Below the pieces are notes generated by a model, which ran no database searches, had not been told where the DNA came from, and saw only the letters and a list, made by a program, of their open reading frames with translations. Of a stretch of 64,000 bases of DNA, positions 1 to 64,000 are shown piece by piece; positions within the stretch are counted from its first letter, which is position 1; each line of letters opens with the position of its first letter. The stretch comes from Methylotenera sp. (GTDB taxonomy: Bacteria > Pseudomonadota > Gammaproteobacteria > Burkholderiales > Methylophilaceae). The DNA lies in the NCBI GenBank assembly GCA_030655015.1, contig JAURWJ010000006.1:1-64000 (forward strand), in the 5' to 3' direction. The translations under genes and the position numbers were made by a program.

Positions 1-72
1 GGTATTTTGATGAGCATACACACCCATAAAAAACTGGTCGCCACCTAACCTAACTTAAATGGAGGTTACTAA

Positions 73-1041
73 ATGATTCACTTTCAGCAAGGTCTTATTA
101 TCGTATGCATCATGTTTTTGGTCGCATGTGGTGGAAAGTCCATACAAAAACAAAATAGTCCCGCACCAAACACGCAAGCCACTGCAACAAAAGGCGGTTA
201 TTATTTAGATGATGGTCCGGGCGACAATGTGCCTGCAGATATTGATCTTATTCCGGGTGCAACCCTTAAAACAGAAAAACCACTCACACGTGCCAATAGG
301 CCGTATTCTGCTTTAGGTCAAAAATATACCCCCATGACAAGCTACACCCCTTACGTAAAACAAGGCATGGCTTCATGGTATGGCAAACGCTATCACGGTC
401 AAAAAACATCCAGTGGTGAAATTTACGATATGTACGCCATGACAGGCGCACACACAACACTACCTATCCCCAGTTACGTCAAAGTCACCAATCCTGAAAA
501 TGGAAAATTTGTAGTGGTACGCATTAATGATCGAGGTCCTTTTAAGCATGAGCGAGTGATAGACTTATCTTATGCTGCCGCTTATCAGTTGCGCCTTATC
601 ACACAAGGTAGCGGCCTAGTAAAAGTAGAAGCGATAGACACCAGTGCCGAAGCCATGCAAAAGATGATGAGCAGTCGTAGTGTAGAAGCGGCTAACCCTG
701 CTGTAGCCAACCCTTTGTCAACTGAGACCTACCCAACAACCGCGACTGTTGCTAGTAACAGCATTGCTCCAGTTCAAGTGATTGCCAACAACAGCCGCGA
801 GATGAATTTCTCTAGTTATTATGTGCAAGTTGGTGCGTTCAAAAATGAGAACAATGGTGAATTATTACAAAAGAAAATTCTAGGCTTAGATATTGGCGGC
901 AATACCGCAGTGGCTAACGTGTATAATAACGGACTATATCGTGTCAAAATAGGTCCTTTTGATACCAAAAAAGCGGCGGATACTTCTGCTAGCAAAGTGC
1001 GTAAACAATTAAACATTTCCGCAATCGTTACCAATCAGTAA
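73..1041 (+). CDS. rlpA: RlpA-family septal ring lytic transglycosylase / rare lipoprotein A (DPBB + C-terminal SPOR)
   Basis: Lipobox-like LVACGG; GMASWYGKRYHGQKTSSGEIYDMYAMTGAHTTLP motif; C-terminal SPOR-like YYVQVGAFKN. Confidence 0.95.
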   Translation: MIHFQQGLIIVCIMFLVACGGKSIQKQNSPAPNTQATATKGGYYLDDGPGDNVPADIDLIPGATLKTEKPLTRANRPYSALGQKYTPMTSYTPYVKQGMASWYGKRYHGQKTSSGEIYDMYAMTGAHTTLPIPSYVKVTNPENGKFVVVRINDRGPFKHERVIDLSYAAAYQLRLITQGSGLVKVEAIDTSAEAMQKMMSSRSVEAANPAVANPLSTETYPTTATVASNSIAPVQVIANNSREMNFSSYYVQVGAFKNENNGELLQKKILGLDIGGNTAVANVYNNGLYRVKIGPFDTKKAADTSASKVRKQLNISAIVTNQ

Positions 1042-1060
1042 TTACTTAACATAAGACTCC

Positions 1061-2239
1061 ATGCAAATTATTAAATCCCCATTCCTGAACTCTGTCATCA
1101 GCAGCGTTGCTGCAAGCACATTGGCCGTTTCTTTACTTTTTAGTCAATTTGCGCATGCCAATAATACGCAAATTGCACCGCCACCAGACTTGGCGGTTAA
1201 AGCTTACTTACTTAAAGACTTTAATAGTGGCCATATTATTGCCGCCCAAAATAGCAATATGCGTGTTGAGCCTGCATCTCTTACCAAAATAATGACCGCT
1301 TATTTAAGCTTTAAAGCCGTTAAAAATGGTCACTTGACGCTTAACCAAACTTTACCAGTGAGCGAGGCCGCATGGAAAGCTGAAGGCTCCAGAATGTTTA
1401 TTGAGCCTAATAAACCTGTCACGGTAGATGAGCTGTTGCACGGTCTGATCATTCAATCTGGCAATGATGCTTCTATCACCTTAGCTGAAGGCATTGCAAG
1501 CACAGAGGCGCTGTTTTCCGGCATGATGAACAAAGAAGCGCAACGCTTAGGCATGAAACACACACATTTTATGAACGCCACCGGCCTGCCCGATGCGGAT
1601 CATTATACGACGGCTGAGGATCTGTCGATTTTGGCCACCGCGTTGATTCATGATTTTCCTGAAGATTACAAACGTCTATACTCGGTTAAAGAATACACCT
1701 ACAACAATATCAAACAACCTAATCGCAATCGTCTGCTATGGCTAGACCCTTTTGTTGATGGCATGAAAACAGGCCACACAAAATCTGCAGGCTACTGCCT
1801 GATTTCTACGGCTAAACGCGACACTACACGCCGTATTGCGGTAGTGTTAGGTGCGCCGAATGACGCTGCACGCGCAACTGAAAGCCAAAAACTGCTCAAT
1901 TACGGATTCCAGTTTTTTGATTCCACCCTAGTTTACAAACAAGGGCAAAGTATCAGTCAGCTTAAAGTGTGGAAAGGTAGCGAAAATCAATTAGCGTCTA
2001 CGGTCGCTAGCGACTTATATCTCACGCTACCCAAAGGTGAATATGCCAACGTCAAGGCCGTGGTCTCAAGCACACAGCCACTCATTGCTCCCATTAAAAA
2101 GGGACAAGTGATTGGCAATGTTAGATTTACCCTCAATGGCAAAACCATCGATGAACGTGCGCTGGTTGCAGCAAAATCTATTGGTATAGCGGGCATCTTT
2201 GGACGTGCGTGGGATTCTATTAAACTTCTTTTTCAGTAA
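1061..2239 (+). CDS. D-alanyl-D-alanine carboxypeptidase (PBP5/6 family)
   Basis: SLTKIMTAY, SGNDASITLAE and KTGHTKSAGYCL motifs; signal peptide; next to rlpA. Confidence 0.95.
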   Translation: MQIIKSPFLNSVISSVAASTLAVSLLFSQFAHANNTQIAPPPDLAVKAYLLKDFNSGHIIAAQNSNMRVEPASLTKIMTAYLSFKAVKNGHLTLNQTLPVSEAAWKAEGSRMFIEPNKPVTVDELLHGLIIQSGNDASITLAEGIASTEALFSGMMNKEAQRLGMKHTHFMNATGLPDADHYTTAEDLSILATALIHDFPEDYKRLYSVKEYTYNNIKQPNRNRLLWLDPFVDGMKTGHTKSAGYCLISTAKRDTTRRIAVVLGAPNDAARATESQKLLNYGFQFFDSTLVYKQGQSISQLKVWKGSENQLASTVASDLYLTLPKGEYANVKAVVSSTQPLIAPIKKGQVIGNVRFTLNGKTIDERALVAAKSIGIAGIFGRAWDSIKLLFQ

Positions 2240-2323
2240 ACTTATATCAGCACATGCCAAAAGTGAGTACGCTTTTGGTGTGTAGGGATTAAATGTTTTT
2301 TTAAAAAATGATGATGAACACTC

Positions 2324-2605
2324 ATGACTAATATCGAGCCACACACCGCACCACCATTAATCGATTTTCCATGTGACTTTTCGATCAAGGTCATGGGAGA
2401 AACGCAAGAGACATTTTCTGCCACTATTATTGCCGTCATTCAAACGATTGTGCCTACATTTAGTGCAGAGCAAGTAGAAATGCGCGCCAGCTCTGCAGGT
2501 AAATATATCAGTCTCACTTGTACTGTACACGTGATCTCTCAAGCGCAATTAGATGACATTTATCGCTTATTGAGTGCACACCCGTTGGTAAAATTTGCGC
2601 TCTAA
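2324..2605 (+). CDS. ybeD: YbeD/DUF493 family protein
   Basis: Size, FPCDFSIKVMGE start, position between dac and lipB. Confidence 0.88.
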   Translation: MTNIEPHTAPPLIDFPCDFSIKVMGETQETFSATIIAVIQTIVPTFSAEQVEMRASSAGKYISLTCTVHVISQAQLDDIYRLLSAHPLVKFAL

Positions 2606-2618
2606 TGATTAGCGCGTT

Positions 2619-3251
2619 ATGCAACAACCTTTAATAATAAGGCGTTTGGGCGTTACAGAGTTTGAAGTCATCAGCCTTGCCATGCAAGCGTTTACGGTAG
2701 CGCGTACCGGCAGCACCCCTGATGAAATATGGTTGACCGAACATCCGCCCGTTTACACATCAGGCCTTAACCGTAAAAATGTGCGTCCACCCACACGTAA
2801 TGACATCGCCGTTGTCAATACTGATCGTGGTGGAAAAATCACTTATCATGGTCCGGGACAAGTGATTATTTATGTGTTGCTGGATTTAACGCGTCGCAAG
2901 CTCAATATCCGCAGCTTAGTCAGCCTGCTCGAAAATACGGTGATAGAATTATTGGCATCCTACGACATCACTGCTACGTCACAAAAAGACGCACCTGGCG
3001 TTTATGTGCAACTTAAAGACGCTCCAATAGCCAAAATCGCGTCACTTGGCTTACGCATCAAAAATAATTGCTGTTATCATGGATTAAGTCTCAATGTAGA
3101 GATGGATCTGACCCCGTTTGAAGCGATAGACCCATGCGGTTACGCGGGTTTAAAAGTCACTCAAACTAAAGACTTGGGCGTGATGGCAAACACACAAACA
3201 TTAGGTGAGTTGTTAGTACAAAAACTCACTGCTAAACTAGAACTTACCTAA
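2619..3251 (+). CDS. lipB: Lipoyl(octanoyl) transferase
   Basis: [13 protein letters not shown] and YHGLSLNV motifs; adjacent to lipA. Confidence 0.96.
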
Positions 3252-3292
3252 ACACACGCATGGGTCATTTGGCTCGTGATACGGAAATAAGC

Positions 3293-4258
3293 ATGACTAA
3301 CGCTACACCCACTAAAGTTGCCAGCGCCAAAATCGCCGGAGTAAAAGAAATCGACGCGGCAAAAACTTCGCGCATTCCAATCAAAATTATCCCGCAACCG
3401 ATTCAGCGTAAACCAGAATGGATCCGCATGAAAGCGCCCGATGGCGCGCGTTATCAAGAAATAAAACGGGTGTTGCGTGACAACAATCTGCATACCGTGT
3501 GTGAAGAAGCCAGTTGCCCCAATATTGGTGAATGTTTTAGCAGCGGCACCGCCACGTTTATGATTTTGGGTGATATTTGTACGCGGCGCTGTCCGTTTTG
3601 CGACGTGGCCCACGGCAAGCCGCTACCACCTGATGCCAATGAGCCAGAAAACCTTGCTCGCACTATTGCGCAAATGCAACTTAAATACGTGGTGATTACC
3701 AGTGTAGATCGTGACGATTTACTCGATGGAGGTGCGCAGCACTTTGTGGACTGTATCGCTGCCGTGCGTGCGCAGTCTCCCAATATCAAAATAGAAATTC
3801 TAGTGCCGGATTTCCGTGGTCGCCTGGATATTGCCCTACAGATTTTAAGCAAGGCACCGCCGGATGTTATGAATCATAATCTGGAGACGATTCCACGGCT
3901 CTATAAACAAGCAAGACCAGGCTCGGATTATCAGAATTCGCTCAATTTACTCAAGGCATTTAACGAGATTTATCCACACATCCCAACAAAGTCAGGCTTA
4001 ATGCTAGGGCTTGGTGAAACAGATGACGAAATTTTAACCGTGATGCAAGATTTACGCGCACACAACGTAAGCATGCTCACATTAGGCCAATATTTACAGC
4101 CCAGCATTCATCATCACCCGGTGATGCGTTACGTTGAGCCGAAAATTTTTGAAACATTAAAGCAAAAAGCCGATGCCATGGGCTTTAATAATACTGCCAG
4201 CGGCCCCATGGTAAGAAGTAGTTATCACGCTGACGCACAAGCGCATCAAGTCGTGTAG
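3293..4258 (+). CDS. lipA: Lipoyl synthase (radical SAM)
   Basis: [31 protein letters not shown]; start set to MTNATPTK (the listed ORF starts at 3260). Confidence 0.96.
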
Positions 4259-4341
4259 CTTTGTAACCTCGATGGAATGAAGTGTAGTGGGGCTAAGCAG
4301 GCAAGTCAGGTAGTGACTGCTCGCAAATCGAGGCTACAAAG
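4257..4341. repeat. Imperfect intergenic inverted repeat
   Basis: gctttgtaacctcgat ... atcgaggctacaaagc flanking a ~50-nt centre between lipA and gshA. Confidence 0.6.
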
Positions 4342-4372
4342 CGCCTACAAAAAGCTTAAATAAAGGTAGATT

Positions 4373-5683
4373 ATGGTTCCGCACTTAACAACCGCACTTA
4401 ATGGCCCGCTGCTGGATTTAGAAAAAAGCATGTTAGAGGCCATGCCAAACATTGAACATTGGTTTCGCACACAGTGGCTAGAATATGCAGCGCCATTTTA
4501 TGCCTCGGTTGATTTACGCAATGCGGGCTTTAAGTTAGCGCCTGTAGATACCAATTTATTCCCGGCTGGGTTTAATAATCTCAACCCGGATTTTTTGCAC
4601 TTAAGTGTGCAGGCGGCAATGGTGGCGATAGAAAAAATATGCCCAGAAGCGCACCGGCTACTGATTATTCCTGAAAATCATACGCGCAACACCTACTACT
4701 TACGCAACGTACTTGAGCTTGCCAACATATTGAAGCAGGCGGGTATGGAGGTCAGAATAGGCTCTATTTCACCTGAAATTACTACGCCGACCAAACTTGA
4801 AACGCACGATGGCCAGTATTTGTTGTTAGAGCCTGTGGTGCGCGTTGGCAACCGTATTAAATTACAAAGTTTTGAGTCAAGCGAACTGTCGTTAAATGAA
4901 TTTGATAGCTGCGCCATTTTGCTCAATAACGATTTGTCTGGTGGCATCCCAGAAATACTCAAAAACCTGGAACAAGATTTAATCCCTCCACTTTATGCAG
5001 GTTGGAGCACACGCCGAAAGTCACAACATTTTGCAGCCTACAACCGAGTAGCGGCTGATTTCTCAGCCCTTTTAGGCATTGATGAGTGGCTAATTAACCC
5101 CTACTTTGACACTTGCGGTGACATTGATTTTAATGCGCGTACAGGTGAAGATTGCCTTGCCATTAAAGTTGAGCAGTTACTCACAAAAATCAAAATTAAA
5201 TACGCGCAATATGGCGTGACACAAGCGCCATTTGTGATTGTTAAGGCAAACGCTGGTACTTATGGCATGGGCATCATGACGGTAAAATCTCCTGACGACG
5301 TTCGTGGCTTAAACCGTAAAACCCGTAATAAAATGTCGGTGGTAAAAGAAGGGTTGGAAGTCACTGAAGTGATTATTCAAGAAGGTGTTTATACTTTTGA
5401 GAGTATTAACGAAGCAGTTGCCGAGCCTGTGGTATATATGATGGATCACTTTGTGATCGGTGGTTTTTACCGAGTGCATACCGGACGTGGCATTGATGAA
5501 AACTTAAACGCGCCTGGCTCACATTTTGTGCCGTTGGCCTTTGAAAAACCCTGCACTCTGCCAGATTGTGCAGGCGCACCCGATGCAACACCAAATCGTT
5601 TTTATGCTTACGGCGTAGTCGCGCGTTTGGCTTTGTTGGCGGCGGCAATTGAGTTGCAGGAGCAAGCTCCGCTGAATCAGTAA
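4373..5683 (+). CDS. gshA: Glutamate--cysteine ligase (Thiobacillus/Acidithiobacillus-type GshA)
   Basis: APVDTNLFPAGFNNLN and NAGTYGMGIMTV; adjacent to gshB. Confidence 0.9.
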   Translation: MVPHLTTALNGPLLDLEKSMLEAMPNIEHWFRTQWLEYAAPFYASVDLRNAGFKLAPVDTNLFPAGFNNLNPDFLHLSVQAAMVAIEKICPEAHRLLIIPENHTRNTYYLRNVLELANILKQAGMEVRIGSISPEITTPTKLETHDGQYLLLEPVVRVGNRIKLQSFESSELSLNEFDSCAILLNNDLSGGIPEILKNLEQDLIPPLYAGWSTRRKSQHFAAYNRVAADFSALLGIDEWLINPYFDTCGDIDFNARTGEDCLAIKVEQLLTKIKIKYAQYGVTQAPFVIVKANAGTYGMGIMTVKSPDDVRGLNRKTRNKMSVVKEGLEVTEVIIQEGVYTFESINEAVAEPVVYMMDHFVIGGFYRVHTGRGIDENLNAPGSHFVPLAFEKPCTLPDCAGAPDATPNRFYAYGVVARLALLAAAIELQEQAPLNQ

Positions 5684-5744
5684 AGGGGCCCTAAAGATTA
5701 TGCGTGAATACTTTTTTAAACAGAAAGCTTATCCAACGCTCCGT

Positions 5745-5874
5745 TCCCTGCACCAGTGCTTGGCATCACCGCAGAATATATGAGCTAAAGCTCATTATTC
5801 ATACGAGAAGCTTGGTCGAAGGGAAACTGGCTTAGTAGACCACCCTTCGACCAAGCTCAAGGAACGCAGACGTG
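5745..5874. repeat. REP-like paired palindromes with a nested composite repeat, copy 1 (5752-5823)
   Basis: accagtgcttggcatcaccgcagaatatatgagctaaagctcat... shared with 24203-24273; gcttggtcgaaggg and cccttcgaccaagctc arms. Confidence 0.8.
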
Positions 5875-5905
5875 ACGGATCGATTTATTTTTTGATAAAA
5901 TACAC

Positions 5906-6880
5906 ATGAAACTACTCTTTATTCTGGACCCACTCGAAAGCCTGAAAAGCTACAAAGACACTAGCCTCGCCATCATGCGCGAAGCGAGTTTGCTAGAGCA
6001 TGAGCTGTTCGTGAGCATGCAACACGACCTATTTCTGCGTGGTGACCAAGCCAGAATTAAAGCGAAAAAATTTAGTTTTACGGCACAAGGTTATGCGTTA
6101 GATGGCGAGACTGAATACTCACCCGTAGCATTTGATGCCATGATCATGCGCAAAGACCCACCATTTGATAACGAATATCTGTACAGCACTTATTTGCTCG
6201 AAATTGCCGTGAACCAAGGCGCAAAGGTTTATAACAGCCCAATGGCTATTCGCAGTTGGAATGAAAAACTCTCTGTAACACGCTTTCCGCAATTTGCGCC
6301 TGAATTTTTAGTATCGGCAAACAATGCGTTAATTCGAGATTTTTTAAATACACATCAGGATATTGTCGTTAAACCGTTAGATGGCATGGGTGGTCACAGT
6401 ATATTTAGACTCAGATTGAACGACCCTAATATCAGCGTGATACTGGAAACCATCACCCTACATGGCACCCGCACCATTATGGCACAGCGTTATTTACCCG
6501 CTATTTTACAGGGCGATAAACGCATTATTGTGATTGATGGCGAACCATTACCTTACGCACTGGCGCGCATTCCACTGGCAGGCGAAACACGCGGCAATTT
6601 AGCCGCCGGCGGCACCGGTGTTGCGCAGCCGCTCAGCGCACGTGATCACGAAATTGCCATCACCGTTGGTCAAACACTTAAACAAGAAGGACTGTTTTTA
6701 GTAGGTCTTGATGTGATTGGTGAGCATTTAACCGAAATCAACGTGACCAGCCCCACCGGCATGGTAGAAATCGCAGCACAGACCAAAAATTCAAGTAATC
6801 CGTGCAACCCTGCCAAGGTTTTTATAGATGCACTAACATTACACCACCCAAAAGTAGCGTTAGCGCTACCTCACGCCTGA
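5906..6880 (+). CDS. gshB: Glutathione synthase
   Basis: MKLLFILDPLESLKSYKDTSLAIMREA; VVKPLDGMGGHSIF; GEPLPYALARIP. Confidence 0.96.
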   Translation: MKLLFILDPLESLKSYKDTSLAIMREASLLEHELFVSMQHDLFLRGDQARIKAKKFSFTAQGYALDGETEYSPVAFDAMIMRKDPPFDNEYLYSTYLLEIAVNQGAKVYNSPMAIRSWNEKLSVTRFPQFAPEFLVSANNALIRDFLNTHQDIVVKPLDGMGGHSIFRLRLNDPNISVILETITLHGTRTIMAQRYLPAILQGDKRIIVIDGEPLPYALARIPLAGETRGNLAAGGTGVAQPLSARDHEIAITVGQTLKQEGLFLVGLDVIGEHLTEINVTSPTGMVEIAAQTKNSSNPCNPAKVFIDALTLHHPKVALALPHA

Positions 6881-6882
6881 AA

Positions 6883-7956
6883 ATGTCTAAAAAACTGACC
6901 ACTTTTTTAGTTCTGGTTGTGTTCGGCCTCGCTATTTTCGGGCTAAACGCTTACAACAAAGAGCCGCTCTATCATAGCCAAAGTTATGTATTTGGCACCT
7001 TAGTCGATATCAGTATTTACGGCGTGCCTGATGCACGTGCCAGCATATTGAGCAATCAGATTTTGCAAGATTTTCAGAGCCTGCATCATCAACTCCATGC
7101 GTGGAAACCAACCAGCGAGAGTCAACCAAGTGAGCTAGGCGCACTTAATCATGCTTTTTCGCAAGGTAAAACCTCTGTGAGCATTAGTCCGCAGCTTGCA
7201 GAAATGCTCACGGATGCTACAAATTTTTCAGTTAAATCTCACGGCTTATTCAACCCGGCCATAGGCCATTTAATCAGCACCTGGGGCTTTCAGCGTGACG
7301 AATTTGGCGCGGTCCATATTGACGATGATAGAATCAAAGCCTTGGTAAAAAGCAAGCCCAGCATGACGGACATCGTCATTAAAAACAATAATGCTTATAG
7401 CAACAACGGGTCAGTAAAGCTTGATTTAGGCGGCTACGCCAAAGGCTATGCCCTAGACATGGCGGCCGATTATTTACGCAAACAACAGGTTAAAAATGCA
7501 CTCATCAACATCGGCGGCAATATCATTGCCCTTGGTCAACATGGTAAAAAGCCTTGGCGCGTAGGCATCCAGCACCCACGCCAGCCATCAGCAATCGCCA
7601 CGCTTGATTTACCCGATGGCTGGGCAATTGGCACCTCAGGTGATTATCAGCGCTACTTCACACTAAACGGCAAGCGTTACTGCCATATCATCGACCCACG
7701 CACGGGTTACCCTGTAGAACACACACAAGCCGTGACTGTGCTTATTTCACCGCAAGCACACGCAGGCGTACTTTCAGATGTAGCCTCAAAACCTATTTTT
7801 ATTGAAGCTGCTGAAAATAAAGCACAAGCTGCGGCTACATTTGGTGTTGAAAATTGGATGGTCATTGACCAAAAATCTAACATTCTAGTCAGTAAGGCGA
7901 TGGCACAAAAACTACATTGGCTTGATACAAATGTTAAATTTTTCACACAACCTTAA
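6883..7956 (+). CDS. apbE: FAD:protein FMN transferase (ApbE family)
   Basis: KLDLGGYAKGYALD, NIGGNIIALG, HIIDPRTGYP motifs; start set to MSKKLTTF at 6883. Confidence 0.93.
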   Translation: MSKKLTTFLVLVVFGLAIFGLNAYNKEPLYHSQSYVFGTLVDISIYGVPDARASILSNQILQDFQSLHHQLHAWKPTSESQPSELGALNHAFSQGKTSVSISPQLAEMLTDATNFSVKSHGLFNPAIGHLISTWGFQRDEFGAVHIDDDRIKALVKSKPSMTDIVIKNNNAYSNNGSVKLDLGGYAKGYALDMAADYLRKQQVKNALINIGGNIIALGQHGKKPWRVGIQHPRQPSAIATLDLPDGWAIGTSGDYQRYFTLNGKRYCHIIDPRTGYPVEHTQAVTVLISPQAHAGVLSDVASKPIFIEAAENKAQAAATFGVENWMVIDQKSNILVSKAMAQKLHWLDTNVKFFTQP

Positions 7957-8329
7957 ACTCGCCGTTAAATCGCTGCGACTTGGCGATTGGCTCGTTGTGG
8001 CAGGCAGCCTAATCGCCATTGCCTATTTATTTCAAACCTTATGGTCTAGCGAACATGCCACTAAAGTACAAATTAGACTCGGTGATAAAATTTACGCCAC
8101 TTACACTCTAAACCAGCTGCGTGATGTACATGTACATGGACCAATAGGCACCGCTGTCATCAGCATTGCGCACGGCAAGGCGCGATTTTCAAAGTCCCCA
8201 TGCCATAATCAATACTGCGTGCATCAAGGCTGGCTAACGCGCGCAGGGCAAGCCGCCATCTGTTTACCTAATCAAATCAGTTTAGAGTTAATAGGTGAAA
8301 ATAAACCTTATGACTCGCTTAACTATTAA
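7931..8329 (+). CDS. NusG domain II-containing protein
   Basis: N-terminal TM segment then domain with CHNQYCVHQGWLTRAGQAAICLPNQISLEL; overlaps apbE. Confidence 0.85.
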   Translation: MLNFSHNLKLAVKSLRLGDWLVVAGSLIAIAYLFQTLWSSEHATKVQIRLGDKIYATYTLNQLRDVHVHGPIGTAVISIAHGKARFSKSPCHNQYCVHQGWLTRAGQAAICLPNQISLELIGENKPYDSLNY

Positions 8330-8334
8330 CTTCA

Positions 8335-8442
8335 GCTTCGATGGCATCGTTCCCTGAGCTTGTCTAAGTGCAACGACCAAGCTTCGGCAGTTCAGCCAAC
8401 ACCACGTCCCCTGAGCTTGTCGAAGGGCGGTATAATCAATAT
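8335..8442. repeat. REP-like palindromic elements
   Basis: cgttccctgagcttgtctaag and gtcccctgagcttgtcgaaggg. Confidence 0.8.
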
Positions 8443-8467
8443 CCAATAGAGTTCTAAGAGCATATAA

Positions 8468-8959
8468 ATGCCATATATGTATATTCTAAAATGCGCTGAT
8501 AACAGTTTTTACACTGGCAGTACTGTCAATCTCGAAAAACGACTTTGGGAACATCAAAACAGCTTAGGGGCAAACTACACTAAAAAAAGACTCCCTGTTA
8601 AATTAGTGTTCTGTGAGGCGTTTTCCAGAGTTGACGAAGCTTTTTATAGAGAAAACCAAGTAAAGGGTTGGAGCCGCGCGAAAAAACAGGCATTGATTGA
8701 TGGGCGATATGAAGATTTACCTGATTTAGCTTTAAACGCTTCTGCTAAAACGTTGGCAATGACAAGCTCAGAGCAAGCAAGTTTAGATACCCCCTTCGAC
8801 AAGCTCAGGGAACGCTCTTCATTGGCTGAGCCCACCGTGTTGGCTGAGCCTGTCGAAGCCCAATCCCAAGCAACACCGGTTAAGCCTACCGCGTTGGCTG
8901 AACCTGTCGAAGCCCAGTCGTTACCCTTCGACAAGCTCAGGGAACGTGGTGTTAGCTAA
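8468..8959 (+). CDS. GIY-YIG nuclease superfamily protein with repeat-derived C-terminal extension
   Basis: MPYMYILKCADNSFYTGSTVNLEKRLWEH (Y-I-L/Y-T-G variant of GIY-YIG), FYRENQVKGWSRAKKQALI; C-terminus LAEPVEAQ / PFDKLRER encoded by REP units. Confidence 0.92.
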   Translation: MPYMYILKCADNSFYTGSTVNLEKRLWEHQNSLGANYTKKRLPVKLVFCEAFSRVDEAFYRENQVKGWSRAKKQALIDGRYEDLPDLALNASAKTLAMTSSEQASLDTPFDKLRERSSLAEPTVLAEPVEAQSQATPVKPTALAEPVEAQSLPFDKLRERGVS

Positions 8960-8975
8960 CCTTGTCGAAGCCAAC
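8789..8975. repeat. Cluster of REP-like palindromic units overlapping the GIY-YIG 3' end
   Basis: cccttcgacaagctcagggaacg twice and ttggctgagcctgtcgaagccca-type units in opposite orientation. Confidence 0.88.
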
Positions 8976-9013
8976 ACCATCGCCCAGTTCCAAGTTAAAA
9001 CCAAATAAAACCC

Positions 9014-9562
9014 GTGAAACCCACCCAAATTCAAACCACCGCTGACGACCACCGCATTGCCAAGCTTGCGGCCTTTGCCATTGCCTTGCACATGATTGAA
9101 GCCGTGATTCCATCGCCTCTCCCAGGTGTTAAGCCCGGTATTGCTAACATCGTTACACTGTATGTTTTAACTCAATATGGTTTTGCAACGGCGGCTTGGG
9201 TCAGTATTTTGCGCGTATTTGCCAGCAGCTTATTACTCGGCCAATTTTTATCGCCTACTTTTGTCCTTAGTTTAGGTGGCGCGGTTTTAAGTTTACTGAT
9301 GTTATGGCTTGCCATGCACCTGCCGAAAAAATACTTCAGCATCGTGACATTAAGCATTTTAGCGGCTTTTGCCCACATTGCAGGGCAGTTGCTGATCGTG
9401 CGCCTATGGCTCATTCCCCATGCCAGCGTGAGTTACTTGATTCCTATATTTGCAATCGCGGCCCTGTTTTTTGGTTTAATCAATGGCCTCATTACGGCTA
9501 AGCTTATCTATAATAAGGCATCAAACGCTGAACCGAACAAAGCTGAGATACCGACAGTTTAA
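9014..9562 (+). CDS. Gx transporter family / HepI-like integral membrane protein
   Basis: HMIEAVIPSPLPGVKPGIANIVTLYVL motif; GTG start; ~180 aa membrane protein. Confidence 0.85.
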   Translation: MKPTQIQTTADDHRIAKLAAFAIALHMIEAVIPSPLPGVKPGIANIVTLYVLTQYGFATAAWVSILRVFASSLLLGQFLSPTFVLSLGGAVLSLLMLWLAMHLPKKYFSIVTLSILAAFAHIAGQLLIVRLWLIPHASVSYLIPIFAIAALFFGLINGLITAKLIYNKASNAEPNKAEIPTV

Positions 9563-9564
9563 GT

Positions 9565-10662
9565 ATGCAATTACTTCGCAACATGAGCCAAACTTTTAAC
9601 AGCCTGAAATTGTATTATTCACATAATAAAGTGCTGTTGCTCGCCGTTATTGTTTCACTGGTTATGCACGCGGCGCTAGTCACTAAATTCTCACTCACAC
9701 TGCCAGCACAGCTTGATAACCAGCAAACTTTAACCATGCGCTTGGTGAAATTACAGCCCGTGCAAAAATTCTCACCCGCGCCAATCAAAGAAAAAATACC
9801 AAAACCTGAAGCGCCACCAACTGCGCCAACAAAGCCCATAGCAGCAGCACCCCAAATGGAGCCAACAATGGCGCCTTCGGATGACATTGATATATCTGTG
9901 GATACATCAATTGCGCAAGCGGAGGACTCTAGCACGCAAGAAGTTTCACCGGATATTACAGATACAGACTCAATGCCCACAACTGAACCAAGTGATGCGG
10001 CAGAGCAACCGCAACCCCAGGCTTACAAATATGTAGATACATTGTTTGAAGTACGTCGCGGTAGCGACGCAACCGCAGCAGGAGAGGCGCGAATTATATT
10101 CAGCATGACAGCTGACAATACTTACAGGCTAACAAGCTTAACTGAAGCAAAAGGACTAGCATCACTTATATTTGGAAAGCTAAGACAGGTCAGTGAAGGC
10201 GTCGTTACCGATGCTGGATTGGTGCCTCATTATTACTTATACCAATACGGTAATGATGAGAAGAAAATGCAACATGCAGATCTTTTATGGTCAGATGGTG
10301 TTTTAGAAATGTTTAGCGCTAAAGGTAGAAAAACTGAGAAATTATCTTCAGGAACTCAGGATTTTTTGAGCTTTATGTACCAATTTATGTTTACTCCTCC
10401 GCTAGAAATAAACACTATCACCATGACTAATGGCAAAAAACTGCGTACATACACGTATAGCTTTCAAGGTGAAGAGTTGATACAAACAAAATTTGCGATA
10501 CTCAACGCAATTCACTTATTAAAACAAGGGGATGAGGAAGAGAAAACTGAACTTTGGTTGGCTACAGACTATCAATACCTGCCAATTAAGATTCGTAAAA
10601 CCGAAAAAAATGGCTCCGTGATTGAGCAAACTGCAATAAAAATATCTACGATGGCTCCTTAA
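9565..10662 (+). CDS. DUF3108 domain-containing protein
   Basis: N-terminal TM, Pro-rich linker, YEV-like GEARIIFSMTADNTYRLTSLTEAKG...TELWLATDYQYLPIKIRKTEKNGSVIEQ. Confidence 0.8.
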   Translation: MQLLRNMSQTFNSLKLYYSHNKVLLLAVIVSLVMHAALVTKFSLTLPAQLDNQQTLTMRLVKLQPVQKFSPAPIKEKIPKPEAPPTAPTKPIAAAPQMEPTMAPSDDIDISVDTSIAQAEDSSTQEVSPDITDTDSMPTTEPSDAAEQPQPQAYKYVDTLFEVRRGSDATAAGEARIIFSMTADNTYRLTSLTEAKGLASLIFGKLRQVSEGVVTDAGLVPHYYLYQYGNDEKKMQHADLLWSDGVLEMFSAKGRKTEKLSSGTQDFLSFMYQFMFTPPLEINTITMTNGKKLRTYTYSFQGEELIQTKFAILNAIHLLKQGDEEEKTELWLATDYQYLPIKIRKTEKNGSVIEQTAIKISTMAP

Positions 10663-10781
10663 GTTTTCTCAGCTAATTTTGTTAAGAATGTTATGTTAAG
10701 CGCTCTACATAGCTCATTATTTTTCAACTTTTAGGGCATCATCCCAGATTTTCCATTAGATGAAAATGATACCAATAAAAA

Positions 10782-10806
10782 GAGCGGTTATTTCACCGCT
10801 CATTTT
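10782..10806. terminator. Bidirectional intrinsic terminator between convergent genes
   Basis: aaaaa-gagcggt-tatttc-accgctc-atttta. Confidence 0.8.
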
Positions 10807-10828
10807 ATTACGCATAGATCAACTACGC

Positions 10829-13800
10829 CTAATCAATCAGCTCACGCCATATTGCGCGTTTTTGTCCAAAGCCTAAAGGATTGCTACCAAACTCAATAGA
10901 CACCAGTTTTGGCGTTGCTTCATCAGCGGTAGTCACTGAACCCACAGGGTTACCATCTATATATACAATGTTAATGCCGACTGGTGGTGCATTGGTTTTG
11001 GATGAAACAATTCCTGTCCCCGTTGTACCATTACCTCCTCCATTTTTATAGTTAAAGTAGTTCACCCAGCCATAGCCACCTGGGGAACATACAGCATTTG
11101 AGGGCACCGTTGTGGGAACCACCAAAGTACCTGAAACTAGTCTTCCCGCAACGTTCTGGCGCTCACCTGAATCGGGTAAGTCAACATACCAACCATTACC
11201 GCTGGTGAAATAATTTTCAGTGCTATTTGGGGCTGTGCGGGTGGCTCCAGAAGTACTCAAGAGCTGTCCCGTTAAATGAGTACGTGCATTATCAAGAGAT
11301 GCTCCCGTGTCTTTGATTGCATAAATTGTTTGTTGCTGGGTATCTGTCAAATCGCTCACTTCCAAGTATTTACCGGTGCCCACAAACACCACGCGTTCGC
11401 CACCAATTTTTCCCAACTCAGGGCGCGTAGTTATTGGTTGTGCCGTACCATTATCATCTTTCAGTGTGGTCAACAAGAATGGATTGCTACCTGTAGCGCC
11501 TGCAACGTTGATATCAAAACGCCATAAGTTGCCCAATAAATCCCCACCATAAACGTAGACCGCCTCGTTATTTTTACTTGGGGCTTCTATAAACGCAGTG
11601 ATTTTAGCAAGACCACTAGGTGTTGTAGCACTACCCTCACCTGTAGAAATTTTACGAAGTACTGCGCCAGTGTTGGCGTCCAGCACGTAGAGGAACCCCT
11701 TACCAGGATTACTGCCAGTCGTGTTGTTATACCCAGAGGTCAACACCACCACCCAGCGCCCTAATGGGTAGCTACCGTCTGGTTTGAGTTTGGTAACAAC
11801 CGGGTTGCCAAAACTGTAGCCCATATCATTATCACGGCTTGTGTCAAACTCCCACAGCAATGAAGGCGTGTCGCCGGTGACGTTTAGGGCATAATAGCCT
11901 TTTCCGCCGCCATTTAAACCACCGACTAAAATGGTTTTCCAGTCGCTAGAACTTGCGCAGGTTGAAGTGCATACATCAGAAACGGTGGTAGTGCCATTCA
12001 CGTAATTAGTATGCATAGTAGCGTAGTTCTTATCTGCCAGTTTCCACATATTCGGAATTACCATACTAGGAATATATGCCCAACGCTCTGTACCATCTGC
12101 CGCGTTAAAAGCATGCAGCATGCCATCATTTGTTCCTAAATATACAGTATCTGTTCGACTAATGGACTTAAAGCCGGAGTAGCTAGTTTCTAAATAATTA
12201 AAGTTAGGCTGGCCAACAAACACTGGTGCAGATTCCAGAGCATCTCCCATTACTGACTCACGGTAACGAAACACGCGATTTACAGCCGCATTACTATCGC
12301 TATCTTCAAAACCTTTTTCACCACGCAGGTAGTTCACTAAGTTAGCCTCCTTAGCAATAGTCTGCTGCGTCGCTGGGTCCAAAGATGTCCATTGGCTGAG
12401 GTTGTCTTCTAAGAAGTCGCTTTCGAAATTGCCATTTAGCCCCGCAGTGCTTAAGTTAGTGTAAGTGAAATCTGCAAGTGTGCCACTAACATTCATCTTG
12501 ATTGAGCGTGTGCCAGAATTCACTGTAGTACGTAACGTACCTGTACACGCTTTTGGCACCTCTACCTTGCAGCTTGTTCCATCCCATATACTTGGAGAAT
12601 CACAACTTGTGGCACTTGGTGTAACGCAGTAATAGCTGGTACTGCTGCCTGACGTTTGCCCAACAATTGAGCTTGGGCTAGGACAAGAGGTTGTGACGAC
12701 ATCTTCTACGCACCATGTTGCGGCATCGCTCACTGCACCTGTAGTCAAGTTAATGGTACGCGCCTCTAAGTTACCAGTCCATTTAACCGTGGTGTAACTT
12801 GCCACATACGCAAAATTATTACCTGCTACTGGGTTTAGTGTACTCGTTGCCGCCGCCGCACCCGCACCCACTTTAGCGTTAATTTGAGAAAGTGCATCGC
12901 TTAGGCCTTGTGTAAGCTGTGTTGGGTCTTTGGCACTAAAATACGTGCCTTGACCATTGACAGCGGCATGCCAGAGATCGTCCACGGTTGTTTCGGTGCC
13001 AGAATCAGGTTCAGACCAGTTAACTACGGGAGTGCCGTACCCATTGATTAGATTGTAATAATCTTTACCCGCGCCAGTAGGTGCGGGGAAGATTTTAGGA
13101 GGTGATGCGCTCGTATCGTCTTTTTTGATACTTTTGTAATCATTGGTATAAAGCAAAGTACCATTTACACCCAAACCCAGCGTGAAAGTGGTCATATGCT
13201 GCTTAACATTATTATCCGTACCACTGACAAACACATTATTCTCACAAACATCCACACCTAGAGCGCCTTGACAGCTATTAAAACCAGTGACTGATAGATC
13301 TGAGTCACGCAAGTCAGTGTCGTAATAATATTTAGCAACATCCGCAAGGCTATTGGCACTTGCCGTTGGTCCCTCATACATCGGGCGAGGGGTACTTCCA
13401 CCATCCATATTCGTCATGGCAGTACCGTTTATTTTTTTTGCCCCCGAGTCACTGTCATTCCAGTAACCATCGGTGGTGAGCAAAGCAAAGTTCTGCTGAC
13501 AAGAATACTGAACAGGATCTGAAGAGCCGACCGGCTTTTTACCTGCATAGATACGCCCCACGGTAGACAAGGCCGTACGTAATGGGGTGGTGCTACTAGG
13601 GTTGGTGCCGAATAGTTTGGTGTACCATTTGTCTTTCTGTCCACCTGATCCAGCGTCAAATTTATCAATAGGCAAATAATTGTCAGTAGTAATATTGATG
13701 AAACCGACACGGTAACGGCTGTCAATTGGCTTGAACGCTAGGCTTGCCGCACTTTTCATGCTTTGCATACGAGTGCGGTAATAAGCATACCAATTAGCAA

Positions 13801-15202
13801 AATTGGTAATTTCTTGATCATAAGTACAAGTTGCACCAGTACAATCTGTGCGACTTGTGGTCTTAGGGTAACTGGTGGTGCTAGAGATGATATCGGTGCG
13901 CGCAAAGGTGTAAGGTGGTAACGATGCTCCTGTAACTCCTCCTTTAATATCCGTTCCGCTTTGCATGGTGAGCGTTGTACCCGTACTGATATAGGTAATA
14001 TCACCATTAGCTGTAGCCCCAGCTGCCAAGGTTGAAATAATATCTATACGGGAAGTATTCCCTGCATTAATGGTCGCAGTGTATTCTGGATTAGAGTTGT
14101 ATGTATTAATCTGGTTTTTCAACGCAGTAGCAAAGCCAGCATCATTCTCTGTGTTACCCCAGCATATCCCTGGAGATGTTGCACCTAAGATTTCAACCCC
14201 ATTCACTTTAATACTGCTAAAACATTTGTTTTTTGAAGTCCCTCCCACCGTTGCATAACCTGAGGCCGCCACAGCAGTAGCACTTGCTCCCACATAACGA
14301 GGGTACTTGTAAGTAGAGGTTTTAACTGCCTGACAGGTTGTCAGCGACGTATTACTACACCAGCGAGATTTAGCTGCATAAATATAAGTCCCTGTAGCCA
14401 CAGAGGACAAAGTACAGTCTTTTAAATCAGCCTCGGTACAATATTCGGTTGGAACAACATCGTAATAATAGGGTGCGTCATACACGCCCAAGACATTACT
14501 ACTACTGCCACTACTGGTACGCCCATATTTGTAAGTTGCATCCGGGTAACTGTAATCGCTGTTCTTGCGGCAAACAGTGGTGTTAACCAGCTCAGCAGCA
14601 GTGGGATTATTTTTTGTGCACCACACCCGGTCAGGGTAAGAGATGGTTAAATTGGCCGTAGTCGTGCTGACATTCAACTGTGTCTTGTTCTGCTTGTTAT
14701 ACGCATCGGTCAGCACAGCGGTTGGACTAGTTTGGCTAGGTTTTGAAACACCGTCATAACTAACGCCAGGCAAATAGCGAATAGCTGGATTGTAATACTG
14801 TGTGTTCATAGTGCTAGTCATGTAGGGAACATCCCCAACTACACATAGTTTTAAAGCTGTCACACCAAAAGTAACGCTATCGTTATCATCGGCATTATCC
14901 CTGCACACTCCACTGGTGCTGGCGCCGCTTTCTGTCCAAGATACCTTATTGTTGGCGACACCAGAATTATAATCAGACATATAATCTGGCGTGTAATCCT
15001 GCCCCATACTGCCGGAGTTGTCTAAAATGAACATTAGGTTTGGCAACACACTGGTCGTTGTGGCGGTAGGCAGCGGTACGGTGGCTAAATCAACAGTCGC
15101 AGCATTAACTGATGCTGGTAGCAGGCTAACAGCTAGTAGCGTGCTTAGAACCAACGCTTGAATCAGGCTCTGAAAATTTTTGTGTTGTAAACGATTTGTC
15201 AT
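10829..15202 (-). CDS. pilY1: PilY1-like type IV pilus assembly/adhesin protein
   Basis: VWA-like NLMFILDNSGSMG N-terminus; C-terminal beta-propeller VYLGTNDGMLHAFNAADGTERWAYIPSMV. Confidence 0.95.
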   Translation of the reverse strand: MTNRLQHKNFQSLIQALVLSTLLAVSLLPASVNAATVDLATVPLPTATTTSVLPNLMFILDNSGSMGQDYTPDYMSDYNSGVANNKVSWTESGASTSGVCRDNADDNDSVTFGVTALKLCVVGDVPYMTSTMNTQYYNPAIRYLPGVSYDGVSKPSQTSPTAVLTDAYNKQNKTQLNVSTTTANLTISYPDRVWCTKNNPTAAELVNTTVCRKNSDYSYPDATYKYGRTSSGSSSNVLGVYDAPYYYDVVPTEYCTEADLKDCTLSSVATGTYIYAAKSRWCSNTSLTTCQAVKTSTYKYPRYVGASATAVAASGYATVGGTSKNKCFSSIKVNGVEILGATSPGICWGNTENDAGFATALKNQINTYNSNPEYTATINAGNTSRIDIISTLAAGATANGDITYISTGTTLTMQSGTDIKGGVTGASLPPYTFARTDIISSTTSYPKTTSRTDCTGATCTYDQEITNFANWYAYYRTRMQSMKSAASLAFKPIDSRYRVGFINITTDNYLPIDKFDAGSGGQKDKWYTKLFGTNPSSTTPLRTALSTVGRIYAGKKPVGSSDPVQYSCQQNFALLTTDGYWNDSDSGAKKINGTAMTNMDGGSTPRPMYEGPTASANSLADVAKYYYDTDLRDSDLSVTGFNSCQGALGVDVCENNVFVSGTDNNVKQHMTTFTLGLGVNGTLLYTNDYKSIKKDDTSASPPKIFPAPTGAGKDYYNLINGYGTPVVNWSEPDSGTETTVDDLWHAAVNGQGTYFSAKDPTQLTQGLSDALSQINAKVGAGAAAATSTLNPVAGNNFAYVASYTTVKWTGNLEARTINLTTGAVSDAATWCVEDVVTTSCPSPSSIVGQTSGSSTSYYCVTPSATSCDSPSIWDGTSCKVEVPKACTGTLRTTVNSGTRSIKMNVSGTLADFTYTNLSTAGLNGNFESDFLEDNLSQWTSLDPATQQTIAKEANLVNYLRGEKGFEDSDSNAAVNRVFRYRESVMGDALESAPVFVGQPNFNYLETSYSGFKSISRTDTVYLGTNDGMLHAFNAADGTERWAYIPSMVIPNMWKLADKNYATMHTNYVNGTTTVSDVCTSTCASSSDWKTILVGGLNGGGKGYYALNVTGDTPSLLWEFDTSRDNDMGYSFGNPVVTKLKPDGSYPLGRWVVVLTSGYNNTTGSNPGKGFLYVLDANTGAVLRKISTGEGSATTPSGLAKITAFIEAPSKNNEAVYVYGGDLLGNLWRFDINVAGATGSNPFLLTTLKDDNGTAQPITTRPELGKIGGERVVFVGTGKYLEVSDLTDTQQQTIYAIKDTGASLDNARTHLTGQLLSTSGATRTAPNSTENYFTSGNGWYVDLPDSGERQNVAGRLVSGTLVVPTTVPSNAVCSPGGYGWVNYFNYKNGGGNGTTGTGIVSSKTNAPPVGINIVYIDGNPVGSVTTADEATPKLVSIEFGSNPLGFGQKRAIWRELID

Positions 15203-15211
15203 GATGGACTC

Positions 15212-15814
15212 CTAATATACAAATGCTTGTGTATAGCTGACGGTGTTTTTCGGGCCGATGACCTTAACGGTGACCCGGTACATTAAGCTGTCGCTTGGCG
15301 CAGCGTTCAGACAAGGATTTCCGTAATCACAATCAGCATTCGAGTTGGGATCTTCACCCGGTGGCCCAAATAGGCAATGTGTAGGGCTTGATGGGCCTGC
15401 GTTTTTACACATGCGCTGAACCACATAGCTGATGGTATTGCCGCTACTATCTTTGCCGTCAGAGATGCCTATACCTGTTGCCATTTTGGCGTTTTCCTCT
15501 ATCGATGTCTTGGCGTCACCTGTAGAAGTTGCATAATATCCCTCATCCAGATGATCAGCTTCGAGTATCGCTTGATTTCCAAAAACCCAAGTAATTGCGG
15601 TTTCTACACCACTATCAGCAGAAACCGTGGCGGATTGTTTAAAGCCCAGATTCCCGGCAATGATGGTATTGGTATCAACTGAGCGGATGAGCGCAACTGC
15701 AGCTAGTGACATAACGACCAAGGCTATCAGCGCAAAAAAAAGCACGACGCCCCGTTGTTTAGCGCAACGATATTGGCAGGCTTGTGTTGAGTTTATGTTC
15801 AATTTTAGATTCAT
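15212..15814 (-). CDS. pilX: PilX-like pilus assembly protein
   Basis: RGVVLFFALIALVVMSLAAVALIRSVDTNTIIAGNLGFKQSA; between pilW and pilY1; start set to MNLKLN. Confidence 0.9.
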   Translation of the reverse strand: MNLKLNINSTQACQYRCAKQRGVVLFFALIALVVMSLAAVALIRSVDTNTIIAGNLGFKQSATVSADSGVETAITWVFGNQAILEADHLDEGYYATSTGDAKTSIEENAKMATGIGISDGKDSSGNTISYVVQRMCKNAGPSSPTHCLFGPPGEDPNSNADCDYGNPCLNAAPSDSLMYRVTVKVIGPKNTVSYTQAFVY

Positions 15815-15828
15815 AACGATTCCTAGTG

Positions 15829-16938
15829 CTACAGTGCGGCTCTTGACCAAATCATGCTGCGGATCGGAATGATGGTTTCATACACCCGATAGCGATAACG
15901 GCGCCAATCTGCGTTATCTGTCCCATCTGCATTTTTTGAAAGATCAATTTCTGGCGCGGGTGATGCCGTGACCGGGTTGGCAGAGGTGGCATCCCATGCA
16001 CACAGCCCTGTTGGATTGGCATCGGCTGTGGAGCTACACACCGCAGTGACATTCTCTTTTTCCAGCAAACCATTGCGCGCCACAATGGCAATACGCACGG
16101 CTTTGATGCGGTTGCGGCTAGCTACAGTCATGGCAGCTCCCCACGTTGCGCCAGTGGCATCCACCCAACTGGTAATTTGATTATTATTTCCAGCGGCAGA
16201 AATGCCATACTGGGCTTGCATATTCACAATATCTGCGACATTAGGGGCGCCGTTGCGCTCCAGCTGATTATTGTTTACAGCATAAGTGAATGCATTCCAC
16301 CCTCCCATACACGAGATGCTAGCGCCTGATGTAACATCCGTACCATCTTCCAGCTCTATATTTACTGTACCGGAGGCACTGGCCACCGCAGGAACCGCAA
16401 TATCTGTTGGACCAATCACTCGTGTTAACACGCAGGATGCATCACTGATGATGATGGCCGAATCACCTACTTGGCAACCCATATTGTTGTCCACACCAAC
16501 CATCACAGCAGGTGCTGCGGTAGTCGTAGGTGGGCCAATAGTAACTGGGACACCGCCTAGTGGCGTGGTGCCATAGCGTACCGTAACAGTGTCACTGGCT
16601 CCAGCCCCAGCACCGCCATCTGTAATGGTGACCGGAGACAGGGCGCTCGTGCCTAATGAAGTGCATAACAAAGGCGAATTTGTTTTAGCGAAAACGGGCA
16701 GACCATAACCGGCCAACTGCACATCGCGTTGTACGTTATAAAGCGCAATATTGCCATTGGTTTGTGCATCGGCAGTACCCATTGTGGTGCGCTTTTGCCC
16801 TTCGAATACGGAGAACACTTGCATAATCACCAGTGTTACCAGTAAGCCAATGACCAACCCTACCATAATCTCAATCAGGCTAAACCCTGCTTGGTTGCGA
16901 TGCGCACGTATGTAAGGATGCTGAACAATGAATAGCAT
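15829..16938 (-). CDS. pilW: PilW-like minor pilin
   Basis: AGFSLIEIMVGLVIGLLVTLVIMQVF prepilin motif; start set to MLFIVQHP. Confidence 0.9.
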   Translation of the reverse strand: MLFIVQHPYIRAHRNQAGFSLIEIMVGLVIGLLVTLVIMQVFSVFEGQKRTTMGTADAQTNGNIALYNVQRDVQLAGYGLPVFAKTNSPLLCTSLGTSALSPVTITDGGAGAGASDTVTVRYGTTPLGGVPVTIGPPTTTAAPAVMVGVDNNMGCQVGDSAIIISDASCVLTRVIGPTDIAVPAVASASGTVNIELEDGTDVTSGASISCMGGWNAFTYAVNNNQLERNGAPNVADIVNMQAQYGISAAGNNNQITSWVDATGATWGAAMTVASRNRIKAVRIAIVARNGLLEKENVTAVCSSTADANPTGLCAWDATSANPVTASPAPEIDLSKNADGTDNADWRRYRYRVYETIIPIRSMIWSRAAL

Positions 16939-16939
16939 G

Positions 16940-17338
16940 TCAAACTCCATTCTCAATAATGCGTGCACTGGTGGTAACGTTGTGTACTTCCGCATCACCT
17001 GGTGGCTGCCATTCCACCACAATCAGCACCTGCCCAGGCCCCGGGATGGTAATGGTGGCTGTACCATTGGGTAATTCTGGCACGTCAACAATTTTTGCGG
17101 CCACATGCTCAGGGTCGGCCCAAAGCAGCCCCAATTGTTGTTGCGCAATATAGCTGGCATCAGCACGAAATTTGGATGCAGTAGTATTGCTAACCATCGC
17201 CGCTTGCAGACCTACTAAGGCGAGAATTCCCATAGAAAAAATCACAATGGCAATGAGTGATTCCAGAAGCACTATACCCTGCTGTGCACTTGCTACGTGC
17301 CTAGCTGCGACTAAATGGATATTGGATTTACCGCACAT
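16940..17338 (-). CDS. pilV: PilV-like minor pilin
   Basis: QQGIVLLESLIAIVIFSMGILALVGLQAA; start set to MCGKSN. Confidence 0.9.
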   Translation of the reverse strand: MCGKSNIHLVAARHVASAQQGIVLLESLIAIVIFSMGILALVGLQAAMVSNTTASKFRADASYIAQQQLGLLWADPEHVAAKIVDVPELPNGTATITIPGPGQVLIVVEWQPPGDAEVHNVTTSARIIENGV

Positions 17339-17351
17339 TAATTTCTCTCCA

Positions 17352-17897
17352 TTAACATTTACGCGGGTCAGATGCTGACAAACCTGAATATGGATCACAC
17401 ATCCGAGTATTTCCACCCACACCAAGCGTGACTCGAAGTGGTCGATCTGCCGCAGCTACGCTAGAAGTAATATCAACTTGCGTAAACGGCACGGGTGCCG
17501 CACTAACCGTGCCAAGATTATTAAACACAACGGTATCTGAATCTTCAGGCAAAGGCGCAACTGTAATGGCAGTAGATGAGCCCTCAGTTGCTGCACGGGT
17601 CCCCACAACGCCATCCGTCAAGTCTTCACATTGAGTAGCGGTAACACAACTCACAGTCCATGCGGAATTATCACCTAGCACAAACTGTACGGGCGTATTA
17701 CGTTTAACCGCCTCGGCACGCGCCATTTGCAGACCATTTTGAATGGATTCTGCAGCGGTGCGGATGCGAGTGTTTTGTATCCAAGCGTTATAACTGGGAA
17801 GCCCTAGCGCCGCTAAAATACCTATAATTGCGATGCCAATCATCAGCTCTATCAAGCTGAATCCATGCCGTCCCCGATTAGGCAACAAACTTAGCAT
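17352..17897 (-). CDS. fimT: GspH/FimT family pseudopilin
   Basis: [57 protein letters not shown]. Confidence 0.92.
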
Positions 17898-18325
17898 GAC
17901 CCACCCTTGCTAGTTAACCAGCACCCAGTACCAGTACCACCATCATAGGTAGAGTTCTTAACATTGGCTTGGTTGACATCAAAAGAAAAATCACTCATGT
18001 CACCAGTGCCTGTCGCTGTGAGTATGTATGTGGTCGCGTCGGCATCACAAGCGTATTCAAAATGTTTACCAGCAACAGGACATGGACCACCCGTATAATC
18101 ACGGTTGTCTTGAAAAAACTGTTCCATTTTCACCCTTGCATCAGCTAGGGTAGAGGTGGCTTCAGCCGCTTTGCCACGCTTTACATAATCGGTATAACTG
18201 GGCAAAGCAATGCTAGCCAAAATGCCAATAATCGCTACGACTATCATGAGTTCTATCAGCGTAAAGCCTTTAGATTTAGCCCCATTTTTATGCTGATAAT
18301 GTTGAAAATTTGCTGAGATACGCAT
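17891..18325 (-). CDS. pilE: PilE-like type IV (minor) pilin
   Basis: [34 protein letters not shown]; first gene of the minor-pilin operon. Confidence 0.92.
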
Positions 18326-18527
18326 TTTATTTCCCCTTTTTACTTAGCATGAATCATGCCCCTAGTGCGGGGCGATGTCTATTGCCAACCGATAATCGGT
18401 AAATTTTGCCGAATAAACGGTTTGTTGTGCCGCAAAATTGAGCGTAAAGTGCGCGCATACAAAACAATGGTAGAATAAACTCAATTTTTAACACTCCCTA
18501 CTAATCGTTTATTCACTATAATTTTCT

Positions 18528-18656
18528 ATGAAAATACCCCACAAAAAAATCATGCTGTTATTACTCGTGAGTTATATTCTAACGGCATGTGGCACCAAAG
18601 GGCCGCTTTATATTCCCGAGCACCAATATCCACAGCCAACGCCCGCAAACAAATAG
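18528..18656 (+). CDS. lptM: LptM/YifL-type small lipoprotein (42 aa; not in the ORF track)
   Basis: Hand translation MKIPHKKIMLLLLVSYILTACGTKGPLYIPEHQYPQPTPANK; LTACG-KGPLY signature; upstream of lysA. Confidence 0.9.
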   Translation: MKIPHKKIMLLLLVSYILTACGTKGPLYIPEHQYPQPTPANK

Positions 18657-18721
18657 AATTTTTACAGGGATCTTTGCTCGAATGTTTTTAGAACTTACAA
18701 ATTGTCGCAGTACTTACCTTA

Positions 18722-18850
18722 CGCCGTTCCCTGAGCCCGTCGAAGGCGGTGCCCTGAGCCCGTCGAAGGGCCAAGTGATGCGCCTTTAAAATTAATGGTC
18801 AACGCACCTATCCCTTCGACAGGCTCAGGGAACGGCGCGGGTGAGTTCAG
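18722..18850. repeat. Cluster of REP-like palindromic units
   Basis: ccgttccctgagcccgtcgaagg, gccctgagcccgtcgaaggg, cccttcgacaggctcagggaacgg. Confidence 0.88.
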
Positions 18851-18989
18851 GGAACGGCGTGAGTGAACTCAAGAAGCGGTGTGGTGGGAATGGTGAAAAT
18901 TTAAGTTTTAAGTTCAAAAAACATTCGTGCAAAGCCCTCTCGTCATTATAATCTTTCAATACAATCTTTAAATACATTAAGTCATTACT

Positions 18990-20240
18990 GTGAATACTTT
19001 TACGCTTAAAAATAATATGCTACATGCTGAAAACGTAGCGCTTGATAATATTGCCAATACATTTGGCACGCCTTGTTATGTATATTCTAAATCTGCATTG
19101 ACCCAAGCATTTTGGCGCTTTAGTGCGGGTTTTAAAGATGCGAACCATTTGGTGTGCTTTGCGGTTAAATCCAATCCTAGTCTTGCTATTTTGAACTTGT
19201 TTGCCAAACTGGGGGCGGGGTTTGATATCGTGTCTGGCGGTGAGCTGGCGCGTGTTTTAGCCGCAGGGGGCGACCCGAAAAAAATCGTGTTCTCAGGCGT
19301 GGGTAAAACTGAAGCTGAAATGCAAGCTGCATTAAATGCGGGTATTTTTTGCTTTAACGTAGAGTCCGTTAGCGAATTGCTACGTTTAAATGATGTGGCA
19401 AATATTATGGGCAAAGTGGCGCCAGTATCGTTGCGCGTAAACCCCAATGTAGATGCAAAAACGCACCCTTATATTTCTACCGGCTTGAAAAATAATAAAT
19501 TCGGCGTGGCGTATGAAGACGCACTGGATATTTATTTGCAAGCCGCAGCTATGCCTAACATTGCGGTACATGGTGTGGATTGCCATATAGGCTCGCAAAT
19601 TACCGAATTATCACCATTTTTAGACGCGTTTGACCGCGTATTGGCGCTGGTTGATGCGCTGGAACAACATGGTATTCATATTCAGCACATTGATGCGGGT
19701 GGCGGCATAGGCATTTGTTATAACGATGAAACGCCGCCAGCATTTGATGATTACGCTACTGCAATGTTGGCAAAACTAGGTGAGCGTAACATTAAGTTAG
19801 TGTTTGAACCAGGCCGCGCCTTAGTTGGCAATGCGGGGGTTTTGCTGACCAAGGTTGAATACTTAAAACAAACTGAATCAAAGAATTTTGCCATTGTAGA
19901 TGCGGCAATGAACGATTTGATGCGCCCCGCGCTATACGATGCCTACCATGACATTAAGGCGGTGCAGCCGCGTGATTCAGATACGATCAACTATGAAATC
20001 GTAGGTCCCGTGTGTGAAAGCGGTGACTTTTTAGGCCACGACAGAATGCTGGCACTGCAAGAAGGGGATTTGCTCGCTATTATGTCTGCGGGTGCTTATG
20101 GCATGAGCATGTCTAGCAATTACAACACCAGGCCGCGCGCGGCTGAGGTGATGGTGGATGGCGACCAAACTTACCTTATTCGTGAGCGAGAGAAAATTGC
20201 CGATTTGTTTGCGCTAGAAAAAATACTGCCAGAAGCTTAA
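18990..20240 (+). CDS. lysA: Diaminopimelate decarboxylase
   Basis: CFAVKSNPSLAILNLFAKLGAGFDIVSGGEL; VVFEPGR-like LVFEPGRALVGNAGVL; GTG start. Confidence 0.97.
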   Translation: MNTFTLKNNMLHAENVALDNIANTFGTPCYVYSKSALTQAFWRFSAGFKDANHLVCFAVKSNPSLAILNLFAKLGAGFDIVSGGELARVLAAGGDPKKIVFSGVGKTEAEMQAALNAGIFCFNVESVSELLRLNDVANIMGKVAPVSLRVNPNVDAKTHPYISTGLKNNKFGVAYEDALDIYLQAAAMPNIAVHGVDCHIGSQITELSPFLDAFDRVLALVDALEQHGIHIQHIDAGGGIGICYNDETPPAFDDYATAMLAKLGERNIKLVFEPGRALVGNAGVLLTKVEYLKQTESKNFAIVDAAMNDLMRPALYDAYHDIKAVQPRDSDTINYEIVGPVCESGDFLGHDRMLALQEGDLLAIMSAGAYGMSMSSNYNTRPRAAEVMVDGDQTYLIREREKIADLFALEKILPEA

Positions 20241-20258
20241 CGCCGGCATTAAGTTAAG

Positions 20259-20336
20259 TAGCCTCGATGCAACGCAGTGAAATCGAGGGTGGTCATGGTC
20301 TAATCCCCTCGATTTCACTGCGTTGCATCGAGGCTA
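20259..20336. repeat. Perfect 31-bp inverted repeat, 16-nt loop
   Basis: tagcctcgatgcaacgcagtgaaatcgaggg (20259-20289) / ccctcgatttcactgcgttgcatcgaggcta (20306-20336). Confidence 0.95.
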
Positions 20337-20367
20337 CGCGCTAACCAAGCTTGCCGAAGGGGGAAAC

Positions 20368-21222
20368 TTAATCAAAAATCACCGTTTTATTTGCGTACAG
20401 CAAAATACGGTTTTCAATGTGCCAGCGTACGGCTTTTGACAGCACTACACGCTCTAAATCCCGGCCTTTTTGAATTAAGTCTTCTACTTGGTCGCGATGA
20501 GAAATGCGGTCTATGCCTTGCTCTATAATCGGGCCTTCGTCCAGCACTTCTGTCACATAATGGCTGGTGGCGCCAATCAGCTTAACGCCGCGTTCAAATG
20601 CGCGGTGGTAGGGTCTTGCCCCAATAAATGCGGGTAAGAACGAGTGGTGAATGTTAATGATGCGCTGCGGGTAGCGTATTACAAATTCTGGCGACAAAAT
20701 TTGCATATAACGCGCTAGCACGATTAAATCAATCTGATAGTCATCAAACAGTTTAAACTGCGCGGCTTCAGCGGCTTGTTTGTTGGTTTTATTCACCTCT
20801 ATATAGTGAAAATCTATGCCGTAAAACTGGACTAATTTTTCCACATCGCGATGGTTGCTAATCACTAGGGGGATTTCACATGCGAGCTCGCCACTTTTAT
20901 GGCGATGCAACAAATCAGCTAAGCAATGGTCATATTGCGACACCATGATCGCCACACGTGTTTTGTGTTGTGACAGTTTGAGTTGCCATTGCATGTTAAA
21001 TTGCGTGGCAATTGGTGCAAAGGCCTGATTAAAGCTGGTGTCATCTAAGTTAAAACCGGCTAGGTCCCACTCAACACGCATCAAAAATAGATTATTTTCT
21101 GCATCTTGATGTTGGTCTGCGTGTAAAATGTTGGCATTATGTTGATGTAAGAAATCAGCAATTGCCGCCACGATACCTCTAGTGTCCGGGCAGGTAATCA
21201 GTAGGGTTGCGGTGTTTTTCAT
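20368..21222 (-). CDS. purU: Formyltetrahydrofolate deformylase
   Basis: N-terminal ACT domain LLITCPDTRGIVAAIADFLHQHNANI; NIHHSFLPAFIGARPYHRAFERGVKLIGATSHYVT. Confidence 0.96.
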   Translation of the reverse strand: MKNTATLLITCPDTRGIVAAIADFLHQHNANILHADQHQDAENNLFLMRVEWDLAGFNLDDTSFNQAFAPIATQFNMQWQLKLSQHKTRVAIMVSQYDHCLADLLHRHKSGELACEIPLVISNHRDVEKLVQFYGIDFHYIEVNKTNKQAAEAAQFKLFDDYQIDLIVLARYMQILSPEFVIRYPQRIINIHHSFLPAFIGARPYHRAFERGVKLIGATSHYVTEVLDEGPIIEQGIDRISHRDQVEDLIQKGRDLERVVLSKAVRWHIENRILLYANKTVIFD

Positions 21223-21312
21223 AGCGTTGTTTTTAATACAATTTGTTAAAAATTTATGCGATTATACCCCGATGCATCAAGCCACTCATCAATTTTGAGA
21301 TAACGAATTAAA

Positions 21313-22302
21313 ATGACCATCAATACCAACATTGCTCCCAGTGTCGTGCTTGCTAATCCACGCGGTTTTTGCGCAGGCGTTGACCGCGCCATTATTATTG
21401 TAGAGCAAGCCTTAGAGAAATTTGGCGCGCCGATTTATGTGCGCCATGAAGTCGTGCATAACAAATTTGTGGTGGATGAGTTGCGGGCTAAAGGTGCTAT
21501 ATTTGTAGAGGAGCTTGATGAGATTCCTACTGGCAGCACCGTTATTTTTAGTGCGCATGGCGTTTCAAAAGCGGTACGTGCCGAGGCCGATGCACGCGGC
21601 CTCACGGCTTATGATGCGACTTGCCCGCTGGTGACAAAAGTACATATTGAAGTTGAAAAAATGCGCAAAGCTGGCATGGAAATCATCATGATCGGGCATA
21701 AAGGTCACCCTGAAGTTGAGGGGACGATGGGGCAGGTTGAAGAAGCTGTAACTAAAGGCGCGCCATCACAAAGCGGCATGTATTTGGTTGAAACACCTGC
21801 AGACGTGGCTGCTTTACAAGTAAAGGATTCTGGCAAGCTTGCCTTTGTGACGCAGACTACGTTATCCATAGACGATGCCGCGTTGGTTATAGGTGCGCTT
21901 AAAGCCAGATTCCCGCTGATTAACGCGCCTAAAAGTGATGATATTTGTTACGCGACGCAAAACCGCCAAGATGCCATTAAAATTATGGCTCAAGATTGTG
22001 ATTTGGTGATTATTGTCGGCTCACCCAACAGCTCTAATTCGAATCGATTGCGTGAAGTCGCCGAGAACCAAGGGGTTGAAGCTTATATGGTGGATAACGC
22101 GAGTTATCTCAAGCATGAGTGGTTGGTCAACAAGAAGAAAGTCGGCGTTTCTGCGGGTGCGTCTGCGCCTGAAGTTTTAGTGCAAGAAGTGATTGCGAAA
22201 TTACAACAGCTGGGTGCTGATCATGTGCAAGAGCTACAAGGTGTGGTTGAGAGCGTAGTGTTTCAATTGCCGAAAAATTTAGTCGCCGCGACAAAAAGAT
22301 AA
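21313..22302 (+). CDS. ispH: 4-hydroxy-3-methylbut-2-enyl diphosphate reductase
   Basis: [34 protein letters not shown] motifs. Confidence 0.97.
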
Positions 22303-22357
22303 CCAGTAGGCGCGGATATCTGCACCTACAAAAATCTGGCGTATATTGTATTAACCT

Positions 22358-22810
22358 ATGAAACCCTACAAAACCCCAATTTCAGCGCTGGTGTTAATCC
22401 ATACCCTAGATTTGCAGGTGCTCATGATGGAACGCGCCGACAAAGCCGGGTTTTGGCAATCTGTCACGGGTAGTGTAGAAGGTAATGAAACGCCATACCA
22501 GGCCGCCGTTCGTGAAGTGTTTGAAGAAACCGGCCTAGACGCAACACAATACGATTTGCAAGACTGGCAAGTCTCGAATGTGTATGAAATTTACCCGCAC
22601 TGGCGACACCGATATGCGCCAGGCGTGACACAAAACTGTGAACATTTGTTTGGCCTAGAACTACCTGGTAAATTACCCATCAAACTAGCGCCAGACGAGC
22701 ATGTGCGTTATGAGTGGGTAGATTGGCGCGAGGCGGCAAAGCGCGTTTTTTCATGGACCAATGTGGATGCGTTAAAAAGATTAGGTGAACGACATCGGTT
22801 ATCGTTATAA
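22358..22810 (+). CDS. nudB: Dihydroneopterin triphosphate diphosphatase (Nudix)
   Basis: Nudix box GNETPYQAAVREVFEETGLDA; FWQSVTGSVE. Confidence 0.9.
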   Translation: MKPYKTPISALVLIHTLDLQVLMMERADKAGFWQSVTGSVEGNETPYQAAVREVFEETGLDATQYDLQDWQVSNVYEIYPHWRHRYAPGVTQNCEHLFGLELPGKLPIKLAPDEHVRYEWVDWREAAKRVFSWTNVDALKRLGERHRLSL

Positions 22811-22836
22811 AATATGCGAGCCCAGCAAAACATTCA

Positions 22837-23003
22837 TCCACGAAATACACCAAAAGCACGAACGAGAACTGTGTATTGCTAATCGAAAAATATGGCTCAA
22901 GGTTACATCTTACATGCTAATTCGATTGATTAGTTTTGCGAGCTTTTACCATTGGGTAACATGCCTGCTTAACCCATTTCGTGCTTTTGGTGTATTTCGT
23001 GGA
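22837..23003. repeat. MITE-like element, 167 bp with perfect 26-bp TIRs
   Basis: tccacgaaatacaccaaaagcacgaa (22837-22862) and its exact reverse complement (22978-23003). Confidence 0.85.
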
Positions 23004-23033
23004 CAGATTTCGGCTTTAGGATGAATAAATATT

Positions 23034-24131
23034 ATGCAAGTATCAACGATTAAATTTGAGAAATTTCAAGCCGCAGATGATGCAGACTGCCAACGCCGCA
23101 TTATTGCCGCAAAACAAAAGTTAGGTAAGCGCCTAGTTATTTTAGGTCATCATTACCAAAATGAAAGCGTGTATCGTCATGCGGATTACACCGGTGATTC
23201 GCTGAAACTATCTCGCTATTGTGAAAATCTGGATGCCGAATACATTGTGTTTTTAGGCGTGCACTTTATGGCTGAAGTAGCGGATATTTTAAGCCGCCCT
23301 GACCAAATCGCCATTCTCCCCGACCTTGCTGCCGGCTGTTCAATGGCGGATATGGCTAACCTTGCCAAGGTTGAACGCAGCTATCGCGAACTCAACAAAG
23401 TACTTAATTTTGACGAGAAAATAACACCCGTTACCTACATTAACTCTGCGGCTGACCTCAAAGCTTTTTGTGGTGAACATGGCGGTATTGTTTGCACCAG
23501 CACCAATGCACCCAAAATTTTAGAGTGGAGCTTTAAGCAGCGTGAAAAAGTGCTGTTCTTTCCAGACCAAAATTTAGGTCGCTGGAGTGGCCATAAAATG
23601 GGGATTCCTTTGGACCAAATGCCAGTATGGGACCCAGACCAGCCACTTGGCGGTTTAACCGTGGAGCAAATCCAGCATGCAAAAATCTTGCTGTGGAAAG
23701 GTCATTGTGCGGTACATCAAATGTTCCGCCTGCAAAATATCACCAAGTTTCGCGCAGAACACCCCGATGGCTTTGTAATTTCTCACCCTGAAGCACCGTT
23801 TGAAGTTTGCCTGAACTCTGATTATGTCGGCTCAACTGAATATATTTTAAAAACGATCACTGAGGCGCCAGCCAATAGCAAATGGCTGGTAGGCACTGAG
23901 CTTAATCTGGTCAATCGCTTAGCTGAACAAATGAAACCGCAAGGTAAACTGGTGCAATTTATGAGCCATGTGGTGTGCGAATGCTCTACCATGGCGCGCA
24001 TAGACCCACAGCATCTGGCATGGGTGTTAGAGAACTTGGTTGAAGGCAAAGTAGTGAACCAAATCAAAGTGCCTGAACACGATGCGAAACTGGCAAAACT
24101 TACGTTAGAGCGGATGTTGGCGGCATCTTAG
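23034..24131 (+). CDS. nadA: Quinolinate synthase
   Basis: LVILGHHYQNESVYRHADYTGDSLKLSR; HPEAPFEVC; VGTELNLVNRL. Confidence 0.97.
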   Translation: MQVSTIKFEKFQAADDADCQRRIIAAKQKLGKRLVILGHHYQNESVYRHADYTGDSLKLSRYCENLDAEYIVFLGVHFMAEVADILSRPDQIAILPDLAAGCSMADMANLAKVERSYRELNKVLNFDEKITPVTYINSAADLKAFCGEHGGIVCTSTNAPKILEWSFKQREKVLFFPDQNLGRWSGHKMGIPLDQMPVWDPDQPLGGLTVEQIQHAKILLWKGHCAVHQMFRLQNITKFRAEHPDGFVISHPEAPFEVCLNSDYVGSTEYILKTITEAPANSKWLVGTELNLVNRLAEQMKPQGKLVQFMSHVVCECSTMARIDPQHLAWVLENLVEGKVVNQIKVPEHDAKLAKLTLERMLAAS

Positions 24132-24273
24132 ATCGCCCTTCGACAAGCTCAGGGAACAGATTTTGGCGGCACGTAAATAGTTACAGAAACTTCGCTCCCG
24201 GTACCAGTGCTTGGCATCACCGCAGAATATATGAGCTAAAGCTCATATATTCTGCGAGAAGCTTGTCGAAGGG
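24132..24273. repeat. REP-like pair enclosing the composite repeat, copy 2 (24203-24273)
   Basis: cccttcgacaagctcagggaac ... gcagaatatatgagct-aa-agctcatatattctgc ... gcttgtcgaaggg. Confidence 0.88.
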
Positions 24274-24300
24274 ATGCAACATTAAATTAAAGCCCATTAA

Positions 24301-24735
24301 ATGAATAAAGAATCCTGCGTATTATGCATCCCATCCACTCAAAAAATATTATGGCAAGATGATTTCTGCCGTGTGGTGTTACTTAATGACACAGACTACC
24401 CAGCGTATTGCCGTGTTGAATTACTAGCACACGTGAAAGAAATGAGCGATTTACCCCCGCTACAACGCGCACGCATGATGAAAACAGTGTTTGCTGTTGA
24501 AATGGCGCTAAGAGAAATTTTTAATCCAACTAAAATCAATTTAGCCAGCTTAGGCAACAAAACGCCGCATGTACATTGGCATGTGATTCCGCGTTTTGAA
24601 AATGACAAACACTTTCCGAATTCACACTGGGGTGAGGCGATGCGGGATGGTAGCCCCGTCCAGCTTGAAGCGAATATTAAAAAAGCACTCGCGGATAAAG
24701 TAAGTGCGTATATTGAATGTGCACTCAATAGCTAA
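24301..24735 (+). CDS. HIT family protein
   Basis: HVHWHVIPR HIT motif. Confidence 0.92.
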   Translation: MNKESCVLCIPSTQKILWQDDFCRVVLLNDTDYPAYCRVELLAHVKEMSDLPPLQRARMMKTVFAVEMALREIFNPTKINLASLGNKTPHVHWHVIPRFENDKHFPNSHWGEAMRDGSPVQLEANIKKALADKVSAYIECALNS

Positions 24736-24748
24736 AGCAATCTATTAC

Positions 24749-25060
24749 CTATACAACTAAACGCTCCACCACCTTGCCATTGATTAAATGGCTTTCGATA
24801 ATTTCATCAATGTCGTCATTATCAACAAAGGTGTACCAAATCGCCTGCGGATAAATGACCAATAACGGTCCTTCACCACAGCGGTCAAAACAGCCGGCGC
24901 GATTAACGCGTACTTTGCCTTCACCGTTTAAATTCAGCTGTTTCACCTGCGCCTTCATGTGATCAAACCCGGCTTCTGCACCTTTATCCATGCAACAGGC
25001 TGCGCCATTTTCACGTTGATTGAGGCAGAAAAATATATGGTATTGAAAGTAGTTAGTCAT
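24749..25060 (-). CDS. (2Fe-2S) thioredoxin-like ferredoxin
   Basis: HIFFCLNQRENGAACC...VRVNRAGCFDRCGEGPLLVIYP. Confidence 0.92.
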   Translation of the reverse strand: MTNYFQYHIFFCLNQRENGAACCMDKGAEAGFDHMKAQVKQLNLNGEGKVRVNRAGCFDRCGEGPLLVIYPQAIWYTFVDNDDIDEIIESHLINGKVVERLVV

Positions 25061-25237
25061 TGATTATTTGTTAGTTAGGTCGTTAATTTGCAAAATTTTG
25101 CTTCATCATTGTCATTATCAAGAAATATCCGCTTAGCCATTAAGATTTTGCATTACGGCTAGGCAGTTGCGTGCAGACAGCACAGTTTAGTACGGCAAGC
25201 GAAAATAACAACGCAGAAATGCAAAAGATAATAGCGT

Positions 25238-26227
25238 TTACTCAGTGGCCAGGTTGTCTTCTTTGGTAAACGTCCAGGTTCTGGTAATGCTCAACACGTC
25301 AATTTCCTTATGTATATCATCAGGAAAGCGTGCATAGGGCGCGCCCATTTCTACGATATGTCTTGCGGCGGCATCCAGCACTTTATGTCCAGAACTACGG
25401 TTGATTTCAATCGACTCGATATTGCCGTCAGCTTTAATGGATACGGTTAATTGCAATTGACCATAAAGCTTTAAGTTTTTAGCCGCTTCCGGGTAATTCA
25501 GATTGCCGACTTTTTCTACTTTTTGCCGCCATGCTTCTACATAAAGGGCATAACGGTATTCTTTAGTACGCCCCCCTACAAATTTGCGCTTAGGGCGTTT
25601 TTGATATTCATCTTGCTGTTTAGAAATAATCGCTTCCAATCGGTCCATTTCTAATGCGGTTGCGGTGATGTCAGCTAAATTCAGTTTTCTATTAGGCGTT
25701 TTTTGATCGTCAGCATCGGCTTCTTTTGCTGCCGCCTTTTGCGTTAGTTTTGATTCTACAATATTGGCCGCGTTAATTTGCGTCATCAAGGCTTGCGCTT
25801 GTTTCTCTAGCTCGGCTACGTTTTTTTGCTCTCGTGTTTCTTCAGCCGCCGGCTTAGCAGCTTTGGCGGCTTTTTTTGTGACAGCCTCTGGCTTGACTGT
25901 AAACTCTGCTTTTTGCTGCTTTAAGGCGGGCATCGCCGTTTTCATTTTTCGGTCTAGCTCGGTGTTGCCGCCACGGTCTAAATTAGCTTGCGCATACACT
26001 TCAGTGTTTTCTGGCTTAGCTTGCGTTTTTGCATTCACTAATACCACTTCTAATACGGGTAAATTATCACGAAATTTTTTAAGTTCGGGCTGAAAATGAA
26101 TGCTCAAAATTGCCGCATGCGCCCATAGTGATAGCCAAATAGCAATGCTCATCACGCTCATTGTTTTTATCTTAACAATAAGCGAAGCTAATGCTTTTGT
26201 TTCAATTTCTTTAAGTTGCTTAGCCAA
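25238..26227 (-). CDS. TonB-family energy transducer
   Basis: Single N-terminal TM, Ala/Lys-rich linker, C-terminal YVEAWRQKVEKVGNLNYPEAAKNLKLYGQLQLTVSIKADGNIESIEINRSSGHKVLDAAA. Confidence 0.9.
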   Translation of the reverse strand: MAKQLKEIETKALASLIVKIKTMSVMSIAIWLSLWAHAAILSIHFQPELKKFRDNLPVLEVVLVNAKTQAKPENTEVYAQANLDRGGNTELDRKMKTAMPALKQQKAEFTVKPEAVTKKAAKAAKPAAEETREQKNVAELEKQAQALMTQINAANIVESKLTQKAAAKEADADDQKTPNRKLNLADITATALEMDRLEAIISKQQDEYQKRPKRKFVGGRTKEYRYALYVEAWRQKVEKVGNLNYPEAAKNLKLYGQLQLTVSIKADGNIESIEINRSSGHKVLDAAARHIVEMGAPYARFPDDIHKEIDVLSITRTWTFTKEDNLATE

Positions 26228-26231
26228 ATGT

Positions 26232-27698
26232 TTACACTTCTTTTAATGCATCAAGTATTTTTTGATGAACACCGCCAAAACCACCATTGCTCATTACCAA
26301 CACATGGTCACCAGATTTTGCCGCTTGTGTAATGGCGGTCACCAGTTGATTTAAATCATCATGTACTTGAGTTTTGCTACTGATTGGCGCCAAGGCCTCG
26401 GTAGCATCCCATCCCAAATTAGCAGAAAAACAAAATACTAAATCAGCCTCTTTTAAACTAACTGGCAAGGCCTTCTTCATTACGCCCAGCTTCATGGTGT
26501 TAGAGCGCGGCTCTAACACAGCCAGTATGCGAGCGCTGCCAAATTTAGCGAGCAAGCCTGCCACGGTGGTTTCAATGGCGGTGGGGTGGTGCGCAAAGTC
26601 ATCATACACCGTCACCCCATTGACTTCGCCTCGTGTTTCCATGCGACGTTTTACATTTTTGAATTCAGTTAATGCTGCGATGCTCACTTCAACTGCAACA
26701 CCTGCATGTCTGCCTGCGGCGATACTCGCCAGCGCATTCATACGGTTGTGTTCGCCTAATAAATTCCATGCGACGCGACCTTGTGGTTTGCCCTTGTAAA
26801 GCACATCAAAACTGCCGTCGCCTTGAGCGTTAGCCGCTTGCCAATCAGCATCTGTGCCAAATTTTTCTACAGGGGTCCAGCAGCCCTTATCTATCACACG
26901 TTGTAAGCTGGCTTCTTTACCATTAGCTACTACTAAACCTTGCTGCGGAACAGTGCGTACTAAATGATGAAATTGTTTTTCAATTGCGTCTAGATCTTCA
27001 AAAATATCTGCGTGATCAAATTCCAGATTGTTTAACACCGCTGTGCGCGGGCGGTAATGTACAAATTTGGAGCGTTTATCAAAAAAGGCTGTGTCGTATT
27101 CATCTGCTTCAATCACAAAGAAGGGCGACATATTCTCCTCTCCCTTTGAGGGAGAGGGCTGGGGAGAGGGTGGCTGGTTGCCACTGGCGCTACCCCCACC
27201 CTTACCCTCCCCCTGTAATGGGGAGGGAGTCAATTGGGGCGGCACTTGCGGCAAGCGTGCAGAAACTGCAAAGTTTTCAGGTACGCCACCGATTAAAAAG
27301 CCAGGTGCTAAACCTGCATATTCCAATATCCATGCCAGCATGGATGATGTAGTGGTTTTACCATGCGTACCTGCTACCGCTAACACCCACTTGCCTTGCA
27401 GCACATTCTCTGCCAGCCATTGCGGACCAGAGATATAAGGTAACCCCTGATTCAGAATTTCTTCCATCAGCGGATTGCCACGCGATACCACATTGCCAAT
27501 CACGTAAATATCAGGATTAAGTTTAGTTTGCGCAGGGTCAAAACCTTCAATCAACTCAATGCCTTGCGCCCCCAGTTGTGTACTCATCGGTGGATAAACA
27601 TTAGCATCACAACCCGTGACTCGATGTCCAGCCGCCTTTGCTAACACAGCAATGCCGCCCATGAACGTGCCGCAGATACCTAAAATATGAATGTGCAT
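26232..27698 (-). CDS. mpl: UDP-N-acetylmuramate:L-alanyl-gamma-D-glutamyl-meso-diaminopimelate ligase, with repeat-encoded insertion
   Basis: MHIHILGICGTFMGG, VAGTHGKTTTSSMLAWILEYAGLAPGFLIGG, FVIEADEYDTAFFDKRSKFVHYRPR; start set to MHIHIL. Confidence 0.95.
   Translation of the reverse strand: MHIHILGICGTFMGGIAVLAKAAGHRVTGCDANVYPPMSTQLGAQGIELIEGFDPAQTKLNPDIYVIGNVVSRGNPLMEEILNQGLPYISGPQWLAENVLQGKWVLAVAGTHGKTTTSSMLAWILEYAGLAPGFLIGGVPENFAVSARLPQVPPQLTPSPLQGEGKGGGSASGNQPPSPQPSPSKGEENMSPFFVIEADEYDTAFFDKRSKFVHYRPRTAVLNNLEFDHADIFEDLDAIEKQFHHLVRTVPQQGLVVANGKEASLQRVIDKGCWTPVEKFGTDADWQAANAQGDGSFDVLYKGKPQGRVAWNLLGEHNRMNALASIAAGRHAGVAVEVSIAALTEFKNVKRRMETRGEVNGVTVYDDFAHHPTAIETTVAGLLAKFGSARILAVLEPRSNTMKLGVMKKALPVSLKEADLVFCFSANLGWDATEALAPISSKTQVHDDLNQLVTAITQAAKSGDHVLVMSNGGFGGVHQKILDALKEV
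27132..27237. repeat. Head-to-head G/C-rich REP-like pair inside mpl
   Basis: ctcctctccctttgagggagagggctggggagagggtgg ... acccccacccttaccctccccctgtaatggggagggag. Confidence 0.85.
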
Positions 27699-27717
27699 AG
27701 AGTTAATTCTAATAGTT

Positions 27718-30700
27718 TTAAGAGAGATTTGGCGCAAGCCAGCGTTCTAGATAGTCTTTTGGCAGCCCTCTACGTTGCGCCATATCCAGCAATTGGTCTT
27801 CACCAATTTTATCAACACTAAAGTATTTAGCTTGGCGGTGCGCAAAGTAAAAGCCAGAAACTGCCGCTGCAGGTTGCATGGCGAATGATTCGGTGAGTGT
27901 CATGCCGATTTCATCGCAATGCAATAAGTTGAACATATCGGTTTTTACGGTATGGTCGGGGCAGGCGGGGTAGCCAGGTGCGGGGCGGATGCCTTGATAA
28001 GTTTCTTTAATCAGCGCATCAACTGGCAACGTTTCATTTGCCGCGTAACCCCATAAATCAGTGCGGATGCGCTCATGCATGTATTCAGCAAAAGCTTCGG
28101 CAAGCCTATCCGCGAGCGATTTGAACATAATGCCGCTGTAATCATCATGCGCATCGGCAAAACGTTTTTCAATTTTCTCTGTCCCTAAACCTGCCGTCAC
28201 CGCGAATAAGCCGATGTAATCTGCGGCCTCACCTTTAGGCGCAATAAAGTCACTTAAACATTGATTTGGGCGCGGCACGCCATCAATCACTGGTTTTACG
28301 CTTTGCTGACGCATGCCGTAGTAAGTAAAGGCGACTTGATTGCGACTGTCGTCGGTGTAGATTTCAATATCGTCATCATTCACCGTGTTAGCAGGCATGA
28401 GCGCAACCGCGCCATTGGCGCTGAGCAATCTGCCATCAATGATTTTTTTGAGCATGGCTTGCGCTTCAGTAAATACCTTAGTTGCCGCGTCACCTACCAC
28501 ATGGTCACTTAAAATCGCGGGATAGCTACCGGCTAAATCCCAAGTTTGAAAGAACGGCGACCAGTCGATATATTTGGCGATTAAGCTTAAATCAATGTTC
28601 TTAAACACGCGGCGACCAATAAATTTTGGTTTTACGGGTGTATTGTCGCCATCAAAACCAAGTTTCATTTTGTTTTTACGGGCGTCGACAATCGTCAGCA
28701 AAGGTACGCCTTTTTTATTGGCGTGTTGTGCGCGCGCTTTTTCGTAATCTGTATTGATATCGGCAATATAAGCATCGCGCGTTTCTGGCGTAAGTAGCGA
28801 TTGCATCACCGCCACCGAGCGCGAGGCATCCGGCACATAAATAATTGGGCCGTCATAAAACGGGGCAATTTTAACGGCGGTGTGGGCACGCGAAGTCGTG
28901 GCGCCACCAATCAGCAAGGGCATTTTTAAACCATGAAAATACGGGTCGCGTTGCATCTCTTTTGCCACATACGCCATTTCTTCCAACGACGGCGTAATCA
29001 ACCCCGATAAGCCAATAATATCTGCATTCTCGGCCTTGGCCATCGCCAAAATTTCAGCCGCGGGCACCATCACGCCCATGTTGACCACTTCGAAGTTATT
29101 GCATTGCAACACTACCGAGACGATATTTTTACCAATGTCATGCACGTCGCCTTTTACTGTGGCAATCACCACTTTACCTTTTGGTTTAGCGACAACGCCG
29201 GTGCGCTCTTGCTCTAGCGCTTTCTCCGCTTCAATAAACGGGATTAAATGCGCTACGGCTTGCTTCATCACGCGGGCAGACTTCACCACTTGCGGCAGAA
29301 ACATCTTGCCTTGACCGAATAAATCGCCGACCACGTTCATGCCGTCCATCAAGGGGCCTTCAATCACGTGGATGGGTCTGCCACCACTTGCCATGACTGC
29401 CGCGCGCGCTTCTTCGGTGTCGTCCACAATAAAGTCGGTAATGCCATGCACCATGGCGTGGCTCAGGCGTTTAGCCACTGGCGTTGGAGCTTCAGCCGTG
29501 CCGCGCCACTCTAATGTTGCGGCTTCTTTTTTGCCGCCCGCCACTAGCGTGCTGGCAATTTCTATCATGCGCTCGGTCGGGGCGAGTGGGTTATTCTCAT
29601 CGATAATACGGTTGAGTACCACGTCTTCCACACGTTGTTTTAGCTCTGGAGCGAGGTCATCGTACACGCCCATCATGCCTGCATTAACAATACCCATGGT
29701 CATGCCCGCTTTAATGGCGTGATATAAAAACACGGTATGAATCGCTTCACGCGCAGGGTCGTTGCCTCTAAAACTGAAACTGACATTAGAAACGCCGCCC
29801 GATATTTTGGCATGCGGTAAGTTTTGCTAAATCCAGCGAGTAGCTTCAATAAAGTCCACTGCATAGTTGTTGTGCTCTTCAATCCCTGTCGCGATGGCGA
29901 AAATATTGGGGTCAAAAATAATGTCTTCTGGCGGGAAATCAATCTCTACCAATAAGTCATAAGCACGTTTGCAGATTTCTGTTTTTCGCGCGTAAGTATC
30001 GGCCTGACCCTTTTCGTCAAACGCCATCACAATAATGGCCGCACCGTAACGGCGACACAGTTTAGCCTGGCGTAAAAACTCCGCCTCGCCTGCTTTCATC
30101 GAGAGTGAATTAACAATCGACTTGCCCTGCACACATTTCAAGCCGGCTTCTATCACGCTCCACTTACTGGAATCGATCATAATCGGCACACGCGCAATAT
30201 CAGGCTCACTGGCGATTAAGTTTAAAAAGTGCGTCATGGCCTGCACGGCATCCAGCATGCCTTCATCCATGTTAATGTCGATGACTTGTGCGCCGTTTTC
30301 AACCTGCTGCCGCGCCACGCTCAAGGCTTCCTCAAACTGGCCATTGATAATCATGCGCGCAAAGGCTTTGCTGCCGGTGACGTTGGTGCGCTCGCCCACA
30401 TTGACGAATAGTGAATTCTCATCAATGATAAATGGCTCCAAGCCTGAGAGTTTGGTGACCGGTGCAAGTGTCGGCACCTGACGTGGCGGCAGGTTTTTAA
30501 TCGCCTCAAAAATCGCCTTAATGTGCGGCGGGGTAGTGCCACAACAACCACCCGCGATGTTGATAAAGCCACTGGTAGCGAATTCTTTTACTAGGCTTGA
30601 CGTCACATCAGGTGTTTCATCAAAGCCGGTATCACTCATCGGATTCGGCAAGCCAGCATTAGGATAAATACACACAAAAGTATCGGCAATTTTTGAAAGC

Positions 30701-31509
30701 TCTTCCGCATACGGGCGCATTAACGTGGCGCCTAAAGCACAATTCAAGCCGATGGTGAGTGGCTTAGCATGACGTACCGAATGCCAAAATGCCGTCACAG
30801 TTTGACCAGACAAAATACGCCCTGAAGCATCGGTCACCGTACCTGAAATCATAATCGGGTAACGCCGTCCGCTCTCTTCAAAAAACGTATCGATAGCAAA
30901 TAAAGCTGCCTTGCAATTGAGCGTATCAAAGATGGTTTCCACCATTAAGATATCTGCACCACCTTCTACCAGTGCTCGCGCTTGCTCTAAGTAAGCATTC
31001 ACCAACTGATCAAAACTCACATTACGCGCTGCGGGGTCATTTACATCAGGCGAGATGCTGGCGGTTTTTGGTGTGGGCCCCAACGTGCCTGCCACAAAGC
31101 GCGGTTTATCTGGCGTGCTGTATTTATCGCAGGCTGTGCGGGCAAGCTTGGCCGATTGCACATTCATCTCGTAAACAAGATGCGCCATGTGGTAATCATC
31201 CTGCGCCACACTGGTAGCACCGAAGGTGTTGGTTTCTATAATGTCGGCGCCTGCGGCCAAGTATTGCTCGTGAATTTCTTGAATAATTTGCGGTTGAGTC
31301 AGGCTTAACAGCTCGTTATTGCCTTTCACAAACAGCTGGCGCTCGCCTGCCGGCGCAGCAAAGTCAGCAAAACGCTCACCGCGATAATCTGCCTCGGTCT
31401 GCTTATATTGCTGAATCATGGTGCCCATCGCGCCATCTAGTATAAGGATGCGCTGTTTGAGCAGTGCTCGAAGTTTGATTTCTGTTGCAGATGCGATTGA
31501 TTGGTTCAT
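27718..31509 (-). pseudogene. metH: Methionine synthase (cobalamin-dependent) interrupted by an in-frame TAG at 29827-29829 (minus strand)
   Basis: N-terminal ORF 29827-31509 (homocysteine-binding + start of pterin-binding) and C-terminal ORF 27718-29733 (cap/B12/AdoMet) lie in the same frame; readthrough gives [44 protein letters not shown]. Confidence 0.85.
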
Positions 31510-31575
31510 GAAGAATCAGTGATTAAAATTTATCTAATTTTATCACGCAACCTGTTTTGTCAGGTAACTAGCCCG

Positions 31576-33099
31576 CTAAATTGCACCACGTCGATATTGC
31601 ACTGCTTCGGCAATATGCGCGGGTTTTATATCCGCATCTGCGCTCAAGTCAGCGATGGTACGCGCCACTTTTAAAATGCGATGATACGCACGCGCGGATA
31701 AATTGAGTCGTGAAATAGCGGTTTTGAGTAGCGTTAATCCTGCGTCATCGGCTTTGCAGTACAGTTCGATCTCTTTAGTGCCCAGCAGATTGTTGGACTT
31801 GCCTTGACGCGCTAACTGTAATGTCCGTGCCTTTTCTACTCGCGCTCTAACCACATGTGAGTGTTCACTATCGCTGGTTTGAATCAGCTCATCTTCTTTG
31901 AGGGCAGGCACTTCAATATGCAAATCAATACGGTCTAACAAAGGCCCGGAAATTTTAGCTTTATAGCGCGAGACTTGATCCGGCGTGCAACGACATTTGT
32001 TATTATAATGACCCAAGTAGCCACAAGGGCATGGGTTCATGGCCGCAATTAGCTGAAATCTAGCGGGGTATTCCGCCTGCCGCGCCGCGCGTGAAATAGT
32101 GATATGCCCACTTTCAAGCGGCTCGCGCAAAACCTCTAATACTTTTCGATCAAATTCTGGCAGCTCGTCTAAAAATAAAACACCATTATGTGCCAGGCTA
32201 ATTTCCCCCGGACGCGGAATGCCACCACCACCCACCAAAGCCACGCCTGACGCGGTATGATGCGGTGCGCGATAAGGTCTGCGTTTCCAGTTTTCAAGCT
32301 TATAACTGCCATTTAATGATTGAATCGCGGCAGCTTCCAGCGCTTCATCCTCGGTCATGCTCGGCAAAATTCCCGCAAAACGGCTGGCTAACATGCTTTT
32401 ACCAGTGCCTGGAGGGCCGCTCAAAATAACGCTATGTCCGCCTGCTGCGGCGATCTCTAACGCACGCTTGGGCATACTTTGCGCTTTTACGTCGCTAAAA
32501 TCCGGATAAGAAAACGCTTGCTGTTGCTCGCTAGGCGCTAATTGCGTTAATGCGGTATGGCCGCTTAAATGTGCACAAACCTCAAGCAGTGATTTTGCCG
32601 GGTAGATAATGGCATCGCGCACTAATGCGGCTTCTGCCGCACTCATTTGGGGCAAGATAAATGCGCGTTTTGGTGCGTTCTGTTGTAATGCGCTGTTATT
32701 TGCATTACGCATCATGCTGGAGGTCATGGCCAGTGCGCCTCTTATAGGACGTAGCTCACCAGTGAGTGCTAATTCGCCAGCAAATTCATAGCGACTCAAC
32801 GGAGCAGATGGTATCTGCCCGGATGCCGCTAAAATGCCTAATGCGATGGGTAAATCGTAACGTCCGCTTTCTTTGGGTAAGTCTGCAGGCGCAAGATTCA
32901 CGGTAATGCGTCGAGCTGGAAACTCAAACTGTGCCGTAAGCAAAGCCGCGCGTACGCGGTCTTTACTTTCCTTCACCTCGGTTTCAGGTAAGCCCACAAT
33001 AGTAAAGCTAGGCAAGCCATTGGCGAGGTGCACTTCAACCACCACCTCGGGTGCATCCATACCGCTTAGCGCGCGGCTATACAATACGGCTAAGCTCAT
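31576..33099 (-). CDS. comM: YifB/ComM family Mg-chelatase-like AAA ATPase
   Basis: MSLAVLYSRALSGMDAPEVVVEVHLANGLPSFTIVGLPETEVKESKDRVRAA; GPPGTGKSMLASRF; NPCPCGYLG. Confidence 0.95.
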   Translation of the reverse strand: MSLAVLYSRALSGMDAPEVVVEVHLANGLPSFTIVGLPETEVKESKDRVRAALLTAQFEFPARRITVNLAPADLPKESGRYDLPIALGILAASGQIPSAPLSRYEFAGELALTGELRPIRGALAMTSSMMRNANNSALQQNAPKRAFILPQMSAAEAALVRDAIIYPAKSLLEVCAHLSGHTALTQLAPSEQQQAFSYPDFSDVKAQSMPKRALEIAAAGGHSVILSGPPGTGKSMLASRFAGILPSMTEDEALEAAAIQSLNGSYKLENWKRRPYRAPHHTASGVALVGGGGIPRPGEISLAHNGVLFLDELPEFDRKVLEVLREPLESGHITISRAARQAEYPARFQLIAAMNPCPCGYLGHYNNKCRCTPDQVSRYKAKISGPLLDRIDLHIEVPALKEDELIQTSDSEHSHVVRARVEKARTLQLARQGKSNNLLGTKEIELYCKADDAGLTLLKTAISRLNLSARAYHRILKVARTIADLSADADIKPAHIAEAVQYRRGAI

Positions 33100-33109
33100 C
33101 GTTGTAGCT

Positions 33110-33370
33110 TCATGGTTTTTGTTGTGCAGCTAACTCAGCTGACTTAGCTTCCAGCTCTGCCAACTTTGCCTCTAGCAATTCCAGCTTTTGCCTCGTATTA
33201 CGTAGCACCTCTGCCTGCACATCAAACTCTTCACGTGAAATAAGCTCCATTTTGGTGAACATGCCCTTTAATAGTGCATTGATGTTTTTTTCAACATCAC
33301 CCAATGGAGAGCTTCCAGCTATTTCTTTGATTTTATTGGATATTTCGTTAATTTTGTGCGAATCAAGCAT
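33110..33370 (-). CDS. ubiK: UbiK/BMFP-type accessory factor (YqiC family)
   Basis: Coiled-coil small protein with MLDSHKINEISNKIKEI...EEFDVQAEVLRNTRQKLELLEAKLAELE. Confidence 0.88.
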   Translation of the reverse strand: MLDSHKINEISNKIKEIAGSSPLGDVEKNINALLKGMFTKMELISREEFDVQAEVLRNTRQKLELLEAKLAELEAKSAELAAQQKP

Positions 33371-33547
33371 GCTAGGTTCCTTAGTGATTTAGTGGCAGTT
33401 TAGCAGATTATGCTTGATCTATATAAAAAAACATAACATAAGCGTAACATTATCCTATTGATTATAAAAGGTTTTATAGTTGGCACGTGCCTTGCTTATG
33501 ATTCAATGTGTATTTTTTATTTAATTATCACTAAGGAGTTAAGCGAC

Positions 33548-34345
33548 ATGCGTAAATCATTATTATCACTTGCTGTATTAAGCGCACTTTCAGTGCCTGC
33601 ATTATCATTTGCTGAAGATGCCGCGCCAGCAGCTGCACCAGCTTCACCACATACAGTTGCTTATAACGTGGGTTTATTTAGCCAATATATTTTCCGCGGT
33701 TTGGCACAAACTGGCGAAGAGTTGGCATTACAAGGCGGCGTCGATTATGCTCATGCTAGCGGTTTTTATGCCGGTGCTTGGGCCTCAAATATTAGCTGGT
33801 TGGAAGATGACGGTCTATATCAAAATTCAAGCTTAGAGCTTGATGTGTATGGTGGATACGCCAATACGTTTGGTGAGAGCGGTGTTGGTTACAACGTTGG
33901 CTTATTACAGTACATCTATCCTGGTGATAAACAGTCTGGTACTGGATATGATAAAGCTGAAACAACTGAGCTTTATGCATCATTAAGTTACAAATGGGCG
34001 CAAGCAAAGCTATCATACGGCTTAACAGATATTTTTGGTGTTAAAGACTCTGATGGTAGCTACTACGCAGAATTAAATGCAAATATTCCACTAGGTGAAA
34101 CAGGCTTTACAGCAATTGCTCACGTTGGTTACCAAGATTTTGCTGGTTCAGCTAATAACAAATTAAGCTACACAGATTGGAAACTAGGCGTATCAAAATC
34201 TTTTGCTAACGCCGGAACAGTTGGTGCTTATTATACTGATACAGATTCAAGCAAAGGTGATAATTCAGCAGCTGGTTATGTAGATGGTTCTGGTACTTAC
34301 TTGGGTGACAATGCATTTACCGCTTATGTGTCAAAGGCATTCTAA
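33548..34345 (+). CDS. TorF family putative porin
   Basis: Signal peptide MRKSLLSLAVLSALSVPALSFA; VAYNVGLFSQYIFRGLAQTGEELALQGGVDYAHASGFYAGAWASNISW. Confidence 0.9.
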   Translation: MRKSLLSLAVLSALSVPALSFAEDAAPAAAPASPHTVAYNVGLFSQYIFRGLAQTGEELALQGGVDYAHASGFYAGAWASNISWLEDDGLYQNSSLELDVYGGYANTFGESGVGYNVGLLQYIYPGDKQSGTGYDKAETTELYASLSYKWAQAKLSYGLTDIFGVKDSDGSYYAELNANIPLGETGFTAIAHVGYQDFAGSANNKLSYTDWKLGVSKSFANAGTVGAYYTDTDSSKGDNSAAGYVDGSGTYLGDNAFTAYVSKAF

Positions 34346-34415
34346 AAATTACTCATTTTTAATAGCATTTCAAGTGGTGGAGAGACAAAAAATTTGCTCC
34401 ATCACTCAACATTAA

Positions 34416-34781
<366 letters not shown>

Positions 34782-34791
34782 GGGGATGAAA

Positions 34792-36282
34792 ATGAAAAAG
34801 TTAATTTCGATATTTGCTTTAATCGCCACACTGGGCATTGGCTTTAGCGCTAACACTTTTGCTGAAGATGCTACACCTGCGGTTGTCACTACTGAAGCAG
34901 CTCCAGCAGTTGATGCTGCACCAGTAGCCGCACCAGAAACAGCTGCACCAGTAGTTGAAGCAGCGCCAGCACCTGTACCAGATAAGGGTGACACTGCATG
35001 GCTAATTATGGCTACTGTGTTGGTAACACTGATGGTTATTCCAGGCTTGGCATTATTTTACGGCGGTTTAGTTCGCCAAAAAAATATGCTGTCTGTACTC
35101 ATGCAAACTTTCATGATTTTCTCTCTCATGGGCGTGCTATGGGCTATTTATGGCTACAGCGTAGCGTTCACGGGCGGTAATCCATTCTTTGGTGGTTTAG
35201 GTAAAGCATTCTTGGCAGGCATTACACCTGACTCAGTTGGTGCTACTTTCAGCAAAGGTGTTGTGATTCCTGAGCTCGTATTTGTTGCGTTCCAATTAAC
35301 TTTTGCTGCAATTACACCAGCATTGATCATTGGTGCTTTTGCTGAACGTATGAAGTTCTCAGCAATCTTGGCATTCATGGTGTTATGGTTCACATTTGCT
35401 TACTTGCCAATGGCTCACATGGTTTGGTATTGGGACGGTCCTGATGCAATTACTGATGCAGCTTCACTTGAAACCGTATTGGCTAATGCTGGTTGGTTAT
35501 GGGCTAAAGGTGCACTAGACTTTGCTGGCGGTACTGTTGTACATATCAACGCTGGTGTTGCTGGTTTAGTTGGCGCGATCATGGTCGGCAAACGTATCGG
35601 TTACGGTAAAGAATCAATGGCGCCTCATAGCCTGACATTAACCATGGTTGGTGCAGCTTTACTATGGGTAGGTTGGTTTGGTTTTAATGCTGGCTCTAAC
35701 CTTGAAGCTAACGGTTATGCAGCATTGGCACTTGTAAACACAATGATTGCAACTGGTGCAGCTACATTGTCATGGGCATTTGCTGAATGGTTGTTCAAAG
35801 GCAAGCCTTCTATGTTGGGTGCAGCTTCTGGTGCAGTGGCTGGTTTAGTGGCTATTACCCCAGCTTGTGGCTTCGTGGGCCCTATGGGTGCGATTGTCAT
35901 CGGTCTGTTAGTTTCACCAATCTGCTACTTCTTTGTGGCTAAAGTGAAATATGCATTTGGTTACGATGATGCGCTTGATGTATTTGGTGTTCATGCAATT
36001 GGCGGTATCTTTGGTGCGTTTGCAACGGGTGTGTTTGTAAACCCAGCACTTGGTGGCATGGGCGTATATGACTACGTTGCTAATGCAGTAGGTGAATATA
36101 ATTTTGCTGCACAAATGACTGCACAAGCATATGCCGTAGGTACAGCAATTATAGTTTCAGCAACAGTTTCATTCATAGCTTTCAAAATTGTAGATGTGTT
36201 AATCGGTCTACGTGTTACTGAAGAGTCTGAACGTGAAGGTTTAGATACAACAGAACATGGCGAACGTGCATATCACATGTAA
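34792..36282 (+). CDS. amtB: Ammonium transporter
   Basis: DTAWLIMATVLVTLMVIPGLALFYGGLVRQKN; HINAGVAGLVGAIMVGKRIGYG; DVFGVHAIGGIFGAFATGVF. Confidence 0.96.
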   Translation: MKKLISIFALIATLGIGFSANTFAEDATPAVVTTEAAPAVDAAPVAAPETAAPVVEAAPAPVPDKGDTAWLIMATVLVTLMVIPGLALFYGGLVRQKNMLSVLMQTFMIFSLMGVLWAIYGYSVAFTGGNPFFGGLGKAFLAGITPDSVGATFSKGVVIPELVFVAFQLTFAAITPALIIGAFAERMKFSAILAFMVLWFTFAYLPMAHMVWYWDGPDAITDAASLETVLANAGWLWAKGALDFAGGTVVHINAGVAGLVGAIMVGKRIGYGKESMAPHSLTLTMVGAALLWVGWFGFNAGSNLEANGYAALALVNTMIATGAATLSWAFAEWLFKGKPSMLGAASGAVAGLVAITPACGFVGPMGAIVIGLLVSPICYFFVAKVKYAFGYDDALDVFGVHAIGGIFGAFATGVFVNPALGGMGVYDYVANAVGEYNFAAQMTAQAYAVGTAIIVSATVSFIAFKIVDVLIGLRVTEESEREGLDTTEHGERAYHM

Positions 36283-36358
36283 ATAACCAAACTTCAGTTG
36301 GTATATTTCATGGGAATGCCATGAACTGGTATCACATGTAAATAAGTTTTAAGTGAAT

Positions 36359-36386
36359 AAAAACGGGCGCATCAGCGCCCGTTTTT
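36359..36386 (+). terminator. Intrinsic terminator after amtB
   Basis: aaaaacgggcgc-atca-gcgcccgttttt. Confidence 0.9.
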
Positions 36387-36448
36387 ATTGGTAGATATAA
36401 CAATGCTTAAAAACGATATAATACGCATTTACGGTTTGAGATTAACGC

Positions 36449-38434
36449 ATGGCACGCTTTCGCCCTCAGTCACACATCAATAATAAGGCAGTACAAAAAC
36501 TCTGGCAATTTACACACAGGTTTGAGGCTTACGCACCATTAGTGATGATGTTCGTTATCGGGCTTATTGGATTCTCCGCGTCTCGTTTTGGTCTGGTGTT
36601 GTGGAAGTTTGATCGCGTCAATAGTACAGGGCAACTCGCTGCCATTTTTATACAAGGCGTTCGTGTTGATATTATTCAGCTGTGCTTGTTGAGCTTAATT
36701 CCGGTGCTATTAGTCCCCGTATTTTCCATCGCTAAATGGTGGCGTGGCTGGCAATGGTTTACTTATGTTTGGGTGACCTTAGCGATAGTGCTGCTGGTGT
36801 TTTTAGAGGTATCTACCCCGGGGTTTATTACAGAATATGACGTGCGCCCCAACCGTATTTTTGTCGAATACTTAAAGTACCCGCATGAAGTGGCCAGCAT
36901 GTTGTGGGTTGGCTTTCGCATTCACATTTTTGCCGTCCTTAGCTTTGTTGCCCTTACGCATTATGTGATGCATGGTTTAATGAAGCCTTGGCTCAATGCC
37001 AAATCTGCATGGTCACTCAAAACAACACTCATTACCTGGCCGCTGATTTTTATTTTAGTGGCATTTGGCATCCGCTCTTCATTAGGACACCGTCCGGCTA
37101 ACCCTGCGTTATTTGCGATTACCGCAGATAGTATGGTCAATAGTTTGGTGCTTAACTCTGGATATTCTGTTACTTACGCGACTTATACTTTGCTTAAAGA
37201 AACTAAATCCAGCGACATTTACGGCAAGATGCCGCGTGAAGACATACTCAAGATTACAGGTGCAAGCGAGGCTGATATCCCCACCTTAACTACGCTAAAC
37301 CCTAGCCATCAACGTGAAAAACCACTTAACTTGGTGATTATTCTGCAAGAGAGTTTAGGCGCGACTTTTGTAGAGTCTTTAGGTGGCACGCCGGTGACGC
37401 CTAATATAGAAAGACTGAAAAACCAGGGCATTTGGTTTGAGCAACTTTATGCTACCGGCACGCGCTCTGTGCGTGGCATTGAAGCGGTCACCTCAGGTTT
37501 TCAGCCCACACCAGCCGACAGCACCGTTAAACTTTCAAAGTCGCAAAAGAACTTTTTCACGCTTGCTGCTTTGCTGGAAAAATTAGGCTACACCACAGAG
37601 TTTATTTACGGTGGTGAATCGCACTTTGACAATATGCGTGGCTTTTTTACCGGTAATGGGATCCAGCATATTGTGGATCAAAAAGATTATATCAACCCGG
37701 TATTTGAGGCTAGCTGGGGCGTTTCTGATGAAGATTTACTCAACAAAACGCATGAGCAACTTTTGGCGCACCACAAAACTGGCAAACCATTTTACACGTT
37801 AGCGTTTTCATCCTCTAATCACGCGCCATTTGAGTTTCCGGATGGTCGCATTGAGTTATACGAGCAACCCAAGGCCACCGATAACAATGCCGTAAAATAT
37901 GCCGATTACGCAATTGGAGAGTTTTTCAAAAAAGCACAGCAAAGCGCATATTGGAAAGATACTGTATTTTTAATCGTGGCCGACCACGACATTCGCGTAC
38001 GCGGTGAAACACTCGTCCCGATTGAGCGCTTTCACATTCCTGGCCTTATTTTAGGTGCTGATATTCAACCGCTGCGCTACACAGGGATTGCAAGCCAAAT
38101 TGACTTACCTGTCACCTTGCTGTCGCTCATGGGCGTGCAAGCGCAACACCCCATGACCGGGCGTGATTTATCCAGCATAGCCCCTGACAGTTTTGGCCGT
38201 GCCATGATGCAATATAACGACAACTACGGCTGGATGCAGGAAAGCGAAGCGGGGAATCAAGTGGTGGTGCTACGTTCTGGTAAAGCGCCTGCGCACGGGA
38301 TTTATGATGCAAAAACTAAACATTTAAGTGAAACACCCCCGCCTGCCAATGCGAAAGAGTTAGAGCAACGTACGCTCGCCAATGTATTGCTGCCAGATTT
38401 GCTTTATAACGAACAACGTTACCGGTTGCCTTAA
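36449..38434 (+). CDS. LTA synthase (LtaS)-like membrane sulfatase/phosphotransferase
   Basis: N-terminal TM segments; NLVIILQESLGATFVESLGG, TGTRSVRGIEAVTSG, FIYGGESHFDNM, FLIVADHD motifs. Confidence 0.9.
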   Translation: MARFRPQSHINNKAVQKLWQFTHRFEAYAPLVMMFVIGLIGFSASRFGLVLWKFDRVNSTGQLAAIFIQGVRVDIIQLCLLSLIPVLLVPVFSIAKWWRGWQWFTYVWVTLAIVLLVFLEVSTPGFITEYDVRPNRIFVEYLKYPHEVASMLWVGFRIHIFAVLSFVALTHYVMHGLMKPWLNAKSAWSLKTTLITWPLIFILVAFGIRSSLGHRPANPALFAITADSMVNSLVLNSGYSVTYATYTLLKETKSSDIYGKMPREDILKITGASEADIPTLTTLNPSHQREKPLNLVIILQESLGATFVESLGGTPVTPNIERLKNQGIWFEQLYATGTRSVRGIEAVTSGFQPTPADSTVKLSKSQKNFFTLAALLEKLGYTTEFIYGGESHFDNMRGFFTGNGIQHIVDQKDYINPVFEASWGVSDEDLLNKTHEQLLAHHKTGKPFYTLAFSSSNHAPFEFPDGRIELYEQPKATDNNAVKYADYAIGEFFKKAQQSAYWKDTVFLIVADHDIRVRGETLVPIERFHIPGLILGADIQPLRYTGIASQIDLPVTLLSLMGVQAQHPMTGRDLSSIAPDSFGRAMMQYNDNYGWMQESEAGNQVVVLRSGKAPAHGIYDAKTKHLSETPPPANAKELEQRTLANVLLPDLLYNEQRYRLP

Positions 38435-38439
38435 TCACC

Positions 38440-40698
38440 ATGCTTCATTCAAAAAAACAGCCGAGCATGCTCACTTGGCCGATCATTCGTAAAGGTTTGG
38501 CTTATATTTTAAGCGGCAAACTTTACATCAAACACGGGCATTTGCCGCCTGCTAACCATGTGGTGCCAAACGATTTTATCGGTGTGTGCGTGGCCTCCGC
38601 CGCAGAGGCCGGTATGGATGATTATGTCATTGCGCAACTGGAGGCGCTAGGTATTAAACAAGTTCGGCTTGATTTTACCTATGGCGATTTAGAAAGCTTT
38701 AATGCGCGCTTTTTACAACGTTTAATTGCAGAACAATGTAACGTGACCTTGCATTTAGTGCAACCTTTCGCACATGCAAAAAACATGGAAAGCGCACACG
38801 AGCTCGCGATTTGGCAAGCCTTTGTAGATGCGGTACTCGCACGGTTTGGTGCAGGTGTCACGCGGATTGAAATCGGTACTACCATCAACCGCAAGCGCTG
38901 GGCAGGCTATACGGTGAATGGCTTTTTGCGCGCTTGGGAGGTTGCCTTCACCGCAACGCAACAACATAACATTCAGCTCGCCGGCCCTAATGTCACAGAC
39001 TTTGAGCCTATTTACAACATTGGCATATTAGCGTTGCTTAAAGCTAAAAAGCAATTGCCCGCTGTGCACACCAATAATCTCTTTTCAGAGCGAGTATCAG
39101 AACCTGAACGCTTTGATCACCGCGTGTTTAAATATCGCTGGGCGACGATTCTAAAGTTTAACCTGATAAAAAAAGCGCGTTTGCTCAAAAAAATCAGCAC
39201 GGACTTTGGTATCAAGCATTTCATCTCCCCCGTCGCATTTTGGGCTATTTATCGTATTCAGCGCTTACTACCTGATGGTGAGCAAAAACAAGCGGATTAT
39301 GCCGCGCGCTACCTGTTGCTCAACGCCGCGTCGGGCGCACTAGATCAAGTATTTTGGGGTGCATTGATTTGCCATCGCGAAGGTTTGATTGATGACGGTT
39401 TAAATGATGCGCAATACCCTGCACTAGAACGTGTAACGCACTATGCAAGCGTTGATGGTGAACTAAAGAATTTTTGGCATCATGCCAGTTTCAATGCTTT
39501 GAAAACAGTCGCGAGTATGACGCAAGGCGCACGTTATCAAACCGCAATCTCAACAGCAAACGGTTTAGAAATTCACCACTTTCAAACCGCGCAACACGAC
39601 ATCCATGCGCTGTGGACGATTAACGGCAAAGTCGCTTTATTACAAGATATTTACGACTTGGCGGATATTGGGCAGGTCGAGGTCATTAACCGTGATGGCA
39701 CTAGCCTCAACGCCATGCCCGACATTGTCAACGAATCCCCTATTTACTTACTGTGGCCTAAAAACCAGTTGGTTTCCATTAAAAGCAATCTCGCTTTAAC
39801 CAAAGACCTCGCTATACACGCACACATTCAAGGCTTGCAATACTATCCATTTCGTCAAGCAGGCTGGTTTGGAATGATTTTAGCCAACAGTACAGCACAA
39901 GCAGCGTTGTTAAGCCAACAATTGCATCCTGACAACCTAAAGAGCCCGCAAAAAAATAATGCCTTGCGTCACGCGCGCAATGCTATTTGGGCGCTCACTG
40001 ACCCACGCGACCCTTTAAGCCAAGTAACCGTAAAGCAGCCGGTAAAAATGTATCCGCACAAAGCGTTTTTGGATAAGTTTAAGCCCAGCAAAGCCAAGCG
40101 TAGCTGGAATGGCGCGCTAGAGCTTTTAAGGCGTGGTGTAAATACCGCGCACCCTGTTGCTTTTTTTGAACAAGAAAATGACAGCACACTTAAGCAGAAT
40201 TTTTACATCTGTGATTATGTAAAAGCCGATTGTTCGGTAGGCGAAATGTTCGTACATTTTGCCAAAGGCAATAAAGAGTTTTACTTTACCAATAAAAACT
40301 GCGCTATTAGTGCAGAAGACACCTATGCGCAACTGGCAAACTACCTGCACGCTATGCACAAATCCGGCACATTTTTCAGGGATCTGTCTGGTGGCAACGT
40401 ACTGGTACAACAGCTAGACAACAAACAGTTGTATTTTTCACTGATTGATACCGCACGCGCACGTTTTTATACGCACCCTACGCCGATTAAACACCGTATT
40501 TCTGATTTAGCACGTATTTGCAACAAGCTACATTGGGCAGGCCGCGAGCGTTTCATGGGCTTATATTTAGCTAATATTGGCAGAAAATTAACCTTCCAGT
40601 TAAAACTGGCCTTTTATTTATATGATTTTAAAGTCGCCTTCAAAAGAAAATTTGGAAGAAAAGGCATCAAAAACTTAATGAATAAATTTAAAAAGTAA
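38440..40698 (+). CDS. Large protein: N-terminal glycoside-hydrolase-like (TIM-barrel-type) region plus C-terminal LPS-kinase-like (Kdo/WaaP-type) region
   Basis: N-term IKQVRLDFTYGDLE...VTRIEIGTTINRKRWAGYTVNGFLRAWEVAF...LAGPNVTDFEP; C-term HAMHKSGTFFRDLSGGNVLVQQ...FSLIDTARARFY resembling HRD/DxD kinase signatures. Confidence 0.65.
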   Translation: MLHSKKQPSMLTWPIIRKGLAYILSGKLYIKHGHLPPANHVVPNDFIGVCVASAAEAGMDDYVIAQLEALGIKQVRLDFTYGDLESFNARFLQRLIAEQCNVTLHLVQPFAHAKNMESAHELAIWQAFVDAVLARFGAGVTRIEIGTTINRKRWAGYTVNGFLRAWEVAFTATQQHNIQLAGPNVTDFEPIYNIGILALLKAKKQLPAVHTNNLFSERVSEPERFDHRVFKYRWATILKFNLIKKARLLKKISTDFGIKHFISPVAFWAIYRIQRLLPDGEQKQADYAARYLLLNAASGALDQVFWGALICHREGLIDDGLNDAQYPALERVTHYASVDGELKNFWHHASFNALKTVASMTQGARYQTAISTANGLEIHHFQTAQHDIHALWTINGKVALLQDIYDLADIGQVEVINRDGTSLNAMPDIVNESPIYLLWPKNQLVSIKSNLALTKDLAIHAHIQGLQYYPFRQAGWFGMILANSTAQAALLSQQLHPDNLKSPQKNNALRHARNAIWALTDPRDPLSQVTVKQPVKMYPHKAFLDKFKPSKAKRSWNGALELLRRGVNTAHPVAFFEQENDSTLKQNFYICDYVKADCSVGEMFVHFAKGNKEFYFTNKNCAISAEDTYAQLANYLHAMHKSGTFFRDLSGGNVLVQQLDNKQLYFSLIDTARARFYTHPTPIKHRISDLARICNKLHWAGRERFMGLYLANIGRKLTFQLKLAFYLYDFKVAFKRKFGRKGIKNLMNKFKK

Positions 40699-40857
40699 AA
40701 CCCAAAAGTCAACTCAATGCACTTCTAATGGTTTTCACTAGTCTGTTTTAATGACTAACGTCATGTTGCAAGTTTAAGTTAGCCGTATGATTCTATTCAC
40801 GTAATGCAATTGCTATTTAGCAAAAGCGGTACGAATCAATCAACAAGGAGAATTACT

Positions 40858-40929
40858 ATGTGGACAAAACCTGCTGCTACTGAAATGCGTTTCGGTTTCG
40901 AAGTGACAATGTACGTAATGAATAAATAG
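40858..40929 (+). CDS. pqqA: PQQ precursor peptide PqqA (23 aa; not in the ORF track)
   Basis: Hand translation MWTKPAATEMRFGFEVTMYVMNK, with the E-x-x-x-Y (EVTMY) cross-link motif; aaggag RBS upstream. Confidence 0.93.
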   Translation: MWTKPAATEMRFGFEVTMYVMNK

Positions 40930-40965
40930 TTTTAAACAAGTAATTGCTTACGTATGATTAAGTAC

Positions 40966-41010
40966 GTACACATAAAAAAGGGTGCAAGTTGCACCCTTTT
41001 TTATGTGTAC
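40966..41010 (+). terminator. Terminator-like perfect hairpin (22-bp arms) after pqqA
   Basis: gtacacataaaaaagggtgcaa-g-ttgcacccttttttatgtgtac. Confidence 0.9.
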
Positions 41011-41180
41011 GGAGTTGAGCGAATAAAAAGCTTGGATTTACTGTCATGGAGTGATTAGTAGCCCAATTTTTATTGGCGCCGGTTTTTAATCTGACTAGGA
41101 CGCGAGCTGTCACTATAGCCACCAGTCTTGCCAGTCTGCTGAAGTAGAGCTAAAATAATCCAAAATAGCATCGATATATC

Positions 41181-42581
41181 ATGAAAATCGCCCCACTCCC
41201 CAATAATGAAGCAGAGCGTTTAGCCGCGCTTAAAAAATATGACATTCTGGACACTGAGCCTGATGTTGCGCTAGATGCCATGGTTCAATTAGCTTCTTAC
41301 ATCTGCCAAACCCCAATTGCAGCCATTAGCTTGATTGATGAAAACCGCCAGTGGTTCAAGGCGATTGCAGGATTGGGCGCGAAGGAAACCCCTAGAGACG
41401 TTGCCTTCTGTGCGCATGCGATTCTTCAAGATGAAACCATGATTGTGCGTGATGCTCTTGACGATGAACGATTTTTTGATAATCCGCTAGTCACCTCTAA
41501 TCCGGATATTCGCTTTTATGCCGGCGTGCCGCTCGCCGATGAAGAAGGCATGCACTTAGGTACCCTGTGTGTGATTGACCGTGTACCGCGCGACCTGAGT
41601 CAGGCGCAATTAGATGCCATCAAGGTATTGGCAAAAAACATTATGGCGCACCTAGAGTTGCGCGCCTCTCACAAACTGGCACGCAAGCACATCAATGACC
41701 TGCAAATATCGGCGATAATTTTTGATTCTGCCAGCGAGGCCATCGTCGTGACTGATGCCGACAACCTGATTGTGACGGTGAATCCGGCATTCACTAATAT
41801 GACAGGCTACACTTATCACGATGTTGTTGGTAAAAACCCTGGCCTTTTAAGCTCAGGTAGGCAGAGCAAAGAGTTTTACCAAGTGATGTGGCAAAGTTTA
41901 AACATCACAGGTCACTGGGATGGAGAGTTATGGAATACACGAAAAAATGGGCAGGAGTATGCAGAATGGCTATCGATCAATGTTATTTTTAATGCCGATG
42001 GTAGCAAGCGTTTACATGTGGCTATTTTTTCTGACATTACCGATAAGAAGAAGGCGGATGAGCTTATCTGGAAGCAAGCCAACTATGACCATTTAACGCA
42101 GATGCCAAACCGCAGTTTGTTTCGTGATCGCCTAGAGCAGGAAATTAAAATGTCGCACCGGTTAAGTCAGTCTGCGGCGCTGCTCTTTATTGATCTTGAT
42201 CATTTTAAAGCGGTGAATGACACCTTGGGGCATGATGCTGGTGACGTGCTACTAGTGCAAGCGGCAGACCGAATCAGCCAATGTGTGCGTGAAGCCGACA
42301 CGGTTGCACGTATGGGCGGTGATGAATTTACCGTAATTTTGTCGCAGCTCGGCGATACCAAACACGCGGGCAGGGTCGCACAAAATATTATTGAACAGTT
42401 ATCTCAACCCTTTATCATTAGCGGGGCTACGTTGAATATCTCCGCTAGTATTGGCATTGCCTTTTGCCCTCAAGATGGAAAAAGTGTGGAGCAGTTGTTA
42501 AAAAATGCGGACAAGTCGATGTATGCAGCAAAGGCTGCGGGGCGTGGGCGCTTTAATTATTTTACGGCAGATCCCGGTTAG
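41181..42581 (+). CDS. GAF-PAS-GGDEF diguanylate cyclase
   Basis: N-terminal GAF (DILDTEPDVALDAMVQLASYICQTPIAAISLID), PAS, RMGGDEFTVIL. Confidence 0.93.
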   Translation: MKIAPLPNNEAERLAALKKYDILDTEPDVALDAMVQLASYICQTPIAAISLIDENRQWFKAIAGLGAKETPRDVAFCAHAILQDETMIVRDALDDERFFDNPLVTSNPDIRFYAGVPLADEEGMHLGTLCVIDRVPRDLSQAQLDAIKVLAKNIMAHLELRASHKLARKHINDLQISAIIFDSASEAIVVTDADNLIVTVNPAFTNMTGYTYHDVVGKNPGLLSSGRQSKEFYQVMWQSLNITGHWDGELWNTRKNGQEYAEWLSINVIFNADGSKRLHVAIFSDITDKKKADELIWKQANYDHLTQMPNRSLFRDRLEQEIKMSHRLSQSAALLFIDLDHFKAVNDTLGHDAGDVLLVQAADRISQCVREADTVARMGGDEFTVILSQLGDTKHAGRVAQNIIEQLSQPFIISGATLNISASIGIAFCPQDGKSVEQLLKNADKSMYAAKAAGRGRFNYFTADPG

Positions 42582-42718
42582 CTGATTTTGCGTGCATAGC
42601 GTGTTACTGGCTATTTCGCGCAAGCAATAGCGCTGTTACAGAATGATAGATAACCGCTATTATTTTAGAGATTCGTTATCATTGAACATAAAAGTGTGAA
42701 CTACGTAAGTTAACACAA

Positions 42719-44005
42719 TCACTTCAGCACAAACTCTTTTGGCAACAATACCCAGATTTTACCTAGCTGCTTCATGGCTCCTGCCTTTGCGCCCGCGTCG
42801 GCCCCGGCGCCCCAAAAAAAGTCAGCCCGCACGCCGCCTTTAATGGCACCACCTGTATCTTGCGCCATCATTAGTCGTTTTAAAGGTTTATTGCTATTGG
42901 GTTCGGTAGTGGATAAAAATACCGGCGCGCCTAAGGGTACAAATTTAGGGTCAACCGCAACACTGCGCCCGCCTAAAATAGGCACACCAAGCGCACCTAG
43001 TGGACCTGGCAGGCCTACTGGCAGCTCCCTAAAGAATACATAACTTGGATTATTGTTGAGTAACTCACGTAATTTATCTAAATTATTACGGGCCCAGTTT
43101 TTAATGCCCTGCATGGAAGCCTGCGCCAGCGTCAACTCTCCACGCTCAATCAGCAAACGGCCGATTGAATTATAAGTATGACCATTTTGATTGGCATAAC
43201 CCACATGCACTTGCTCGCCATTTTCTAGCTGCACCAAGCCTGAACCTTGAATTTGCAAGAAAAAAACATCAATAATGTCATCAATATAAATAAATTCTTG
43301 CCCTTTAACTGGAGAATCTTCGGTTTCTATTTCTGCTCGATTGTAATAAGGCACTAATTTATTACCGACTAATCGTCCGCGCACGCGTTTGAACTTTAAC
43401 TCAGGAAATAACGTGTCTAGTTCAACCGTTATTAAATCACTAGGGCTTGCATATAGCGGGTAAGGGTATTGTGCAGACTGGGTGCGGCTGCCTTTTAACA
43501 GCGGCTGATAATAGCCTGTAATCAACCCATTATCTGAGCCATCAACATTGGTTGTTTTGTACACTGAAAAATACTGTTTAAGGTAAGCCTGTACTGCATT
43601 TTTACTGGGTTTGCTTGTTGTTTGATTATTTAACTGCACCGCAGCATTGCATGCTTTTTGCCACGTAGGTTTATTCACCAAGGTCGAGCAGCTTTGCATC
43701 CATGCCGGCCATACAAGACTCAAATTGTCTGTTTGCAAGCCGTCGATTTCTTCCCATTGCGCGGGCTTGAGCAGGCTGTAATCCGCAAGCTTGGCGAGCT
43801 CTTTGGTGGTGTCGGGTAGCTTTGGCTCGACCGGTTTTTCAGTATCGGCAATTTGAACCGGCGGCTTTTCAATGACGCAGTCACATTTGGCTAACGGTGG
43901 AGCAGGTGGTGGGATTGGTGTAGGGGATTTAATATTTTTATCTGCACATGCCACCATGGTCATGGTGATCAATATGAGTAAGGCATGCTGCGTAATTTTT
44001 TTCAT
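42719..44005 (-). CDS. mltA: Membrane-bound lytic murein transglycosylase A
   Basis: TGYYQPLLKGSRT, IQGSGLVQLENGEQVHVGYA, MAQDTGGAIKGGVRADFFWG. Confidence 0.95.
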   Translation of the reverse strand: MKKITQHALLILITMTMVACADKNIKSPTPIPPPAPPLAKCDCVIEKPPVQIADTEKPVEPKLPDTTKELAKLADYSLLKPAQWEEIDGLQTDNLSLVWPAWMQSCSTLVNKPTWQKACNAAVQLNNQTTSKPSKNAVQAYLKQYFSVYKTTNVDGSDNGLITGYYQPLLKGSRTQSAQYPYPLYASPSDLITVELDTLFPELKFKRVRGRLVGNKLVPYYNRAEIETEDSPVKGQEFIYIDDIIDVFFLQIQGSGLVQLENGEQVHVGYANQNGHTYNSIGRLLIERGELTLAQASMQGIKNWARNNLDKLRELLNNNPSYVFFRELPVGLPGPLGALGVPILGGRSVAVDPKFVPLGAPVFLSTTEPNSNKPLKRLMMAQDTGGAIKGGVRADFFWGAGADAGAKAGAMKQLGKIWVLLPKEFVLK

Positions 44006-44302
44006 AATTTTTAGTAAAACATTAGTCGCGAAGAGCCAAGGTAGCGCGTGATTTAAACGTTGCGTCTCATTAAAACATTTAGTTTAAAAAAATAATTGTC
44101 CACGAAATCCACTAACTACACGAACAAATTCAAACTCCCTATGCGGCTGAATATAAACCTGATTGATGGGCCGTATATTTAGTTTAAGTTGTCATTTTAT
44201 TTTGCGACTGGAGCTGTATGTATTTGCCAGTTTAATGGCTTATTGTGGCTTATCATTTTTTTCTGGTTCGTGTTTTTAGTGGATCAAAGCCATTTTTCAG
44301 GG

Positions 44303-44686
44303 TTAGTGCAATACTCTAGGCATCACCAGAGAAAATGCTGGAATTACTACATCAAACTGCATGCCATCTTCTGCCACCATTTGATAAGTCCCCTGCATTT
44401 CACCCATCGGCGTGTTGATGAGCGTGCCACTGGTATATTCAAACTGCGCAGACGGTTTTAATAACGGTTGCGCACCCACTACACCTAAACCTTTTACTTC
44501 TTGTTGCTCTCCATTAGCTTCGGTGATTATCCAGTGCCGGCTAATTAACTGGGCGGCAACACTTCCTGTATTGGTAATGGTCACATGGTAAGCAAACGCG
44601 TAGCGATTGTGCTCAATATCTGATTGTTCGGCAATAAAGGTGACTTCTACCTTTACTGTACATTCGTAGTGTTTAGCGCTAGTCAT
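44303..44686 (-). CDS. apaG: ApaG family protein
   Basis: YAFAYHVTITNTGSVAAQLISRHWIITEANGEQQEVKGLGVVGAQPLLKPSAQFEYTSGT. Confidence 0.95.
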   Translation of the reverse strand: MTSAKHYECTVKVEVTFIAEQSDIEHNRYAFAYHVTITNTGSVAAQLISRHWIITEANGEQQEVKGLGVVGAQPLLKPSAQFEYTSGTLINTPMGEMQGTYQMVAEDGMQFDVVIPAFSLVMPRVLH

Positions 44687-44707
44687 GAGTGAACACCAGT
44701 AACGACA

Positions 44708-45490
44708 CTACGCAATTAACCCGCTAGTCGGTGAGCTTGGGCTGGCAGAATAGAGTTTTTTAGGCATGCGTCCCGCTAAATAAGCATCACGTCCAGCCTC
44801 TACTGCTTTTTTCATCGCGCCCGCCATCAAAACAGGGTTACGCGCTGCGGCAATGGCAGTATTCATCAGCACGCCCTGACAACCCAGTTCCATGGCAATT
44901 GCCGCGTCTGATGCCGTGCCTACGCCAGCATCGACCAGCACTGGAATTTTGGCATTTTCAATGATAATTTGCAGATTCCACGGGTTTAAAATACCCATAC
45001 CAGAGCCAATTAAAGACGCTAACGGCATCACCGCGCAACAGCCAATGTCTTCCAATTGCTTAGCGATAATAGGGTCATCAGAGCAATATACCATGACATC
45101 AAAACCATCTTTTACCAAGGTTTTTGCGGCGGCAATGGTTTCAATCATATTAGGATAGAGCGTATTCGGGTCTCCCAGCACTTCTAATTTCACTAATTTG
45201 TGGCCATCTAACAGCTCGCGCGCCAGGCGCAGGGTGCGCACTGCATCATCGGCCGAATAGCAGCCTGCGGTATTCGGTAAATAGGTGAATTGCTCTGGCG
45301 GTAAAAAATCTAATAATGACGGCTCGCCCGCAGTTTGCCCGATATTGGTGCGGCGAATGGCTACCGTAACAATTTCAGCGCCACTGGCATCAATCGCGGC
45401 GCGCGTTTGGGCAAAGTCTGCGTACTTTCCCGTGCCTACCAATAAACGTGAGCGATAGGTTTTATCTGCAATTTTTAATAAGTCTGACAA
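44708..45490 (-). CDS. thiG: Thiazole synthase
   Basis: [72 protein letters not shown]. Confidence 0.97.
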
Positions 45491-45547
45491 CTGTTATATC
45501 CTTTATTTACTTTATGCTAACTTTAGACGCTTATTTTAAGTGAAGGT

Positions 45548-45751
45548 TTAGCCGCCACCGACCGCACCAACAATCTCCAGTTGATCACCATCGGCCAGCA
45601 GTATAGCTTCAAACTGGCTGCGCGGAACAATCTCACCATTAAGCTCAATGGCTAAACGCTTGCCGCCTAGATCCAGATTTAGAACAAGATTAGCCACATT
45701 AAAGCTAGCGGCTTCGAAGCTACGTGGTTTTCCATTGATAGTAAGTTGCAT
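45548..45751 (-). CDS. thiS: Sulfur carrier protein ThiS
   Basis: MQLTINGKPRSF... ending VGAVGGG; next to thiG. Confidence 0.95.
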   Translation of the reverse strand: MQLTINGKPRSFEAASFNVANLVLNLDLGGKRLAIELNGEIVPRSQFEAILLADGDQLEIVGAVGGG

Positions 45752-45977
45752 GTTGATTGGTAGTCATTAAGTCAGCGGAACTAACCTAGATAGCGCAATA
45801 ATCCGCGTGATTCAAATAGATTAGAAAACAACATTTTACGAAAATAATAGGGTGCTTAGCAAACCTTATATCGATTATTTGCACATCACCAAGGACTACT
45901 TATCCTCCAAAAATCATGAATGCCGTTGTACAATATCTTAAGTTTCGTATTTTGAAAATCAATTCAGAAAGCTCATC

Positions 45978-46718
45978 ATGAACATTCAAAGCCACATTTC
46001 AGACCTTAACACACCCACAGGCGTCATGCGCACTTATATCCACCGTCCGGTTGGCAATGGTAAATATCCAACTATTTTGTTTTATTCTGAAATTTTTCAA
46101 CAAACAGGGCCAATTGAGCGTGCTGCCAAACTAATTGCCAGCCATGGTTATGTTGTATTGGTGCCTGAAGTGTTTCACGAACTTAATCCGATTGGTACCA
46201 TATTAGGTTATGACGATGCGGGGCGTGACAAAGGCAATGCAGACAAGGCAGCGAAAGACGTGCAAGGCTATGACACTGACAACGCGGCACTCATCGCTTA
46301 TGCAAAACAACAAGCTTGGTATAACGGCAACATAGGCGCGATGGGTTTTTGTATAGGCGGTCATCTGGCGTTTCGTGCTGCACTGCAAGCCGATGTTAAA
46401 GGCACGGCTTGTTTTTATGCAACCGACCTGCATTCACAAGCTATCCCTAATAAACCTGGCCAGCACAGTATGGATAAGCTTCAGGATATTACAGGTGAGC
46501 TACTGATGATTTGGGGTAAGCAAGACCCACATATTCCAGCAACAGGGCGTGCTGAGGTTTATAAAAAACTAGGCGATGCAAACCTGACGTTTACTTGGCA
46601 TGAGTTTAATGCGCAGCATGCTTTTATGCGTGACGAAGGTGAGCGATATGATGCGCAAACCGCGATGATTGGTTATCAGCTTGCGCTGAACTTGTTTAGC
46701 CGCACCCTACATCAGTAA
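45978..46718 (+). CDS. Dienelactone hydrolase family protein
   Basis: IGAMGFCIGGHLAFRAAL nucleophile motif; HAFMRDEGERYD. Confidence 0.9.
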   Translation: MNIQSHISDLNTPTGVMRTYIHRPVGNGKYPTILFYSEIFQQTGPIERAAKLIASHGYVVLVPEVFHELNPIGTILGYDDAGRDKGNADKAAKDVQGYDTDNAALIAYAKQQAWYNGNIGAMGFCIGGHLAFRAALQADVKGTACFYATDLHSQAIPNKPGQHSMDKLQDITGELLMIWGKQDPHIPATGRAEVYKKLGDANLTFTWHEFNAQHAFMRDEGERYDAQTAMIGYQLALNLFSRTLHQ

Positions 46719-46800
46719 CACCAAGGCATCAGTAACACTCGGCTATCAACAGCGCTAAGCTTTACAATTGACACTCAAGCGGTTTTGATCCGCATAAAAT

Positions 46801-46833
46801 ACAAAAGCCCGCTATCGCGGGCTTTTGTATTTT
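46801..46833. terminator. Bidirectional intrinsic terminator between convergent genes
   Basis: acaaaagcccgc-tatc-gcgggcttttgtattttt. Confidence 0.88.
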
Positions 46834-46861
46834 TAACAGATTAACTTAACTTTAGCTTGGC

Positions 46862-48373
46862 TTACACTTCTAGCTGAGGACGGCCAGCTTCTGGCCAGTC
46901 CAAGTGGTAGAACTGGCCACGTGGCTGATCTTTACGCTCATAGGTGTGTGCGCCAAAGTAGTCACGTTGACCTTGTAGTAAGTTTGCAGGTAAATCTGCG
47001 CTACGGTAGCCATCGTAATAAGCCATTGCGGCAGCAAAGCCCTGTGCTGGAATACCATTAGTGACTGCCAAGGCAATCACTTTACGCCAGCCTGCTTGAC
47101 CGTCGTTCATTGCTTGCGTGAAGTATGGATCTAACATCAAGTTTTTCAAACGTGAGTTTAACGCATAAGCATCTGTGATTTTTTGTAAGAAACGTGCACG
47201 GATGATACAACCACCGCGCCAGATTTGTGCAATCTCACCGAAGTTCAATTTCCAGTTGTAAGCTACTTGCGCTTTATCAATCAGTTGGAAGCCTTGTGCG
47301 TAAGCGCATATTTTTGAGCAATACAATGCATTTTTAATCGCTTCAATAATGGCAGCTTTGTCGGTTTCAACTTTAATGGTCGGGCCTTTTAAGATTTTGC
47401 TGGCTTCAACACGCTCTTCTTTTAAGCTTGATAATGCACGTGCATAAACCGCAGCGGCAATCGCATTGGCTGGTGCGCCAAGTTCAAGCGCGTTAGCTGC
47501 AGTCCACTGACCTGTACCTTTTTGACCGGCGGTATCTAAAATTTGATCTACCAGAAAGCCTTTAGTCATTGGATCTTTTTGTTGCAGAATATCGGCAGTA
47601 ATTTCAATCAGGAAGCTTGATAGTTCGCCTTTATTCCATTCTTCAAACACTTTGCCAATTTCGTCCGCTGGCATGCCAAGCAAGTTTTTCATTAACCAGT
47701 AAGCTTCGCAAATCAATTGCATGTCAATGTATTCAATACCGTTATGCACCATTTTCACGTAGTGGCCAGCACCATCTGGGCCAATATATTCAGCACAAGA
47801 AAAGCCACCGACAACTGGCTTGCCTGGTTTGCCGCCTTCTAACGGCTCACCAGTCACAGCGTCAACTTTGGCTGCGATGTCGCGCCAGATTGGCTCTAGG
47901 CTTGCCCATGCTTTACGGGTGCCAGATGGCATGAGAGATGGGCCAAAACGTGCACCTGTTTCACCGCCTGAAACACCTGAACCGATAAATTCAATACCTT
48001 TAGCTGCAAGTTCTTTTTCGCGACGAATAGTATCTGTCCACAATGAGTTGCCGCCATCAATAATGATGTCACCTTGCTCAAGGAAGGGTAACAAAGCGTT
48101 AATGGTAACGTCAGTTGCACTGCCGGCTTTAACTAGCAATACAATTTTGCGTGGGCGTTTAATACTTAATACAAAAGAAGCTAAATCTGTATGCCCGACT
48201 ACATTGGCATGTGAAGGCTCATTCTTTTTGCATTCTTCAATAAAATTAGTTGTTTTTTTAGGGTCGCGGTTATAAACCGCAATCGTGTAACCATGATCGG
48301 CAATATTCAAGGCTAAATTCTGGCCCATGACAGCTAGGCCAACTAGGCCAATATCAGCATTTCTTGTAGTCAT
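46862..48373 (-). CDS. gnd: 6-phosphogluconate dehydrogenase (decarboxylating)
   Basis: [85 protein letters not shown]. Confidence 0.97.
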
Positions 48374-48561
48374 TTATCTTCTCTTTTGGAGTTGTTTAAT
48401 GGAAAGGGTGTTTTTGTGGGTAAGATTATAAAACTATTTGACAGTCTTAATTGCAGAATTTTAAGGTAGGTGCCTTATTTATTTGGTAATTTTTTCAGGC
48501 AACAAAAAAGCTTGACCCAAATCAAGGGTCTTGGTGTTGGTATTATTGCAACGCAAACCAT

Positions 48562-48780
48562 TTAGTAGTCGCTACTTCTGCCCGTTGAATATCCTTGAGG
48601 AATATCATTTTGCCACTCACCGCAATCCGCACAGCGATGATCGTGCATGGTGGGGCTGAGCTCTAAATGTGCGCTACCGCAAAATTTACACTGCGCGCCC
48701 TGTAGCTCTGGCGTTTTGTGGTGATTTTCGTGGTGCTCTTTAGCCACTTTTGTGCTACCTAATCCGTATTTATTGTCCAT
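48562..48780 (-). CDS. Small zinc-ribbon-like hypothetical protein
   Basis: Two CxxC motifs CKFCGSAHLELSPTMHDHRCADCGEW. Confidence 0.6.
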   Translation of the reverse strand: MDNKYGLGSTKVAKEHHENHHKTPELQGAQCKFCGSAHLELSPTMHDHRCADCGEWQNDIPQGYSTGRSSDY

Positions 48781-48988
48781 GGCTGACTCCATTGTGAACA
48801 TAAGGTTGGGTTGTTTAAGTTACGCTTTTTTTGTGATATCAGCAATGTTTTTAGTGGCTAATTTAAGGTTACAAGATTGTATATGCTTAGGGGTGGTGAA
48901 TCAGGTTTTTTCGTATATTTTGCTTATCCCGCCATGTGGTTAAGGCCGAGGCTGTTATTAACGACATGCGTTATGCGTTGCAGTTTCT

Positions 48989-51814
48989 TTATAATAAACC
49001 TTGCGTCCAGCTTGCGTCCGGCTGGTAGGTTTCCACCCAAGCCTGCACCTCATGGGCTGGCATTGGACGCGCAATGCCGTAGCCTTGCACTACAGAGCAA
49101 CCCATGCGTAGCAGCCATACACCTTGCTCAGAAGTTTCCACGCCTTCGGCTACGACCTTACGTTTAAAGTCACGGCTCAAACTAATGACACCGGCCACTA
49201 CCGCTAGGTCATCGGCGTCTAGTAGCATATCGCGTACAAATGACTGGTCAATTTTAATGACTGCAACTGGCAGTCGGCGTAGATAAGTCAATGAAGAATA
49301 CCCCACACCAAAATCATCTAAAGCAAAACTCACGCCTAGAAGTTTACATTGATTGATGGTGTGCGCTACGCCTGCCACATCTTCAATCGCTGCGGTTTCT
49401 GTGATTTCGAGCTCGAGTTTTTTGGGTGTTACTTCAGGAAACTCTGCCAATAACAAAGCAAGCCGCTCTGCAAAATTAGCCTGTACCATGTGCTGGGCAG
49501 CGATATTGACGCTCACTTGGAAATCAAGGCCTGCGTTCTGCCAAATCACCATTTGACGTAAAGCGTCCCTAATCACCCACTCCCCCAACGGGATTGAAAA
49601 ATCCGTATTTTCAACAATCGGTAAAAATGTAATGGGTGGGCGCAGGCCTTGTTCCGGGTGTTGCCAGCGAATGAGGGCTTCCATGCCAACAACCTTGCCT
49701 TCACGCAAATCAACTTTGGGTTGATAAAATAAACGAAACTCGCCATTAGGTAGCGCGGCTTCTATTCTTTCGCGGTCTTGGCGTAAGCCACGGAACTCTC
49801 TATCATGATCAGCATCGAAAAGCTGAATGCGACTGCCTCCGCTCACTTTAGCTTGATACATGGCGTGGTCGGCGTGGCGTAGTAAGGTGTCGGGTGCATT
49901 ATTATCAGCAGGAAAAACTGTATAGCCAATACTTGAAGAAATGCTGACTTTCTCTCCCGCGATGTCATAGGGCATTTTTATTGTACTGAGTAGGCGATCT
50001 AGTATTTGTTCACATTCACCGATGTCATTTAAGCCACACAGCAACACGGCAAACTCGTCGCCACCAAGTCGCGCCACAGTATCGCCATCACGCAAACACA
50101 CGCTCATGCGCACGGCTAATTGCACCAGTAAATAATCACCCGCTTCGTGACCTAACGTATCATTGACAGGTTTAAACCCATCAAGGTCAAGGCAGCAAAC
50201 CGCAAGCACCTCACCAGAGCGCTCGGAGCGCGCCAGTGCCTGTTGCAGACGGTCGGCCAGCAGAGCCCGGTTAGGTAACTGCGTGAGCGGATCATGATAG
50301 GCCATGCGTTCTAAATTCTGCTGCTGCTCTTTAGATTCGGTGATGTCTGAAAACAAACCGACATAATTCGTGATATTTTGTGATTCATCACGCACGGTAA
50401 AAATATCAAGCCAAGCAGCATACACTTGACCATCCACTCGGCGGTTCCATGTTTCCCCGCGCCACTCACCGTCGGAGGCGGAGACCTGCCATAACTGCTC
50501 AAGCAAGCTTGGGTCATAAGTACAAAACCCCAAGTCCTGTGGCGTATGCCCCATGGCATCAGCATGCAAATAACGTGTAATCTCGCTAAAAGCCGGATTA
50601 ACCTCAATAATACGTGCCTCTGCATCCGTAATAAAAATACCATCGTGCGCATGATCAAACACACTGGCAGACAAGCTCATGCGATCCGCATTATTACGCA
50701 GGGCTTGCATGGTCTGGCGCAATTTAGTGCGCATTTCCAGTACGTTGGCCATTAAGGTGTTTGGTTTTGCGGCTAATTCATCCTGATTTAAATCTCCAGC
50801 AGCAATCCGCTGCACAACCTCAATTGCCAACTCAGGGTCGCCGCCAATCGGGTCTAGAATCAAGTGGCGCAATTGCCATAAAATAATGGCAATCAGCAAA
50901 GCGCCAAGCAATGTGCCGGCAATAATAATAAACCAGGAATTAGCCAAGCCAACGGCACGCGCCTCATTTAATGGATAGGTGACTACAACCTTAAACCCCC
51001 ATTTTGGGATATCTTCGGTAACAAATATCCAGTTATCTGGTCGCGCTTGAAGTAGGTTGGCGGCTTTATTTTGGTTGGTATGCGAGGAAAGAAAGCGTAT
51101 TTTATTAGACTCGTCCAGTACTGCCGTGAATCCGGTTTTGAGTTGACGCATATTTTCTACAGTGTCGCGTAGCACTTTCATGTCAACTTTATAGCCAACA
51201 TAAAAGGCGCCGATGACTTGTTTTTTTGCATCAAACAGTGGGTCGTAGCGGGTAATGTAAGGCTCGCCTAATATATTTACAATCCCACTAAACGTTTGAC
51301 CGTTGCGCAACGCAACAATCACTTTACCATCAGGGTTGAGTAAGGTGCCTACGGCGCGCAACCCATTTTCTTGCTTAACGTTGGTGGCAATGCGTACAAA
51401 ATTATCACCTGATTTTACAAAAAAAGTTGCCGTACCTCCAAGCAGGTCGCTTACACCATCCACTAAAGAGATGCTGTTCGCGAGTGAGACCTCCCCCATC
51501 TTGAGATTGGGGACCAACCCTCCATCGACACTGACCGATCCGTCAATAGCCGGCTTCCCTAAAGCGTCGCTACGTTGTTTTAGCAAATTTGAAGCGGCAT
51601 TGGCTTGCTCGCTCACCAGTTCATCCGTTACATTAAGTAAACGTAACAACGTCAGCGCCTGCTGGCGAGCATTGGTTTGGATGATATCTAAGTGCTGAGC
51701 AGTTTGTTGCCCAGTTAATATAAAAGGGGCCGCCGCTAACAAAACTAGCACGGGCAACAGAAAACGCCAGATTGTAGAAATCTTTTTTTGCATGTTAGAA
51801 ATAGGGTGTAACAA
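48989..51814 (-). CDS. Periplasmic Cache-type sensor with HAMP-like, PAS, GGDEF and EAL domains
   Basis: VGYKVDMKVLRDTVENMRQLKTGFTAVLDE (sCache-like), RLGGDEFAVLL, GMEALIRWQHPEQGL, DDFGVGYSSL. Confidence 0.93.
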   Translation of the reverse strand: MLHPISNMQKKISTIWRFLLPVLVLLAAAPFILTGQQTAQHLDIIQTNARQQALTLLRLLNVTDELVSEQANAASNLLKQRSDALGKPAIDGSVSVDGGLVPNLKMGEVSLANSISLVDGVSDLLGGTATFFVKSGDNFVRIATNVKQENGLRAVGTLLNPDGKVIVALRNGQTFSGIVNILGEPYITRYDPLFDAKKQVIGAFYVGYKVDMKVLRDTVENMRQLKTGFTAVLDESNKIRFLSSHTNQNKAANLLQARPDNWIFVTEDIPKWGFKVVVTYPLNEARAVGLANSWFIIIAGTLLGALLIAIILWQLRHLILDPIGGDPELAIEVVQRIAAGDLNQDELAAKPNTLMANVLEMRTKLRQTMQALRNNADRMSLSASVFDHAHDGIFITDAEARIIEVNPAFSEITRYLHADAMGHTPQDLGFCTYDPSLLEQLWQVSASDGEWRGETWNRRVDGQVYAAWLDIFTVRDESQNITNYVGLFSDITESKEQQQNLERMAYHDPLTQLPNRALLADRLQQALARSERSGEVLAVCCLDLDGFKPVNDTLGHEAGDYLLVQLAVRMSVCLRDGDTVARLGGDEFAVLLCGLNDIGECEQILDRLLSTIKMPYDIAGEKVSISSSIGYTVFPADNNAPDTLLRHADHAMYQAKVSGGSRIQLFDADHDREFRGLRQDRERIEAALPNGEFRLFYQPKVDLREGKVVGMEALIRWQHPEQGLRPPITFLPIVENTDFSIPLGEWVIRDALRQMVIWQNAGLDFQVSVNIAAQHMVQANFAERLALLLAEFPEVTPKKLELEITETAAIEDVAGVAHTINQCKLLGVSFALDDFGVGYSSLTYLRRLPVAVIKIDQSFVRDMLLDADDLAVVAGVISLSRDFKRKVVAEGVETSEQGVWLLRMGCSVVQGYGIARPMPAHEVQAWVETYQPDASWTQGLL

Positions 51815-51920
51815 GACTAAGTTGGAAGTTATCCTACCATAAATTAGCCATAATTAAGGCCGTGATTAGGTTAGCTTAAACTGACTATTTATCTTGTTGA
51901 GGTAACTTTGTTCGAGAGTT

Positions 51921-52286
51921 TTATTTTTTTAATTGTGGTTTACACGCAGTATATGCGATTTTTTCGCCATCATTCAAGGTTGTTGCATCGCCGTTAATCT
52001 CTAAAGCAATAATGCCGCTGGTAAATCGGTTACTGCCATCGCCGGCTTTAGTTAAATTCACTTCATGCGTTGGGTAAATCAGCCAGGCATCATTACCATT
52101 ATTTAACATGCGTACATAAAAATGCTTATTACCTTCACAAATATATTCCGTGGCATTGGCTGGCGTGCGTGATTGCTCTTTGCTGTCTGACCCAAACGGG
52201 TTGGATAGGCTAATTGAGCTACATGCGGGCAATACGGCAAATAAAGCCAGTGCCAGCCATAATGTTTTTAATCGGGTGGTCATCAT
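51921..52286 (-). CDS. Small lipoprotein, possibly MliC-like lysozyme inhibitor
   Basis: Lipobox LPACSS; YICEGNKHFYVRML...GEKIAYTACKP, spacing resembles MliC. Confidence 0.5.
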   Translation of the reverse strand: MMTTRLKTLWLALALFAVLPACSSISLSNPFGSDSKEQSRTPANATEYICEGNKHFYVRMLNNGNDAWLIYPTHEVNLTKAGDGSNRFTSGIIALEINGDATTLNDGEKIAYTACKPQLKK

Positions 52287-52352
52287 TACAGGCCTTTAAA
52301 GTTGAAAAATAAGGGTTACATTTTGCCATGTTTAAGCCAGGTGCGCTTAAAA

Positions 52353-53345
52353 TTACTGATGCCCCGCACGACTCAGCCTATCTAACACCGCGGTCCATTC
52401 TGGGGTATGCGGCGGCAACTCTACTAATAGGCAATCCACTTGCATTGCATCCAGACTGTGGAGCGTGCTATATAACTGCTCGGCAACTTTATCGGGCTGA
52501 TCGGGCAAGGTCATTGCCGTGCAGTTAGGAACATCGCCGTTGCCTATCAGCATTGCAGCGCAAGTTACCCGCGCCTTGGCAAAAGTTTTGCAGGCTTGAT
52601 TGAGCGACACTCTATCGTTAAATAGCCGTAGTGGCGTGCGCGGTGAATAATGCAAAGCATGCTGCCCCGGTACTTTTGGCATGGTTTGGTTAAGATCAAT
52701 ATTGATACCACCTGCGGCTTCATCGCTAGCGGTCACATTAGCCAGCTCAACATTCGCTATGTTGGCAATCGCTTCTTGACTAATCATGCCGGGGCGCAGT
52801 AATTGCCATTGCCCATTAGCTGCAACGCTAACAATGGTGGATTCAATCCCTACATTGCATGCACCACCATCTAACACCGGTATTGCTTTGCCTAGGCCGG
52901 CTTCTACATGCTGGGCGGTGGTTGGGCTTAACTGCGTAAATAAATTGGCAGAAGGCGCTGCAACACTTAAGCCGCTCTGTTTAAGCAAAGCAAGGGCTAA
53001 CGGGTGGTTAGGCACACGTAGCGCTACCGTAGACTCATCGCCACGCACCACGCGGGATACATGGTTTTTTGCCGGCAATACTAATGTTAGCGGGCCTGGC
53101 CAAAAGGCTTTTGCAAGCCTGATTGCAACCTCAGGGAACACCGTCACCCAATCGTTCACCTGGCTGATATCGCCAATATGCACAATCAATGGATGGTCAG
53201 CCGGACGTTGCTTAATGGCGAATATTTTTTTTAACGCCGTATCATTGGTTGCATCTGCCGCCAAGCCATAGACGGTTTCGGTAGGAATCGCCACCACTTC
53301 ACCTTGTTTGAGTTTGGCAATGGCCTGTTCTAAGCTGACGCGCAT
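52353..53345 (-). CDS. tsaC: L-threonylcarbamoyladenylate synthase (Sua5/YwlC type with C-terminal Sua5 domain)
   Basis: GEVVAIPTETVYGLAADATND; KQRPADHPLIVHI; SANLFTQLSPTTAQHV. Confidence 0.95.
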   Translation of the reverse strand: MRVSLEQAIAKLKQGEVVAIPTETVYGLAADATNDTALKKIFAIKQRPADHPLIVHIGDISQVNDWVTVFPEVAIRLAKAFWPGPLTLVLPAKNHVSRVVRGDESTVALRVPNHPLALALLKQSGLSVAAPSANLFTQLSPTTAQHVEAGLGKAIPVLDGGACNVGIESTIVSVAANGQWQLLRPGMISQEAIANIANVELANVTASDEAAGGINIDLNQTMPKVPGQHALHYSPRTPLRLFNDRVSLNQACKTFAKARVTCAAMLIGNGDVPNCTAMTLPDQPDKVAEQLYSTLHSLDAMQVDCLLVELPPHTPEWTAVLDRLSRAGHQ

Positions 53346-53464
53346 GATGTTTTGATTAAGGCTGAAAATGACATTTTACTACTTTAACCGTCCAAGTTAT
53401 TCAAATTGAAAATTTCAGGTTTGTAGCATCATGCGCTAAAATGCCTTTTTTAAAAGGAACACAC

Positions 53465-53791
53465 ATGACTCAAATCACAGTAGAAAATAATCCAAGCCAG
53501 CAACGTTTAGAAGCATTAGCAGTTACTAAATGGCCGACTTGGCAAAAAGAGGTTTCTGTTTTTCCATGGACTTTCCCTGAGCAAGAGATTGCTTATATTT
53601 TAGAAGGCGAATGTGTGATTACACCCACTGGCGGCGCCCCCGTGACTTTTGGCAAAGGTGATTTAGTGACCTTTCCAGCCGGCATGACTGCAAGCTGGGA
53701 AGTAAAGCAACCGCTACATAAACATTACCAGCTAGATGGTTCTAAGCTTTGTCAAATATATCGCCGCATTAAACTGGCGTTAAAGCTATAA
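53465..53791 (+). CDS. Cupin domain protein (DUF861-like)
   Basis: EVSVFPWTFPEQEIAYILEGECVITPTGGAPVTFGKGDLVTFPAGMTASWEV. Confidence 0.9.
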   Translation: MTQITVENNPSQQRLEALAVTKWPTWQKEVSVFPWTFPEQEIAYILEGECVITPTGGAPVTFGKGDLVTFPAGMTASWEVKQPLHKHYQLDGSKLCQIYRRIKLALKL

Positions 53792-53800
53792 CAAAATTTA

Positions 53801-54442
53801 TCACCCGGCTTTTCGAAACGTTAAATTAATTCGATATTCGCCAAAAGCCGGGTGATGACTCACCTTAAGTGGCAACACGCCGTGATAACGCAGGCGTGAC
53901 ACACCACCCCACACCAGCACGTCACCATGATCAAGCGGCAACTTCACGACTTTATCCGTCCTTGCAAAACAGCCCAACTGAAACACCGCAGAAACCCCTA
54001 ATGAAACCGAAACAATCGGCTGGGTAAAATCTCGTTCGTCTTTATCTTGATGCAAACTCATGCGCGCACCAACCTGGTAACGGTTGATTAAGCAGGCATC
54101 CGGCATAAACTCGCGATAACCAGTCAGCGCCGTCGCCGAGCGTGCCAGCGCCATAAAACTTGCCGGCATTGGAGGCCAAGGCTTACCCGTTATAGGGTCT
54201 TGTGCATCATAGCGGTAGCCTGTTTTATCTGTCACCCAGCCTAATTCCCCACAATTGGTCATGGCAACCGACATGGTAAAGCCACCTGGTGTGACCATAT
54301 GGCGAAATGGTGCAAGCGCTATCACAGTGTGCAAATCTTCAAGCATCGCTGTCTGCTCGCGTAGAGCGAACCCTCTTAGTAATACCGTGCCATCAGCCAG
54401 TTTTAAGGATTGAGGTGCATCTGTTTTATCAAACAAGTCCAT
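53801..54442 (-). CDS. alkB: Alpha-ketoglutarate-dependent dioxygenase AlkB
   Basis: ACLINRYQVGARMSLHQDKDERDFTQPIVSVSLG; HGDVLVWGGVSRLRYHGVLPLK; EYRINLTFRKAG. Confidence 0.95.
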   Translation of the reverse strand: MDLFDKTDAPQSLKLADGTVLLRGFALREQTAMLEDLHTVIALAPFRHMVTPGGFTMSVAMTNCGELGWVTDKTGYRYDAQDPITGKPWPPMPASFMALARSATALTGYREFMPDACLINRYQVGARMSLHQDKDERDFTQPIVSVSLGVSAVFQLGCFARTDKVVKLPLDHGDVLVWGGVSRLRYHGVLPLKVSHHPAFGEYRINLTFRKAG

Positions 54443-54583
54443 GGTTATTTCCTGATGCTTAACTAGCCCCTGTTATTCACTTTAAGGGGGTCGCAATTTT
54501 TCGATACTTGCCAAAATATACACGCATATTTTTGGGCTTGAATTTGCACTTTAGTTTTAACTGCGATTGTTTATAATCAACCA

Positions 54584-55195
54584 ATGCATACACAATATCA
54601 GCCAATATTGCAGTTTCTAAGTTCAATCGACCATGATTGGGCAAAGTTAGTTGCGACTGTTGGCGAGTGCAAATTTCAAACAAAACCTGAACGCGAACCT
54701 TATGAAGCCCTAGTACGTGCCGTAGCTTATCAGCAATTGAGCACCAAGGCTGGCGATACCATTCTGGGCAAATTTATTCGTCAGTTTGGTGCATTTCCCA
54801 CGCCACCACAACTCATTGCCGCTGAATTTGACACTCTGCGCGCTGTGGGGTTTTCTGGCAGAAAAATTGAAACGCTTAAAGCAATTGCCGCAGGGGCCGT
54901 GAGCGGCTTGGTACCATCGCGTGAGATTGCCGACAATATGAGCAATGATGCGCTGATTGAGCGCCTGATCACGCTCAAAGGCATTGGGCAATGGACGGTA
55001 GAAATGATGCTGATATTTACCTTGGCGCGCATGGATATACTGCCCGCTGATGATTTTGGCATCGCGGATGGCTACAGGCGACTAAAAAAGCTGGATGCTG
55101 CCCCTAAGCGCAAGAAAATGGCTGAAATCGGCAAAGCGTGGAGCCCTTATCGCACCATTGCCAGCTGGTATTTGTGGCGCGTACCAAAAGTATAA
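54584..55195 (+). CDS. alkA: DNA-3-methyladenine glycosylase II (HhH-GPD)
   Basis: LVRAVAYQQLSTKAGDTIL; LITLKGIGQWTVEMMLIFTLARMDILPADDFGI. Confidence 0.93.
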   Translation: MHTQYQPILQFLSSIDHDWAKLVATVGECKFQTKPEREPYEALVRAVAYQQLSTKAGDTILGKFIRQFGAFPTPPQLIAAEFDTLRAVGFSGRKIETLKAIAAGAVSGLVPSREIADNMSNDALIERLITLKGIGQWTVEMMLIFTLARMDILPADDFGIADGYRRLKKLDAAPKRKKMAEIGKAWSPYRTIASWYLWRVPKV

Positions 55196-55438
55196 GCGGG
55201 CTTGTTCAGTGCGTTAATCTGAAATCCAGTTCAGTGACCTTACATGGTAATAGGCCGTTGCCATCAATAAAAAACGAGCGAAAAGTGATAAAAATCGCCA
55301 TAAAACCTTTCATACTAGGGCATCTTATAGTCAATATTGCTTTAAAATTAACGCTTCGTAAAAGTTCGGTGCTATTTTTCTGATGTAGTATTTCAAAGTG
55401 AATGATCATCTATTAACGGTTGTAGCCAAGTCAGAGAA

Positions 55439-56809
55439 ATGGAAAGCGGCGTGATCAAATTAAATCAATTAAGCTGGAACAAACTTGGTCTTTTCCCCTT
55501 AGCGCTACTGTTGCTCAGTAACGCTGCTAACGGTGGAGAAGACATAGAAAATGCGCAAAAACGTATTCTAGAACTTGAGCGGCAAATGCAGCATATGGCC
55601 GAGCAGTTGAAAATGGTGCAGGATCAGTTAGCGCGTAGCAAGGACGATGCTACGCCAGCAACAGCAACTACAGCGAGCAATCGCCCAAGCGGAAGCCCGG
55701 TAGAGGCCACCTTTAAGAATGGGCTGGTGTTGCGTGATGCAACAGATGAATGGTCGTTACGTTTATATGCACGCACTCAGCTCGATTACCGACACTTTTC
55801 GCCTGATGATTTTTCTGCTGATACATTTAGTCTCCGTCGCGCGCGTCTTGGTACGATCGCGACTTTTTTGGATGATTTCAGCATGCGTATAGAGGCTGAG
55901 TATTCTGATACGACTGCAAAACTGAATGATGCTTGGTTAGACTACACGCATTTTAAAGGCGCTATGCTGAGAGTTGGCCAGTTTTATACCATGCATGGTC
56001 TTGAGCGCTCGCAAGGGGCAATGGATATTAATTTTATGGAAAGAGCATTGAGTGATAACTTGTTGGGCTCGGTGTATGAGCGTGGTGTAATGCTTCATGG
56101 ATCGCCACTGAAAGGCCTACATTACAACCTGACTTACATGAATGGTAGTGGGCAGAATGCTGATGAATCATCGTCACATGTGAGATCAGACAGCAAGGAT
56201 TGGTCGTTGCGGACTACGGGCAATTTAGCGCAATGGGCCGGTTGGCAGGATAGCGTTATTCATGTTGGCGGCACCTATGTAAGCGGCAAACAAGCGGCAG
56301 ACTCCCCTGTACCAACATTGCGCACCGAAGGCCGCGGCGTAAAATTTTTCTCAACGACAAATAGTGACAAATTTACAACGAAAGTTGACCGAACCATCAC
56401 CGCATTTGAAACGGCATTGGCACATGGGCCAGTCAAGCTTCAAAGTGAATATATGCATGCAAATTTTGATGGCGTGGGCTTTGATCGCGACATGTCTGCA
56501 TGGTATGCCAGCCTGCAATGGTTGGTAACGGGTGAGCAGTACGCTAGCGTGTATAAAAATGGCGCCTTTGGTGCCATAGCGCCAACCAATGATTTCCGTT
56601 ATGGCAATGGTGGCTGGGGTGCGCTGGAGCTTGGAATGCGTTATACCCGTTTTGATGCCTCTGATTTTAATGCAGTGCTGGTTAACCAAGCGCAATACAC
56701 AGACGGTGCCGACGCTTGGACGTTGGGCGCAAAGTGGATGCCTAACACCCATGCTCAGCTACAGCTCAATTATGTGCGTACTGCTTTCGACTCACCTATT
56801 ACTCTATAA
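55439..56809 (+). CDS. OprO/OprP family outer-membrane porin
   Basis: N-terminal coiled coil then YARTQLDYRHFSPDDFSADTFSLRRARLGTIATFLDDFSMRIEAEYSD...ARLGQFYT-like LRVGQFYTMHGLE. Confidence 0.85.
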   Translation: MESGVIKLNQLSWNKLGLFPLALLLLSNAANGGEDIENAQKRILELERQMQHMAEQLKMVQDQLARSKDDATPATATTASNRPSGSPVEATFKNGLVLRDATDEWSLRLYARTQLDYRHFSPDDFSADTFSLRRARLGTIATFLDDFSMRIEAEYSDTTAKLNDAWLDYTHFKGAMLRVGQFYTMHGLERSQGAMDINFMERALSDNLLGSVYERGVMLHGSPLKGLHYNLTYMNGSGQNADESSSHVRSDSKDWSLRTTGNLAQWAGWQDSVIHVGGTYVSGKQAADSPVPTLRTEGRGVKFFSTTNSDKFTTKVDRTITAFETALAHGPVKLQSEYMHANFDGVGFDRDMSAWYASLQWLVTGEQYASVYKNGAFGAIAPTNDFRYGNGGWGALELGMRYTRFDASDFNAVLVNQAQYTDGADAWTLGAKWMPNTHAQLQLNYVRTAFDSPITL

Positions 56810-56895
56810 TGGTAAAAAGAATAATAATGAAGATGCGATCAATATACGCATGCAGTATGATTTTTAGTCAAATGCATTGCATTGAGGAGATCTGA

Positions 56896-57798
56896 ATGTT
56901 GAGAAGTGGCTGGCGTTATGCACTGTTGCTGTTGATGCTGGTTGGTTGCAGCAAAGCTGAAGAAAAAGCTTACGCGCCCAGCTTTAGTGAGTTCAGCAAC
57001 GGTCAGACCAAAGAATATATCATCGGCGTTCATCCCTTGCATAATCCACAGCGGCTGATGGAATTGTATGGTCCCATCATCGAATACATTAATGTCAATA
57101 TGCCGGAGGCGCATTTCAGGCTTGAGGCTTCACGCAATTACGAGGAGTTTGACAAAAAGTTATACAGTGGCTATTTCGATTTTGCCATGCCAAATCCTTA
57201 CCAAACTGTACGCTCACTTAAGCATGGCTATCGAATTTTTGCCAAGATGGGCAATGATGAAGACTTTCGTGGCATTATTTTAGTGCGCAAAGATAGCAAA
57301 ATCCATGAAGTCACCGACCTTAAAGGTGAGGCCGTTTCGTACCCGGCGCCAACCGCGCTGGCAGCCACCATGATGCCGCAGTATTATCTGCATACGCATG
57401 GCATTAACGTCAACACGGACATTGAAAACCGTTATGTAGGCTCGCAAGAATCCTCTATTTTAAGCGTATTGCGTGGTCATGTGGTGGCGGGTGCTACTTG
57501 GCCTGTTCCGTGGAAGGCGTTTAGTGCTGAGTATCCTAAGCAGGCTAGCCAACTGGAAGTAAAATGGCAAACCGAACCTTTGCAAAATAATGGCTGGGTC
57601 GTGCGTTACGATGTAGCCGCGCCCATCGCAAATAAATTCCAGGTACTTCTTTTTGATCTGAACAAGAGTGAAGACGGGCGGCACATACTGCAGCGTCTGG
57701 CAATTACTAATTTTGAGCCCGCTACGGATGAAACTTATCAGCCAGTACTGGATTTTCTGGATGCTTTTTCAAAGCAGGTGCGAAAGGTTGAGTGGTGA
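56896..57798 (+). CDS. PhnD-like periplasmic substrate-binding lipoprotein
   Basis: Lipobox LLMLVGCSKA; IIGVHPLHNPQRLMELYGPIIEYINVNMPEAHFRLEASRNYEEFDKKLYSGYFDFAMPNPYQTV. Confidence 0.88.
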   Translation: MLRSGWRYALLLLMLVGCSKAEEKAYAPSFSEFSNGQTKEYIIGVHPLHNPQRLMELYGPIIEYINVNMPEAHFRLEASRNYEEFDKKLYSGYFDFAMPNPYQTVRSLKHGYRIFAKMGNDEDFRGIILVRKDSKIHEVTDLKGEAVSYPAPTALAATMMPQYYLHTHGINVNTDIENRYVGSQESSILSVLRGHVVAGATWPVPWKAFSAEYPKQASQLEVKWQTEPLQNNGWVVRYDVAAPIANKFQVLLFDLNKSEDGRHILQRLAITNFEPATDETYQPVLDFLDAFSKQVRKVEW

Positions 57799-60764
57799 AA
57801 CCCTTGCATTTTTTTGTGAAGTGGCTCCGGCACGCAAAGTCTTACTGGGGTCATTCTATTAGGCGGCAACTCGTGCTGTCGTTCAGTTTACTGTCGCTGT
57901 TACTCACTGCAAGCTTTAGCTATTTGATGTTTACACACCAGCGTGATTTTCTTTACACGACTGAAACTAATCGCACCGTAAGATTAGCCAATGTGCTGGC
58001 TTCCAGTAGTGCTTCATGGGTGCTGGCGAATGACCTAGCCGGCTTGCAAGAAGTCATCCTTGGCTTTTCAGGTACGCAAGACCTGAAATTTGCGAATGTG
58101 CTGTCAATGCGCGGTGAAGTATTAGGTTCCACAAACCCAAATCATATTGGACGTTTTACTACAGACCCAATAAGTCGGAATTTACTGACATCTCCCGCAC
58201 AGCAAAAAGTTTTAATTGATCAATCCTCATTGCTGGATATAGCCGTGCCGATTATGGCGGGCGAGCGTCACATCGGCTGGGCAAGGGTTGAAATGACGCG
58301 CGCTTCATCAAATGCCAACCTATGGCTACTCGGATTGTCTGGTTTTAGCTTTTCTCTGCTCGCCGTGGTTGCGGCTTTTCTTGTAGCAACCTGGCTTGCT
58401 AGGAGGCTAACGCGCAACTTGTATCATTTGATGAAGGTTACCAACGCCATTGAGCAAGGTCGGCATGATGTGCGCTCAACAATCTCTAATAAGGATGAAG
58501 TTGGAAAATTAGCGCATGGCTTTAACCGCATGGTAGATGCACTCAGTGATTCTGAGCTAAAACTAGGGCGCCTTAATCAGTTTTATGCAGCATGGGCAGA
58601 ATGTTCCGAGATTATTGTACGAGAAAATAACGAACAAATACTGCTCAACAGCATTTGCCAGATACTCGCTAATCGCGTGCCATTTGAACTAGTTTGGATT
58701 GGGGTGCCGGATCAGGATGGATGGCTTTACCCAATTGCATCCGGTGGTGCTGGCTTGGATTATTTATCGGAGATTAAAGTATCAATCGATGCTGAAATCG
58801 AAGAGGGCAAGGGGCCGTTGGGCACAACGATACGTGAGGGCATGCCGAACATAGTGAACGATTTCTTGAATGATAAAAAACAAGCCTACTGGGTGCCACT
58901 TGCCACTAAATTCAATTATCACTCTGTCGCGGCATTTCCTATTTTTAAGCAAGGGCGCCCTTATGGCGGTATTGCCGTCTATTCTGCCGAGCTTAATTTT
59001 TTCAATGCTGAATTGATCACACTAATCAACGGCCTTGCCGATGATATTAGCTTTGCCTTAACCAAGCTAGAACTTGAACGCCAAAAACTGGCTGATGTTA
59101 TTAAACTTGAGCAGGCGGCTCAGGTGTTTGAACACAGCAAAGAAGGTATCCTAGTGACCGATGCCAATAAAAAAATCACCTCTGTTAACAAAAGTTTTAC
59201 TGAAATTACCGGATTTACGCCCGAAGAGGCCATTGGCCAGAATCCCCGCCTGTTAGCTTCAGGCCGCCATGATGCCGCTTTCTTTAAGCAAGTCTGGGAG
59301 GCGCTCGCCACAACCGGTAGCTGGCAGGGTGAACTGTGGAATCGCCGTAAGAGTGGTGAAATTTACCCGGAGTCGCTCACCATTATCAGTGTTAAAGGAG
59401 ATACCGGTGCAGTCATCAATTACATTGGTATATTTGGTGACATTTCTGAACGTAAGCTTGCTGAAGAGCGTATTCAACAACTCGCGCATTACGATGTGCT
59501 CACCGGCTTGCCTAATCGCTTGTTATTCAGCGACCGTCTTGAGCAATCGCTTATCAATGCACAGCGGAATCAATCCAAAGTCGCGCTATTGTTTTTGGAT
59601 CTCGACCGCTTTAAACAAATTAACGATACATTAGGGCACGATATTGGCGATGCGCTACTGAAAATGGTGGCGCAACGCCTGATAAGTTGCGTGCGTGAAC
59701 AGGATACGCTATCAAGGCAGGGCGGTGACGAGTTTATAGCGGTTCTGCCAGATGCAGACATCGCAGGTGCCGAACTGGTGGCGGCTAAAATGTTAGATGC
59801 CATCATTCAACCGTACTTGATTAACCAGCATGAGTTTCGCATATCATCGAGCATCGGCATTGCGGTTTACCCTGATCAAGCACAGGATGCTGAGTCGCTC
59901 ATTAAGTATGCCGACGTAGCCATGTATCAGGCCAAAGATAGCGGTCGCAACAAATACCTGCGCTTTGACCCTAGCATGAATGCCAGCTCGCATGAACGTT
60001 TGCAACTTGAAAATGGCTTGCGTACCGCTGTGGATCGCCAAGAGCTACGTCTTTACTATCAGCCGCAGATAGACCTGATTGATGGTCGCATTATCGGCTG
60101 CGAGGCGCTGGTGCGATGGCAACATCCCGAGTTAGGAATGATATCGCCAGCCACATTCATCCCTTTAGCGGAGGAAACCGGTTTGATTATGCCAATCAGT
60201 GATTGGGTATTAGAGGAAGCATTGCGGCAAGCGCGTGTCTGGCGCGATGCCGGGCTACCTGAAATCACGGTGGCCGTTAATCTTTCAGCCTTGCAGTTCC
60301 GTCAACGCATTTTAAATGAGCAGGTTGGTGCCTTACTCAAAAAATATAAGCTACCGCCGCACGTGCTTGATCTGGAGCTCACCGAAAGCATTCTGATGCA
60401 AGGCATAGATAGCGCGTTATCTATGCTGCATGAGCTAAGTATCATGGGTGTTGGGCTTTCAATTGATGACTTTGGTACTGGCTATTCTTCGCTGTCTTAC
60501 CTCAAGCGCTTCCCGATTCAAAAGTTAAAAATTGACCAATCTTTTGTGCGTGACATCACCACCGACAGCAATGATGCCACCATGGTTAAAACGATCATTT
60601 TAATGGCACATAGTCTTAGGTTGCATGTGATTGCCGAAGGCGTAGAAACCGAAGCGCAGGCGGACTTTCTACGTGCGTCGGGTTGTGAGCAGGCGCAAGG
60701 CTATTTTTTCGGTCGCCCCGTAGCCGCGGATGAATTCACTAAACTTTTACAATCAAAACTTTAG
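57792..60764 (+). CDS. Membrane sensor with HAMP, GAF, PAS, GGDEF and EAL domains
   Basis: Two TM segments around a periplasmic region; RQGGDEFIAVLP; GCEALVRWQHPELGM; DDFGTGYSSLSYLKRFP; overlaps upstream phnD-like gene by 7 nt. Confidence 0.93.
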   Translation: MVKPLHFFVKWLRHAKSYWGHSIRRQLVLSFSLLSLLLTASFSYLMFTHQRDFLYTTETNRTVRLANVLASSSASWVLANDLAGLQEVILGFSGTQDLKFANVLSMRGEVLGSTNPNHIGRFTTDPISRNLLTSPAQQKVLIDQSSLLDIAVPIMAGERHIGWARVEMTRASSNANLWLLGLSGFSFSLLAVVAAFLVATWLARRLTRNLYHLMKVTNAIEQGRHDVRSTISNKDEVGKLAHGFNRMVDALSDSELKLGRLNQFYAAWAECSEIIVRENNEQILLNSICQILANRVPFELVWIGVPDQDGWLYPIASGGAGLDYLSEIKVSIDAEIEEGKGPLGTTIREGMPNIVNDFLNDKKQAYWVPLATKFNYHSVAAFPIFKQGRPYGGIAVYSAELNFFNAELITLINGLADDISFALTKLELERQKLADVIKLEQAAQVFEHSKEGILVTDANKKITSVNKSFTEITGFTPEEAIGQNPRLLASGRHDAAFFKQVWEALATTGSWQGELWNRRKSGEIYPESLTIISVKGDTGAVINYIGIFGDISERKLAEERIQQLAHYDVLTGLPNRLLFSDRLEQSLINAQRNQSKVALLFLDLDRFKQINDTLGHDIGDALLKMVAQRLISCVREQDTLSRQGGDEFIAVLPDADIAGAELVAAKMLDAIIQPYLINQHEFRISSSIGIAVYPDQAQDAESLIKYADVAMYQAKDSGRNKYLRFDPSMNASSHERLQLENGLRTAVDRQELRLYYQPQIDLIDGRIIGCEALVRWQHPELGMISPATFIPLAEETGLIMPISDWVLEEALRQARVWRDAGLPEITVAVNLSALQFRQRILNEQVGALLKKYKLPPHVLDLELTESILMQGIDSALSMLHELSIMGVGLSIDDFGTGYSSLSYLKRFPIQKLKIDQSFVRDITTDSNDATMVKTIILMAHSLRLHVIAEGVETEAQADFLRASGCEQAQGYFFGRPVAADEFTKLLQSKL

Positions 60765-60767
60765 CAG

Positions 60768-61313
60768 ATGAAACTTAGTGACATTGCCATGCTTTATGTT
60801 GCAACGCTAAGTGTTGTAACACTAACAACGCCTCATGCACATGCTGGAGCAATTGACTCTGCCGCTATTGTTTCCGCGCATAACAAATTGCGCACAGAAG
60901 TAGGCGTAACTAAAAAGTTAACTTATTCACCAACCTTAGCGGCAAATGCTCAAGCTTGGGCCGACCACTTAAAAACAAGCAGTCATTGCCAGATGCGCCA
61001 TAGCAACGCAAACGCCCAGTATGGAGAAAACCTTTATTGGGGCAGTGCCCTGTCATGGTCCGATGGTCGCAAAGCGTTGCAAAAAGTATCGTCTGAGCAA
61101 GTGGTCAATCGTTGGGGCAGCGAAAAAGCTGATTACGACTACGCTAACAATCAGTGTGTACCGGATAAAACGTGCGGACATTACACGCAGATAGTCTGGA
61201 GCACCACCACTAGCGTCGGCTGTGGAATGGCAGTCTGCACTGATACACAAGAACAAGTGTGGGTATGCCGTTACCAGCCTGCCGGCAACTGGGTAGGCAA
61301 AAAACCCTACTGA
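60768..61313 (+). CDS. CAP/SCP (PR-1-like) domain secreted protein
   Basis: Signal peptide; HNKLRTEVGV, GENLYWGS, CGHYTQIVWSTTTSVGCGMAVC, WVCRYQPAGNWVG. Confidence 0.94.
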   Translation: MKLSDIAMLYVATLSVVTLTTPHAHAGAIDSAAIVSAHNKLRTEVGVTKKLTYSPTLAANAQAWADHLKTSSHCQMRHSNANAQYGENLYWGSALSWSDGRKALQKVSSEQVVNRWGSEKADYDYANNQCVPDKTCGHYTQIVWSTTTSVGCGMAVCTDTQEQVWVCRYQPAGNWVGKKPY

Positions 61314-61435
61314 GTAGTAGGCCAAAAATGCGCATTGATATTCAAGTTATTTTGGCTCACTGCGGCGGTAGCATGCTGTTATTTTTAAACTTAAATTAAA
61401 TTGTAATTGCCGTAAATTAAGTGTATAAATTAGGT

Positions 61436-61605
61436 GTGGCTCTTAAACATAAGTTTTAAATCTTACCGTTTATCAGGAGACGTTTATCGACACTTCAATC
61501 ATTGATCATCAGTAGTAACTACCTAGGCCAGTGATTGATAACTGGCAATATCGGCATCCCATAAGCCGAAACACAACGCCGCTTTAATGCGGCGTTAGTA
61601 TTTTT
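61436..61605 (+). ncRNA. Candidate structured small RNA with intrinsic terminator
   Basis: TTGTAA-N17-TATAAA (61401-61429); stem TCAATCATTG/CAGTGATTGA; GTAG-TAA-CTAC and TCGGC/GCCGA hairpins; terminator aacgccgc-tttaat-gcggcgttagtattttt (61575-61605). Confidence 0.5.
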
Positions 61606-61743
61606 ATTGGGTGAGTAGTCAATAATATATCTGCTATGATGCATTGAGCGTAATTAACTTTAAGCTGGATATTAACTGTAAGCGCCGGCCACTAAGTCTA
61701 ACTTATTAGTCAATTTTTATGCCTTCTAACACTGCAATTTATC

Positions 61744-62481
61744 TCATCTGTCAGTATTGTGGATGTGGCAATGCCGATCCAGTTCAATGAGCTGTGTCAG
61801 TAATTCAGAATGTGCCTGTACATGAAGAATGTAGCGCGGCACATTGTGAGCCGTGGATTGTGACATAAATGGTTCACCCCAGAAACTCACTAGCGCTTCT
61901 GTGGCGCCATGTGGCTGAGTGTCGGCCAATATGAAAGATAAGTTCTTTTGAAGTGAGCACCAACGCGGTTCCTTTACTTTGCTTGCGCCTATGTTGCTAG
62001 CAAGCTTTGGTAGGACGTCTGTCTGCCACACGCCTTGCTGGCTGGCATCAAGCACGAATTGAACGCTGGTTACGTGTGGGTTTTCAATCATAGGGCGTAA
62101 CAGGGCATCGAAAAGTGGCTGGGTTCTATACATCGACAAACAAACGTTAAACAGGGTTGCCTCGCCGCGCATATTGCGCGCAAATTGCTCGTTTGATGTG
62201 CGAAGCTGACGTGGGCCGATAAGCACAATATCTGGAACCGCCAAGGATGCATTGATATTCGATACCATTTTGAGTATATGTTCCACCTGCTCTGCAGTTT
62301 GTTCATTGTTTCGTGTATGGCGCATGAAATTGATAAACAGGAGTGCCATCAGGGTGAGCACGACCGGCAAAATGATATGCTCATCTATCACATGCAGAAA
62401 GTGCAAAACAATGGCCACCACGGCAGCCAAAATGCCTGCGATAGCATCCCACTCATAGCTAAGCAAACGATTTTTCTTCAT
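61744..62481 (-). CDS. Hypothetical two-TM protein with C-terminal soluble domain
   Basis: Intact 245-aa ORF with two N-terminal TM segments; no family recognised. Confidence 0.7.
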   Translation of the reverse strand: MKKNRLLSYEWDAIAGILAAVVAIVLHFLHVIDEHIILPVVLTLMALLFINFMRHTRNNEQTAEQVEHILKMVSNINASLAVPDIVLIGPRQLRTSNEQFARNMRGEATLFNVCLSMYRTQPLFDALLRPMIENPHVTSVQFVLDASQQGVWQTDVLPKLASNIGASKVKEPRWCSLQKNLSFILADTQPHGATEALVSFWGEPFMSQSTAHNVPRYILHVQAHSELLTQLIELDRHCHIHNTDR

Positions 62482-62620
62482 GTGAGCCTCAATTTTCTGC
62501 AGAAGTTAATGCCTGCTCCACATTAGTATCTGTAACAACAGGTATGCATATCACCTGCCATGGAGTATGTGTTCATTATCATATTCGCGCACTTTCTCGC
62601 CTGAGTTAGATGCTGAATCA

Positions 62621-63838
62621 TCACCCAACGCCTCCGTCTGATCTGGGTTGCCAATAGGTAGCGGCAAACTTGTAAGACCAGAGGCCAAAGCATATTAGCC
62701 AAACTACCCCAACGCACAGGTAGAGGTGGTTACGCAATGTGAACTCTAGTCCAGGAAGTTCTGAAATGATGCGTAGCACTGCAACAGACTGAAAAACCAG
62801 AAAGATACCCCAGGTTAGGCAGTCAATTTTCAGCGCTTGACCAGAATGACCAAGCGTTACACGTGTCGCCATGCCCAGTACTATGGAAGTGAAATAGCCG
62901 ATAGTCAGTGCATGTAGTGGGGCTTTAGCTAGGATGAGTTGGCCTGTCAGGAGTAAGGCTAAACTTTGTATTGTGTAGAGTAGCAAGGCAATGCCAAGCC
63001 AAGCAAAGCCGATGTGCAACATAGCCAAAATAGGAACAGCAAGGCTGTCGCGTAGCCGCCATGCGCATGTTAAATAGATTGCACTTGCCGCCATAGGTAA
63101 ATCAACGAGCCAGGTCCAGGCATGCAATCCGGTCAATTCAAGTATCCCGTGCACAAGGGCGAAGCCAGGAATGAGCGCAAGTACCCAGTCTGGACGTACG
63201 ATTTTATATTCAGGAATCACATTGGCCGAAAAAAATGGAATCATGCGGTGACTAACTGCAAAATAAACCGGTAACAGAATCAGCCAGATGCCGCCCACCT
63301 TGGCAATCGCGGTTAGGTGCGCTTTATCACTGGCAAATCCAGCGATCAGTAGCCAGCCGATTACCAGCGCGGCCGAGGTGATTGTTGCGTGCCGCTTGTC
63401 TGGGTGCTTGGCCTGTAAATACACACTAAGTAAAGCATACAGTCCCATGCCCCAACCCGCCAAAAATAGCAGGAGTGCTATCTTCAATAATACAAAGCCT
63501 ACAATCAGCCCCGCATAAAACAGCAAGGTTCCTATGGCAAGCAGGATAAAAGCGGGTACATACGCGCGGCGCTCGACTTCATTCCCATTCATCCAGCGTG
63601 GAAAAGTGGTCATTAAGAAACCGAAAATAAAGAATGGGAAAAAGCCGTAGATCATCAAAAAAGCGTGGGCATCCGTGGCTGAGAGGGTCCATGAAATTGG
63701 CGCATAAAGTACACCATAGCGTCCTACTAGGTCGATCAGCCACCAAGTCAGTGTCAATATCGACTGCACCACACCACCAAAGAAAAACATGCGATGTGGT
63801 GCAGATGAAAATGTATTCCATATTTTAAGAAAATTCAT
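62621..63838 (-). CDS. nnrS: NnrS family membrane protein
   Basis: Multi-TM; SAPHRMFFFGGVVQSILTLTWWLIDL, DAHAFLMIYGFFPFFIFGFLMTTFPRWM, FFSANVIPEYKIVRPDW. Confidence 0.9.
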   Translation of the reverse strand: MNFLKIWNTFSSAPHRMFFFGGVVQSILTLTWWLIDLVGRYGVLYAPISWTLSATDAHAFLMIYGFFPFFIFGFLMTTFPRWMNGNEVERRAYVPAFILLAIGTLLFYAGLIVGFVLLKIALLLFLAGWGMGLYALLSVYLQAKHPDKRHATITSAALVIGWLLIAGFASDKAHLTAIAKVGGIWLILLPVYFAVSHRMIPFFSANVIPEYKIVRPDWVLALIPGFALVHGILELTGLHAWTWLVDLPMAASAIYLTCAWRLRDSLAVPILAMLHIGFAWLGIALLLYTIQSLALLLTGQLILAKAPLHALTIGYFTSIVLGMATRVTLGHSGQALKIDCLTWGIFLVFQSVAVLRIISELPGLEFTLRNHLYLCVGVVWLICFGLWSYKFAATYWQPRSDGGVG

Positions 63839-64000
63839 AATGCATTTAGCCTTTCCAGATTTCTGCTTTGCGCATGCTTGGCAGCAAACTCATAGAGATC
63901 GATCAGATCCTCTGCACTGACATCCATGATGCCATCTATTTTCCCAAGTGCCAATTTAAAATATTCTTCTTTTAATGATGTGTAAGTGCAGCCAGCAACT
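63835..64000 (-). CDS. C-terminal part of an unidentified CDS cut by the window edge
   Basis: Hand translation ...VAGCTYTSLKEEYFKLALGKIDGIMDVSAEDLIDLYEFAAKHAQSRNLERLNAL*, stop overlapping the nnrS start (ATGA). Confidence 0.6.
   Translation of the reverse strand, partial: VAGCTYTSLKEEYFKLALGKIDGIMDVSAEDLIDLYEFAAKHAQSRNLERLNAL

Follow-up and report, generated by a model that had tools for sequence, protein, structure and literature searches.

The GIY-YIG gene and the repeats around it

The window, that is, the whole stretch of 64,000 nucleotides that was analysed, contains an open reading frame at 8468..8959 (+) of 163 amino acids plus stop, residues 2-73 of which matched the Pfam GIY-YIG family PF01541 (E=1.1e-16). 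A conserved nuclease core of about 94 amino acids (8468..8749, +) was delimited by a profile match over residues 1-94, by homologue alignments and by AlphaFold2, which predicted a confident GIY-YIG fold (pLDDT 93.7); the closest solved folds to this model were UPF0213 NMR structures and Slx1. Residues Y5, Y15, R25 and E62 were invariant in 46 homologues, meeting the criterion for the GIY-YIG superfamily, in which the conserved tyrosine, tyrosine, arginine and glutamate positions are catalytic. The subfamily of the window gene is marked by a conserved GWSR segment and a C-terminal tail of its own. No model above cut-off in NCBIfam or PHROGs named the function of the nuclease, and NCBIfam returned only a sub-threshold match, to intron endonucleases.

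Inverted, tagged copies of the palindrome CGTTCCCTGAGCTTGTCGAAGGG lie on both sides of the gene, with matches at 8353 and 8410 upstream and at 8793, 8843 and 8925 in the 3' part of the reading frame. Read along the sense strand, the two upstream copies have the sequence CGTYCCCTGAGCTTGTCGAAG: the outer one (8348..8371, +) has the tag CGTT and is degenerate, with two core mismatches, and the inner one (8405..8428, +) has the tag CGTC and an exact core and ends about 42 bp 5' of the start codon. The main downstream copies are inverted relative to these, one within the reading frame about 43 bp past the core (8792..8814, -) and one at its end with the tag CGTT and an exact core (8924..8946, -), so that the tags face outward at this locus. 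The reading frame also holds a copy in the GGCTGAGCCTGTCGAAGCC region (8841..8859, +; core 8843-8859) and a diverged copy, GGCTGAACCTGTCGAAGCC (8896..8914, +), recognised by its sequence and belonging to a direct-repeat family. The upstream and downstream blocks are themselves inverted copies of each other, with paired arms at 8348-8390/8904-8946 (43 nt, 84%) and 8389-8427/8924-8962 (39 nt, 90%).

There is no stop codon ahead of the downstream repeats, and the last codons of the reading frame are therefore translated repeat. Among homologues, the conserved part stopped near residue 88-94, and the tails beyond it were absent, unrelated or differently arranged, which indicated that the union of nuclease and repeat is incidental; a functional fused domain derived from the repeat was considered and rejected, as the tail was not conserved among homologues. 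An earlier note, made from the sequence alone, had described a GIY-YIG reading frame with palindromes in its 3' end, upstream and elsewhere in the window, and this held. Its claim that the 3' end was fused to the repeat held only in part: the sequence is real, but represents read-through and not a domain.

The window contained nine palindrome matches with at most three mismatches, compared with 0.07 expected from shuffles, and pattern searches of the genome counted 53 copies with at most two mismatches and none of a reversed control pattern. Outside the nuclease locus, the window copies form an inverted pair between gshA and gshB (5742..5866), the first copy of which is interrupted by another dispersed element, a cluster of three copies, two forward and one inverted (18722..18837), and a further group at 24136..24276, where a copy at 24136-24158 is accompanied by a second at about 24192-24276 that is broken up by the dispersed element also seen at 5742-5866. 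The window had no match in Rfam. The second dispersed element (CACCAGTGCTTGGCATCACCGCAGAATATATGAGCTAAAGCTCAT...GAGAAGCTTG) lies at 5749-5814 and about 24198-24265, in both cases inside a palindrome copy that it splits, and was found in many copies across the genus, including in genomes without a detected window palindrome. In G000, the genome of the window, several palindrome copies among L215-L234 (e.g., C26, C40, C53 and C98) were seen within a longer repeated context, ATGGGCAAGTTAACATTCAAGTAG...CGCCTAATGGAAAATCTGGGTT, which may be an insertion sequence end.

Gene and flanking repeats together form a cassette (8332..9013) that synteny allowed to be delimited between a NusG domain II protein (7922..8329, +), the left edge of the empty site, and a protein of the heptaprenyl diphosphate synthase component I family (9014..9562, +), its right edge. 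In G016, whose flanks are 92% and 95% identical, 10 bp separate the two flanking genes, as against 682 bp in the window; the cassette was likewise absent in G003, G010 and G012 (10-20 bp in its place across the four genomes) and was present at the same place in the more distant G007. At the gshA-gshB site, a clean inverted repeat pair was found in G007 and G009, the interrupted pair in the window, and none in G016. These patterns of presence and absence at two orthologous sites indicated that cassette and repeats are gained or lost there. Neither a target duplication nor an exact insertion unit could be defined at the orthologous sites compared. G016 retains 23 repeats, which fits a cassette that was lost while repeats stayed, although lateral gain is not excluded. 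In a separate observation, the interval between the NusG-domain-II and heptaprenyl synthase genes of G001 (L249) holds a different, CGTC-type inverted pair in the cassette's place.

Distribution of repeats among nuclease homologues and genomes

Homologues were gathered by protein pattern and not by repeat, and the best 80 loci were analysed, representing at least 11 phyla (Bacteroidota, Cyanobacteriota, Chloroflexota, Pseudomonadota, Thermodesulfobacteriota, Fibrobacterota, Actinomycetota, Spirochaetota, Calditrichota, Planctomycetota and Campylobacterota). With the flank motif defined as CTGAGC-N(1-6)-GTCGAAG, allowing at most one substitution per arm, 76 of the 80 had a hairpin of this form no more than 500 bp from the gene. 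Hairpin density was 4.04/kb in the first 500 bp compared with 0.05-0.24/kb in all farther bins out to 10 kb, and the strict motif gave 1.53/kb near the gene and no more than 0.1/kb farther away. A test blind to the motif pointed the same way, with 177 repeated bases near the gene and 22 in control windows, and with 52 of 69 loci falling within their own top 5%. Four loci had no such motif (L056, L116, L122 and L123); they were nevertheless prominent in the motif-blind test and may carry other palindromes. Loci of the UPF0213 type of GIY-YIG protein that were examined (L155-L157, L161-L164) had no palindromic repeats. A related alphaproteobacterial group (most of L145-L154) carried CATCCTGAGG...CCTCGAAGGACG, with the same outer architecture. 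Carriage by plasmids or phages was rejected: 13 plasmid and 23 phage records matched, all at below 60% identity, and several of them were UPF0213-like.

The arrangement of the flanking copies was regular in Sphingomonadaceae, where in 12/12 loci the nearest upstream copy was forward at about -47 to -52 (one upstream copy being degenerate) and the nearest downstream copy was reversed at +273 to +308. Across the 80 diverse loci, orientation was only biased and not fixed, with 42 of 57 upstream copies forward and 48 of 69 downstream copies reversed.

Repeat number also tracked the gene. In a sample of 299 Pseudomonadota genomes, with carriers defined at a threshold of at least 117.9 bits that was set after the scores had been seen, all 10 carriers had motif copies, numbering 8-160, while six or more copies occurred in only 9 of the 289 non-carriers (p=7e-14, uncorrected for relatedness). 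Nine further genomes scoring 103-117 bits had few motif copies, most of their loci having the alphaproteobacterial palindrome instead. Among 121 Sphingomonadaceae genomes, six or more copies were found in 34/41 carriers versus 22/80 non-carriers (p=7e-9, again uncorrected for relatedness), and the median copy number was 35 in carriers and 1 in non-carriers; 7 of the 41 carriers had few copies. Eight within-genus pairs were listed, and the carrier had the higher count in seven, one of them trivially (2 vs 1), and the lower in one. Orphan repeat populations, with many copies and no detected nuclease of the window subfamily, were therefore real, though far rarer than large populations among carriers. 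They would be expected if the enzyme can be lost before the repeats decay, a possible explanation, and they weaken any claim that persistence of the repeats needs the enzyme. Palindrome counts of 92, 17 and 67 were noted in G049, G105 and G249, respectively, without a high-scoring subfamily member; in G105 and G249 the loop was GAA. These repeats may have lost their partner, or may be served by a more distantly related nuclease.

One alternative would treat the palindrome as an ordinary REP, moved by a RAYT encoded at another place in the genome. In its favour, four Y1 transposase (RAYT-like) matches above the Pfam cut-off were present in genome G000, none of them in the window. Against it, no copy of the window palindrome lay within 1.5 kb of these genes, which are flanked by other repeats (GTAGGAGCG... 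at L005, GTAGCCTCGATG... at L007 and GTAGGTTGGGC... at L008), with a GTAG tag in three of four. The window palindrome lacks the GTAG tag, its own being CGTT/CGNT-like. A RAYT as the mover of this palindrome was consequently rejected, since the RAYTs of the genome are flanked by different repeats, and we consider this alternative very unlikely. Elsewhere in the window, at 20258-20337, a GTAG-tagged, perfect inverted pair of 32 bp (GTAGCCTCGATGCAACGCAGTGAAATCGAGGG) resembles the repeats flanking the RAYT-like gene at L007.

A second GIY-YIG subfamily, of type VYILASKKNGTLYVGVTSDL, was flanked by CGTC-tagged REPs, a class described in 2013 as being without a dedicated transposase (Di Nocera et al. 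2013, PMC3733652) and having stems that begin with A-T pairs, measure 8-9 bp and enclose loops of 4-5 nt (PMC3733652). A CGTC head was found within 350 bp in 24 of 30 loci and on both sides in 21 of 30, with palindrome variants in most of the others, and CGTC density was 4.88/kb within 250 bp compared with approximately 0.35-1.3/kb farther out. At two such loci (L053, 6120-6470; L054, about 8750-9080), inverted CGTC-tagged palindromes closely enclosed the genes, with arms that matched at any one locus and differed between the two. A PDB profile search with the second subfamily found nothing beyond weak similarity to WD-40 and to designed repeat proteins, with no stretch passing alone, and was disregarded.

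The partnership of nuclease and repeat that the earlier note had proposed was thus supported, while active spreading of the repeat by the nuclease is still an inference. Its statement that no RAYT was to be seen held for the window only, as Y1 transposase genes occur elsewhere in the genome. The computational checks it had suggested came out in favour of the partnership: repeat number co-varied with the GIY-YIG subfamily in two genome samples, repeat flanking of homologues was far above that of the surrounding DNA and absent from the UPF0213-type genes examined, and no RAYT matching the palindrome was found in the genome, those present being flanked by other palindromes. Of the refuting outcomes it had named, that of repeats being equally abundant in genomes lacking the nuclease was partly borne out by the Sphingomonadaceae and Pseudomonadota non-carriers counted above, though far less often than in carriers.

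Hairpin structure and its match to the protein tail

Genome copies in G007 and G000 share a common unit, cGtTCCCTGAGCTTGTCGAAGGG, with similarity dropping abruptly at both edges. Each repeat unit, of about 25 nt, has a 5' tag (C-G-N) and a stem, then a tandem GA/AG mismatch and a G-C pair, and its short loop is of 2 nt in the window repeat or GNA in other members; GNA triloops are unusually stable in DNA. Outside the stem, the G at -5 was present in 93% in both loop classes across many phyla, and positions farther out were near random. In the 2-nt class, the stem positions covaried, pairing being retained at -2:16 in 162 of 179 (74 expected), at -1:15 in 157 of 179 (62 expected) and at 5:8 in 167 of 179 (100 expected), and the tandem GA/AG mismatch was nearly invariant among hairpins. 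This combination of compensatory pairing with a near-invariant mismatch indicated that conservation acts on the folded strand. That the nuclease recognises this folded form is strongly suggested, though inferred.

Loop classes were mixed in only 2 of the 80 loci and changed 11 times on the protein tree, compared with 24 times when labels were shuffled (0/500 as low). The motif (A)(E)CxNx[TS]H, in the C-terminal tail of the protein, was present in 31/31 GNA loci and in 1/43 2-nt loci, so that the protein tail agreed with the loop class in 73 of 74 loci, and the codons of the motif varied synonymously. The motif was defined after the tails had been inspected, and its counts are therefore descriptive. 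Only five independent tail-loop contrasts were well supported by the tree, of which four agreed, none disagreed and one was a tie (p=0.125). The coupling of tail and loop is therefore striking but lacks phylogenetic proof.

The association could in principle reflect passive accumulation, in which repeats moved by something else gather at a dispensable gene and the nuclease is unrelated to them. The presence of repeats at other intergenic places and the orphan populations are consistent with this. However, repeat density was raised approximately 20-fold or more only around the window subfamily, with none at the UPF0213 type, a different palindrome accompanies the second subfamily, and neither the tail-loop match nor the fixed geometry would be expected, making passive accumulation very unlikely.

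Interpretation and relation to known systems

Our findings suggested that gene and palindrome likely form one system, a REP-like element with a small GIY-YIG nuclease in place of a RAYT as its dedicated enzyme. The nuclease-repeat partnership is well supported; cleavage at the tag, mobilisation and homing-like spread are only inferred. In the mechanism we propose, the enzyme would recognise the hairpin in its extruded or single-stranded state, as in a lagging-strand template or incoming DNA, with its C-terminal tail reading the loop, and would make a cut close to the CG tag. Once this cut is repaired or recombined, repeats could be copied, homogenised or removed. GIY-YIG enzymes hydrolyse DNA without a covalent intermediate, so that spread, if it occurs, would proceed in a homing-like manner, through break and repair, and not by RAYT-type strand transfer. 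A bolder reading is that the cassettes are autonomous homing-like mobile elements with tails that read the loop, that the many short inverted hairpin pairs descend from them as non-autonomous derivatives, and that several GIY-YIG subfamilies are the missing enzymes of the CG-tagged and CGTC-tagged repeat classes; we hold this to be slightly more doubtful than credible.

A competing explanation is that the protein is a site-specific single-stranded DNA nuclease controlling DNA uptake or recombination, the scattered hairpins being its cut sites and the repeats having spread otherwise or been kept for their function. Conservation of the folded single strand speaks for it, as does the likeness to Ssn of Neisseria, which is reportedly linked with natural transformation. 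Against it, the presence and absence of repeat pairs and cassette at orthologous sites and the geometry of the cassette resemble an element's own ends, and repeat number tracks the gene. On balance we lean a little against this explanation; it is not excluded, and the spreading and uptake-control readings can both hold.

Palindromic repeats are among the commonest repeats of bacterial genomes, and one large class, the CGTC REPs, was left without an enzyme in the 2013 survey (PMC3733652). The partner role for palindromic repeats has so far been given mainly to a different enzyme family, and our results point to small GIY-YIG nucleases as partners of the CGTC and CTGAGC...GTCGAAG classes. These results also supply many natural enzyme-hairpin pairs. 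The tail-loop match opens the recognition code to direct testing and may be of use for enzymes meant to cut single-stranded DNA hairpins of choice.

With the RAYT-associated REP and REPIN elements, the system of the preferred reading, a nuclease-repeat partnership, shares short, tagged, dispersed hairpins, often in inverted pairs and between genes, and an enzyme gene, usually on the chromosome, that has its own repeats on its flanks. It differs in having a GIY-YIG nuclease and not a Y1 HUH transposase, and a CG tag and not GTAG; both kinds coexist in the window's genome with separate palindromes. The CGTC REPs (PMC3733652) are similar in that they form hairpins with CG in the 5' tag, occur as inverted dimers across a wide range of phyla and have no RAYT. 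Compared with CGTC REP families 1-4, however, the tag is only partly similar and the window stem is interrupted by GA/AG and not an 8-9 bp stem started by A-T pairs, and it is the second GIY-YIG subfamily, not that of the window, that the CGTC REPs accompany. The UPF0213 proteins (PDB 1ZG2, 1YWL) and Slx1 are closest in solved fold and sequence, but the UPF0213-type loci examined lacked any associated palindrome, and the GWSR segment and C-terminal tail belong to the window subfamily. GIY-YIG homing endonucleases of the I-TevI type have a similar catalytic domain, and by analogy spread through break and repair is plausible; unlike these, the window protein was found with no intron and no further DNA-binding domain, its conserved part of about 94 amino acids containing only the GIY-YIG domain.

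The literature searched contained no paper linking GIY-YIG proteins with REP elements. A 2025 paper in Nature Communications reportedly described Ssn as a widespread GIY-YIG family of site-specific single-stranded nucleases, reported to have been studied in Neisseria with a multicopy repeat (NTS) and an effect on natural transformation, and to include many homologues of differing specificity. The likeness lies in a small, widespread GIY-YIG enzyme linked to a multicopy repeat, a link also observed here, while the hairpin of the window subfamily differs in its tandem GA/AG, CG tag and 2-nt or GNA loop; it is the second subfamily, with its CGTC REPs, that we take to be closer to the Neisseria case. 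Through Ssn, this kind of system is probably known already, and the present analysis adds to it a class of hairpin, the agreement of protein tail with loop, the tracking of copy number with the gene, and the empty sites.
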